Positions 1-38,198 of a stretch of 38,198 nt of DNA are shown piece by piece; position 1 is the stretch's first letter, and every line of letters starts with the position of its first letter. The stretch covers positions 1-38,198 of the forward strand of contig JAKAST010000006.1 of the NCBI GenBank assembly GCA_021828155.1, written 5' to 3'. The stretch is from Microcaldota archaeon. Lineage in GTDB: Archaea > Micrarchaeota > Micrarchaeia > Micrarchaeales > Micrarchaeaceae. A program made the position numbers and the translations under genes. The notes under the pieces were generated by a model. The model searched no databases and was not told the origin of the DNA. It saw nothing but the letters and a program-made list of their open reading frames with translations.

Positions 1-1558
1 CAGTGGGCTGGCGCGTGAGTATCTGCACAGGCCCCCTGCTCCTGACCTGCTGCTTGAGGCTTACCATATGCCAGAGCCTGTGGTAGTACACCACGCCCGT
101 AAATATCTTCGCCGACATCTTTCTGCCCGTGCGGCCATCATATAGCACCTCGTCGCCGAACTTGTCGAAGCCGTGCTGCTCCAGCACCTTGCCGTAATCG
201 TCTATGATCTTCTCGCCGCTGGCCGAAAATGGGGTGCCGTCGATCTGCTTGCCTTCCAGCGAGGCAGCCTTGGCCCCTAGCATCTCTATCATGTGCCCGA
301 ATGTCATCCTGTTGGGCAGGCCGAGCGGGTTTATTATCATGTCCGGCACAATGCCCTCCTTTGTGAACGGCAGATCCTCCTGGTTGACTATTAGGGCGAC
401 AACGCCCTTCTGGCTCTGCCTGCTGGCGAACTTGTCGCCTGCCTCGGGTATCTTGTTGCTCCTTATCCTTATCTTGACTATGCGCGTGGCGCCAGTCGTC
501 TCGCCGAACATCACGCTGTCGACCACGCCTAGCTCTCCGGCGCGCAGCATCGTTGAGTTGTCCCTGCGCTTCTCCTCGCCTATGCCGAAGCTCGTCTGCT
601 CCTCGAGGAACCTCGGCGGCGAGACCTTCCCTATTATGACGTCGTTCTCGTCAACCTGCAACTCCGGCTCGACTATGCCGTCCTCTCCGAGCTTGGAGTA
701 TGCGTGCTCGCCCTTGTATCCCTCTATGGTTGCGGGAGGGACACCAAAGTGGTCCTGCTGGCCGCCTGGGTACCTCCGCTCCTCGTCGGTGTAGGAGCGC
801 AGGAAGAGGCTCCTGCCCATGCCCCTGTCGACAGAGGCCTTGTTAAGCACTACTGAGTCAAGCATGTCGTAGCCGTAGTACGTGCTTATCGCAACCACCA
901 GATTCTGGCCGTTCGCGTGCCTGTTCAGGCCGAGCGTGCGGTATGCCACGCTGTTCACTATGGGCATCTGCGGGTAGTAGAGCATGAAGGCCCTCGCGTC
1001 GTAGCGCTCCCCGAAGTTGGTTGCGTACAGCCCCTGTGCCTGCTTCATGAAGTTCCATGCTATCGGGTGCCTTCCCATGCTGTTGAACTCTGGGAACACG
1101 CTCGCATTGACTGTAAGCCCGAAGAGCGATGTCGGGTCTATCTCGAGGTGCGTGGTCTTGTCTGTTACAGACGCCTCGTCTATCGCGGCGCTGATGTTTT
1201 CCTCCTCTTCGGCGTCAAGATATTCTATGACGCCCCTGCGCACCAGGTAATTGAAGTCTATCTCGCCATTCTTCAGCTTCTGCTTAAGCTCGTCAGTAAA
1301 CGTGCTCTTGCCGCCGGTGACTACTATGTATGGCTTGCGCACGCGCCCCCTGTCGGCATTGATGTGCACCTCGTTGAGCTTCCTAACGTATGCCACGTTC
1401 ACTTCGTTTGACATCAGGCCCTTGCGCCTATTCTCGCGCAGCTCATCTGCGAAGGCCCTGCCGTCCTGCACGGCGCCTATCTCCCTGCCGTCAAGGTATA
1501 TGCGGCATTTAGCCTCTTTGCCTGATGCGGAACTTCTATCGTCAGCCAACACAATCAC
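1..1558 (-). CDS. rpoB1: DNA-directed RNA polymerase subunit B' (RpoB1), 3'-truncated by window edge
   Basis: This is the C-terminal half of the split archaeal RNA polymerase second-largest subunit. It contributes to the catalytic core and hybrid-binding region. About 519 codons are visible with no stop before the window edge. The segment GDKFASRQSQKGV (plus-strand 402-440) is the conserved Rpb2 hybrid-binding motif, usually GDKFASRHGQKGV. It is followed by the recognisable VPDMIINPLGLPNRMTFGH stretch. A GTG at 1558 or a second in-frame GTG at 1552 can start it; GGTGATT precedes the latter. It lies 16 nt after the end of rpoB2 and is probably co-transcribed with rpoH and rpoB2. The usual archaeal order continues with rpoA1, outside the window. 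Confidence 0.95.
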   Translation of the reverse strand, partial: MIVLADDRSSASGKEAKCRIYLDGREIGAVQDGRAFADELRENRRKGLMSNEVNVAYVRKLNEVHINADRGRVRKPYIVVTGGKSTFTDELKQKLKNGEIDFNYLVRRGVIEYLDAEEEENISAAIDEASVTDKTTHLEIDPTSLFGLTVNASVFPEFNSMGRHPIAWNFMKQAQGLYATNFGERYDARAFMLYYPQMPIVNSVAYRTLGLNRHANGQNLVVAISTYYGYDMLDSVVLNKASVDRGMGRSLFLRSYTDEERRYPGGQQDHFGVPPATIEGYKGEHAYSKLGEDGIVEPELQVDENDVIIGKVSPPRFLEEQTSFGIGEEKRRDNSTMLRAGELGVVDSVMFGETTGATRIVKIRIRSNKIPEAGDKFASRQSQKGVVALIVNQEDLPFTKEGIVPDMIINPLGLPNRMTFGHMIEMLGAKAASLEGKQIDGTPFSASGEKIIDDYGKVLEQHGFDKFGDEVLYDGRTGRKMSAKIFTGVVYYHRLWHMVSLKQQVRSRGPVQILTRQPT

Positions 1559-1574
1559 CAATCACTTGAAAACA

Positions 1575-3035
1575 TCACAGCATCCTCAGCTCCTTCATCT
1601 TCTGCTCCAGTATCTTGTGGTCCGCCCCGACAGTTACCTTGGCCATGAGGGCAAGGTAGCGTGTCAGGCCCACCTCTGTGCCCTCCGGCGTCTCGCTCGG
1701 GCAGAGCTTGCCTATGTGAGTACCGTGCACGTCCCTGGCCTTGAGGTGCGGATGCTTCTTCGCCAGCGGAGACTTTATGCGCCTGAGGTGCGCCAGCGTG
1801 CCGAAGTAGTTTATCCTGTCGAGCACCTGCGATACGCCAGTCTGGCCGGCTGGCCAGGAGCCTGTGCTCATTGAGTACAAAATCTTCTCGGTAAGCGTAT
1901 CTGGGTTTATGTTTGTCTTGACCGTGAGCCTGCGGCCCCTTGCGGTGGTGCGCTCCACGTGGTACTTTATGTCCTTGACGAAGGCCTTGAATGCTGTGTT
2001 GAAAAGCTCTTCAAGAAGGTCGCCCGCGAGCTTGACGCGCTTGTTCGCGTAGTGGTCCTTGTCGTCGGGCTTTATGTAGCCGTAGGCCACGAGCGAGGCC
2101 CGTTCTGCCATGCGCACCAGATAGCGCGCCTTGTCCTTGCGCACATCCGGGCTGGTGCCAAGATGCGGCAGTATGTAAGTGTCAAGCTGCGTCTCCGCCC
2201 TCTTCTCCTGGTAGGTCTGGGCCTGGTTAGGCGCGGTTATGCGGCCGAGCTCAAGGAGCGCGTCCTTCGGCTCCATCTCCTTGGCCTTGCTCATCTCGAT
2301 GTTGAAGAGCATGTCGTTCTTTACCTCCTCGTTATCTGTGAGCGCGGGCGCATCCTTGAGCTGCATGCCAAGCGCCCTTAGTATAAGCATAAGGCTTATG
2401 CCCTTGCTGAGCGTCGGGAACAGTATAGTGTAGAGGCCGTACTCGTCGCGTGATATGCTGCACCTAGCCCTGAAGCTCACTGTGGTTGAGAAAACCTTCG
2501 TGACCATCTCGCCCTTCTCCTTGGTAGTGATCATGCGGTTGGGCGCCAGGTCCTCTATGCCGACGAGCACGCGCTCCGTGCCCTTTATTATGAAGTAGCC
2601 GCCGGGGTCATCGGGATCCTCGTGCTCTGCAACGAGCTGCTGCCTGGTCATGCCCTTGGTGTAGCAGAGATTGCTCTTTACCATGACTGGCAGCTCGCCC
2701 ACATACGCCTCACCCATTGCGTCGGCCTTCTCTATGCCGCTTATTATTGGGGTGTATGTTATGTACATGGGCGCCGAGTAGTTCAGGTTCCTGGCGAGCG
2801 CCTCGTGCGGCAGTATGCGCTTCGTAGAGCTGTCCGATTCTATAACTATGGGCTGCTCCAGCCTTATGCTGCCCAGCTTTATCGCGAAGTCCGATACCTC
2901 TGGCTCTATTAAGCTCTGGTTCTCGACTATCTTGTTGATGCCGGCCATTATGAAGCGGTTGTAGCTGTCGAGCTGCTGCTGCGCTATGGAGCCGGACTTG
3001 AGGTAGGATTCGACTAGTTCGTGGGTATTGCTCAT
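1575..3035 (-). CDS. rpoB2: DNA-directed RNA polymerase subunit B'' (RpoB2)
   Basis: This is the N-terminal half of the split RNA polymerase subunit B (486 aa, normal size for a B'' polypeptide). It forms the protrusion and lobe of the enzyme. Recognisable blocks include the GGYFIIKGTERVLVGIEDLA stretch near residue 150 and HGTHIGKLCPSETPEGTEVG near the C-terminus, the latter matching the Rpb2 WGxxCPxETPEG signature. ATG at 3035 starts the protein. The gene sits between rpoH (41 nt upstream) and rpoB1 (16 nt downstream), which is the standard archaeal order. A split rpoB is known from many euryarchaea and DPANN archaea and argues against Thermoproteota. Confidence 0.97.
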   Translation of the reverse strand: MSNTHELVESYLKSGSIAQQQLDSYNRFIMAGINKIVENQSLIEPEVSDFAIKLGSIRLEQPIVIESDSSTKRILPHEALARNLNYSAPMYITYTPIISGIEKADAMGEAYVGELPVMVKSNLCYTKGMTRQQLVAEHEDPDDPGGYFIIKGTERVLVGIEDLAPNRMITTKEKGEMVTKVFSTTVSFRARCSISRDEYGLYTILFPTLSKGISLMLILRALGMQLKDAPALTDNEEVKNDMLFNIEMSKAKEMEPKDALLELGRITAPNQAQTYQEKRAETQLDTYILPHLGTSPDVRKDKARYLVRMAERASLVAYGYIKPDDKDHYANKRVKLAGDLLEELFNTAFKAFVKDIKYHVERTTARGRRLTVKTNINPDTLTEKILYSMSTGSWPAGQTGVSQVLDRINYFGTLAHLRRIKSPLAKKHPHLKARDVHGTHIGKLCPSETPEGTEVGLTRYLALMAKVTVGADHKILEQKMKELRML

Positions 3036-3076
3036 TCAGACCACTGATCAGGCCTGCCAGCGCGCGCGGAGCGCAG

Positions 3077-3319
3077 TTATCTTTCGACAACGTAACGGTA
3101 GTAATCGTAGGAGCTCGTCGGGTCCCGCCTGTGCACCAGCACCAGGTCTCCGGGCTTTGCGCCGAGCTTCAGTGCTTGGGGGTCGTCGCTGAATATCTTT
3201 GGGAACTTCTCGAGAGGCGTGCCGAACTTCTTCAAGACTTTCTGCGCCTCGCTTGCGCTGAGCAATTCGTGTTCCACCAGCAGATCTTCGCCAAAAACCA
3301 ACAGCTCACCAAGCACCAA
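3077..3319 (-). CDS. rpoH: DNA-directed RNA polymerase subunit H (RpoH/Rpb5-like)
   Basis: RpoH is the small archaeal counterpart of the C-terminal domain of eukaryotic Rpb5, an assembly subunit on the downstream DNA-binding side of the polymerase. The protein (up to 80 aa) shows the family core: VEHELLSASEAQ, then LGAKPGDLVLVHRRDPTS and a terminal tyrosine-rich YYRYVV. The listed start is a TTG followed directly by a GTG. A TTG at 3301, preceded by GGTGAG, would give a more typical 74-residue protein, so the N-terminus is uncertain. It is the first gene of the rpoH-rpoB2-rpoB1 operon, with a TATA-like box just upstream. Confidence 0.93.
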   Translation of the reverse strand: MVLGELLVFGEDLLVEHELLSASEAQKVLKKFGTPLEKFPKIFSDDPQALKLGAKPGDLVLVHRRDPTSSYDYYRYVVER

Positions 3320-3360
3320 TGAGCACTACTGCTACAACTAACGTTTGCAGGTCTGCTACA

Positions 3361-3370
3361 TATTATATAC
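3361..3370 (-). promoter_or_regulatory. TATA box for rpoH-rpoB2-rpoB1 operon
   Basis: Read on the minus strand this is GTATATAATA. A start about 27 nt downstream would fall near 3340, about 20 nt before the rpoH start. It is placed by position and sequence only. Confidence 0.6.
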
Positions 3371-3428
3371 CAAAAGGAATATATAGGTTACTAAGGGCGA
3401 GGCCCTGCATGCTGTGCGGGCCGGCAAA

Positions 3429-3437
3429 GAATATTTA
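3429..3437 (+). promoter_or_regulatory. TATA box for GNAT acetyltransferase gene
   Basis: GAATATTTA is centred about 28 nt upstream of the ATG at 3462, predicting a leaderless or nearly leaderless mRNA. Confidence 0.55.
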
Positions 3438-3461
3438 GCGGTGCGCATGCAATTGTGAAGC

Positions 3462-4034
3462 ATGGAAATCGGAGGCAAGGGCTTCAGGGTGTACCTTTCA
3501 GACCTCAGCACCGACGATGCCGGCGAGATGGCCCGCCTCGCTGACAATCCCAGCATAGCGAGGAGCATAGCCTCAATAGGCGAGTTCCCGAGTCCCTACA
3601 CCACTAGCGAGGCGCTCGCCTTCATAGACATGGCCAGAAGGAGCATGCTAGAGATGCGCGAGTTCCATCTGGCGATGAGGCTGGTGCCAAGCGGCGCGCT
3701 GATAGGCGTTGTCGGCCTGAAGAACGTCAGGCTAAACGACAGGAAGGCCGAGATCGGCTTTTGGTGCGGCGAAGAGCACTGGGGCAAGGGCTACACCAAG
3801 GAGGGCGCGCGCCTCATGCTGCACCTCGCCTTCAACGTGCTCAATCTGAACAGGGTCTATGCCAGCGCCTTCGCGACTAACGCGCGTTCTATAAGTCTCA
3901 TGGAGGCTCTGGGCATGGAGCGAGAAGGCATAGCCAGGCAGGACGGATATGACGGCAATGGCTTCCTGGACAGCGTGCTGTTCGGAATCCTGAGAAGCAA
4001 TTACAGGGAGAATGCAGAAATCTCAGTAAAGTGA
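3462..4034 (+). CDS. GNAT family N-acetyltransferase, RimJ/RimL-like
   Basis: The 190-residue protein has the GNAT fold. The N-terminal RVYLSDLSTDDAGEMARLADNP resembles RimJ/RimL and ribosomal-protein-alanine acetyltransferases. The central sheet carries IGVVGLKNV, followed by AEIGFWCGEEHWGKGYTKEG, the acetyl-CoA pyrophosphate-binding motif A. The C-terminal NARSISLMEALGMEREGI is the usual N-x(4)-S-L-x(3)-G-M block. The family transfers acetyl from acetyl-CoA to protein N-termini, small amines or antibiotics; the substrate here cannot be told. It is monocistronic, with its own TATA box, and diverges from the RNA polymerase operon. Confidence 0.9.
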   Translation: MEIGGKGFRVYLSDLSTDDAGEMARLADNPSIARSIASIGEFPSPYTTSEALAFIDMARRSMLEMREFHLAMRLVPSGALIGVVGLKNVRLNDRKAEIGFWCGEEHWGKGYTKEGARLMLHLAFNVLNLNRVYASAFATNARSISLMEALGMEREGIARQDGYDGNGFLDSVLFGILRSNYRENAEISVK

Positions 4035-4063
4035 TATGGTGGCAGGAGGCGCCTGGCAAGGGC

Positions 4064-4071
4064 TTTAATAC
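4064..4071 (+). promoter_or_regulatory. TATA box for histone gene
   Basis: TTTAATAC sits about 40 nt before the histone start, so transcription should begin about 10-15 nt upstream of the start codons. Confidence 0.55.
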
Positions 4072-4101
4072 TTCGCGTTAATACTACGATGCGCAAGCGG
4101 T

Positions 4102-4305
4102 GTGCTGATGTACGTGAACAAATCTGTGATAAGGCGCATGCTGAAGGATGCCGGCGCTGCGCGGGTCAGCGAAAGCGCCGTGCGTGCGCTCCAGGATAGG
4201 CTGAACAGGATAGCCTATGACGGCGCAAAGAAGGCTGTGATGCTCTCCAAGCATGCGAAGCGAAAGACCGTAGAGGAGAGCGACGTAAGGCTGGCGATGC
4301 AGTGA
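4102..4305 (+). CDS. Archaeal histone
   Basis: This is a 67-residue (GTG start at 4102) or 65-residue (ATG at 4108) protein that is essentially one histone fold. Helix 1 is VIRRMLKDAGAARVSE. The long central helix is SAVRALQDRLNRIAYDGAKKAVMLSK. The third part is HAKRKTVEESDVRLAM, with the typical R/K-T-V-x-x-x-D-V ending. Length and layout match tailless archaeal histones that dimerise and wrap DNA. The N-terminus is compact, with no tail. It is convergent with the BofA-like gene only 3 nt away and stands alone under its own promoter. Confidence 0.95.
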   Translation: MLMYVNKSVIRRMLKDAGAARVSESAVRALQDRLNRIAYDGAKKAVMLSKHAKRKTVEESDVRLAMQ

Positions 4306-4308
4306 TTC

Positions 4309-4593
4309 CTACACAGGAACCCCGGCAAGCCTGAGTATTACCATAGTGCCTACGGCTGGCAGGCCGAAGAGTGCAGTGGCCAAAATAATGTATGCGTTTA
4401 TCACTATTCCCATCTTGAGGAAGTAGTTCAGCGCGAATATCGAAACAAGGCCCAGTATGCTGTTCGCTATTATGCCGAATACCACCTTGAGTATAAGGCG
4501 GCCCAGTTTGAATATGACGAATATAACAAGCGCTATGAGGGCCACAAGTATGATCTCGCTGACCAGAGAGCCGCCGAGGCCGAAGAGCACCAT
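4309..4593 (-). CDS. Small membrane protein, BofA-like family
   Basis: About 94 residues, almost entirely hydrophobic, with about three membrane segments. The C-terminal half (ANSILGLVSIFALNYFLKMG, then INAYIILATALFGLPAVGTM) matches the pattern of the pro-sigmaK-processing inhibitor BofA family, whose archaeal members have no known role because archaea lack sigma-K. The family call is from memory of that pattern. The reading frame stays open to 4638, but the ATG at 4593 is preferred. The minus-strand T-rich box near 4622-4628 would start transcription about 4 nt before it, and the extra upstream residues are not membrane-like. Confidence 0.7.
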   Translation of the reverse strand: MVLFGLGGSLVSEIILVALIALVIFVIFKLGRLILKVVFGIIANSILGLVSIFALNYFLKMGIVINAYIILATALFGLPAVGTMVILRLAGVPV

Positions 4594-4697
4594 GCGATCA
4601 CAGCATATGCTGAATAAAGAACTAAAAAGCGCACACAATGCTCCTTTAATTCAACGTCTCACTTTTCACGCTAAAAATAAACACCTTGCGGAAAGGG

Positions 4698-4705
4698 TTT
4701 AATAT
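4698..4705 (+). promoter_or_regulatory. TATA box for RNase P RNA
   Basis: TTTAATAT is centred 25 nt upstream of 4726, the first paired base of the P1 helix, which fixes the expected 5' end of the RNA. Confidence 0.7.
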
Positions 4706-4725
4706 CTTCGATGCGCATTGCTATC

Positions 4726-4962
4726 GTAGCGGGAGGCGGGCAGCTTACCGAAAGGAGGAAGCTCCCCTCATGCAGAGTGCAGATGTGCCCAAGGCACAAT
4801 TCGGAACAGAAACGATACCCGGAAGTTGCACATTGCTATGACACGACGAGCGCAACCAAGGGATGAAACGCGCCGATGCGCTGCACAGTGAGCATGCAAG
4901 GCTATAACGCCGCTCAGTTGAATGCTGCCTAAAACAGAAAGGGGGCTACGGCCTCTCGCTAC
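4726..4962 (+). ncRNA. rnpB: RNase P RNA
   Basis: This is the catalytic RNA that cleaves tRNA 5' leaders. P1 pairs 4726-4737 with 4951-4962 (one G-U). P2 pairs GGCAGC near 4739-4744 with GCTGCC at 4924-4929. P3 is a short hairpin with a GAAA loop. P4 pairs AGC(U)CCCC at 4760-4767 with GGGGGCT at 4941-4947, leaving U4763 unpaired, which matches the universally conserved bulged uridine. Conserved-region sequences GGAGGAAG, ACAGAAACGATACC, AAGGGATGAAACG and ACAGAAA...GGCTAC are in the right order. At about 237 nt it is shorter than typical archaeal type A RNAs (near 300 nt), so the specificity domain is compact. Confidence 0.92.
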
Positions 4963-4963
4963 A

Positions 4964-5203
4964 ATGCTTATGCAAAAGGCGATGCAAACGGACGCCGCAG
5001 AGGCCGAGCTCCTGACAGGCATGTGCAACTGCTACGAGACGTGCCGGGAGGGCTTCGAGGGCACAGTGCGCATGGTTGCAAGGGCGAGAGGGCTGAGCAG
5101 CGAGGAGGCAAAGCGCAGGCTCTTTTCGATGAAGGCGAAGTACGCCTCTTCCGAAGATTACAAAAAACTCAGGGCACGTCTGCCAGCTGAGTTCCCGCTA
5201 TAG
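4964..5203 (+). CDS. Hypothetical small helical protein directly after RNase P RNA
   Basis: The protein has 79 residues from ATG 4964, or 77 or 73 from the in-frame ATGs at 4970 and 4982. The frame is open further upstream, but that part is RNase P RNA, so the start must lie at or after 4964. It is mostly helical and charged, with a central TGMCNCYETCREGFEG segment carrying three cysteines and an ARGLSSEEAKRRLFSMKAKY helix. I do not recognise the family. It begins 2 nt after the P1 helix closes, so it is probably transcribed with the RNA and released by processing, and it is followed 8 nt later by another small cysteine-containing gene. Confidence 0.6.
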   Translation: MLMQKAMQTDAAEAELLTGMCNCYETCREGFEGTVRMVARARGLSSEEAKRRLFSMKAKYASSEDYKKLRARLPAEFPL

Positions 5204-5211
5204 GTGCATTC

Positions 5212-5388
5212 ATGGTAACCTTCGAGGAAAACACTGGTACGTACGTATGCGATAGGTGCAAGCTCCATTACACGAACAAGACGCTTGCGGAGCAGTGCGA
5301 GGCGTGGGATGCTGCACACGATTCCTGCAATCTTGCGATAGCCCAGCAGTCAGAGGAATCGAAATCGAGGAGGGCAGTGCAGGCCTGA
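5212..5388 (+). CDS. Small conserved-looking Cys/His protein (58 aa)
   Basis: The ATG at 5212 is preceded by TAGGTG and lies 8 nt after the previous stop. The 58-residue product reads YVCDRCKLHYTNKTLAEQCEAW and then HDSCNLAIAQ, with a CxxC pair, a histidine and two further cysteines. As I remember it, this resembles a family of tiny archaeal proteins with a CxxCxxHY...AxxCExW...H.SCNLxI pattern that probably bind a metal. The function is unknown. The tail after residue 48 is polar. It is likely co-transcribed with the upstream gene and ends only 4 nt before the convergent tRNA-Met gene. Confidence 0.7.
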   Translation: MVTFEENTGTYVCDRCKLHYTNKTLAEQCEAWDAAHDSCNLAIAQQSEESKSRRAVQA

Positions 5389-5392
5389 ATTT

Positions 5393-5509
5393 TGGCGGGG
5401 GCGAGATTTGAACTCGCGACCTCTAGATTTCTCGTCATCGCAAAGAAGCTCGTCACTCATTATGCTATGCATATGAGTCTAGCGCTCTACCAGGCTAAGC
5501 TACCCCGCC
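5393..5509 (-). tRNA. tRNA-Met (CAT) with a 43-nt intron
   Basis: On the minus strand the acceptor stem is GGCGGGG/CCCCGCC, with D arm GCTTAGCCTGGTAGAGC, T arm GCGAGTTCAAATCTCGC and discriminator A. The anticodon CAT is at 5475-5473. The anticodon stem CTAGA/TCTAG closes only if about 43 nt (5471-5429) is removed from the canonical 37/38 position, which is the standard archaeal intron site cut by the splicing endonuclease. The G1-C72 pair argues for elongator rather than initiator. A tRNA-Ile2 with a modified CAT anticodon cannot be excluded. A TATA-like box at 5537-5544 fits its start. No CCA is encoded. Confidence 0.9.
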
Positions 5510-5658
5510 GCCATCAGCACTCTTTTCTGGGCTTATTCTTATATGCGTTGCTGTGCGTTGCGCGGGCCAGTGCAACGCACGCCGCGCGCCGTTTGTAGAG
5601 AAGCTTAAATAAGGCGACGCCTGTTTTCTAGCATAATATTAGAAAGTTCCACAAAAAC

Positions 5659-5667
5659 TTTAAATAC
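5659..5667 (+). promoter_or_regulatory. TATA box for 5732 gene
   Basis: TTTAAATAC predicts a start near 5690 and a leader of about 40 nt containing repeated GGAT-type purine stretches. Confidence 0.5.
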
Positions 5668-5731
5668 ATGGAATGCAAAAAACCAATTACAGGATAGGAT
5701 AGAAGGATGGGATAGAAAATAGGGGCTTTGT

Positions 5732-6016
5732 ATGCCGAAAATACAAATGGAGAGGATCGTGGAAGACGGCTTGAAAGCCGCCGAGCGCAGGAGACTGAAG
5801 GCGAGCGCAGAGCAGATCCTTGGAGAGAGCGACCTCGGGGAGCTCTTCGAGATGGTGGGGGCGAAGAGCAAAGAGAGCGAGAGTGCAGAGGCGCTGCTGA
5901 AGGGCCTGCTGGCAGAGGACGCAGCGAACTACCTGATAAAGGCGAATTGCGTCAAGCGCAAGCGTAAGTTGAGGCAGCTCGGACCGGCGGCGCTGATAAT
6001 AGCCGCAAGGCAGTAA
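5732..6016 (+). CDS. Hypothetical basic helical protein (94 aa)
   Basis: It is a 94-residue, mostly helical protein rich in Glu, Lys, Arg, Ala and Leu. The first two thirds are acidic/basic amphipathic helices (KASAEQILGESDLGELFEMV). A basic patch, KANCVKRKRKLRQLG, is followed by a short hydrophobic end, PAALIIAARQ. There is no recognised domain, no zinc motif and no membrane helix of full length. The ATG at 5732 lies about 45 nt downstream of the predicted transcription start. The gene stands alone between tRNA-Met and tRNA-Gly. The basic C-terminal patch could bind nucleic acid, which is a guess. Confidence 0.6.
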   Translation: MPKIQMERIVEDGLKAAERRRLKASAEQILGESDLGELFEMVGAKSKESESAEALLKGLLAEDAANYLIKANCVKRKRKLRQLGPAALIIAARQ

Positions 6017-6033
6017 AGGCGCAGGCCACAGAC

Positions 6034-6090
6034 GCCGGCACTGGAAGTGCCGGCCCCTTACGGCGCACGCCAGCCCCTTTTTGTTTTCTT
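6034..6090 (+). terminator. Hairpin plus T-rich end after the 94-aa gene
   Basis: A perfect 8-bp stem, GCCGGCAC/GTGCCGGC (6034-6041 with 6047-6054), has a 5-nt loop. It is followed 20-odd nt later by CCCTTTTTGTTTTCTT. The T-run alone would suit archaeal termination; the hairpin may protect the 3' end. Confidence 0.5.
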
Positions 6091-6107
6091 CGCAGCTCGG
6101 CAAGCTC

Positions 6108-6117
6108 TTTAAACTTT
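6108..6117 (+). promoter_or_regulatory. TATA box for tRNA-Gly
   Basis: TTTAAACTTT is centred about 25 nt before the first tRNA base at 6137. Confidence 0.65.
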
Positions 6118-6136
6118 AGTGCTTATTCTAACGTAC

Positions 6137-6209
6137 GCGATCGTAGTCTAACCTGGTAGGACTTTGCCCCTCCAAGGCAAAAACTCGGGTTCAAATCCCG
6201 ACGATCGCA
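6137..6209 (+). tRNA. tRNA-Gly (TCC), with C at position 33
   Basis: The acceptor stem is GCGATCG/CGATCGC, the D stem GTCT/GGAC, the T arm TCGGG-TTCAAAT-CCCGA and the discriminator A. The anticodon stem TTGCC/GGCAA (6164-6168 with 6176-6180) encloses the 7-base loop CCTCCAA, so the anticodon is TCC and position 33 is C where almost all tRNAs have U. The variable region is only 4 nt. All stems are fully paired apart from a T-G in the D stem, so the gene looks functional. No intron and no encoded CCA. Confidence 0.88.
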
Positions 6210-6279
6210 TCATAGCGCATATATGCAGATCCGAGGTGCGACCATGATTGCGCATCTGTATACTGAGTAATCTGAGTAA

Positions 6280-6867
6280 TCAGCCGGCGCTCTCCCACAG
6301 CTCCTGGAAGTGGTCCGCAAGGGCGCGTATCCTCTCCGGATTGCTCGTTATCTCGAGATGCTCGACATTCTTGTGCATGCCCGACCACGTAAGGTTGGCG
6401 CTGCCGGTTATGGCCTGCGTCTCAGAGATGTAGAGCTTCTCGTGCACGAACACGCCGCGCACGAACCTCACCTCTATTCTGGGTTTTCCCCTTGCGGCGC
6501 TGACCGCCAGCAGCATGGCAAACACTGCAAGCACCTGCGAGGCTACCAGGGCAAGCACAACTAGCCCGGCGAGCACAGATACTGCGATGATTACGAGCAG
6601 AGCCACAAGAGCCTTCAGCCAGACAGAGAGCCCCGTCCTGCCGAGATACCTCCTAAGCTCACGCTCATCCTTTGCTGTGCGCGCAGTTGTTATGAGGCGC
6701 ACGCTCTTCTTTCGTGCTATGCGTATGAGCTTCCTGACGTAGTACCTGCTCAGATAGGGCGAGACAATCCTGAGGCTCCTACCCCTGCCGTAGAGCAGTT
6801 TCTCAACTATTTTGTAGGATTTGTCGCCGCTGTAGATGCTGCCGCTAAGCTGGGCGTGGGGGTCCAT
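6280..6867 (-). CDS. Phospholipase D-like domain protein with an internal membrane hairpin
   Basis: The protein has 195 residues. The N-terminal part (GRSLRIVSPYLSRYYVRKLI, residues 29-48) and the C-terminal VHEKLYISETQAITGSANLTWSG (141-163, given here only as motif text) belong to the PLD superfamily. H142 and K144 form the HxK pair, an acidic residue follows at the usual aspartate position (E149), and GSAN follows. Only one HKD motif is present, so an active enzyme would need to dimerise, as in Nuc-type nucleases. Residues about 82-125 form a long hydrophobic stretch, probably two membrane helices, inserted between the two halves. Possible roles are nuclease or phosphodiesterase at the membrane. 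It is monocistronic and convergent with tRNA-Gly. Confidence 0.8.
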   Translation of the reverse strand: MDPHAQLSGSIYSGDKSYKIVEKLLYGRGRSLRIVSPYLSRYYVRKLIRIARKKSVRLITTARTAKDERELRRYLGRTGLSVWLKALVALLVIIAVSVLAGLVVLALVASQVLAVFAMLLAVSAARGKPRIEVRFVRGVFVHEKLYISETQAITGSANLTWSGMHKNVEHLEITSNPERIRALADHFQELWESAG

Positions 6868-6903
6868 TCTGGTCAGTATAGAAGCACAGAATAAGTTAAT
6901 AGT

Positions 6904-7119
6904 CTATCTGCGGGCGCCTTCCTTTGCAACTAGAAGCTCCTTGTTCTTGTAGGCCCTGCGCTTCCGCATGTTGGTCCAGCAGTCCTTGCATATAACTAGG
7001 CGTAGCGTCTTCGTGGCGGTCTGGGAAGCCTTCTGGCATGAACTGCACACGTTCCTGCCGCAGTAGTCGCACTTCTCGTAACGGTAGACTTCCCGCTTGC
7101 ATCTTTCACACAGCATCAT
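6904..7119 (-). CDS. Small zinc-binding protein (cross-brace cysteine pairs)
   Basis: The product is 71 residues from ATG 7119 (or 70 from the adjacent ATG 7116, both just after GGTGCT). It has four CxxC pairs: CERC, CDYC, CSSC and CKDC. Their spacing fits two interleaved zinc sites, as in B-box, RING or HIT-like treble clefs. The remainder is basic (KNMRKRRAYKNK-type helix). The frame is open for 36 further codons upstream, but these contain no family-like sequence and precede the ribosome-binding site. The function is unknown; a nucleic-acid or protein adaptor is plausible. A minus-strand TATA box lies at about 7199-7208, about 80 nt upstream. Confidence 0.75.
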   Translation of the reverse strand: MMLCERCKREVYRYEKCDYCGRNVCSSCQKASQTATKTLRLVICKDCWTNMRKRRAYKNKELLVAKEGARR

Positions 7120-7243
7120 AGCACCGGATAGGCAGCCGACCGCATGCCTGTTGAGCACGCCCGGTAAACTGCATAAACAGGTAGATTGTTGCAAATACAT
7201 ATAAAAAGATATGGCGCACCGCGCCATTTTTAATAGGATTGCG

Positions 7244-7254
7244 ATAATATATTA
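7244..7254 (+). promoter_or_regulatory. TATA region for gatD-gatE
   Basis: ATAATATATTA lies 34-44 nt before the gatD start codon. A second candidate, TTTTTAAT, lies at 7227-7234. Confidence 0.5.
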
Positions 7255-7287
7255 GGCTTGTTGCGTTTCTCGCGCAGGGTGTAGCAA

Positions 7288-8631
7288 ATGTATTCTGACG
7301 AAGTATTGGAATTTCTCAGGTCAAACGGCGTTGAGGTGGGCGACCTGGTAAAGGTCAAAAGCGGGGGCAATACCGTCGAGGGTGAGCTCATGCCGGGCAC
7401 CGAGGCAAACAGCCCTGACGTGCTCGTGATAAAGCTCGCGAACGGCTACAACACCGGCGTCTCGTCCAAGGGTGCGAGAGTCGAGAAGCTGAAGCGCGCC
7501 AGTAAGGAGGCGCGCCCATTCCCCAAGGCGCATCTTGGGCAAAGGAAGGGCCTGCCCAAGGTGACGCTGCTCTACACCGGCGGCACTATAGGCAGCAAGC
7601 TCGACTACAAAACTGGCGGCGTGTACATGCTGCTCAAGCCCGAGGAGCTCTTCTACGAGGTGCCAGAGCTGTCAGGCATAGCGAGCATATCGGCAAAGCA
7701 GCTGTTCAGCATCTCAAGCGAGGACATGTCATACTTGGAGTGGCAGAGGATCGCTGAGGAAGCAGCCCGCGCTGTAAGCGAGGGCGCCCATGGCGTAGTT
7801 GTGACGATAGGCACAGACACGATGCACTATGCATCAGCGGCCTTGTCGTTCATGCTCAAGGACATACGGGCGCCGATAGTGCTTACCGGCTCACAAAGGA
7901 GCAGCGACCGGGGCTCTAGCGACGCCTTCCTCAATCTGATATGCGCCGTGCGGCTCGCGGCAGAATCCGACATAGGCGAGGTCGGCATATGCATGCACGC
8001 CACGAGTTCCGACGACAAGTGTGCGTTCATGCGCGGGACTAAGGTTAGGAAGATGCACACCTCGAGACGGGACGCATTCAGGCCCGTCAACTCCAAGGTA
8101 ATTGCAGAGCTCGGCAGCACCGGTGCAATAAAGTACATCGGCAGGTACAGGAAGGCCGTGCAGTCTAATGGCGCAAAGCCGGTCCTGGGATTCGAGAGCA
8201 AAGTAGCGCTGGTAAAGGCTTACCCCGACTCCGACCCAGACCTAATCAATTTTTATGCAGACAAGGGTTACAAGGGCATGATCATAGAGGGCACCGGCCT
8301 TGGCCACACGCCTGTATCTACTGAGCACGAGGGCAAGTCATGGCTGCCCGCTATAAAAAACGCGGTCGAGAACGGCATGATAGTTGGCATGACCTCGCAG
8401 TGCCTCTACGGGCGCGTGCACCCCAATGTGTATAGGAACCTGAGGCTCCTGAGCAACGCGGGCGTTATCTACTGCGGGGACATGCTGCCTGAAACCGCAT
8501 ACGTTAAGCTCGGCTGGCTGCTGGGCAACTACGATGCAGGCAAGGCACGTGATCTTCTTGCTAAGGACGTAGCCGGCGAGATTGAGGAACGCCAGGAATA
8601 CGACGAGTTTCCAAACGATGTGTTTGAATGA
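7288..8631 (+). CDS. gatD: Glutamyl-tRNA(Gln) amidotransferase subunit D
   Basis: GatD is the asparaginase-like subunit of the archaeal GatDE complex. It releases ammonia from glutamine or asparagine for conversion of Glu-tRNA(Gln) to Gln-tRNA(Gln). The protein has 447 aa, normal for the family. An N-terminal small beta domain (residues 1-80) precedes the asparaginase core. The core has catalytic Thr motifs YTGGTIGS (residues 96-103) and IGTDTMHY (about 173-180), plus TGSQRSSDRGSSDA. The C-terminal ASNase II-like domain includes GMIIEGTGLGH and TSQCLYGRV. Its stop overlaps the gatE start (ATGA), so the two are translationally coupled. Confidence 0.98.
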   Translation: MYSDEVLEFLRSNGVEVGDLVKVKSGGNTVEGELMPGTEANSPDVLVIKLANGYNTGVSSKGARVEKLKRASKEARPFPKAHLGQRKGLPKVTLLYTGGTIGSKLDYKTGGVYMLLKPEELFYEVPELSGIASISAKQLFSISSEDMSYLEWQRIAEEAARAVSEGAHGVVVTIGTDTMHYASAALSFMLKDIRAPIVLTGSQRSSDRGSSDAFLNLICAVRLAAESDIGEVGICMHATSSDDKCAFMRGTKVRKMHTSRRDAFRPVNSKVIAELGSTGAIKYIGRYRKAVQSNGAKPVLGFESKVALVKAYPDSDPDLINFYADKGYKGMIIEGTGLGHTPVSTEHEGKSWLPAIKNAVENGMIVGMTSQCLYGRVHPNVYRNLRLLSNAGVIYCGDMLPETAYVKLGWLLGNYDAGKARDLLAKDVAGEIEERQEYDEFPNDVFE

Positions 8632-10508
8632 AGGGCGGAGCACAAGGAGTAGGAGCTGCTGCGGCCTTGGACTACGCTAAGCTCGGCTTCATGTGCGGGC
8701 TCGAGGTGCACCAGCGCCTCGCGACAAAGCAGAAGCTGTTCTGCGCATGTCCCGCCGAGGTCACGCAGGGCCATGGCAGCGGTACCATATTCAGGTACCA
8801 ACGCGCCGTGGCCGGCGAGCTTGGCAATGTCGACCTTTCGGCGCAGTTTGAGGAGATGCGCAGGCGCAAGTTTATCTACAACCTGTACGAGGGCCACACA
8901 TGCCTCGTAGACATAGACGAGGAGCCGCCGCACCCGCTGAACACAGAGGCTCTCGAGATTGCACTTTCCGTGGCAGCTGCGCTCGGCCTGAAAATTTCCG
9001 ACGAACTGGAACCCATGCGCAAGGAGGTCGTTGACGGCAGCAACCCGAGCGCCTTCCAGCGCACCATTTTGCTTGGCACCGATGGTGCGATAAGGCTCGA
9101 TGGCCACGAAATTGGAATAACAATGATGTCGCTCGAGGAGGAGTCTGCCGGCATAAGCGCCGCGACGCAGGATTCTATAACCTACGACTCTGACCGCATA
9201 GGCATACCTCTTGTCGAGATAGACACAGATCCGCACATAGCTTCTCCACAGGAGGCCAAGCAGGTAGCGCTTCACATAGGCACCCTGCTCAGGCTTACCG
9301 GTAGGGTGCAACGCGGCATAGGCACCATAAGGCAGGATGTCAACGTCTCTATAAAGGGCGGGGCGCGTGTTGAGATAAAGGGCATGCAGAAGCTCGACAC
9401 CATGGACAGGTTCATAGAGAACGAGGTGCTGCGGCAGCAACGCCTGCTGGAGCTGAGGGACGAGCTCGTCAGGCGCAAGGCTTCTGTCGGCGAGGTTCAC
9501 GACCTTACAAAGCAGCTGAGCGGCACTAAGGCCAAGATAATAAGCGCGGCGCTGGGCTCGGGCGGCTCGCTTCTGGGACTCGCACTGCACGGCTTCAGTG
9601 GCATGCTGGGCGCTGAGGTTAACCCCGGCAGGCGCTTAGGCACTGAAATCAGCGATTATGCGAAGATGGGCGGAGTGAAGGGGCTCATACACAGCGACGA
9701 GGACATGAATGGCTATGGCCTCACAGACGACGAAGCTGCGACCGTTAGGAGGGAGCTGAAGCTGAAGGAGAGAGATGCATTTATACTTATAGCGGGCGCG
9801 AACGATAATGCGTCCAAGGCGATTAGGCTGGCAGCTGACAGGGCGAGGCAGGCCCTTGTAGGCGTGCCGCTGGAGACGCGCGGCGTCGCAAGCGCAGAAA
9901 CTTTCACTACCAAGTTCATGCGCCCCCTTCCGGGCGGCGCGAGGATGTATCCGGAAACGGACGTGAAACCTGTCGGGATAACCAAAGAGATGCTGGAAAA
10001 GGCGGCGCAGGATGCGCCTGACATAGCTAAGGAGCGCGCCAGGCTCGTAAAAGAACTTGGCAACGAGGGCCTTGCAGGCATGCTCATGATGTCGCAGCGT
10101 CTGCAGATTTACAAGATGCTCACGGCAGCGCGGGGCTCGGACAGGGAGTTCATAGCAAACACGCTGCTGCAGAAGTTCACAGAGCTGCGCAGGGCAGGCT
10201 ACGATGTGGAATCCATACCTGAGGGCGAGCTCTCCGGGCTCTTCAGGATGTACGCGGAAGGCAAACTCACCAAGCAGGCTGTTGAGGAGGTGCTTAAGGA
10301 GCTCGCGAGGGGCAAGCGCGATGCCGCAAAGATAGTTAAGGCTATGGGGCTGGAGCGCGTGAGCGGCAAAGCCCTTGCCAGTCTGGTAGACAAAGTCAGG
10401 AAAGAGGCCCATGGCATAAGCGGCAAGGAGCTCGTGCAGCGCGTAATGAGGGAGCACAGGCTGAACGTTGACGGCGCAGAGCTGAATGCGCTGGTCGATG
10501 GAAAATAG
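8628..10508 (+). CDS. gatE: Glutamyl-tRNA(Gln) amidotransferase subunit E
   Basis: GatE phosphorylates Glu-tRNA(Gln) and transfers ammonia supplied by GatD, which makes Gln-tRNA in archaea lacking glutaminyl-tRNA synthetase. The protein has 626 aa, a full-length size. The N-terminal GatB-like kinase domain has MCGLEVHQRLATKQKLFCAC, TGRVQRGIGTIRQDVNVSI and VEIKGMQ. An AspRS-type insertion domain distinguishes it from bacterial GatB (about residues 290-410). A helical and YqeY-like tail (about 480-626) contacts tRNA. It overlaps gatD by 4 nt and converges on the nnrE gene 21 nt away. Confidence 0.98.
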   Translation: MKGGAQGVGAAAALDYAKLGFMCGLEVHQRLATKQKLFCACPAEVTQGHGSGTIFRYQRAVAGELGNVDLSAQFEEMRRRKFIYNLYEGHTCLVDIDEEPPHPLNTEALEIALSVAAALGLKISDELEPMRKEVVDGSNPSAFQRTILLGTDGAIRLDGHEIGITMMSLEEESAGISAATQDSITYDSDRIGIPLVEIDTDPHIASPQEAKQVALHIGTLLRLTGRVQRGIGTIRQDVNVSIKGGARVEIKGMQKLDTMDRFIENEVLRQQRLLELRDELVRRKASVGEVHDLTKQLSGTKAKIISAALGSGGSLLGLALHGFSGMLGAEVNPGRRLGTEISDYAKMGGVKGLIHSDEDMNGYGLTDDEAATVRRELKLKERDAFILIAGANDNASKAIRLAADRARQALVGVPLETRGVASAETFTTKFMRPLPGGARMYPETDVKPVGITKEMLEKAAQDAPDIAKERARLVKELGNEGLAGMLMMSQRLQIYKMLTAARGSDREFIANTLLQKFTELRRAGYDVESIPEGELSGLFRMYAEGKLTKQAVEEVLKELARGKRDAAKIVKAMGLERVSGKALASLVDKVRKEAHGISGKELVQRVMREHRLNVDGAELNALVDGK

Positions 10509-10529
10509 GCTCTTCGTGCTCGCCCTATT

Positions 10530-11177
10530 TCAATCAGGCACACCTATCGGAACAACAACGATTTCGCCGGTATACATTCTAGCATTCCTCAATCCTATCT
10601 TGGGTTTGTGCAACGCCACCGTAACATCCGCCTTAACCGCCACAGGCATCGCCCTGCCCGTGACCGGATCCAGGCCGGACGGCAGGTCGATGGCGACCCT
10701 CACAGCATGAGCGGAATTCACGCGCTCCACGGCAGTTTTGAGCGGTTCCCTGAGAGCACCCCTCATTCCGGTGCCGGTCAGCGCTGCCACCACTATGTCG
10801 CAGGCGTCGAAGGCCGGAAATGCGTTAACGGCTTCTGGCGTGTCTGCGCTGGCCTTCTCGGTATTAAGCGCCATCCAGTTCCTCCTGGCTTCTTCTGTGC
10901 GTATGCTATCCGGCTTCCCCACCAAGAGCACAGTCACTGCCGCGCCCCTGTCGTGCAGATGCCTCGCAGCGACGAAGCCGTCGCCGCCGTTGTTGCCTGT
11001 CCCGCAGACAACAAACACGCGCTTCTGAACGAGCGGCCCGAAGCGCTTTCCTATCACGTCCGCAACGCCTGAACCAGCATTCTCCATCATCTGAAGCACA
11101 GTTATGCCGTGCTCCACTGCTTTCTTTTCTTCAAGCGCCATTTGCTCCGGCGTTATGAAGTCTGTCACATGGATCAC
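10530..11177 (-). CDS. nnrE: NAD(P)H-hydrate epimerase (YjeF N-terminal domain)
   Basis: It interconverts the R and S forms of hydrated NAD(P)H so that the NAD(P)HX dehydratase can repair them. The YjeF_N signature is clear: ITPEQMALEEKK at the N-terminus, VVCGTGNNGGDGFVAARHL in the Rossmann core, VVAALTGTGMRG, and AIDLPSGLDPVTG with the catalytic aspartate. Many archaea have this domain fused to the dehydratase. Here it stands alone at about 215 aa, and no dehydratase is in the window. GTG at 11177 (after AAGGTG) is preferred; the frame runs open to 11207 inside the upstream peptidase gene. It is probably an operon with that peptidase. Confidence 0.92.
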   Translation of the reverse strand: MIHVTDFITPEQMALEEKKAVEHGITVLQMMENAGSGVADVIGKRFGPLVQKRVFVVCGTGNNGGDGFVAARHLHDRGAAVTVLLVGKPDSIRTEEARRNWMALNTEKASADTPEAVNAFPAFDACDIVVAALTGTGMRGALREPLKTAVERVNSAHAVRVAIDLPSGLDPVTGRAMPVAVKADVTVALHKPKIGLRNARMYTGEIVVVPIGVPD

Positions 11178-11190
11178 CTTGCTTATTGGG

Positions 11191-12276
11191 TCACAGGAAG
11201 CGCGCACCGTCCTTCGTGACCAGCACGTCGTCCTCTATCCTTACGCCGCCGAAGCCCTGCACATAGATGCCGGGTTCGTCGCTCAAGACCATTCCCTGCC
11301 TAAGTATGTTCTTGTGCATACCGAGGCCCAGGCCGCTGTCGTGCACCTCCAGGCCTATGTCATGCCCCAGCGAATGGATGGATTTGCCCCTGTAGCGCCC
11401 GTGCTCCGCAGTATCTATGAACTCTGCTACCTTCATGTGCACATCATGGCCGTCGGCGCCCGGCCTTATGCTTTCCAGGCCGAGCCTCTGCGCCTGCTCT
11501 ACTACCTTGTGCATTTCCATGATTCGCGCGTATTTGCTGCTACGCCTGTCTGCCTTGAACACAAATGTCCGCGTCATGTCGGCGCAGTAGTTTTTGTACA
11601 TCGCACCCACATCTAGCAGCACTATGCTGTTCGGCCTGAGCTTGGTGGAATCGGGCATGTGGTGCGGCAGGGCGCTGTTAGCGCCGAACGAGACTATGCT
11701 GTCGAATGAGGTCTTCTGCGCACCCTGCTCCATCATCAGGTAGTTGAACCGGGCAGCGAGCTGCAGCTCTGTCATGCCCTCCTTGAAATACGAAGGTATG
11801 GCACCGAGCGCTTTCTTAGTTATCCTGACAGCGCTGCGCATCGTGTCTATTTCTTCGGGCTCCTTGATCTCGCGCGCCCGCGCGAAGAGGGCTTGCGCAT
11901 CGCCGAAGCCTTTCGCTTTCGCGTACTTCCTGATGAATTTGTAGTAGGCGTACGGCAGGTAGCCGCCGCTGATGCCGACCTCCTTGCCGGCGAGGTGGGC
12001 GCCAAGCTCCTTCTGGAACTTCTCGCGCTTGTCCACGACCACAATTTCCATTTCCTTCGGCCGCTGCTCCTCTGCTATGCCTGCCTCCAGCTCCGACGTC
12101 AGCAGCACCATCCTGTCTGGAAATGCCATCAGCACGTCCTGCTCGAAAACGCCGCCATAGAAACCAGTTAGGTACGTGAAGTTCGCGTCCTTCTCCTCGG
12201 TGTTCATGAGCACCAGCGCATCGAACTTGCTTCCTGCGAAGACGCGGCTTAACCGGCTGCGCATGCTTCTCATCAT
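11191..12276 (-). CDS. M24 family metallopeptidase, Xaa-Pro dipeptidase/aminopeptidase type
   Basis: About 361 residues with the two-domain creatinase/prolidase layout. The N-terminal domain runs to about residue 125 (FDALVLMNTEEKDANFTYLTG). The C-terminal pita-bread domain has all five metal ligands: D in LLDVGAMY, D in CADMTRTF, H in HSLGHDIGLEVHD, E in SDEPGIY and E in VRIEDDVLV. It removes N-terminal residues before proline or splits Xaa-Pro dipeptides. The start is set at ATG 12276 because a TATA box at about 12303-12311 on the minus strand predicts a start near 12281; ATG 12285 is the alternative. The frame further upstream overlaps the divergent kinase gene and is not coding. Confidence 0.93.
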   Translation of the reverse strand: MMRSMRSRLSRVFAGSKFDALVLMNTEEKDANFTYLTGFYGGVFEQDVLMAFPDRMVLLTSELEAGIAEEQRPKEMEIVVVDKREKFQKELGAHLAGKEVGISGGYLPYAYYKFIRKYAKAKGFGDAQALFARAREIKEPEEIDTMRSAVRITKKALGAIPSYFKEGMTELQLAARFNYLMMEQGAQKTSFDSIVSFGANSALPHHMPDSTKLRPNSIVLLDVGAMYKNYCADMTRTFVFKADRRSSKYARIMEMHKVVEQAQRLGLESIRPGADGHDVHMKVAEFIDTAEHGRYRGKSIHSLGHDIGLEVHDSGLGLGMHKNILRQGMVLSDEPGIYVQGFGGVRIEDDVLVTKDGARFL

Positions 12277-12302
12277 ACCACACATCAGATTGTGCGCGCC
12301 TG

Positions 12303-12311
12303 TTTTTATAT
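12303..12311 (-). promoter_or_regulatory. TATA box for M24 peptidase-nnrE
   Basis: On the minus strand this reads ATATAAAAA. The divergent kinase promoter lies 25 nt away on the other strand (ATTTTAAG at 12332-12339), making this a compact two-way promoter region. Confidence 0.6.
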
Positions 12312-12366
12312 CTGTGCTGCATGCCCAAAGCATTTTAAGCGTGAATGGGCATGCTTCATCGATTGC

Positions 12367-12945
12367 ATGGTGTTCATAACCTTCGACGGCATAGATGGCT
12401 CGGGCAAGAGCCCGCTCGCCGAGGCGCTTCGCAAAGCCCTTGCCGGGCAGGGCTACGACGTGACAGTTACCAAGGAGCCGACTGACGGCGAGATTGGGCG
12501 CCTGACGCACCGTGTTACGAAAGGAGAGCTCAAGATGGACATGCTGGCGTTGCAGATCCTTTTTGCGGCGGACAGGGCAGAGCACATCGCCAAATTCAGG
12601 GACATAATAGAAAGCAAAGACAGGGTTCTGATAAGCGACAGGTATTATTATTCCAGCATAGCCTACGGCGAGGCTGCAGGTGCAGACCGGAAATACCTAG
12701 AGGTGCTTAACTCAGTGTTCCCGAAGCCCGATCTCGCGCTGATTCTTGATGTAGATGTGGGCATAGCGCTGGAGCGGATAGCCGCGAAGAACAGCAGCAC
12801 TCTATTCGAGAAGAAGGAAACGCTTGAGAGGACGAGGACTGCGTTCAGAAAGTTCAGTGGCGTTACATTCATAGATACGGGCAGAAGAAGCAAGGAGGAA
12901 ACTGCTGTAGAGGTACTTCAGCTAGCGAAAGCTCTCCTGAAATAG
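12367..12945 (+). CDS. tmk: Thymidylate kinase (dTMP kinase)
   Basis: It phosphorylates dTMP to dTDP with ATP. The P-loop is GIDGSGKS at residues 8-15, but a proline follows the Ser where the family usually has Thr or a charged residue. KEPTDGEIG supplies the dTMP-binding arginine-like loop (with T for the usual G). DRYYYSSIAYG is the DR(Y/W) motif, and FPKPDLALILDVD is the following strand. The protein is 192 aa, slightly short for the family. The ATG at 12367 follows a TATA box at 12332-12339, giving a near-leaderless mRNA. It is monocistronic and convergent with tRNA-Val. Confidence 0.93.
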   Translation: MVFITFDGIDGSGKSPLAEALRKALAGQGYDVTVTKEPTDGEIGRLTHRVTKGELKMDMLALQILFAADRAEHIAKFRDIIESKDRVLISDRYYYSSIAYGEAAGADRKYLEVLNSVFPKPDLALILDVDVGIALERIAAKNSSTLFEKKETLERTRTAFRKFSGVTFIDTGRRSKEETAVEVLQLAKALLK

Positions 12946-12959
12946 CCGAAGCAATGGCA

Positions 12960-13031
12960 TGGGTCCGAGGAGAATCGAACTCCTGATCTTTACCTTGTGA
13001 AGGTAACGTCTTACCATTCGACCACGGGCCC
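12960..13031 (-). tRNA. tRNA-Val (CAC)
   Basis: On the minus strand the acceptor stem is GGGCCCG/CGGACCC, the D arm GTCGAATGGTAAGAC, the anticodon stem TTACC/GGTAA with loop TTCACAA (anticodon CAC), the T arm AGGAG-TTCGATT-CTCCT and the discriminator A. The acceptor stem contains one non-pair, C4 opposite A69. The other tRNA-Val in the window has C-G there. No intron and no encoded CCA. A minus-strand AT-rich box at about 13054-13064 lies at the right distance for a promoter. Confidence 0.9.
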
Positions 13032-13121
13032 GCGAAATAGCTAGTGTGTTAAAGCTTATTAATTCTTGCAGGCGTCAGAAAACAGCGCTAACTGGCAGCG
13101 CCGTTCTTGCATTCCTGCATT

Positions 13122-13562
13122 TCAATGAGAAGCCTTCCTTAGCTTCGCTGGTACTGCGTCCCTCTCGCAACTTGGGCAATAGAGGAGGTACTCTGTGTCT
13201 TTCTCGCTGATCATGGCCTTCTGCCTGTTGAGGAGCACAGACGGGGTTTCACTATAAACAGGAACTTCACGCTTTGCCTCGATTGCGGGCGTATCGCACG
13301 CGACGCAGCGCCAATACCTCTCGTTCTCGTGCAGCCTCATGTAATACGTCTTTCCCTTGTCCTAGACATTCCTCTTGTCCCTGAACCTGTTGTAGACAGT
13401 GCCGCAGTAGTCGCACTTTATCTGATACGACTCTGTGCCATTGCTATGGCCCATTTCCCAGTCGGTCGTCGGCAGCCTCGAGCCATCGAACAGGCAGTAC
13501 TTCAGGAAGCCGTCCACATATACAGGCTTGGCCTTCTGGATGCCGGGCTTTGAGGTAAGCAT
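13122..13562 (-). pseudogene. Zinc-ribbon protein gene interrupted by an in-frame TAG
   Basis: One frame runs from ATG 13562 (after GGTG, about 35 nt past a TATATAC box) to 13122 and is broken only by TAG at 13364-13362. Before it the product ends with IKCDYCGTVYNRFRDKRNV. After it the same frame continues with DKGKTYYMRLHENERYWRCVAC-type sequence and a final YLLYCPSCERD. The CDYC pair before the stop and the CVAC pair after it would together make one zinc ribbon, so the stop splits a single domain. Other genes here (gatE, htpX, tmk, GGGP synthase) end in TAG, so TAG is a normal stop. A recent nonsense mutation, readthrough, or restart at ATG 13340 are all possible. Confidence 0.65.
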
Positions 13563-13643
13563 GATGCACCAGTCTACAGCTGGCCAATCCAAATGTATAT
13601 AATCTTGCATATCCAGTCACTGAGTGCTTGCCATAGTGATTCA

Positions 13644-14198
13644 ATGACGTCGCAGTTCTATACCGGCACAGGCGACGACGGCTCTACCGCCATGGGCGGC
13701 GTACGCGCCAGTAAGAGCGATGCGCTGGTGTGCGCAATAGGCGAGGTGAACGAGCTCAATGCGTGGCTCGGGGTTGCACTCCAGGAGCTCAGCGACGAGA
13801 TGATCTCAAGGCAGCTGCGGTTCATACAGAACGAGTTGTTCGTGATAGGGGCTGAACTGGCTGCGGTAGCGGACAAGCGCTTTACCCCAAAGCGCGTAAT
13901 TGCCGATTCTGATGTAAAGGCGCTCCAGCAGGCTGTGGAAGAGGTCGGCGGCAGTGCGCATAAGCTCAAGTCATTCGTGCTGCCGGGCGGGCCGGGAGGC
14001 GGGGCCTATCTTGATTACGCGGCAACCGTAGCGAGGCGTGCGGAGCGTGCGGTCGTAGCACTTATGCACAAGCCAAACGGCAAGAGGCTCAATCCCTCAA
14101 TAGAAGTGTACATGAATAGGCTGTCGTCCTACTTATTCTGGGCTGCCAGGGCCGTCAACGCCAGGGAGGGCGCAGACGAGGAACGGCCTACGTACTGA
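13644..14198 (+). CDS. Cob(I)alamin adenosyltransferase, PduO/MMAB type
   Basis: It transfers adenosine from ATP to cob(I)alamin to make adenosylcobalamin. The 184-residue protein has the family marks. YTGTGDDGSTAMGGVRASKS is the ATP-binding N-terminus. GEVNELNAWLGVA corresponds to the G.(V/T)DELN.xLG block, QNELFVIGAELA follows, then LPGGPGGGAYLDYA, ARRAERAVVAL and YMNRLSSYLFWAARA. The ATG at 13644 is chosen because the ATP-binding motif starts four residues later. It diverges from the broken zinc-ribbon gene and converges on scpB, 2 nt away. A B12-dependent enzyme must exist elsewhere in the genome if this is functional; none is in the window. Confidence 0.92.
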   Translation: MTSQFYTGTGDDGSTAMGGVRASKSDALVCAIGEVNELNAWLGVALQELSDEMISRQLRFIQNELFVIGAELAAVADKRFTPKRVIADSDVKALQQAVEEVGGSAHKLKSFVLPGGPGGGAYLDYAATVARRAERAVVALMHKPNGKRLNPSIEVYMNRLSSYLFWAARAVNAREGADEERPTY

Positions 14199-14200
14199 CC

Positions 14201-14698
14201 TCAGCTGTCCTTGCCCCCGCCGAGGCTGAAGTACTCCCTGAACTTGTCGGTTGTCTGTAGCTTCTTGGTGCGCCCCACGCGCTTTGTGTCAAGGAATTCG
14301 TTCTCTACAAGCTCCTTCACGTAGTCGTAAGTTGAGCTGCCGAACGCCTTGACCACCGCGTTCTGGTAGATCGGCTCGTTCCTGCTCACGTACGCGAGTA
14401 TGCGCAGCGCGCCCTTGCTTATGTCCGGCTGTCCGGCCAGGCCGTTGACCTTAGTTGCGTACGGCTCGGCAAGGCCCATCATGTACTTGTTGCCTATGGA
14501 AAGTATGCGCAGAGCTCCATCGCGTGCTGCGAATTCGTCAGCGAGCTCCTTCAGAGCACCGTTTATGTAGCCGAGTGACACAACACCTATTGCCTGAGCA
14601 ATCTCCTCGGCACTCATCGCCTTGCCGGTCACGAAGAGCGCGGCCTCGATGAGGCGCTTCGTGTCTGCGTCTGCTTTACCCTGCATGCGCATCTCCAA
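14201..14698 (-). CDS. scpB: Segregation and condensation protein B (ScpB)
   Basis: ScpB is the winged-helix (kite) partner of the kleisin ScpA in the SMC complex that organises and segregates chromosomes. The 165-residue protein has two winged-helix units. LIEAALFVTGKAMSAEEIAQAIG opens the first, and KGALRILAYVSRNEPIYQNAVVKAFGS gives the second, ending in VGRTKKLQTTDKFREYFSL. This agrees well with archaeal and bacterial ScpB, slightly short at the C-terminus. Its ATG overlaps the end of scpA by 23 nt; ATG 14686 is an alternative start. No smc gene is in the window. Confidence 0.93.
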   Translation of the reverse strand: MEMRMQGKADADTKRLIEAALFVTGKAMSAEEIAQAIGVVSLGYINGALKELADEFAARDGALRILSIGNKYMMGLAEPYATKVNGLAGQPDISKGALRILAYVSRNEPIYQNAVVKAFGSSTYDYVKELVENEFLDTKRVGRTKKLQTTDKFREYFSLGGGKDS

Positions 14699-15398
14699 GG
14701 ACTATGAATATCTCGTCGAAGAAGCTGTCCTGCCTCATCGATATGCGCGCCTTATGCGCCAGGAACAGCAGCGGCACGAATAGGTCGAGCAGCATGCTCT
14801 CAGAGCTGTCGAAGTTCTCGGCAAGGCTGGCGAATGTCGTAGTTTTGTAGGAATCGATGCTACGCTCTACGAGCTTGTACACCCCCTCTATCTTCTCGTC
14901 TATGTCGTAATTGTTCACGTAGAACTGCACCGGGGCTGTATCTTCTACTGCGCGCTGCTCGCGGCGCTGCTCCAGCTTCATGGCGTCTTCCAGCGCGTCC
15001 ATGAGCTCCGCGAGCGTTATGCGCTTGTGTGGCTGCTGCCTTGCCCTTGGCGTGAGCGCCTCTACGCCGGGAAGCACGCGCTGGTTGGGCAGCTGCGGTT
15101 CATCTGGCTCTTGCGGCTCCTCCTGCCTGAATATCTCTATGCTGTCGCTCTTCATCCTTACCAGTATTGATGCTGCCAGCATTATGTTGGCCGGAACGAA
15201 CAGGTCTAGCACCTTCATGCGCTTTACCACGCCAACGTAGCTCTCCACAATGCGCACTATGTCCACGTCCCACGGGTTGAGCTCGTTGCTCTCGACGAGG
15301 CTCACTAACAACTCCCTCCACGTGGCGTTCTTGACAAGCCCCTCTAGGTCGAAGTCCGCCTTAGGCGAAGATACGACGGTCTCTACTACGCCCGCCAT
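14676..15398 (-). CDS. scpA: Segregation and condensation protein A (ScpA, kleisin)
   Basis: ScpA is the kleisin that closes the SMC ring. The 240-residue protein begins with the N-terminal SMC-neck-binding helix block (DLEGLVKNATWRELLVSLV, then NELNPWDVDIVRIVESYV). ANIMLAASILVRMKSDSI follows. A charged linker with many Glu and Arg runs through about residues 95-150. The C-terminal winged helix ends in LFVPLLFLAHKARISMRQDSFF, which binds the SMC head. A minus-strand TATA box, GGATAAATACC (about 15439-15448), lies about 45 nt upstream. It is in an operon with scpB, whose start lies inside this gene. Confidence 0.93.
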   Translation of the reverse strand: MAGVVETVVSSPKADFDLEGLVKNATWRELLVSLVESNELNPWDVDIVRIVESYVGVVKRMKVLDLFVPANIMLAASILVRMKSDSIEIFRQEEPQEPDEPQLPNQRVLPGVEALTPRARQQPHKRITLAELMDALEDAMKLEQRREQRAVEDTAPVQFYVNNYDIDEKIEGVYKLVERSIDSYKTTTFASLAENFDSSESMLLDLFVPLLFLAHKARISMRQDSFFDEIFIVLGDAHAG

Positions 15399-15536
15399 CC
15401 GAATGCCTCTGAACTGGTCAGTGTTAATGCGCCAGTAAGGTATTTATCCCTGTCGCTGACGACGCAGATAGGGCAGGTTCCGGCCATTGCCTGCGGGCGA
15501 TTGGCGTTTGCCAAAATATTAAATGCTATGCGGAGC

Positions 15537-15545
15537 ATATTATAC
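15537..15545 (+). promoter_or_regulatory. TATA box for htpX
   Basis: ATATTATAC is centred 27 nt before the ATG at 15568, predicting a leaderless mRNA. The opposite-facing scpA box lies 90 nt to the left. Confidence 0.55.
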
Positions 15546-15567
15546 GCATTGCATTCGTGCTGATTGA

Positions 15568-16551
15568 ATGGTAACCGCCGACGACCTGCGGTTCAGGATG
15601 TACCTGACGCTCATATTATCGTTAGCGATAGGCTTCGGCATAGTCTATGCGCTGCTCCTCTATGCCGGCGCGGGCTTCTACCTGATAATAGTCATAGCAG
15701 CGCTCTTCTTCCTGTTCCAGTGGTATGTATCGCCGCATGTGATGGCCACGTTCTCGCACCTCCGCTACATAAAGGACGAGGAGTACCCGCAACTGCACAA
15801 GACGGTAGAGGAGCTTGCGGCCCAGGCCGGTGTACCGGTGCCGAGGATAGCGATAGCGCCGGTCAAGGAGCCGAATGCGTTTGTATTCGGCCGCACCAGG
15901 AAGAGCGCAACCCTTGTCGTGCACGAGGGCTTGCTGCCGTTGCTTGACGCCAACGAGCTCAGGGCGGTGCTCGCGCACGAGATAGGCCACCTCAAGCATA
16001 ATGACGTTGTGGTCATAACTATGGTGTCGTTCATACCGCTCCTTGCCTACATAGTGGCACAGAGCCTGCTTTTCACTGGCTTCTTCGGGGGCGGGCGCAA
16101 CAACGAGTCTTACCTGGTATTGTTCGGACTTATAGCGTTCATCGTGTACTTCATCTCCGAGCTCCTGATGCTCTCGCTGTCAAGGACGAGGGAGAGCTTC
16201 GCCGATGAGTATTCTGCAAACTCTACGCAGCAGCCCAAGTATTTGGCGTCTGCTCTGCTGAAGATCACGGCCTCAAACTCTGCAAACCAGAAGCCGGGCC
16301 AGGACTCTACGGTCGCAAGGTCGCTGTACATAATGGATTTCTTCAGCGCGGACAAGGATGTTAGCGAGATAAAGAAGCACGCACCGGAGCTCGAGCGCCT
16401 CCTCCCGGGCATTGACGTCGGCGCTTTATTAACGTCGTCGAAGCAGAAGCCCAGCCTGTTCGGCGGGCTCAACTCTCTGTTCGCGACGCATCCGACGACA
16501 TACAGGCGTCTCATCGACCTTGCGCAGATCAACGAACAGCTGCGCTCATAG
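15568..16551 (+). CDS. htpX: HtpX-like M48 membrane zinc metalloprotease
   Basis: It is an integral membrane protease for quality control of misfolded membrane proteins. Of its 327 aa, two N-terminal helices fall at about residues 10-55. Then come the catalytic zinc motif HEIGH (about 136-140), with the preceding ELRAVLA, and the third ligand in ESFADEYSA (about 211). Two more membrane helices lie at about 145-195. The C-terminal FATHPTTYRRL is the typical HtpX ending, in which STHPP is common. Length and topology match the family. It is monocistronic and converges on trm5, with a 6-nt overlap of stop regions. Confidence 0.95.
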   Translation: MVTADDLRFRMYLTLILSLAIGFGIVYALLLYAGAGFYLIIVIAALFFLFQWYVSPHVMATFSHLRYIKDEEYPQLHKTVEELAAQAGVPVPRIAIAPVKEPNAFVFGRTRKSATLVVHEGLLPLLDANELRAVLAHEIGHLKHNDVVVITMVSFIPLLAYIVAQSLLFTGFFGGGRNNESYLVLFGLIAFIVYFISELLMLSLSRTRESFADEYSANSTQQPKYLASALLKITASNSANQKPGQDSTVARSLYIMDFFSADKDVSEIKKHAPELERLLPGIDVGALLTSSKQKPSLFGGLNSLFATHPTTYRRLIDLAQINEQLRS

Positions 16552-17598
16552 ATTCCGGGCCGCGCTGAGTGCTATGTCGAACACCATCTCCACCTCGTCC
16601 CTGGAGTACGGCCGCACAATTCTTTGACCGACAAAGCGCGCTCTGCGGCCCTGCTCCAATGCCCTTGCGGCTATGCTGCTCTTGAGTTCCTTCTGCCCGC
16701 CAACCTTGCAGAATGCGTAGAGGTGCACAATTGCGCGCGCCTTGGCTATAGTGCATATGGCTGGCATGAAATCGAGGCTCGTCTTCGGCATCGGTGCCAC
16801 TACGCGGTCCGCGAAACCCTTGTATTTGCTTGCAAGGGCCGCGAAGTCTCCCTGCACAAGCTCCACGTTGTGCACCCGATTAAGCCTGATGTTTGCCCTC
16901 ATATATCTGCATGCCTCGCGGTTCAGCTCAACTGCCAGCACATGCGAGTGCTGATGGTGCTTGGCTATCTCTATAGCAAACGGACCGACGCCCGCGAACG
17001 GCACGGCTACGGCCTCGCTGTCCCTGGTTAGCGCGTCTATGCGGCCACGCTCGAACGATAGCGCTGCCGAGAAGAATGCCTTCCTGACGTCGAAAGAGAA
17101 CTCGCATCCGTTCTCTTTGTAGTGCGCTATGTACGTGCTCTTGCCGTAGATGTGCCTGAGCCTTCTTGTCCGGTATGTGCCGTGCACCGGGCCCGCCTTT
17201 GCCAGCACTGTGCTTATGCGCCCGTTCGTTTCGACTATGGCGCGGCCGACCTCCTTCTCCTTGCGGCCGAGGCTGCCGCGCAGCTCCACTATGGCTATGT
17301 TGCCCAGCGCCTCGTAGCCCCTGACTACGAGCTTGAGCTCGCGTTCAGTGAGTCGGGCAGCGAGCAGGTCTGCATAGCTCATGCGCCGCGCGTTTGGCAC
17401 TCCCTGCCTCTCAACCACCCCTGCGCCGCGGCCGAGCTTCTCAATAACCTTTTTAGTCTTTTGTGCATCTAAAAGGATAGGAAACAAAACATAGCGTGCG
17501 CTATTTTGGACTTTCATGCCCCTGTCAAGCAGGCCTGCGTCAGCAAGGAGCGCCTTGGCGTGCTCCGCGTCGGCCTTCGTGACGCGCATGTGCAGCAT
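16546..17598 (-). CDS. trm5: tRNA (guanine(37)-N1)-methyltransferase, Trm5 family
   Basis: It methylates G37 next to the anticodon using SAM, preventing frameshifting; related archaeal enzymes also act in wyosine synthesis. The roughly 350-residue protein has an N-terminal D1-like part and a middle domain with GKSTYIAHYKENGCEFSFDV. The Rossmann fold follows, with VPFAGVGPFAIEIAKH (SAM motif I), VLAVELNREACRYM and VELVQGDF. DRVVAPMPKTSLDF occupies the catalytic NLPK position, here PMPK. ATG 17598 (or 17589) is preferred because the minus-strand box CTTTTTAT at 17631-17638 lies about 35 nt upstream. It is divergent from spt5. Confidence 0.9.
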   Translation of the reverse strand: MLHMRVTKADAEHAKALLADAGLLDRGMKVQNSARYVLFPILLDAQKTKKVIEKLGRGAGVVERQGVPNARRMSYADLLAARLTERELKLVVRGYEALGNIAIVELRGSLGRKEKEVGRAIVETNGRISTVLAKAGPVHGTYRTRRLRHIYGKSTYIAHYKENGCEFSFDVRKAFFSAALSFERGRIDALTRDSEAVAVPFAGVGPFAIEIAKHHQHSHVLAVELNREACRYMRANIRLNRVHNVELVQGDFAALASKYKGFADRVVAPMPKTSLDFMPAICTIAKARAIVHLYAFCKVGGQKELKSSIAARALEQGRRARFVGQRIVRPYSRDEVEMVFDIALSAARNL

Positions 17599-17630
17599 AG
17601 CGAACACAGCATAAATCTGTCTAGCACACA

Positions 17631-17638
17631 ATAAAAAG
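17631..17638. promoter_or_regulatory. Shared TATA-like box between trm5 and spt5
   Basis: ATAAAAAG can be read as CTTTTTAT for trm5 (start near 17608) and as ATAAAAAG for spt5 (start near 17661). Both genes lie at suitable distances. Confidence 0.45.
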
Positions 17639-17677
17639 GTTCAGGCGTAAATGTTACTTGAATGGAGCAGTGATTAG

Positions 17678-18136
17678 GTGTATTTCGTAGTTAAAGTGAC
17701 GTCGGGGCAGGAGCGCATTGCGGCCAGCATGCTCCAGAACAAGGCGAGCAAGACCGACCTGCCCATATACTCAATAATAGTTGTGGAGGGCGTGCGCGGC
17801 TACATCATAGTCGAGGCTGAGGACGAGCTATCGTGCAGGAGCTTCATAAGCAAGGAGCGCAACGTGCGCGGAATGCTCTCGAAGTCACTGAGTGCAGAGG
17901 ACGTGGAGAAGCTCATAAAGATAAGCACTGTGGTGCAGGAGATAGAGAAAGATGATACTATAGAGTTCACAAGCGGGCCGTTCAAGGGCTACAAGGCGAG
18001 GGTGCTCAAGGTGGACGACACGAAGAACGACATAACCGTCGAGCTCATGGACGTTGTAGTGCCCATACCAATAACAACTAAGATGAGCACTGCAAAGATA
18101 ATACAGAAGGCTAAGGGCGCTGAGAGCGCCGAATGA
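17678..18136 (+). CDS. spt5: Transcription elongation factor Spt5 (NusG homologue)
   Basis: Spt5 clamps RNA polymerase across the DNA channel and links transcription to translation. The 152-residue protein has an NGN domain (residues 1-85, from YFVVKVTSGQERIAASML to VRGYIIVEAEDE) and a KOW domain (about 95-130, EFTSGPFKGYKARVLKV). That is the typical archaeal two-domain size with a short acidic tail. The start is GTG 17678 within GATTAGGTG. The next gene is ribosomal protein L11, an arrangement conserved in archaea and echoed by the bacterial nusG-rplK order. Confidence 0.96.
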   Translation: MYFVVKVTSGQERIAASMLQNKASKTDLPIYSIIVVEGVRGYIIVEAEDELSCRSFISKERNVRGMLSKSLSAEDVEKLIKISTVVQEIEKDDTIEFTSGPFKGYKARVLKVDDTKNDITVELMDVVVPIPITTKMSTAKIIQKAKGAESAE

Positions 18137-18163
18137 GCAATTGGCATTTAATAGGGCGAGAGA

Positions 18164-18634
18164 ATGAGCGAGATCACAATATCAGGCCTGGTCGAGGGAG
18201 GCAAGGCCACGGCCGGCCCGCCCTTCGGGCCAGCGCTTGGACCCCTTGGGGTCAACATAGGCGCGATAGTCGGCGAGATAAACAAGAAGACGGGAGAGTT
18301 CGCTGGCATAAAGGTGCCGGTCAAGGTCATGGTAGATACGACAAGCAAGGCCTTCAGGGTTGAGGTTGGGGCGCCGCCTACGAGCGCGCTCATACTGAAG
18401 GAGCTCGGGGTGCCCGCTGGGGCAAAGACCAAGGACGAGACGGTCGGCAGCCTAACCATCGAGCAGGTCAAGAGGATAGCGAAGTCGAAAGAGGCCTCGA
18501 TATACGGCAAGGACTTCGCCGACAAGGTCAAGCAGGTGCTCGGCACCTGCAAGAGCATGGGGGTGAAGTGCGAGAACGAGGATCCAAGGGCGGTGATCGC
18601 GAAGATAAACTCCGGCGAGCTGAAGGTGGCGTGA
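18164..18634 (+). CDS. rpl11: 50S ribosomal protein L11
   Basis: L11 is the stalk-base protein that binds the GTPase-centre segment of 23S rRNA. The 156-residue protein has the L11 N-terminal signature GGKATAGPPFGPALGPLGVN at about residues 11-30 and the C-terminal rRNA-binding domain with SLTIEQVKRIAKSKE and VLGTCKSMGVKC. ATG 18164 follows the spt5 stop by 27 nt. The AT-rich ATTTAATAG between them is too close to the start to serve as a promoter, so it is probably read through from spt5. Confidence 0.97.
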   Translation: MSEITISGLVEGGKATAGPPFGPALGPLGVNIGAIVGEINKKTGEFAGIKVPVKVMVDTTSKAFRVEVGAPPTSALILKELGVPAGAKTKDETVGSLTIEQVKRIAKSKEASIYGKDFADKVKQVLGTCKSMGVKCENEDPRAVIAKINSGELKVA

Positions 18635-18648
18635 GCGCTGCTGCGCCC

Positions 18649-19305
18649 ATGAAGCTGTACGCGCTTATGAGAGGCCGCTTCGGCTTTCTTAACTGGTGGC
18701 CTGCTGACACGAAATTCGAGATCCTTGCGGGAGCTGTGCTTACACAGCAGACCTCATGGAAGAATGTCGAGGGGGCACTCGCCAACCTAAAGCGCGAGCA
18801 TGCGCTCAGCCTGGAAAGCATTGCGCACATCAACATAACTAAACTTGAACAACTGATAAGGCCGAGCGGCTTCTACAGGCAGAAAGCGGCAAGGCTGAAG
18901 GGCATCTGCTCTTACATACTGGGCAATTACGGGACGTTAGAGCGCTTCCTGTCGCAAAACGTCACAGCACTAAGAAAGGAACTCCTCTTGCTCAATGGAG
19001 TAGGTGAGGAGACCGCTGATTCGATAGTGCTCTATGCTGGCGGCAAACCCGTGTTTGTTATTGACGCGTACACTCGCCGTGCCATGCACAGGGTCGCTGG
19101 AACCAGCGAAAACATTAGCTATGGCGAGCTCCAGGGCTTCTTCGGATCGAGGGTCAGGAGGAATGTAAGGCTCTACAAGGACATGCATGCCCAGTTCGTC
19201 GAACTGGGCAAGCGCTACTGCAAGGCAAAACCTGTCTGCGAGGGCTGCCCGCTCAACAGCGTGTGCATGTATTTCAGGTCGAAAAAGCAGGGAGAAAACT
19301 ATTAA
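18649..19305 (+). CDS. HhH-GPD DNA glycosylase with Fe-S cluster, endonuclease III-related
   Basis: It is a base-excision repair glycosylase. The 218-residue protein starts WWPADTKFEILAGAVLTQQT, followed by a helix-hairpin-helix LLNGVGEETADSIVLYAGG. The catalytic aspartate is in VFVIDAYTRR. The C-terminal cysteines C-x5-C-x2-C-x5-C (CKAKPVCEGCPLNSVC) should bind a 4Fe-4S cluster. The catalytic lysine of bifunctional endonuclease III (in GxGRKTA) is replaced by Glu, so it is likely a monofunctional glycosylase, resembling MagIII/MIG-type enzymes. Its target could be 3-methyladenine or a mismatch. ATG 18649 fits the family start; GTG 18631 overlapping the rpl11 stop is the alternative. Confidence 0.88.
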   Translation: MKLYALMRGRFGFLNWWPADTKFEILAGAVLTQQTSWKNVEGALANLKREHALSLESIAHINITKLEQLIRPSGFYRQKAARLKGICSYILGNYGTLERFLSQNVTALRKELLLLNGVGEETADSIVLYAGGKPVFVIDAYTRRAMHRVAGTSENISYGELQGFFGSRVRRNVRLYKDMHAQFVELGKRYCKAKPVCEGCPLNSVCMYFRSKKQGENY

Positions 19306-19310
19306 ATATA
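19301..19310 (+). promoter_or_regulatory. TATA box for the 638-aa coiled-coil gene
   Basis: ATTAAATATA overlaps the end of the glycosylase gene and predicts a start near 19331, 20 nt before the ATG at 19351. Confidence 0.55.
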
Positions 19311-19350
19311 AGGAAAGGTGTATATTCATTGTATACAAGCTGATGAAGTC

Positions 19351-21267
19351 ATGCCTACAAAATTAAAACATATAAAGCAGAGATTGCCTAACGTGCACCC
19401 TACCACCATGGGAGGTGTAGAGGCCGAGGCCAAAGTCGACAAGGAGATACGCGACAGCCTGGTAAATGTTATTACGCTCCCGGAGAGGCTCGGCCTGTAC
19501 GAGACCATGCTCATAAATGAGAGGGCAGGAATGCAGCAGCTGCGCAAGATCGACATCCTTAAGGAGGGCGGGCGCAGGCTCGAGAGGATCGACAGGTACG
19601 AGGAGAGCCTAGACGCCAGCAGGTCTGATAAGGCAAGCGCAGAGGAGGGGTTAAAGGAGTGGTCAGATACTGCCAGTGCACTCAATGCGCCGCTGTGTGC
19701 CGCAAAGGAGAGCATCAAGGCGCTTGGCACAGAGTTAAGCGGTTTGAGGAAGCAGATTAAGGGCACAATCTTGCCGTCGCTGGAGAGGGTGGCGCTGGAG
19801 GCCAGGGAAACCGAGATCAAGCGCGACATGCAGGACAAGAAGCAGAAGCTCAAGGAGCTCGAGAAGAAGAAGGCAGATGATATACAGAGGCTCAAGTCCA
19901 ATATACTAAAATACGAGAAGGCAATAACCGAACTAGGTGCTAAGCTTGACAGTGCAAGGAAGGACTTTGAGCCATACGCCAATGTGTACATGGCCTTAAA
20001 GAATGGGCTCGGGTCCTCTGAGTATGGCGGCAAGATAGGCAGGATGGAGGGCCTGATAAAGATACTGCCGCAGCTTGACATAATGGTCGACCACGATAAA
20101 ATAGACCGCGAAGCGCGCGATCTGATCTATGCGGACCTGGGTAAGGGAGGCATGGGAAATATGGTCGATTGGATAGAGGTTTCACTTGGCAAATTGAATG
20201 ACCCGCATGAGTTGAAGTCGAACATAAGGGCCATAGTCAGGGAGCTGAGCAGGCTGCGTATGAAGTCGGGAGCGGAGCTCATAAACATGGCCAAGCTCTA
20301 CGAGGCAGAAACGAAGAACTACTATTTCCTCTCGCTGGGCGGCAGGCGCATAAACAAGGTCTACAAGAAGTTCGACTCGGACAAGAGCAACTTCGAGAAA
20401 ACGCTGGTCAGCTTCACCGCGCAGTACGCCCTGCTGCAGATGGCAGAGGACATACTAACTGTGCTCGATAAAACCAAGGGTGTAAGCAACAACGTGACCA
20501 GATGGAGGGAGATGAACGAGGCCTTCGAGAGGCGCAAGAAGCTGTTCGACCATGCTTACACAAAGTACATATTCGATAAGATCCCGGTCGGAAGATTGGA
20601 GAACCTTGGCACTGGCGCAGCCGAGAGCGGAGCTGGCCATGCGATGTCAAGCACCACAACCAGCGACAACTGGAGCGAGAGCGTGATTGAGTACACCAAT
20701 AGGTACGAATGGGCGCGTGAGGCACTGGGCAGCAAGTACCTGTTGCTCGTTGCAGGAAACCTGACCGACGACCAGCGCCTTGACATATGGAGCACAATAA
20801 ACATAGCGTGGGTGAGACGGCACCGCCATCTAATACCGGGTCTACCAACTGAGGCCGAGATACGGAACGCGAACACATTGGAGAAGGCCAGCAGCATGAG
20901 CTACCTGCTGCTACGCAGGTTCATGGACTCCAGTCCAAAGATCGCAAGCAGCATAAAACTTACCAAGAGGCAGGTAGAGTTCCTCAAGCACCGCATACCT
21001 GACAGCGCGGAACTTTTCGACTTCAACGACCCCGTATACGGGATCAACTTTGCCCCAAACGATGCTGAGATAGACGATCTTTTCAGGAAGGTCTGGGAAT
21101 ACATACTAAGCGGCAAGACCGCTGTGCAGACGGCCGTAGAGGAGAACGAGCCTCCGACGCCCGCGCAGGGCATGCTGAGAACCGAAGGAAGCGTGGCGCA
21201 GAATGTTGCAGGCACCGGCAATGCTGATACACCGGCGCCAGACCCTGCGCCCCAGTCACAGAAATGA
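19351..21267 (+). CDS. Hypothetical large coiled-coil protein (638 aa)
   Basis: It is a soluble, highly charged, mostly helical protein with no signal peptide or membrane segment. Residues about 75-215 are strongly coiled-coil (KRDMQDKKQKLKELEKKK and similar). A globular helical region (about 220-590) includes WIEVSLGKLNDPHELKSNIR and WSTINIAWVRRHRHLIPGLP. The last 40 residues are a Pro/Thr/Gly-rich low-complexity tail. I recognise no family. The ATG at 19351 is chosen over an in-frame start at 19318 because of the TATA position. It is the third-longest gene in the window, expressed from its own promoter, and probably structural or scaffold-like (inference). Confidence 0.75.
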   Translation: MPTKLKHIKQRLPNVHPTTMGGVEAEAKVDKEIRDSLVNVITLPERLGLYETMLINERAGMQQLRKIDILKEGGRRLERIDRYEESLDASRSDKASAEEGLKEWSDTASALNAPLCAAKESIKALGTELSGLRKQIKGTILPSLERVALEARETEIKRDMQDKKQKLKELEKKKADDIQRLKSNILKYEKAITELGAKLDSARKDFEPYANVYMALKNGLGSSEYGGKIGRMEGLIKILPQLDIMVDHDKIDREARDLIYADLGKGGMGNMVDWIEVSLGKLNDPHELKSNIRAIVRELSRLRMKSGAELINMAKLYEAETKNYYFLSLGGRRINKVYKKFDSDKSNFEKTLVSFTAQYALLQMAEDILTVLDKTKGVSNNVTRWREMNEAFERRKKLFDHAYTKYIFDKIPVGRLENLGTGAAESGAGHAMSSTTTSDNWSESVIEYTNRYEWAREALGSKYLLLVAGNLTDDQRLDIWSTINIAWVRRHRHLIPGLPTEAEIRNANTLEKASSMSYLLLRRFMDSSPKIASSIKLTKRQVEFLKHRIPDSAELFDFNDPVYGINFAPNDAEIDDLFRKVWEYILSGKTAVQTAVEENEPPTPAQGMLRTEGSVAQNVAGTGNADTPAPDPAPQSQK

Positions 21268-21271
21268 TACG

Positions 21272-21673
21272 CTAGCCTCTTAGCAGGCCAGATATGCGCG
21301 CAGTGAGCTCACGCATCCTGGCCAGCTCCTCTTTCTCCTCGTCGCTGGCCTTGTACTCGCCGCTCGCTATGTGGCTCTCGACCGCGTCTATGAACTCCAG
21401 CCATTCCTCGGCGTCATCCTTCATAAGCCCTATGACAGTCTTGTCCATGCTAAGCAGGTCGAGCACCTCAAGCAGCTTCTTGTTCTCGACCTCGTCCTTC
21501 CCCACCCTCAGCCTTTCGGTGATGCTGGCTCTCAGGCTGCGTATGTCGTCTGTGCTGACTCTCATGTTCCTCTCTATCACGGCATCGAGGTCTGAGACGA
21601 ACTGGCGCACGGCGGAGTGCAGCTTGGAAAGAAGCTCGCCCAGCGAGAGGCTTCTCATGTCATTCGTGGCCAT
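21272..21673 (-). CDS. Hypothetical helical protein (133 aa)
   Basis: The 133-residue product is all-helical and charged, with leucine-rich amphipathic helices (LGELLSKLHSAVRQFVSDLD, KKLLEVLDLLSMDK, EEKEELARMRELTARI). There are no cysteines, membrane segments or known motifs. ATG 21673 starts it; a minus-strand GGTTTTTAG box lies about 55 nt upstream. It is convergent with the 638-residue coiled-coil gene, leaving only 4 nt between the stops. The shared helical character and position invite a partner relationship, but nothing shows it. Confidence 0.65.
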   Translation of the reverse strand: MATNDMRSLSLGELLSKLHSAVRQFVSDLDAVIERNMRVSTDDIRSLRASITERLRVGKDEVENKKLLEVLDLLSMDKTVIGLMKDDAEEWLEFIDAVESHIASGEYKASDEEKEELARMRELTARISGLLRG

Positions 21674-21747
21674 AAAATCGCAGGTATTGCGCGTTTCGCG
21701 CCTTTCATGCTTGGCATGACACCACTAAAAACCTTCCCAGACAAAGG

Positions 21748-21756
21748 TATAAAAAG
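21748..21756 (+). promoter_or_regulatory. TATA box for the proDH-like/SDR/GGGPS/NFACT/RNase Z array
   Basis: TATAAAAAG gives a predicted start near 21777, about 26 nt before the first start codon. No equally good box is seen before the later genes of the array. Confidence 0.6.
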
Positions 21757-21802
21757 AATGCAAACGAATACGTAGCAACACTGAATTTCACGACGAGCTA
21801 TT

Positions 21803-22744
21803 TTGCCGTTTAGGCACGGTTTTGCATGCATACAACAAGTGATCGCATTGGTAGAGGACCATCACCGCATAATAAAGCGCTTAGTGTTCAGGCTTGTCAA
21901 GAAGCATGTGGCCGGCACCACTATGTCGTCAGTGATAAAGGCCGCAGCAGGACTAAGGGGCAAGAACCTGCTGCCGACAGTAACGTTCCTGAGCGACCAC
22001 GTGGCTACGCAACTCAGCGCACGCTACAACATCAACGCCTATACGCAACTGGCGCGCCAGCTCTCCAGGCAGAACATACGCGCTGACCTCTCTGTAAGGC
22101 TCAGCCAGCTTGGATACTTCATAAGCGCAGCGGGAGCGCGCTCGGGCGTAGAGGAGATACTGGCATCGCTCGGGCCGGGCAGCAAGCTCTGGCTCGAGAG
22201 CGAGTCCGGCATAGCCACGGAGGAGCTTGCTGGTCTCTGCGAGTCCAATCCAAGCACGCCTGCGGGCTTCGAGATGCCGGCATCGCTGCTCACGAACGGC
22301 TCTGCAGACTGGTACCTTGGCGCAAAGAACAAGTACGTCAAGCTCACCACCTACAACTCGGTGCTCCCAGAAGCCGGCACGGGCAATGTGGCGCACAGAC
22401 GCGCGAAGCACTACGTAGACATGCTCGACATTTTCAACCGCTCGATAGACAGACTGGCAAGGAAGAACAGGGTAATAACGGTGTCCAGCCAGGACGAAAA
22501 GTTCATGCTCGGGCTCCTTAAGGCTAACAGGGACCACAGAAGGGATTTAATATTTGAGGTGCCATTGGGTTATAATGCCAAGAGGGTTGGAATGTTGCTG
22601 AAGCTCAAGGCCAATGTCGGCGTGTATGTTACATACGGCAAGGACTGGATACCATACGCTATAAACAGGCTCACCGAGGGACGCATCCGCGACATTGCCA
22701 TGGCGGTGCTCAACGGCGAGCACAAGGTTGTGGGAAATGCCTAA
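21803..22744 (+). CDS. Proline dehydrogenase-fold protein, divergent active site
   Basis: The 313-residue protein follows the monofunctional proline dehydrogenase TIM barrel. It has VKKHVAGTTMSSVIKAA near the N-terminus, LLPTVTFLSDHV, ADLSVRLSQLGY, LWLESESG, and a C-terminal EVPLGYNAKRVGMLL then VYVTYGKDWIPYAINRL. Several residues that bind flavin or proline in that family look changed. The paired arginines in YxxRR read YAINR, the VKGAY segment reads KLTTYNSV, and the IATHD segment reads TVSSQD. Function as a true proline dehydrogenase is therefore doubtful. The start is TTG 21803, or GTG 21839. The next gene overlaps it by 8 nt. Confidence 0.75.
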   Translation: MPFRHGFACIQQVIALVEDHHRIIKRLVFRLVKKHVAGTTMSSVIKAAAGLRGKNLLPTVTFLSDHVATQLSARYNINAYTQLARQLSRQNIRADLSVRLSQLGYFISAAGARSGVEEILASLGPGSKLWLESESGIATEELAGLCESNPSTPAGFEMPASLLTNGSADWYLGAKNKYVKLTTYNSVLPEAGTGNVAHRRAKHYVDMLDIFNRSIDRLARKNRVITVSSQDEKFMLGLLKANRDHRRDLIFEVPLGYNAKRVGMLLKLKANVGVYVTYGKDWIPYAINRLTEGRIRDIAMAVLNGEHKVVGNA

Positions 22745-23759
22745 CAACAGAGGGGCCGAGACCCCTATAATAGACCTTGTAACCGGCGCGACCAGCGGCA
22801 TAGGCCGCGGACTCGTGCAGCTGCTCCTGAATGAGGGCCATGAGGTCAGGGCGCTGCTCAGGCAGAGCCCCACTACGAGCGACGAGTGGATGCGCCTGCC
22901 GCCGAACGTCAAGCTGTACGTGGCAGACCTGCGCAGCGGCGAGGAGCCTGAGATGCAGGTCATGATGGATGCGTGCAGGGGAATCGACAATCTGTTTCAT
23001 TTGGCGGGCGCGGTATACAACTACAAGCACACGTTCAACGATCTCATAGAGTCGAACGTGGTCGCGACCGACAACCTGCTGAGCGCGTGCCAGGAGGCCA
23101 ACAGGCGGTCAGGAAAGGCTGTGCACGTGGTCTTTGCGAGCAGCGAGAGCGTATACGGCTACAACCGCCCGGGAGAGACGCTCACGGAGGAATCGGAGAT
23201 CAGGCCGGCGGGCGCTTATTCCGAGAGCAAGGAGATGGCCGAGCGCGTCGTGGAATCTTACGCTGAGACAGACCCGAAGATGAACTACACTATACTTAGG
23301 TTAGGCAGGCTGTACGGCCCGCACTACAGGGACTCGTTCTTCAAGGTCTTCAAGCTCATCAAGGAGGGCAGGGCCATGTACGTAGGCAGCGGCGACAACC
23401 ACCTCACCCTCATGCATGAGAACGACGCTGTGAGGCTCATGTACCTGGTTTCGCAGAACCCGAAGTCGCTCAACAAGATCTACAACGCCGCGGACGGCGT
23501 GCCATACACCGCGAAGGAGCTCTTCGGCATAGTGGCTGAGTATTTCAAGGTAAAGCCGCCGAAGCACCACATACCCAGGACAGTGGCAAAGATAGTGAGG
23601 CCGATAAACAACATCACGTCCGACGAGATGGAGTTCCTGGCCAGCGACAGGATTATGAGCATAGATAAGGTGCGCAGCGAGCTCGGCTTCGTGCCGAAGG
23701 AGAAGATGACCAAGGCTGGCATTGAGATGCTCAAGCTGTTTGAGGAGAGCCACAAGTAG
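22737..23759 (+). CDS. NAD-dependent epimerase/dehydratase (extended SDR)
   Basis: The extended short-chain dehydrogenase has 340 aa. The nucleotide motif is TGATSGIG (residues 16-23), followed by VADLRSGEE, NLFHLAGAVYNYKH and VFASSESVYG. The catalytic YSESK has Tyr near 161 and Lys near 165. RLGRLYGPHYRDSFFK and the DAVRLMYLV substrate-domain block follow. Sugar-nucleotide epimerases and 3-beta-hydroxysteroid-type reductases share these features, so the substrate is open. ATG 22737 overlaps the preceding stop. The following gene makes the archaeal lipid backbone, so a role in lipid or glycan-head formation is possible (inference). Confidence 0.88.
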   Translation: MPNNRGAETPIIDLVTGATSGIGRGLVQLLLNEGHEVRALLRQSPTTSDEWMRLPPNVKLYVADLRSGEEPEMQVMMDACRGIDNLFHLAGAVYNYKHTFNDLIESNVVATDNLLSACQEANRRSGKAVHVVFASSESVYGYNRPGETLTEESEIRPAGAYSESKEMAERVVESYAETDPKMNYTILRLGRLYGPHYRDSFFKVFKLIKEGRAMYVGSGDNHLTLMHENDAVRLMYLVSQNPKSLNKIYNAADGVPYTAKELFGIVAEYFKVKPPKHHIPRTVAKIVRPINNITSDEMEFLASDRIMSIDKVRSELGFVPKEKMTKAGIEMLKLFEESHK

Positions 23760-23778
23760 CGTTTCTGCTGTGATTTGC

Positions 23779-24576
23779 ATGATGAACAAAAAGGTCGAGA
23801 GTTACATACACGATACTATAGAGAGCAAGGGCGCGATGCTCTTCTCGCTCATGGACCCTGTTGATTACAGGAGCGAGCGCGACGCCATCGAGACCGCGAA
23901 GGCTGTGACGAAGGGCGGCAGCGACATACTGCTGCTCGGCGGCAGCAGCGGGGTGCAGGGCACCATGCTCGACGAAGTGACGAGCCAGATAAAGGAGGCC
24001 ATAGATGTGCCGCTCGTGCTCTTCCCGGGCAACGTCGCCACTATAACAAAGCACGCCGATGCGATATACTTCATGTCGCTCCTCAACTCAAGGAACCCCT
24101 ACTGGCACGCCCAGGCGCAGATGCTCGTCGCGCCTCTCATAAGGCAGCTTGGCATAGAGCCCCTGCCCGTCGGCTACATACTCATAGAGCCCGGAGGCAC
24201 GGCAGGCTGGGTCGGAGACGCTAACATGGTGCCGCAGGGCAAGCCGAAGATTGCAGCTGCGCTGGCCCTCACCGGCCAGTACCTCGGCAGCAGGCTGATA
24301 GTTACCGACACAGGTTCTAACCCTAGGATACAGGGCCAGGGGCCGATACCCGCTGAGATGATAAGGGCGGTAAGGGAAGCGATAGACGTGCCCTACATAG
24401 TGGGAGGCGGCATAATCTCGGAGCAGGAGCTCCGCACGGCATACCGGAGCGGCGCTGACGCAGTGCAGATAGGCACAGCGTTCGAGGACGGCGCGAGCTC
24501 CTCAGCTTACAAGAAGGCGCTGCTCTTCTCGAGAATAGCGAAAGAGGAGGGCGCCAGGAAGAGAAAAGGGCGCTAG
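23779..24576 (+). CDS. Geranylgeranylglyceryl phosphate synthase
   Basis: It forms the first ether bond of archaeal membrane lipids, joining sn-glycerol-1-phosphate and geranylgeranyl diphosphate. About 265 aa form a TIM barrel with the family marks. MLFSLMDPVDY stands for the usual LIDPDK phosphate-site strand. It is followed by GGSDILLLGGSSGV, VLFPGN, GYILIEPGGTAGWVGDA and, near the end, YIVGGGIISEQELRTA and ADAVQIGTAFE. The start is ATG 23779 or the adjacent ATG 23782. It sits 4 nt before the NFACT gene and probably belongs to the same transcript as its neighbours. Confidence 0.93.
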   Translation: MMNKKVESYIHDTIESKGAMLFSLMDPVDYRSERDAIETAKAVTKGGSDILLLGGSSGVQGTMLDEVTSQIKEAIDVPLVLFPGNVATITKHADAIYFMSLLNSRNPYWHAQAQMLVAPLIRQLGIEPLPVGYILIEPGGTAGWVGDANMVPQGKPKIAAALALTGQYLGSRLIVTDTGSNPRIQGQGPIPAEMIRAVREAIDVPYIVGGGIISEQELRTAYRSGADAVQIGTAFEDGASSSAYKKALLFSRIAKEEGARKRKGR

Positions 24577-24580
24577 CCGA

Positions 24581-25693
24581 ATGCGCGAGGTATCCACGCT
24601 GGAGCTCTCGGTGCTTTCCAGGGAGCTCGCGGCGCTCAATGGCTACCACATAGACAAGTTCTACGAGCTGGGCGAGGGCTCATTCAGGTTCAGGCTGAGC
24701 AGGCAGGGCAGGCAGCTCAACCTGCAGTGCATTCTGGGCTGCACTGTTGGCGCAACGCGCTACATAGAGGCCGCGGAGCAGCCTACAGGCTTCGCGCTCG
24801 CAGTGCGCAAGCGCATATCTGGCGCAGTGATAGAATCTGTTGAGCAGTACAACAATGACCGCATCATTCTTATGCGGCTCTCGAAGGCGGACTCTGTTCT
24901 CGGCATAGTCTTCGAGATGTTCGGCAGGGGCAACATGGTAATAGTGGAGAACGATATGCGCATAATGCTCGCATACAGGACCCACGACTTCAAGGACAGG
25001 AGCGTGAGGCCCGGAGCGACGTACGTGCCGCCGCAGGGTGCCCCGGTAACAATCGCTGGTATAGGCGAGGCGCGGGATGCGCTGGCAGGGCTTGCGAAGA
25101 CTGCGGGCCAGGACCAAACGCTCGCCTCGTTCCTGAACAGGAGCGTGAACCTAGGCGCGCCGTACGTGGAGAACGCATTGCTGCGCCTGGGCATGGACCC
25201 GAAGGCCAAGCTCTCCAGTGCCTTAGCTGAACTGCCGAGGATAGCCAAGGCGCTCGCCGACGAAGTAAGGGAATCGGCAGCGCCCTCGTACATCATGTAC
25301 CTCAAGGACGGCAATGCGGTTGACTACTCTGTACTGCCGCTCGTGAAGTACGATGCACTAGAAAGGCGTGAATTCGCGAGCATGCAGGAGCTCCTCGACG
25401 AGTTCTACTACAGCACAATCCCTAAGGAAACTGTGGAGGAGAATGCGCTCGCGAAGGAGCTGGCCGCGAGCATGGAGAAGCAAAGGCAGGCAATGGCGGA
25501 GATGGAATCAGCAATGGCATCGAACCGCGAGGCCGGCAGAAAGATATTTGAAATGCTAAACCAGATAAATATGCTTATAGCATATGCAAGGGAGCACAGG
25601 CGCGCCACGCTCGAGGAGCTCAGGGAGCGCTTCCCGGAGCTGAAGATAATCGACGTCGACCTGAAGGAAAAGAGGGTAAGGCTTGACCTGTAA
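24581..25693 (+). CDS. NFACT-N (RqcH/NEMF-like) protein lacking the C-terminal NFACT-R part
   Basis: The N-terminal 200 residues match the NFACT-N domain of Rqc2/RqcH/NEMF, which recognises obstructed large ribosomal subunits carrying peptidyl-tRNA. Examples are ELAALNGYHIDKFYELGEG, GFALAVRKRISGAVIE, the NDRIILMRL DR motif, FGRGNMVIVENDMRIM and PGATYVPPQ. A helix-hairpin-helix-like region and a coiled coil (about 280-345) follow. The protein then stops at residue 370, where archaeal homologues usually continue through a second coiled-coil arm and NFACT-R for about 650 residues in total. The next gene starts 19 nt later, so no remnant follows. It is either a reduced lineage form or a split gene. 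Confidence 0.82.
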   Translation: MREVSTLELSVLSRELAALNGYHIDKFYELGEGSFRFRLSRQGRQLNLQCILGCTVGATRYIEAAEQPTGFALAVRKRISGAVIESVEQYNNDRIILMRLSKADSVLGIVFEMFGRGNMVIVENDMRIMLAYRTHDFKDRSVRPGATYVPPQGAPVTIAGIGEARDALAGLAKTAGQDQTLASFLNRSVNLGAPYVENALLRLGMDPKAKLSSALAELPRIAKALADEVRESAAPSYIMYLKDGNAVDYSVLPLVKYDALERREFASMQELLDEFYYSTIPKETVEENALAKELAASMEKQRQAMAEMESAMASNREAGRKIFEMLNQINMLIAYAREHRRATLEELRERFPELKIIDVDLKEKRVRLDL

Positions 25694-25712
25694 TGGAATA
25701 GCAGGCGAATGA

Positions 25713-26624
25713 ATGTTCAGGATAACCATACTCGGCACCTCGGGCTCGGCGCCCACGAAGGAGCGCGGGCTGGCAGGTGTTGCGGTGGAGTACGAGGGCA
25801 TGCTCTACCTGCTGGACTGCGGCGAGGGCACGCAGAGGCAGATGATGCGCTTCGGACTCAACCCCTACAGGATAAACGCCATATTCATAACGCACATGCA
25901 CGGCGACCACGTCATAGGCGTTGCTGGTATAGTGCGCACGCTTGCGCTCTACAAGCGCACCGCCCCGCTGTACATATACGTGCCTGAGGGCTATGCGAAG
26001 GGATTGCTCTCGCTGCTCCAGTTCGACAACGCCATGCTGAGCTATCCTATAATAGTCGAGGAGGTTCGCGCCGGTGTAGTGCGCACTGACAGGAACCTCG
26101 AGATAAGGGCTTTCGCGCTCAGGCACACAGTTAAGACGTACGGCTACGTGGTCAGGGAGCTAGACAGGCACCATTTCATAAAGTCAAGATGCGATACGCT
26201 CGGCATAAAGAGCGAGATGTTCTCTGCTCTCTCAAAGCGCGGCTCAATCAGGATAGGCAAAAAGACCGTAAGGCTGGGCGAGGTGACAACCGTAGAGCTG
26301 GGCAGGAAGATCGTGTATGCGACCGACACCCGGCCAGCTGCCTCTACTGTGACTGCGGCAAAGGACGCCGACCTTCTGATCCACGAATCGGCATACAGCG
26401 ACGAGCTGGCCAAACTGGCAAAGGAGCGCCTCCACTCAACAGCGAGAGAGGCCGCGGGCGTGGCAAAGAGGGCGCACGTCAAGAGGCTCGTGCTGACGCA
26501 CATGAGCACACGCTATACAGACCCGCGTGTGCTGGAAGACGAGGCCAAGGCAATATTCAAGAATGTTGAGGCCGCAAGTGACGGAATGAGCATTGCAATT
26601 GAACGCAACAAGAGGGGCCCGTAG
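25713..26624 (+). CDS. rnz: Ribonuclease Z (tRNA 3' endonuclease)
   Basis: It cuts the 3' trailer from pre-tRNAs. The 303-residue metallo-beta-lactamase protein has ITILGTSGSAPTKERG at the start, LLDCGEGTQRQM and the zinc motif THMHGDHVIG (about residues 60-69). Further ligands are the His in ALRHTVKTYGYV, the Asp in YATDTRP, the HESAY block and the His in LTHMSTRY. Length and order are those of the short tRNase Z form. The stop TAG at 26622-26624 occupies positions 8-10 of the downstream tRNA-Val, so the two genes overlap by 10 nt and share a strand. Confidence 0.96.
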   Translation: MFRITILGTSGSAPTKERGLAGVAVEYEGMLYLLDCGEGTQRQMMRFGLNPYRINAIFITHMHGDHVIGVAGIVRTLALYKRTAPLYIYVPEGYAKGLLSLLQFDNAMLSYPIIVEEVRAGVVRTDRNLEIRAFALRHTVKTYGYVVRELDRHHFIKSRCDTLGIKSEMFSALSKRGSIRIGKKTVRLGEVTTVELGRKIVYATDTRPAASTVTAAKDADLLIHESAYSDELAKLAKERLHSTAREAAGVAKRAHVKRLVLTHMSTRYTDPRVLEDEAKAIFKNVEAASDGMSIAIERNKRGP

Positions 26625-26686
26625 TCGATTGGTAAGACGTCACGTTGACAACGTGAAGATACGGCGTTCGATTCGCCGCGGGCCCA
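26615..26686 (+). tRNA. tRNA-Val (GAC), overlapping the end of RNase Z
   Basis: The acceptor stem is GGGCCCG/CGGGCCC, the D arm GTCGATTGGTAAGAC, the anticodon stem TCACG/CGTGA with loop TTGACAA (anticodon GAC), the T arm CGGCG-TTCGATT-CGCCG and the discriminator A. All stems pair. Its first 10 bases lie within the RNase Z reading frame. No convincing TATA box lies 25-30 nt upstream, so it is probably made from the RNase Z transcript. No intron and no encoded CCA. Confidence 0.95.
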
Positions 26687-26783
26687 TATGTAATTTGGGC
26701 GCCTGGAGCTGCAGCCCGGCCGCGAGAGGCGCAGAAAGCGTAAAGCGCGATTTATACGCCAAGAAACGGACGTGACGCAAGCC

Positions 26784-26791
26784 TTTTAAAG
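26784..26791 (+). promoter_or_regulatory. TATA box of membrane paralogue A
   Basis: TTTTAAAG is followed by GCATTGCCAGTTCACTCACT, closely matching the downstream promoter stretch of the second paralogue at 28923. This shows the promoter was duplicated with the gene. Confidence 0.6.
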
Positions 26792-26822
26792 CATTGCCAG
26801 TTCACTCACTGCTGTGATTGAA

Positions 26823-27185
26823 ATGGCTAAAGAAAGTAGGACGAACCCGGCAGCATTCGTGCTGCAGTTTCTCGGTAGCGTCATATATCTGGCCCTTGTC
26901 TACCTGATCTCAACCGGATCGATAGCCTTCGGCGCGGCCGTATCGTCGATATGGTTGCCATTGCTGTATGCAGGCGCGGTAGTGAGCTCGATAATCCTGT
27001 TCATAGTCAGCTTCACATACCTGCTTCCGAATGCCGGCTACAAGTTCGGCGCGACTGCGGGATGCGCGGCAATAGCTGCAGGATTTACCCTTGTGGCACT
27101 GAGCCTGGGCAGCACGACGTACCTGATCATGGCCATAGTGGGCTTCATACTGGCCATAATCGGAGCTGGGCTCGGCAAGAAGTAA
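26823..27185 (+). CDS. Small four-helix membrane protein, paralogue A
   Basis: The 120-residue protein has four membrane helices at about residues 12-32, 40-66, 74-94 and 98-117. It has a charged N-terminus (MAKESRTNPAA) and ends in a short basic GLGKK tail. It is about two-thirds identical to the protein at 28962, including an identical NPAAFVLQFLGS opening. The family is unknown to me. ATG 26823 is preferred over GTG 26814 because the paralogue starts at the matching MAK. It has its own promoter and a T-rich end, so it is a single-gene unit. Confidence 0.75.
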   Translation: MAKESRTNPAAFVLQFLGSVIYLALVYLISTGSIAFGAAVSSIWLPLLYAGAVVSSIILFIVSFTYLLPNAGYKFGATAGCAAIAAGFTLVALSLGSTTYLIMAIVGFILAIIGAGLGKK

Positions 27186-27188
27186 ATA

Positions 27189-27226
27189 GGATTTATTTTT
27201 CTTTATTTCCTCTTTTTCTTTTCTCA
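27189..27226 (+). terminator. T-rich terminator after membrane paralogue A
   Basis: A long pyrimidine-rich run with several T4-T5 tracts starts a few bases after the stop codon. The same arrangement follows paralogue B. Confidence 0.6.
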
Positions 27227-27299
27227 TTGAATGAGGCACAGCGCTGCGCGATGAACAGCACATCATAGCCGCATGCCGGATCCAAGCATATGCGGCGCC

Positions 27300-27932
27300 T
27301 CACTCGTGCTCGTTCGCGCTCTTATCCACGTTGTCTGAGGCATTTGAGAGATGGGTCTCTACGCGCGCGGTCACAGTGTGCCTCAATACGCCCTCTTTTA
27401 CGTACCTGTCCCTGAGGGCTATTATGCCCGGGTCTTTGGCATAGCGTAAAAAGGTGCCTATCCGTTCCCCTGACAGTCCGATAAACTCTTTGGTGTCTAT
27501 GCCGAGCGCTTCCAGGTCGCGCGTCACTGTTGCCTTCTGCTTGCTGAAGCTCGAAAAGTTGTAGTTCTCGCGAATTGGTATCCTGCTGAACGCTATACCA
27601 GAATCTGGAGAGTACCCAAGCCTCTTGAGCGCATCAGGGTCTATAGTTATCACCCTGTTGCCGTACTCGTCGTTGCTGAGTATACCAGCCTGCTTGAGGC
27701 CGTCCTCGTGCTTTATTACGAAGTCGCGAAGGGTCTGTGAGGCTGCCTGCTGGGGCCTCTTGGCCTCCTCTACCCTCATGTCGGCCTCCTTTTCCGTCCT
27801 TACGAGCGATACAAGCGCGTCTAGAAGGCTGTGCACGTCCCCCTTCCCGTACTCGAGCCACCTCCTTGCGTTCTCCTCTACTATTGCAGGATCTGGGGGC
27901 TCCTTATACCTTCCTCCGCGCCTCTTCCTCAT
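27300..27932 (-). CDS. Hypothetical protein downstream of agmatinase (210 aa)
   Basis: It is a basic-to-neutral soluble protein of 210 residues with a basic start (MRKRRGGRYKEPPDP). A helical N-terminal half is followed by a mixed alpha/beta part (NRVITIDPDALKRLGYSPDS). There are no cysteine pairs, membrane helices or recognised motifs. Its ATG overlaps the agmatinase stop (ATGA), so it is translated in the same operon. That coupling suggests a functional connection with agmatine/putrescine chemistry, but nothing in the sequence says what it does. Confidence 0.7.
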   Translation of the reverse strand: MRKRRGGRYKEPPDPAIVEENARRWLEYGKGDVHSLLDALVSLVRTEKEADMRVEEAKRPQQAASQTLRDFVIKHEDGLKQAGILSNDEYGNRVITIDPDALKRLGYSPDSGIAFSRIPIRENYNFSSFSKQKATVTRDLEALGIDTKEFIGLSGERIGTFLRYAKDPGIIALRDRYVKEGVLRHTVTARVETHLSNASDNVDKSANEHE

Positions 27933-28813
27933 TTGCTCATCTCGCCTATGAAAGCGTTCCCTATTACCAGATATATTAGCTTTGCGGCCAGGTAGTCCGG
28001 CGCTGCGTTGCCCGGCAATGGGCTCAGCTCCGTGACATCGAGGCCGAGAAGCCTCTTGCTCTTGAGGAGCAGCGCAATCACGTCTACGAGCTGCCTGAAG
28101 CGCATGCCGTCCGGCTCAGGAGTGCCAACGCTCGGCATCTCACTCGGATCGAGCACGTCGAGGTCTATAGTGATGTACACATCCTTGCCAGTGTTGGCAG
28201 CTATCCTCCTGGCAAGCGCACTGCTATTCAGCCTGCGCATGTCCTTCATGTAGAGAATGTCTTTCGCGTACTTACTGGCGCTCTCCTCGTCTATGCTGCG
28301 CACGCCAACGCTGTAAACCCTGTTGGCCAGCTCGCGCGCCCTTGCGGCAACGCACGCGTGCGAGAATTTCGAGCCCATGAATTCCTGCCTTGAATCTGCA
28401 TGGGCGTCGAAGTGCACAACGCTGAAGTCACGGTTGGTTTCTGCCAGCGCCTCTATGGCACCAAGAGCCACTGTGTGCTCCCCGCCTAAGACCATGGGTG
28501 TCTTCCCATCTGCCAGGACCAGCCCGGCCTCCCTCGCTATGCGCTTCACTGTGCGCTCCGGAGAGCCTATGTCAGGCTCCAGCTCCTCGGTGGTGAAGAT
28601 GCCGATTTTGCTCGGGTTCCAGCCGAGCTCCTCGCTGTAAAGCTCAATGGCTCTGCTTGCGCTTATTATTGCCCTCGGGCCCTCCCTGGCCCCGGCCCTG
28701 TAGCTGGTTGTGGAATCATACGGCACTGGTATCGCTACCACCTTGGCTGAGTCGTAGCTCTGGTCCTCCAGGCCAAAGAGGTTGTATGGCGCCATGCCGT
28801 GAAGCAGTTTCAT
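27929..28813 (-). CDS. speB: Agmatinase (ureohydrolase family)
   Basis: It hydrolyses agmatine to putrescine and urea; arginase or guanidinobutyrase are alternatives in the same family. The 294-residue protein has all metal motifs: GGEHTVALG, VHFDAHADSRQEF, SHACV and ITIDLDVLDPSEMPSVGTPEP. Length is typical. A minus-strand TTTAAG-type TATA box near 28852-28859 lies about 40 nt upstream. Its stop overlaps the next gene, which is of unknown function. Putrescine would feed archaeal polyamine synthesis. Confidence 0.94.
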   Translation of the reverse strand: MKLLHGMAPYNLFGLEDQSYDSAKVVAIPVPYDSTTSYRAGAREGPRAIISASRAIELYSEELGWNPSKIGIFTTEELEPDIGSPERTVKRIAREAGLVLADGKTPMVLGGEHTVALGAIEALAETNRDFSVVHFDAHADSRQEFMGSKFSHACVAARARELANRVYSVGVRSIDEESASKYAKDILYMKDMRRLNSSALARRIAANTGKDVYITIDLDVLDPSEMPSVGTPEPDGMRFRQLVDVIALLLKSKRLLGLDVTELSPLPGNAAPDYLAAKLIYLVIGNAFIGEMSK

Positions 28814-28922
28814 ATGCTTGCCTCTGTGTTGCAGCAGTAGTTTGCCAGCAAAGTCTTAAAGTAGCAACTGCAGAACAACTAAAGAAATCTTTATATGACG
28901 TTAAGCGTAGGGGCCACCAACA

Positions 28923-28930
28923 TTTAAAAA
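28923..28930 (+). promoter_or_regulatory. TATA box of membrane paralogue B
   Basis: TTTAAAAA is followed by TCTTGCCAGCTCTCTCACTT, nearly the same as the stretch after the paralogue A box. Another TATA-like CTTTATATG lies at 28888-28896. Confidence 0.6.
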
Positions 28931-28961
28931 TCTTGCCAGCTCTCTCACTTAACGTGGTTAA

Positions 28962-29318
28962 ATGGCAAAGTTAACCAGAAGGAACCCGGCAGCATTCGTG
29001 CTGCAGTTTCTCGGTAGCATCATATACCTGGTCGTTGTATACCTGGTATCCATTGGAACAGTAGCATTCGGGTCGGCTGTGTCGTCGATATGGCTGCCAT
29101 TGCTGTATGCAGGCGCGCTGATAAGCTCGATATTACTATTCATAGTCAGCTTTACCAACCTAATGCCATCGGGCAAATTCGGCATGTATGCGGGCAGCGC
29201 TGCACTGATCGGCGGCTTCACCCTGATGGCTCTGACGTATGTGAGCTCGTTCTGGCTGTTAGTCAGCATAGTGGGCTTCGTACTGGCCATCATAGGAGCA
29301 GGCCTGGCAAAGGAGTGA
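28962..29318 (+). CDS. Small four-helix membrane protein, paralogue B
   Basis: The 118-residue protein has four predicted membrane helices and the same plan as the protein at 26823. The shared opening is NPAAFVLQFLGSIIYL, the shared block is SSIWLPLLYAGA, and the end is IGAGLAKE. DNA identity is high at the start of both genes and extends into the promoters, so this is a fairly recent local duplication. Helices 3 and 4 have diverged most (AGSAALIGGFTLMALTYVSS versus the other copy). The function is unknown. A T-rich terminator follows. Confidence 0.75.
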   Translation: MAKLTRRNPAAFVLQFLGSIIYLVVVYLVSIGTVAFGSAVSSIWLPLLYAGALISSILLFIVSFTNLMPSGKFGMYAGSAALIGGFTLMALTYVSSFWLLVSIVGFVLAIIGAGLAKE

Positions 29319-29331
29319 GCGTAGCTCATTC

Positions 29332-29367
29332 CCTTTCTTTTTTTATTTTTTTCCTTTTTCTTTTCTG
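29332..29367 (+). terminator. T-rich terminator after membrane paralogue B
   Basis: Tracts of seven or eight T follow each other within 35 nt of the stop, a strong archaeal-type oligo(T) terminator. Confidence 0.65.
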
Positions 29368-29413
29368 CAATCACAGCAGCAGCGGTAGCTTGGTTGGCAT
29401 GCAAATGCAGCAC

Positions 29414-29423
29414 AAATATAAAT
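29414..29423 (+). promoter_or_regulatory. TATA box for the 29444 gene
   Basis: AAATATAAAT is centred 26 nt before the ATG at 29444, so the mRNA should be leaderless. Confidence 0.6.
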
Positions 29424-29443
29424 CCTGCTGATAAAAGTAAAGC

Positions 29444-29836
29444 ATGGATACGCACATACGGATAAAGTTCAAAGGCCTCAGAAACGTGAGCTCGTCAGGC
29501 ACCAGGGTGCAGGGCGCAACCTACACATACATTGGCCAGCCGGAAAACATCGCAGGCAAGCTGAACATCGACGGAGAGTACAACGCCTTCAAGATCCAGC
29601 AGATAACCGATGGGAGCGAGGCGCTGATCACGCTTTATTCCGACAACAAAGAGCGCAAGCTCGGCAGCACGCGCATATCCACCCAGGACGAGTGGCATAC
29701 CTTCGCGCCAAGCGTGGCAAACGGGAACTCCATCATTGCGGAGCTCGAGAGCCTGTCTGTGCCAGAGGGCAAGGACGAGCTGGAGATCGAGATAGTGCTG
29801 TCGTACATGATAAGCGACAACTGGAAGGACCTGTGA
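29444..29836 (+). CDS. Hypothetical beta-rich protein (130 aa)
   Basis: The 130-residue soluble protein is dominated by alternating beta-strand patterns (HIRIKFKGLRNV, ATYTYIGQ, GSEALITLYSD, DELEIEIVLSYMI) with an acidic C-terminal half. There are no cysteines, signal peptide or membrane helix, and no family I recognise. It is expressed alone from a leaderless-type promoter, and a small hairpin, CTGTTC-AGTC-GAACAG, follows the stop. The content suggests a small beta-sandwich. Confidence 0.7.
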   Translation: MDTHIRIKFKGLRNVSSSGTRVQGATYTYIGQPENIAGKLNIDGEYNAFKIQQITDGSEALITLYSDNKERKLGSTRISTQDEWHTFAPSVANGNSIIAELESLSVPEGKDELEIEIVLSYMISDNWKDL

Positions 29837-29873
29837 ACATATAATTTCTGCGCTGTTCAGTCGAACAGTAGCT

Positions 29874-29883
29874 ATTAAATATT
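29874..29883 (+). promoter_or_regulatory. TATA box for the ABC-2 exporter operon
   Basis: ATTAAATATT predicts a start near 29906, leaving a roughly 100-nt leader before the ATPase start, long by the standard of this window. Confidence 0.55.
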
Positions 29884-30007
29884 TGCGCCGCAGTGTTTCT
29901 AACAGCGGTGTTTGGATGGCGCTTGTGGACGCATAGCCGGTGCGTGGCTCAGCGCAGGCAGACATCCACGGCTTGTTTCGTTGTTTTGCAGCCAATTAGT
30001 GGTACCC

Positions 30008-30988
30008 ATGCAGAATATCATAGAGATACGAGGCATATCAAAGAGTTTCAAGACCTACGAGACTAGGAGTACAGGGATCGCTGCTTCGCTCAGGAGGAGG
30101 TACCACATCAAGAAGGCCCTCGACGAGGTAACCCTCGAGGTCCGTGAGGGCTCGATAACAGCGCTCCTGGGCAGAAACGGCAGCGGCAAATCAACGCTGA
30201 TCAAGATCCTGACCGGCATACTCTACGCCGACTCTGGCAGCGTAAGTGTTATGGGCCTCAACCCTTGGAAGGAGCGCATGAGGCTTGCCAGGGAAATCGG
30301 CGTTGTGCTCGGCGCGCACAGCCAGCTCTACTGGAACCTGCCGGCAGAGGACGCCTTCAAGTTCATGAGGCACATATACGGCGTCGACGAGGCGGCATTC
30401 AAGAAAAGGCTCGATTACTTCACTAACGCGCTCAACCTCAAGGAGGTCTACAGGAAGCCGGTCAGGGAGATGTCGCTGGGAGAGCAGATGAAGTGCAACT
30501 TCGTGGCTTCAGTGCTTCACATGCCCAGAATAGTCTTCCTGGACGAGCCGACGATAGGCGTAGACATACCCTCGAAGGCCGCGCTGAAGGAGATGATGCT
30601 CGAGATGCAGAAAGAGAACGGCACAACCTTCTTAATCACAACCCACATCGTCGAGGACATCTCTGTGGCGGAGAGGATCTTCCTGCTCGAGAAAGGCAGG
30701 CTGGTCTTCGACGGCAGCAGGTCGAGGCTGGAGCACCTGTTCGGGAACAAGCGGGTAGTGGAGCTGAGCTTCTCTGGTGGAGCCGCGCCGCGCCTTTCAG
30801 GATACGGCAGAGTGCTTGCACATGGGAAGGGCTTCGCAAGGATAGAGGTGGAGCCGCGCATGCTCAAGAACAGAAGTTTCATAGAGATGCTCAGCGGCCG
30901 CAACATACTAGACTACAAGGTGGCCGAGCCGGGCCTGAGCGCCATACTCAGCAAGTTCTACGCCAGGCTCGACAAAAAGAGGAGGTGA
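30008..30988 (+). CDS. ABC-2 type exporter, ATP-binding protein
   Basis: The ATPase subunit has 326 aa and follows the COG4586 layout. An N-terminal extension (ISKSFKTYETRSTGI) precedes the Walker A motif GRNGSGKST (about residues 56-64). The signature is MSLGEQMKCN, typical of this subgroup, in place of LSGGQ. Walker B is RIVFLDEPTIGVD, the H-loop TTHIVED, and a C-terminal regulatory domain of about 80 residues follows. ATG 30008 is preferred; the frame is open further up into the leader. Two permease genes follow at 4 nt and 1 nt gaps, so all three form one exporter. The substrate is unknown. Confidence 0.93.
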   Translation: MQNIIEIRGISKSFKTYETRSTGIAASLRRRYHIKKALDEVTLEVREGSITALLGRNGSGKSTLIKILTGILYADSGSVSVMGLNPWKERMRLAREIGVVLGAHSQLYWNLPAEDAFKFMRHIYGVDEAAFKKRLDYFTNALNLKEVYRKPVREMSLGEQMKCNFVASVLHMPRIVFLDEPTIGVDIPSKAALKEMMLEMQKENGTTFLITTHIVEDISVAERIFLLEKGRLVFDGSRSRLEHLFGNKRVVELSFSGGAAPRLSGYGRVLAHGKGFARIEVEPRMLKNRSFIEMLSGRNILDYKVAEPGLSAILSKFYARLDKKRR

Positions 30989-30992
30989 GCGT

Positions 30993-31802
30993 ATGCAGTT
31001 ATTCGACAGGCCCAACCCCTACCTGGCCATGTTCTCGGTGGCGCTCAAGAACTCCATGGCGTACAGGGCGGACTTCCTGATGACGCTGGCATCGAGGTTC
31101 GTGCAGGCAGGGCTCATGGTCTTCATATGGACGGCAATTTACCACTTCACCAACACGAACAGCATACTCGGGATAACGCTCTCCACCATATACGTGTATT
31201 TCTTCCTGGTGTACGCCTTCAGAAGCGTCATAAACATGGAGGTGCCCAGCGTAGTGCAGCAAGACATCCTCGAGGGGAGCATAGCCGCGACATACACGAG
31301 GCCGATAAGGTACCCGCTGCAGGTGTTCGTGAACGCCTCGGCAGGCGACTTTATTTCCATACTGGTAGCAATGCTGCCGCTCCTCGTGATAGCGTTCGTA
31401 CTGTATGGCGCGCCGTTATCGGTGCCAACAATCATGCTCATGCTGGCAGAGCTGGCCATAGGATATGCGCTGGTGAGCCTCATCGGATTCATGATAGGCA
31501 TGCTGGCCGTGAAGATAACGTACGTCTACGGCATAATCGAGGCTACGTGGAGCGTCATGCTGCTCCTTGGCGGGGGCATACTGCCTCTCAGCTTCTTCCC
31601 TAGCGCGGTGTTCAATATCCTCATGCTTACCCCATTCCCGATAATGCTCTACATGCCGGCTATGACGTTCCTGGGAACTGCAAGCGTTGGTGAGATCATG
31701 GGCAGCATCGCGGTTTCGCTTGCGTGGCTGGCCGTATTCTTCCTGGCCTCTCTGGTGGCGTGGAGCAGGGTCAGAAAATCCATAACCTCTGCAGGTGGCT
31801 GA
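30993..31802 (+). CDS. ABC-2 type exporter, permease subunit 1
   Basis: The 269-residue protein has six predicted membrane helices (about residues 25-47, 58-80, 112-140, 145-170, 178-200 and 235-258). It resembles the COG4587 permease that accompanies this ATPase type, with a charged amphipathic N-terminus, FRSVINMEVPSVVQQDILEG after the second helix, and RPIRYPLQVF. It starts 4 nt after the ATPase stop, behind AGGAGGTGAG, a strong ribosome-binding site. It should form the transmembrane path with the following subunit. Confidence 0.88.
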   Translation: MQLFDRPNPYLAMFSVALKNSMAYRADFLMTLASRFVQAGLMVFIWTAIYHFTNTNSILGITLSTIYVYFFLVYAFRSVINMEVPSVVQQDILEGSIAATYTRPIRYPLQVFVNASAGDFISILVAMLPLLVIAFVLYGAPLSVPTIMLMLAELAIGYALVSLIGFMIGMLAVKITYVYGIIEATWSVMLLLGGGILPLSFFPSAVFNILMLTPFPIMLYMPAMTFLGTASVGEIMGSIAVSLAWLAVFFLASLVAWSRVRKSITSAGG

Positions 31803-31803
31803 G

Positions 31804-32598
31804 ATGAAATCCAATTCGATTGTGCGCAGCATCGCGTTCTTCCTACTTTCGGAATTCTACGAGCTGAAGTACTTTATGATCTACAGGCTGCAGTCTGCCA
31901 TATGGCTTGCTTATGCCGGGTTCACCAGCCTATACGGCCTAATAACGCTGACTGTGATATACAGCGTTTCGAGCGGCATAACCGGCTGGAATTACTTCCA
32001 GATACTCGCGCTCTCTGCCACAGCCACGATCGTGCTTGGCGTGCTATACACAGTGATGAACCCGTGGCAGATGGTCGAGTCGATGAGGACAGGGGGCATG
32101 GACACGCGTCTGATACGCCCGTATGGGGTCATGACGCTGCTCCTGTCGAGCTATGGAGAGGTGACAAGCGTGGGTAGCATAGTCAGCGGCGCGGTGATAT
32201 TTGTATATGCCATGCTTCACCAGAGTGTCACTGCGGTGTCGTTCATTGCATACATGCTCATGACTGCGGCAGGCACCGTGGCGCTCACGCTGTTCGCGCT
32301 CATGCTCACGTTGCTTTCCTACCACCTGTTCAAGAGCGCCAACTTCATTAACAGAGTATTGGGCATACTCGGCACGGCCGGCAGCTACCCGCTCAGCATC
32401 TTCGGATCTGCGATGCTGATGGTGTTCACGGTCGTGCTGCCCATAGGCATAGCCTCGTACTACCCGCCGGAGGTGCTATTCGGGAAGATAAGCATGGTGC
32501 CTTACCTTGGAGTCATGGCGCTGATAATAGCGATAGCATTGGTGGGCTATAAGGGGACCGAAGCGCTAATTAGGCACTACGCCAGCGGCGGTGGTTGA
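31804..32598 (+). CDS. ABC-2 type exporter, permease subunit 2
   Basis: About 264 residues with six predicted membrane helices, resembling the COG3694 partner permease. It has FLLSEFYELKYFMIYRLQSAIW at the N-terminus, YTVMNPWQMVESMRTGGMD and RLIRPYGVMTLLL, matching the layout of permease 1. GGTGGCTGAG precedes ATG 31804, the preferred start. An in-frame GTG at 31795 overlapping the previous stop is possible. It closes the operon, and the next 320 bases hold no gene. Confidence 0.88.
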   Translation: MKSNSIVRSIAFFLLSEFYELKYFMIYRLQSAIWLAYAGFTSLYGLITLTVIYSVSSGITGWNYFQILALSATATIVLGVLYTVMNPWQMVESMRTGGMDTRLIRPYGVMTLLLSSYGEVTSVGSIVSGAVIFVYAMLHQSVTAVSFIAYMLMTAAGTVALTLFALMLTLLSYHLFKSANFINRVLGILGTAGSYPLSIFGSAMLMVFTVVLPIGIASYYPPEVLFGKISMVPYLGVMALIIAIALVGYKGTEALIRHYASGGG

Positions 32599-32921
32599 GC
32601 ACTGCCGGCTCAGCTGCATGCGCCGGGCTTCTGTAGAGAAGACTTAAATATCTTGATCTGCACGAAGCATACCGAGTGTTAAAGTGCAAAGCTGTGTGTC
32701 TGTAGCCTTCGGGCAACTGCCTGCCCTAATTTCCAGCCCCAGCTTTGCTTATGCACACTATTTCTGGCACGGCCTAGCGTAAACCGCGATTAATTTTGGT
32801 GGTTTATGTGGCCCGTGGTGTAAACAATAGAGCATGTGCCCTGTCTGGCAGTGGCGGGGTGCGTTTCGCTTCAAGAAACTTAGCGGCAGCCATCAGCTGC
32901 CGCACCGTTTTGGTGTAGAGA
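32599..32921. other. Gene-free interval with promoter and possible structured RNA
   Basis: No convincing reading frame lies here. A TATA-like CTTAAATA at 32643-32650 faces right. A paired segment follows at 32686-32748. Then come an inverted repeat, TAAACC/GGTTTA, around 32779-32810, an ATTAATTTT stretch that could drive the next gene, and a CGGCAGC/GCTGCCG inverted repeat (32882-32902) just before the start codon at 32922. Confidence 0.5.
32673..32760 (+). ncRNA. Candidate structured RNA
   Basis: Predicted transcription from the box at 32643-32650 begins near 32673. A 9-bp perfect stem, GCAAAGCTG/CAGCTTTGC (32686-32694 with 32740-32748), encloses an inner stem, GGGCA/TGCCC (32711-32715 with 32722-32726). 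GCACAC follows the outer stem, so an H/ACA-like guide is possible. There is no box C/D pair and no match to tRNA, SRP or 5S RNA. It could equally be part of a long 5' leader for the 32922 gene. Confidence 0.3.
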
Positions 32922-34304
32922 ATGAAAACAAAAAAGATAGTACTGGCCCAAGCAAGCTTCGATGTTGTGCCTACGGAGCGCGGCGGGGCGGTATTCATAG
33001 ACGCGAACAGGTTCCCAGAGGGACAGCTGACCCACGAGCTGAACAGTAGAGGCACCTACTCGGAAGGCCTTGGCAGGCTGCTGCGTGCGAAGCTAGATGG
33101 CGCACAGACGAACAGGCTGCACCTTATGGAAAACAGGTCGTGGGCACACGCAGGCGGCCTGACATTCGGCCCTATGTACGCCATAGGCGAGGAGCTGATA
33201 CTCAGGAACGCCGTACAGGCACAGCAGATGGACATCACTCTCACCATGGGAAAGGGCATGAAGGGCATCATGGCGCAGGACGGCGCCTTAAAATACAACG
33301 GCGAGCCAGTTACGGCGTTCAACTACGCGGACTTCGAGATAATGAGGACAAAATCAGAAATACTGTCGGACCTACTGGCGCTCAAGAATATGTTCAGGTT
33401 TGGGGGCGCAGAGATCATAGAAAACGGCTTCATAAACCTGCCGTCAGCGGCCCACCTTCCGCCGCAGCTGCCTGCGCAGCTCAAGGATAGGCTAGCAGGC
33501 TCGTTCATGCGCAAAGCCCAGATATACGACAGCTTCGACAGCAACGGCATAGCGACGCCCGCGCGCATGGTGGTGAATCTGGCACAGCAGACGCAAGGCG
33601 AGACCCTCGCCTCAATCAGGGGGATGGCAAAGGAGTACGGCACAGTTGTAATAAAGACAAACGAGGCGGGAGGCAGGTCGGTCGGGGTATTCGTGGTGAA
33701 CGATGCTGCGCAGGCTGGGAATGTATTTAGGGCGATGCAAGAGCATATGCGCAGGCACAACATAGCGAGCTGGCTTATAGAGCAGAGGCAGGCGGGCATT
33801 ACGGTGAGCGCATGCGGCAAAAAGTGGCTCGTAGAGCTGACCCCGCTGGTCGTCGGCGAGCGCAGCCTGGGCGAATCCACAGTCAGCGTCATGGCGAAGT
33901 ATGTACAGGCCGGCAGGCTCAACACTGAGGGCTACGAGCTGCTGCCCGGCATGTTGCCCTCATACGCATATCTGGGCCTGAACGATGGCGGCGTAGTCAG
34001 CGCTGGCAAGACCATGCTGGACAGCATCATCAGCAACAATGACCTGCTGACCCTGCGCAGAACCCTGGAAACAGTCACCATGGAAACTGTCGAGCAGCAG
34101 ATCAATGACCACTTCGCAGAGAACCATGCCGAGGCAAAAGCGATAAAGGAGGAGCTGAACGGCAGCGGCATAACCGAAAGGGTGGCAAAAGACGCAGAAA
34201 AGGCCAAGATGGCGCTGGAGTCAACTGTAGACACATCAATGGGCAGGCTAAAGAGCGCGATGGCTGCACTGAGCCCCAATGATTTAAAAGACATGCTGCG
34301 ATAG
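32922..34304 (+). CDS. Hypothetical protein, probable divergent ATP-grasp domain
   Basis: It is a 460-residue soluble protein. Residues about 210-320 look like an ATP-grasp core. SNGIATPARMVV resembles the usual GIPTP strand. YGTVVIKTNEAGGRSVGVFVV supplies a lysine and a glycine-rich loop. ASWLIEQRQAGITVSACG and WLVELTPLVVG follow like the metal-binding strands. The first 200 residues (including NRSWAHAGGLTFGPMYAIGEE) and the last 90, a helical charged tail, are unfamiliar. ATP-grasp enzymes usually join a carboxylate to an amine. The M20 peptidase gene starts 7 nt after its stop, so a paired ligase and hydrolase is conceivable. The assignment is from pattern only. Confidence 0.5.
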   Translation: MKTKKIVLAQASFDVVPTERGGAVFIDANRFPEGQLTHELNSRGTYSEGLGRLLRAKLDGAQTNRLHLMENRSWAHAGGLTFGPMYAIGEELILRNAVQAQQMDITLTMGKGMKGIMAQDGALKYNGEPVTAFNYADFEIMRTKSEILSDLLALKNMFRFGGAEIIENGFINLPSAAHLPPQLPAQLKDRLAGSFMRKAQIYDSFDSNGIATPARMVVNLAQQTQGETLASIRGMAKEYGTVVIKTNEAGGRSVGVFVVNDAAQAGNVFRAMQEHMRRHNIASWLIEQRQAGITVSACGKKWLVELTPLVVGERSLGESTVSVMAKYVQAGRLNTEGYELLPGMLPSYAYLGLNDGGVVSAGKTMLDSIISNNDLLTLRRTLETVTMETVEQQINDHFAENHAEAKAIKEELNGSGITERVAKDAEKAKMALESTVDTSMGRLKSAMAALSPNDLKDMLR

Positions 34305-34311
34305 TGGTGCG

Positions 34312-35484
34312 ATGGACGACATAAAATACGAAATCGAAATCCTGCGCAAACTGGTGGCTGTGCCAACAGTGTCAGGCGACGAGGAGGCCTACGCAAAGAT
34401 GGAAAAGCTGCTCGTCGGCGAGCTCAGAGGCCTGGGCGCTAGGGTAAGCGTGGTCGACCCGAAGAGGGACGGCGCATCGAAGTCCTCATGGCCCAACGTT
34501 ATTGCGGACTTCGACTTCGGCTCAAGGCACACCATATGCATAAACTGCCACTACGACGTAGTGCCGCCGGGGAGCGGCTGGAAGCAAGATCCGTTCGAGC
34601 TCGTTGAGCGTGATGGCAAGCTCGTCGGGCGCGGCACATGCGATGACAAGGGCTCCATAGCCCTGAGCATGGGGGTGCTGAAATCGCTGATGGCTGACAG
34701 GTCGAGCCTCTACAACATGCGGCTTATACTCACGTGCGACGAGGAGATCGGCAGCGAGCACGGCGTGGAGTACGTGCTGAAAAAGGGGCTTGGCAGGGGC
34801 ATCGAGTTCGCGCTCGTGCTCGACGGGAGCATGAATCCGGTAATAGGCTGCAGCGGCGGAGTTGAGGGCACGATAACTGTATACGGCAGGCAGGCGCATG
34901 CCGGCGCGGAATGGAAGGGCGACAACGCGATAAGCAATGCTGTGCGGCTGCTTGCCGAACTCGAGAAGTTCAAGAGGGTTAGGGCAAGGCGCATTTCAGT
35001 ATTGGAGATGCCAGACAAGGACGCACCGAGGAAGAACGTATTCGGCAGGTTCAACATAACGATGCTCAACGCGGGTTCAAGGCCCAACATAATTCCAGGC
35101 GTATGCGAGGCCGCGTTCGATATGAGATTGCTGCCTGAGGAACGGCCAGCGAAAGCGATAGATGAGCTGCGTTCGTACCTGAATAAAGCAGGCAGAAAAC
35201 TGGGAGTAAAGGCCAGCCTCAAAATCGATGACGTACTGGAGGGCTACATAGCTAACAGGAACAACAACTATGTGAAGAGCTTCATCAACGCATGCGGCGA
35301 AAGGAACGGATACGGGACGTGGGGAGTGGTTGATGGAAGGCTTTTCGCCAGGAAGGGAATCCCTGCGGTGGCGTACGGGCCGTCGAACAGCGGCATGGAC
35401 CACTCCGCGAACGAGTACATAGGCAGAGAGGAGATGAAAAGGGCTAAGTCAGTGTTGCTCAAGTTCCTATCTGGAAGGAAATAG
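34312..35484 (+). CDS. M20 family metallopeptidase (ArgE/DapE/CPG2-like)
   Basis: It is a two-zinc amidohydrolase of 390 aa with every family landmark. CINCHYDVVPPG carries the first zinc ligand and catalytic Asp. GRGTCDDKGS carries the bridging Asp, CDEEIGSEHG carries the catalytic Glu pair, and VLDGS and a C-terminal GMDHSANEYI carry the remaining ligands. The dimerisation lid domain lies at about residues 190-300 (GRQAHAGAEWKGDNA). Candidate substrates are N-acyl amino acids, dipeptides or a LysW-type adduct. It is co-transcribed with the ATP-grasp-like gene. A small 6-bp hairpin, ATTGCC/GGCAAT, follows the stop at 35495-35510. Confidence 0.92.
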   Translation: MDDIKYEIEILRKLVAVPTVSGDEEAYAKMEKLLVGELRGLGARVSVVDPKRDGASKSSWPNVIADFDFGSRHTICINCHYDVVPPGSGWKQDPFELVERDGKLVGRGTCDDKGSIALSMGVLKSLMADRSSLYNMRLILTCDEEIGSEHGVEYVLKKGLGRGIEFALVLDGSMNPVIGCSGGVEGTITVYGRQAHAGAEWKGDNAISNAVRLLAELEKFKRVRARRISVLEMPDKDAPRKNVFGRFNITMLNAGSRPNIIPGVCEAAFDMRLLPEERPAKAIDELRSYLNKAGRKLGVKASLKIDDVLEGYIANRNNNYVKSFINACGERNGYGTWGVVDGRLFARKGIPAVAYGPSNSGMDHSANEYIGREEMKRAKSVLLKFLSGRK

Positions 35485-35594
35485 TGGTAAAAGGATTGCC
35501 ATCCGGCAATGGAATACGCAAGACAGCCATATACAAATCATCTCGAAATTTTTAAAGCGGAAAGCGGGAGGACAGTACAGACATTCGCAGTAAG

Positions 35595-35726
35595 GTGCTT
35601 AGCCTAACACCGGAAGACCGCAAAAGGTTAGGCATAAATAAGTCAACTCTGTGGTATATGCAGAAGCACATAAAAGAAGGAAAGAGAGTTAAAATCTACA
35701 GTAAACTAGTAAATAAGTTGGGGTGA
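35595..35726 (+). CDS. Short peptide (43 aa) at the island edge, possible remnant of a larger protein
   Basis: From GTG 35595 the frame gives LTPEDRKRLGINKSTLWYMQ and then KEGKRVKIYSK, ending at TGA 35724-35726. The frame is open back to a TAA at 35553 with no ATG. The sequence looks like a real DNA-binding helix-turn-helix tail. From memory it resembles the last 40 residues of certain archaeal Cas1 or recombinase-type proteins, but I could not verify this. Either a tiny regulator or the surviving 3' end of a longer lost gene would fit. The MazG-like gene starts 4 nt after its stop. Confidence 0.4.
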   Translation: MLSLTPEDRKRLGINKSTLWYMQKHIKEGKRVKIYSKLVNKLG

Positions 35727-35730
35727 GTAT

Positions 35731-36096
35731 GTGGGAGATAGTTTAACAACGGTCAAAGAACTGAAAGATAAGGTGCAAAAATTCTGCGAGGAGCGCGATT
35801 GGAATCAGTTCCATAATCCAAAAGACCTTGCAATAGGTGTATCTACAGAAGCGAGTGAGCTCTTAGACATATTCAGATTCAAAAGGGATGAAGACATCAA
35901 AGAGATAATATCTGATCCTATCAAGCGGCAAGCAGTTGGAGACGAACTTGCTGACGTACTATATTTTCTGCTGAGGTTTGCACAGATGAATGATTTTGAC
36001 CTTTCTGAAGAACTTAACAGGAAGCTGGAGAAAAACAACAAGAATTATCCTGTTGAAAAATCCAAAGGGTCAAATAAAAAATATAATGGGTTGTGA
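35731..36096 (+). CDS. MazG-like nucleotide pyrophosphohydrolase
   Basis: It is an all-alpha NTP pyrophosphatase, probably removing pyrophosphate from (d)NTPs such as dCTP. The 121-residue protein has the family layout. VQKFCEERDWNQFHNPKDLAIGVSTEASELLDIF has the first Glu pair (ExxEL). AVGDELADVLYFLLRFA has the ExxD metal motif. A lysine/asparagine-rich tail follows. Related small MazG proteins are RS21-C6-like. The start is GTG 35731 behind GGGGTGA. Its stop overlaps the next gene region by GTGA, so it shares a transcript with the HNH gene. Related proteins occur in phage-defence settings. Confidence 0.88.
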   Translation: MGDSLTTVKELKDKVQKFCEERDWNQFHNPKDLAIGVSTEASELLDIFRFKRDEDIKEIISDPIKRQAVGDELADVLYFLLRFAQMNDFDLSEELNRKLEKNNKNYPVEKSKGSNKKYNGL

Positions 36097-36098
36097 AC

Positions 36099-37055
36099 AT
36101 GCGAATCCATATTTTACCAACTGGACGTAAGGATTTAGATCATGCTGATAGAACTCTTCTTAATCCTGTTCCACAGGAACTCTTGTCGCAATATTTAAGC
36201 ACTAGTGATATGCAGGCAATAGCTAATGTATACCAAACAGCAGATGTGCCTACTTGGGGGTGGGTGCCTGGAGATAAAAATACTCCTGATTGGTCTGATT
36301 TGCAACCAGGAGACATTGCCATATTTGTAATACCTTCAAATGACCAGACAGTAGTTACAAAAGTAGAATATAAAGTAAGGAGTGCATCTCTTGCTACGAG
36401 GTTATGGAGTACCGACAGGGCTACAGGAAAAACCTGGGAGCTCATATTTTTTGTAAAGATTTTGGGGGCACTTACTCTAAGCAAACGGGAGTTGTTAAGA
36501 CACTTACAATATACTAATGAGAAAGATAATCTGCAAGGGCATAGGGATGTAACTCCTCGTTTTGCAGGGATATATGGTTCTATAGATAATTTCTTGAGTA
36601 TAAATACAAATATTCAGATACCACTAAGTACTGTTAAAGAAGATGTTGGAGAGAGCCTGCTAACAGAGTCATTTCCAAATAGAATGTCACGTGAAGAGCG
36701 TTTAAGAAGACTTGAAGAAGCCTTAAACCGTCAAGGTCAAACACCAGATGAATATGTAGAAGTTAATGGAAGGCGTTTTAAACGAAGTCAAATAGTTGTT
36801 GCTTTTGTGAAAGAAAGGGACGAATATAAATGCAAAGCATGTGGATGGACTCTCACAGAAAGGAACGGTAAAAAATATATAGAAGCGGCGCACATAGTAG
36901 CTAGAGCACCAACAAGTGGTGGTGTAGCAGGTCCAGATACGCCAGAAAATATGGTCGCGCTTTGTCCGAATTGCCATAAAAAGCTAGATAAAGGAGGCGA
37001 GAAAGCGAGGAATGAGGTTCTTGAAGCTTTAAGAAAGAATGGTGTAAACGTTTAG
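36099..37055 (+). CDS. HNH endonuclease with an N-terminal PUA/EVE-like region
   Basis: The 318-residue protein has an N-terminal part of about 130 residues with WGWVPGDKNTPDWSDLQPGD and LATRLW...TWELIFFVK, a pattern I associate with PUA/EVE-like modified-base-recognising domains of type IV restriction enzymes (inference). The C-terminal HNH domain is clear: YKCKACGW and ENMVALCPNCHKKL carry two CxxC zinc pairs around the catalytic IEAAHIVARA. The start is ATG 36099, or GTG 36093 overlapping the MazG stop. It probably cuts modified foreign DNA. A restriction nuclease without a partner methyltransferase fits a type IV reading. After the TAG the frame stays open for 42 more charged codons. Confidence 0.82.
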   Translation: MRIHILPTGRKDLDHADRTLLNPVPQELLSQYLSTSDMQAIANVYQTADVPTWGWVPGDKNTPDWSDLQPGDIAIFVIPSNDQTVVTKVEYKVRSASLATRLWSTDRATGKTWELIFFVKILGALTLSKRELLRHLQYTNEKDNLQGHRDVTPRFAGIYGSIDNFLSINTNIQIPLSTVKEDVGESLLTESFPNRMSREERLRRLEEALNRQGQTPDEYVEVNGRRFKRSQIVVAFVKERDEYKCKACGWTLTERNGKKYIEAAHIVARAPTSGGVAGPDTPENMVALCPNCHKKLDKGGEKARNEVLEALRKNGVNV

Positions 37056-37184
37056 GTTAAAGAAAAAGATAAAAGAAGGAAAGAAGATAGTGTTAAAGAG
37101 GAAAACGGTAAGGAAGTTAATGAAGATGGTAAAATGAGAGATACAGAAGAGGAAAAGAAGGTAATTGAAGAGAGCCTAAAGTAG
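37056..37184 (+). other. In-frame charged extension after the HNH stop codon
   Basis: Directly after TAG 37053-37055 the same frame continues for 42 codons (rich in Lys, Glu and Asp) to TAG 37182-37184. There is no good start codon apart from an internal ATG. It could be an eroded C-terminus or chance openness in A-rich DNA. Confidence 0.35.
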
Positions 37185-37192
37185 CGATTAGC

Positions 37193-37864
37193 ATGGCTAA
37201 ATCACAAACAATACCACCAAAACTCAAAAGCTTAGAGAAACTTGAAGTTTTACTAGAGATTCTAAATGAGAAATCAGATAGATACATACCAGATAGCGAA
37301 CTCAAAACAAAATTTAAAGAACGTTTGAATCCGAATAAGAAACTAGATAATACAGCACTTGAGAATAGCTTTAACAACACCATAATTTATGCATTAGGAA
37401 TCAATGATAAAGTTGGTCGTCCATTGATTGACACACCAGAATACCTAGCAGCTATAGCTCAAATATGGCAAACTAAGCTTATTGACATGGAGCAATTACC
37501 CATCGAGGGAAGGAAAGAGAATTGTTATATGATTACAATAAGGGGTATTGAGGTACTGAACCAGCTAAGAAATTCTAGACATTCAAAAGGGTTATTAAAG
37601 TCATCAAGAAGATTAGAAATGCTTGCAAGAGTTACAGGTCTTCTAACTATTTTTCTCATAGTTATGGCAATACTTTCTATTTCCAGCAATTCTATACTTA
37701 TATTTTTAGTTGGGACGAACCCTTCTTTTATAAACTTTATCTATCTTTTATTTTTTATATTGATTGTAGCTGAGATTCTTATCTTAGTGCCGAATCTATT
37801 AGAATGGCTAGACGAAAAAATAAGAAACTGGATATCCAAAAGACGGCGAAGTAATGGAAAATAA
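37193..37864 (+). CDS. Hypothetical winged-helix-like protein with two C-terminal membrane helices
   Basis: The protein has 223 residues. The soluble N-terminal part (1-130) has LEKLEVLLEILNEKSDRYIP and ends with NCYMITIRGIEVLNQLRN, a winged-helix-like layout. Two strong membrane helices (about 150-172 and 180-205, LFFILIVAEILILVPNLLEW) precede a basic tail, ISKRRRSNGK. No enzyme motif is seen. A soluble sensor attached to a membrane anchor is a layout seen in several defence effectors, but that is only analogy. AT-rich codon use matches the rest of the island. Its stop overlaps the next small gene. Confidence 0.7.
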   Translation: MAKSQTIPPKLKSLEKLEVLLEILNEKSDRYIPDSELKTKFKERLNPNKKLDNTALENSFNNTIIYALGINDKVGRPLIDTPEYLAAIAQIWQTKLIDMEQLPIEGRKENCYMITIRGIEVLNQLRNSRHSKGLLKSSRRLEMLARVTGLLTIFLIVMAILSISSNSILIFLVGTNPSFINFIYLLFFILIVAEILILVPNLLEWLDEKIRNWISKRRRSNGK

Positions 37865-37985
37865 AACTAAGGTAGGTACGATCATTGTTATCGTGCTAGT
37901 CATAATAGTGATAACATATCTTTATTCGCAAGGTTGGTTTGCAACTGTAATTCCTTATTTTGAGAAGTTCATCAAAGTAATTTAG
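37854..37985 (+). CDS. Single-pass membrane peptide (43 aa)
   Basis: ATG 37854 lies inside the last codons of the previous gene. The product is MENKTKVG, a membrane helix rich in Ile and Val (about residues 8-24), then TYLYSQGWFATVIPYFEKF. Small size, overlap with the upstream gene and one membrane helix suggest a partner of the membrane-anchored protein encoded just before it. No family recognised. Confidence 0.5.
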   Translation: MENKTKVGTIIVIVLVIIVITYLYSQGWFATVIPYFEKFIKVI

Positions 37986-38079
37986 AGCTTATAACTTTTA
38001 AACAGAACCCTCTCTATGCTAAAACTATGTTAGAAAAAGGTAACATTTGGGGCTTCTATATATAACCCCCACGATAAAA

Positions 38080-38152
38080 TGGGGAGCCGGAGATTTGAAC
38101 TCCGATCGTAAGCGCCCAAGGCTTACAGTCTGCCAGGTTAGCGTAGCTCCCC
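38080..38152 (-). tRNA. tRNA-Pro (TGG)
   Basis: On the minus strand the acceptor stem is GGGGAGC/GCTCCCC, the anticodon stem TAAGC/GCTTA with loop CTTGGGC (anticodon TGG), the T arm CGGAG-TTCAAAT-CTCCG and the discriminator A. The D arm pairs only loosely. A minus-strand TTTTAAG box at about 38178-38184 is suitably placed upstream. Its 3' end faces the AT-rich island. No intron. Confidence 0.9.
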
Positions 38153-38198
38153 GTTATGGATAGGTTTGTCAGCAAAGGCTTAAAACGCTCCTAATCCT

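Follow-up and report, generated by a model that had tools for sequence, protein, structure and literature searches.

The stop codon of a ribonuclease Z gene lies inside the following tRNA-Val(GAC) gene in a Micrarchaeota genome

Known systems with overlapping tRNA and protein-coding genes

The closest precedent for the gene arrangement described here is selC nested in or overlapping selB (Mukai 2021, PMC8124441). In this bacterial system, the gene of tRNA-Sec is nested in or partly overlaps the SelB reading frame, with the stop codon at tRNA positions 46–48 in Dyella/Luteibacter, and relatives place the stop before the tRNA; processing of the tRNA was predicted—on bioinformatic grounds only—to yield a non-stop mRNA (PMC8124441). 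The present locus features the same basic layout: a same-strand tRNA overlaps the 3′ end of a gene for a tRNA-handling protein, in this case rnz, which encodes ribonuclease Z (RNase Z), and the stop codon (TAG, 26622–26624) lies inside the tRNA. It differs from selB/selC in being archaeal, in pairing RNase Z with tRNA-Val, in an overlap of 10 nt only, and in ending at U8-A9-G10 of the tRNA; the tRNA is not nested, and a coupled downstream ORF is absent. Whereas the selB/selC overlap is highly conserved, the rnz overlap occurs in 10 of 127 loci, arose at least eight times, and is conserved within one genus only. RNase Z acts on tRNAs in general and, unlike SelB, which binds tRNA-Sec alone, is not dedicated to tRNA-Val(GAC). 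The gatB and tRNA-Asn genes of G001, a genome of the same genus, fit the selB/selC precedent better in this respect.

Animal mitochondria show tRNA punctuation and tRNA–gene overlaps, for example tRNA-Lys in cox1 of Armadillidium vulgare (cited in PMC8124441). As is proposed below for rnz, coding genes share a transcript with the tRNAs next to them, the mRNA ends arise from excision of these tRNAs, and an overlapping transcript gives either the mRNA or the tRNA. Unlike the mitochondrial case, rnz belongs to a cellular archaeon, whose RNase P is RNA-based. Mitochondria can finish truncated stop codons through polyadenylation; we know of no such completion for the archaeal rnz case, in which the entire stop codon would be removed.

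tRNA genes that lack a proximal start site have been described in Haloferax volcanii, where a dRNA-seq study lists 13 of 52 tRNA genes of this kind (PMC4983044). They belong to tRNA–tRNA and rRNA operons, with one case of a 300-nt leader and one possible multicistronic operon, so that operon transcription or long leaders explain the missing start sites there, a situation similar to that of the rnz locus; the passage on these genes describes no tRNA that overlaps the stop codon of a coding gene (PMC4983044). No report of an rnz/tRNA or gatB/tRNA-Asn overlap was found in the open-licence literature.

The rnz and tRNA-Val(GAC) genes

The window—the whole stretch of 38,198 nt that was analysed—comes from a 590-kb Micrarchaeota MAG, ~85% complete, in which it forms a contig of its own (G000:C20). 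The rnz gene occupies 25713–26624 of the forward strand (303 aa, stop TAG). Its product passes both NCBI RNase Z equivalog cut-offs, with 311.7 bits for NF000801 (cut-off 252) and 302.3 bits for TIGR02651 (cut-off 292.95). As judged by these sequence models, it is an RNase Z of the archaeal/bacterial short form, for which cutting of the pre-tRNA 3′ trailer is predicted. The gene of tRNA-Val(GAC) lies on the same strand at 26615–26686, where both ARAGORN and Rfam (RF00005, 65.7 bits) call it. It has no encoded CCA and is the only Val(GAC) tRNA detected in this ~85% complete genome. A further tRNA of the window, intron-containing and assigned as Ser(AGA) by ARAGORN, is located at 5393–5509 on the reverse strand; Rfam finds it, and the default ARAGORN run missed it.

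The two genes share exactly 10 nt (26615–26624), and the TAG at 26622–26624 forms U8-A9-G10 of the tRNA, just as the preliminary description of this locus had stated. The final two sense codons of rnz (GGC CCG) come from the 5′ strand of the tRNA and lie fully within it. Since tRNAs conserve U8 and G10 and frequently carry an A at position 9, the stop codon is built into the tRNA. The usual length of RNase Z in the family is 296 residues; compared with most relatives, the window protein features a C-terminal extension of seven codons (ERNKRGP, 26601–26621, +), the last two of which are those inside the tRNA. The minimum-energy structure of 26560–26700 retains the acceptor stem and the anticodon arm rather than a full cloverleaf, with z = −1.8, which carries little weight.

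The identical 10-nt overlap is found in G001 (locus L002), which was assembled separately and whose RNase Z shares 84% amino acid identity with that of the window; the overlap is therefore not an assembly error. Absence of the overlap from all close relatives, which had been named as an argument against its relevance, is thus not what is observed. Among the seven tail codons, two synonymous and two non-synonymous differences separate the window from G001, whose tail reads ERAKRGS, and the frame is unchanged. It is scarcely conceivable that the frame is misassigned, in the sense that RNase Z truly ends upstream or that the overlap is a sequencing error. Such a reading would draw on the end ~7 codons earlier (296 aa) in most relatives and on some apparent overlaps (L006, L012) that turned out to hold an earlier in-frame stop; yet neither the window nor G001 has an in-frame stop before the TAG at 26622, and their tails differ by changes of both kinds with no frameshift. 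Across the order, L006, L012/L034, and L019 were rejected as stop-in-tRNA cases on account of an earlier in-frame stop in each.

Promoter of the tRNA and co-transcription

The other tRNAs of the genome served to learn a BRE/TATA-like element with the consensus AAGCATTAAAAT, which starts mostly at −34 to −40 from the tRNA; this promoter model is trained on ~28 tRNAs from one genome. Of these other tRNAs, 22/29 score ≥5. For tRNA-Val(GAC) at 26615, no such element is present at the expected distance—the best match scores 1.8–2.0 versus ~7–14 for most other tRNAs—which bears out the earlier remark that this tRNA has no clear promoter; a weak or atypical one may nonetheless exist. A separate tRNA promoter, together with rnz mRNA that mostly runs past an uncut tRNA, had been named as the other argument against the proposal, and no such promoter is seen at the usual place. 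A good element is likewise lacking for Ala(GGC), Arg(CCG), Val(TAC), located at +4 behind an aminotransferase gene, and Gly(CCC), located at +4 behind the gene of a PAC2 protein.

Going upstream from the operon, a PWM scan first meets a strong BRE/TATA-like element at 21745–21756 (+, score 10.4), and no site scoring ≥9 occurs on the same strand of the window between 21745 and 26779. The next strong element, AAGCCTTTTAAA at 26779–26790 (+, score 13.5), lies downstream of the tRNA and serves the next gene. With no promoter-like element at the usual place ahead of the tRNA, no strong one back to 21745, and a separate one for the next gene at 26779, the operon of rnz and the NFACT gene described below probably has this tRNA as its last cistron, and co-transcription of the three has good support. 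Against this reading, supplying the only detected tRNA-Val(GAC) from a multi-gene operon seems costly. Beyond the element at 26779, the same strand encodes two similar small hydrophobic proteins (~120 aa, 26814–27185 and 28962–29318) that have no Pfam match and look like paralogues.

Throughout the order, a suitably spaced TATA-like element is found in 1 of 63 loci by a strict cut and 2 of 63 by a looser one where the tRNA overlaps rnz or follows within 9 nt, and in 27 of 63 and 43 of 63 scored loci, respectively, where the spacer is longer. With spacers of 16–26 nt, the TATA box falls in the last rnz codons. In none of the ten genomes with an overlap was a significant promoter site found ahead of this tRNA. 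In a test of independent pairs, ~2.6 to 4.4 speak for the association and ~0 against it, which is the expected direction and not significant, as the correction for kinship leaves seven supported pairs, too few for significance. In part, the absence of promoters near the end of rnz is expected because TATA boxes are hard to keep in a constrained coding region.

These data bear on an alternative in which an atypical promoter within rnz drives the tRNA separately, most rnz mRNA runs past the tRNA or decays unseen by RNase P, and the overlap is inconsequential. Promoters inside coding sequence look real in the order, as the TATA boxes in the last rnz codons illustrate, and the archaeal dRNA-seq study reports 1153 internal starts in Haloferax (PMC4983044). 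However, the low score of the best match ahead of tRNA-Val(GAC), the 5 kb upstream without a strong site, and the ten overlap genomes that all lack a significant one make this alternative unlikely.

Distribution of the overlap across the order

The search for rnz loci covered 164 genomes from two families of the order, and 136 loci are usable after dropping duplicates and run-offs. A same-strand tRNA-Val follows rnz in 127 of the 136, with the anticodon GAC in almost all; outside the order, a same-strand tRNA lies close behind rnz in 1 of 73 loci, namely a bacterial tRNA-Ala at +23 (L105). The rnz/tRNA-Val neighbourhood is ancient in the order; the stop-in-tRNA overlap is not.

The distance from the rnz stop to the tRNA ranges from −34 to +650 over the 127 loci. 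The stop lies inside the tRNA in ten—seven at U8-A9-G10, two at positions 13–15, and one at U33-G34-A35—and the first G of the tRNA is shared in two. Exact abutment (+1) is seen in 25, a distance of +2 to +9 in 26, and a greater one in 64, so that 63 of 127 loci have a stop that lies in the tRNA, touches it, or is at most 9 nt away. As the stop ranges from a distant position through abutment to one within the same tRNA, the order provides a natural series for asking whether tRNA processing competes with translation of the preceding gene. The single stop at U33-G34-A35 belongs to L233 (G057), where the RNase Z frame enters tRNA-Val by 35 nt and its TGA runs across the anticodon. Among stops at distance 0 or 1, TAG is used in 22 of 27 loci as against 19 of 64 at ≥10, a difference that partly reflects shared descent; the G at −1 that an abutting TAG provides might be relevant to RNase P.

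On a protein tree of RNase Z, the ten overlap genomes require at least eight gains (FastTree, many weak branches), and descent-shared overlap is found in the window genus only. The nearest clade on this tree (L003, L004, L143) has its TAG directly before the tRNA (+1). The overlap is thus a recurring, unstable state: the 10-nt arrangement is kept by the one relative of the same genus, and most other relatives stop before the tRNA. Overlaps in family f1 are all of the shortest possible kind. The tRNA itself offers the stop. In 69 of 127 order tRNAs, a TAG at positions 8–10 awaits frames that enter with codons 2–4/5–7/8–10; of the remaining frames, one mostly meets a stop at 13 or 19, and the third usually meets none. 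Loss of the native stop therefore leads to this geometry automatically in one frame of three.

The upstream operon and ribosome rescue

The operon upstream of rnz contains a gene of the geranylgeranylglyceryl phosphate synthase family (23782–24576, +, our own reading of the ORF from the ATG at 23782) and a gene for NFACT N-terminal and middle domains, the N-terminal part of archaeal RqcH (24581–25693, +, PF05833 with 120.3 bits). The latter encodes 370 aa and matches NF041120 over positions 1–376 of 645; it is hence not a complete RqcH/NFACT with the N, middle, and NFACT-R domains in one protein. A separate NFACT-R protein is encoded at G000:C9:114631–114957 (L343), and RqcH appears to be split between the protein of the rnz operon, which has the N-terminal and middle domains, and NFACT-R elsewhere. 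NFACT-R also sits in a short reading frame (266–299 aa) in G001, G010, and G019. The preliminary description had rightly placed an NFACT gene directly upstream of rnz and had linked it to the need for rescue, but the gene covers the N-terminal part of RqcH only, and its position next to rnz, shared by 114 of 131 loci, characterises the locus in general and does not track the overlap. The archaeal RNase P RNA is present in the window at 4728–4960 (+, RF00373 with 89.4 bits), and Pelota is encoded elsewhere in the genome, so that cutting and rescue are both possible.

Proposed mechanism

We regard it as rather probable that tRNA-Val(GAC) is a promoterless last cistron, that the rnz mRNA receives its 3′ end from RNase P, that this leaves a non-stop mRNA in the window genus, and that the overlap is a near-neutral outcome of gene packing. 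After a cut by RNase P at 26614/26615, the rnz mRNA would terminate at its stop codon or no more than a few bases from it. Where a relative has its stop ahead of the tRNA, the remaining rnz mRNA would finish with that stop or right behind it. In the window genus, the native stop would have been lost, with the frame now terminating at U8-A9-G10 of the tRNA, and each transcript that yields a mature tRNA would leave a non-stop rnz mRNA on which late ribosomes stall. Only ribosomes that arrive at the stop ahead of the folding and cutting of the tRNA would produce RNase Z; since the 5′ half of the tRNA is covered while a ribosome occupies the stop, translation and tRNA folding should be mutually exclusive. 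The size of the protein loss would be set by timing, and stalled ribosomes could be rescued by Pelota and the two-piece RqcH. The overlap would then be a nearly neutral, independently recurring result of tight gene packing, and a lower yield of RNase Z a tolerated side effect—possibly a useful one—rather than the product of a dedicated circuit.

The earlier proposal that maturation of the tRNA removes the rnz stop is consistent with the geometry, the missing promoter, and the presence of RNase P RNA; the non-stop rnz mRNA itself is plausible in the window genus. If the tRNA is indeed cut from the rnz transcript, the cell must constantly rescue ribosomes from messages broken by its own tRNA maturation, and RNase P would set mRNA ends in these reduced archaea. 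The idea developed for selB/selC would, if this is true, extend to archaea and to other tRNA-handling enzymes.

The same stop in other genes

The stop codon of G001 gatB, which encodes Asp-tRNA-Asn amidotransferase B, is likewise U8-A9-G10 of a tRNA, here tRNA-Asn (L344, G001:C3:248806–250284). In 11 of ~21 related loci (L344, L345, L346, L347, L352, L356, L357, L358, L361, L364, and L365), gatB ends inside the following tRNA-Asn(GUU), at U8-A9-G10 or at ~16–18, so that here the gene of an enzyme overlaps the tRNA on which that enzyme acts. For tRNA-Asn and some Gly tRNAs, the start given by ARAGORN is one base too early, and offsets of −10 and −18 there correspond to −9 and −17. Overlapping frames below ~110 aa were discarded as chance, and a 230-aa frame ahead of tRNA-Asn in G019 (L308) was excluded from the count as it has no family match. 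An AMMECR1-family gene of G010 (L297) also ends at U8-A9-G10, in this case of an intron-containing tRNA-Ile; the stop of its G001 ortholog (L253) lies directly before tRNA-Ile. The rnz case is one instance of a wider habit.

This bears on the original interpretation of the locus as a self-limiting circuit of RNase Z, in which a high tRNA-processing capacity would lead to less RNase Z and selection would keep the overlap. The geometry makes a non-stop message unavoidable once RNase P cuts, the tRNA has no encoded CCA and is hence itself a substrate of RNase Z, the overlap arose at least eight times and is kept within the genus with its tail still open, and a comparable model has been proposed for selB/selC (PMC8124441). 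Nevertheless, the stop is removed by RNase P and not by RNase Z, so that the level of RNase Z would not be sensed directly; 117 of 127 loci, including the nearest relatives L003, L004, and L143 (+1), have no overlap, and those that do are scattered; the same geometry occurs behind unrelated genes such as AMMECR1; and the NFACT adjacency is independent of the overlap. A circuit specific to RNase Z thus finds no support in these comparisons, and we hold it to be very unlikely. The circuit idea fits gatB/tRNA-Asn better than rnz.

Beyond the packing account preferred for rnz, a broader and rather doubtful possibility is that Micrarchaeota commonly form the mRNA 3′ ends of tRNA-tailed operons by RNase P, with recurrent use of U8-A9-G10 as the stop. 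Full protein would then arise only if ribosomes precede the folding of the tRNA, and otherwise the transcript would give the tRNA and a non-stop mRNA for Pelota and the split RqcH, setting enzyme against tRNA output for gatB/tRNA-Asn and perhaps for rnz/tRNA-Val. The gene after tRNA-Asn encodes an aspartyl-tRNA-synthetase-like enzyme, and the order gatA–gatB–tRNA-Asn–AspRS is found in G001 and G006; G001 additionally encodes AsnRS and a second tRNA-Asn(GUU).
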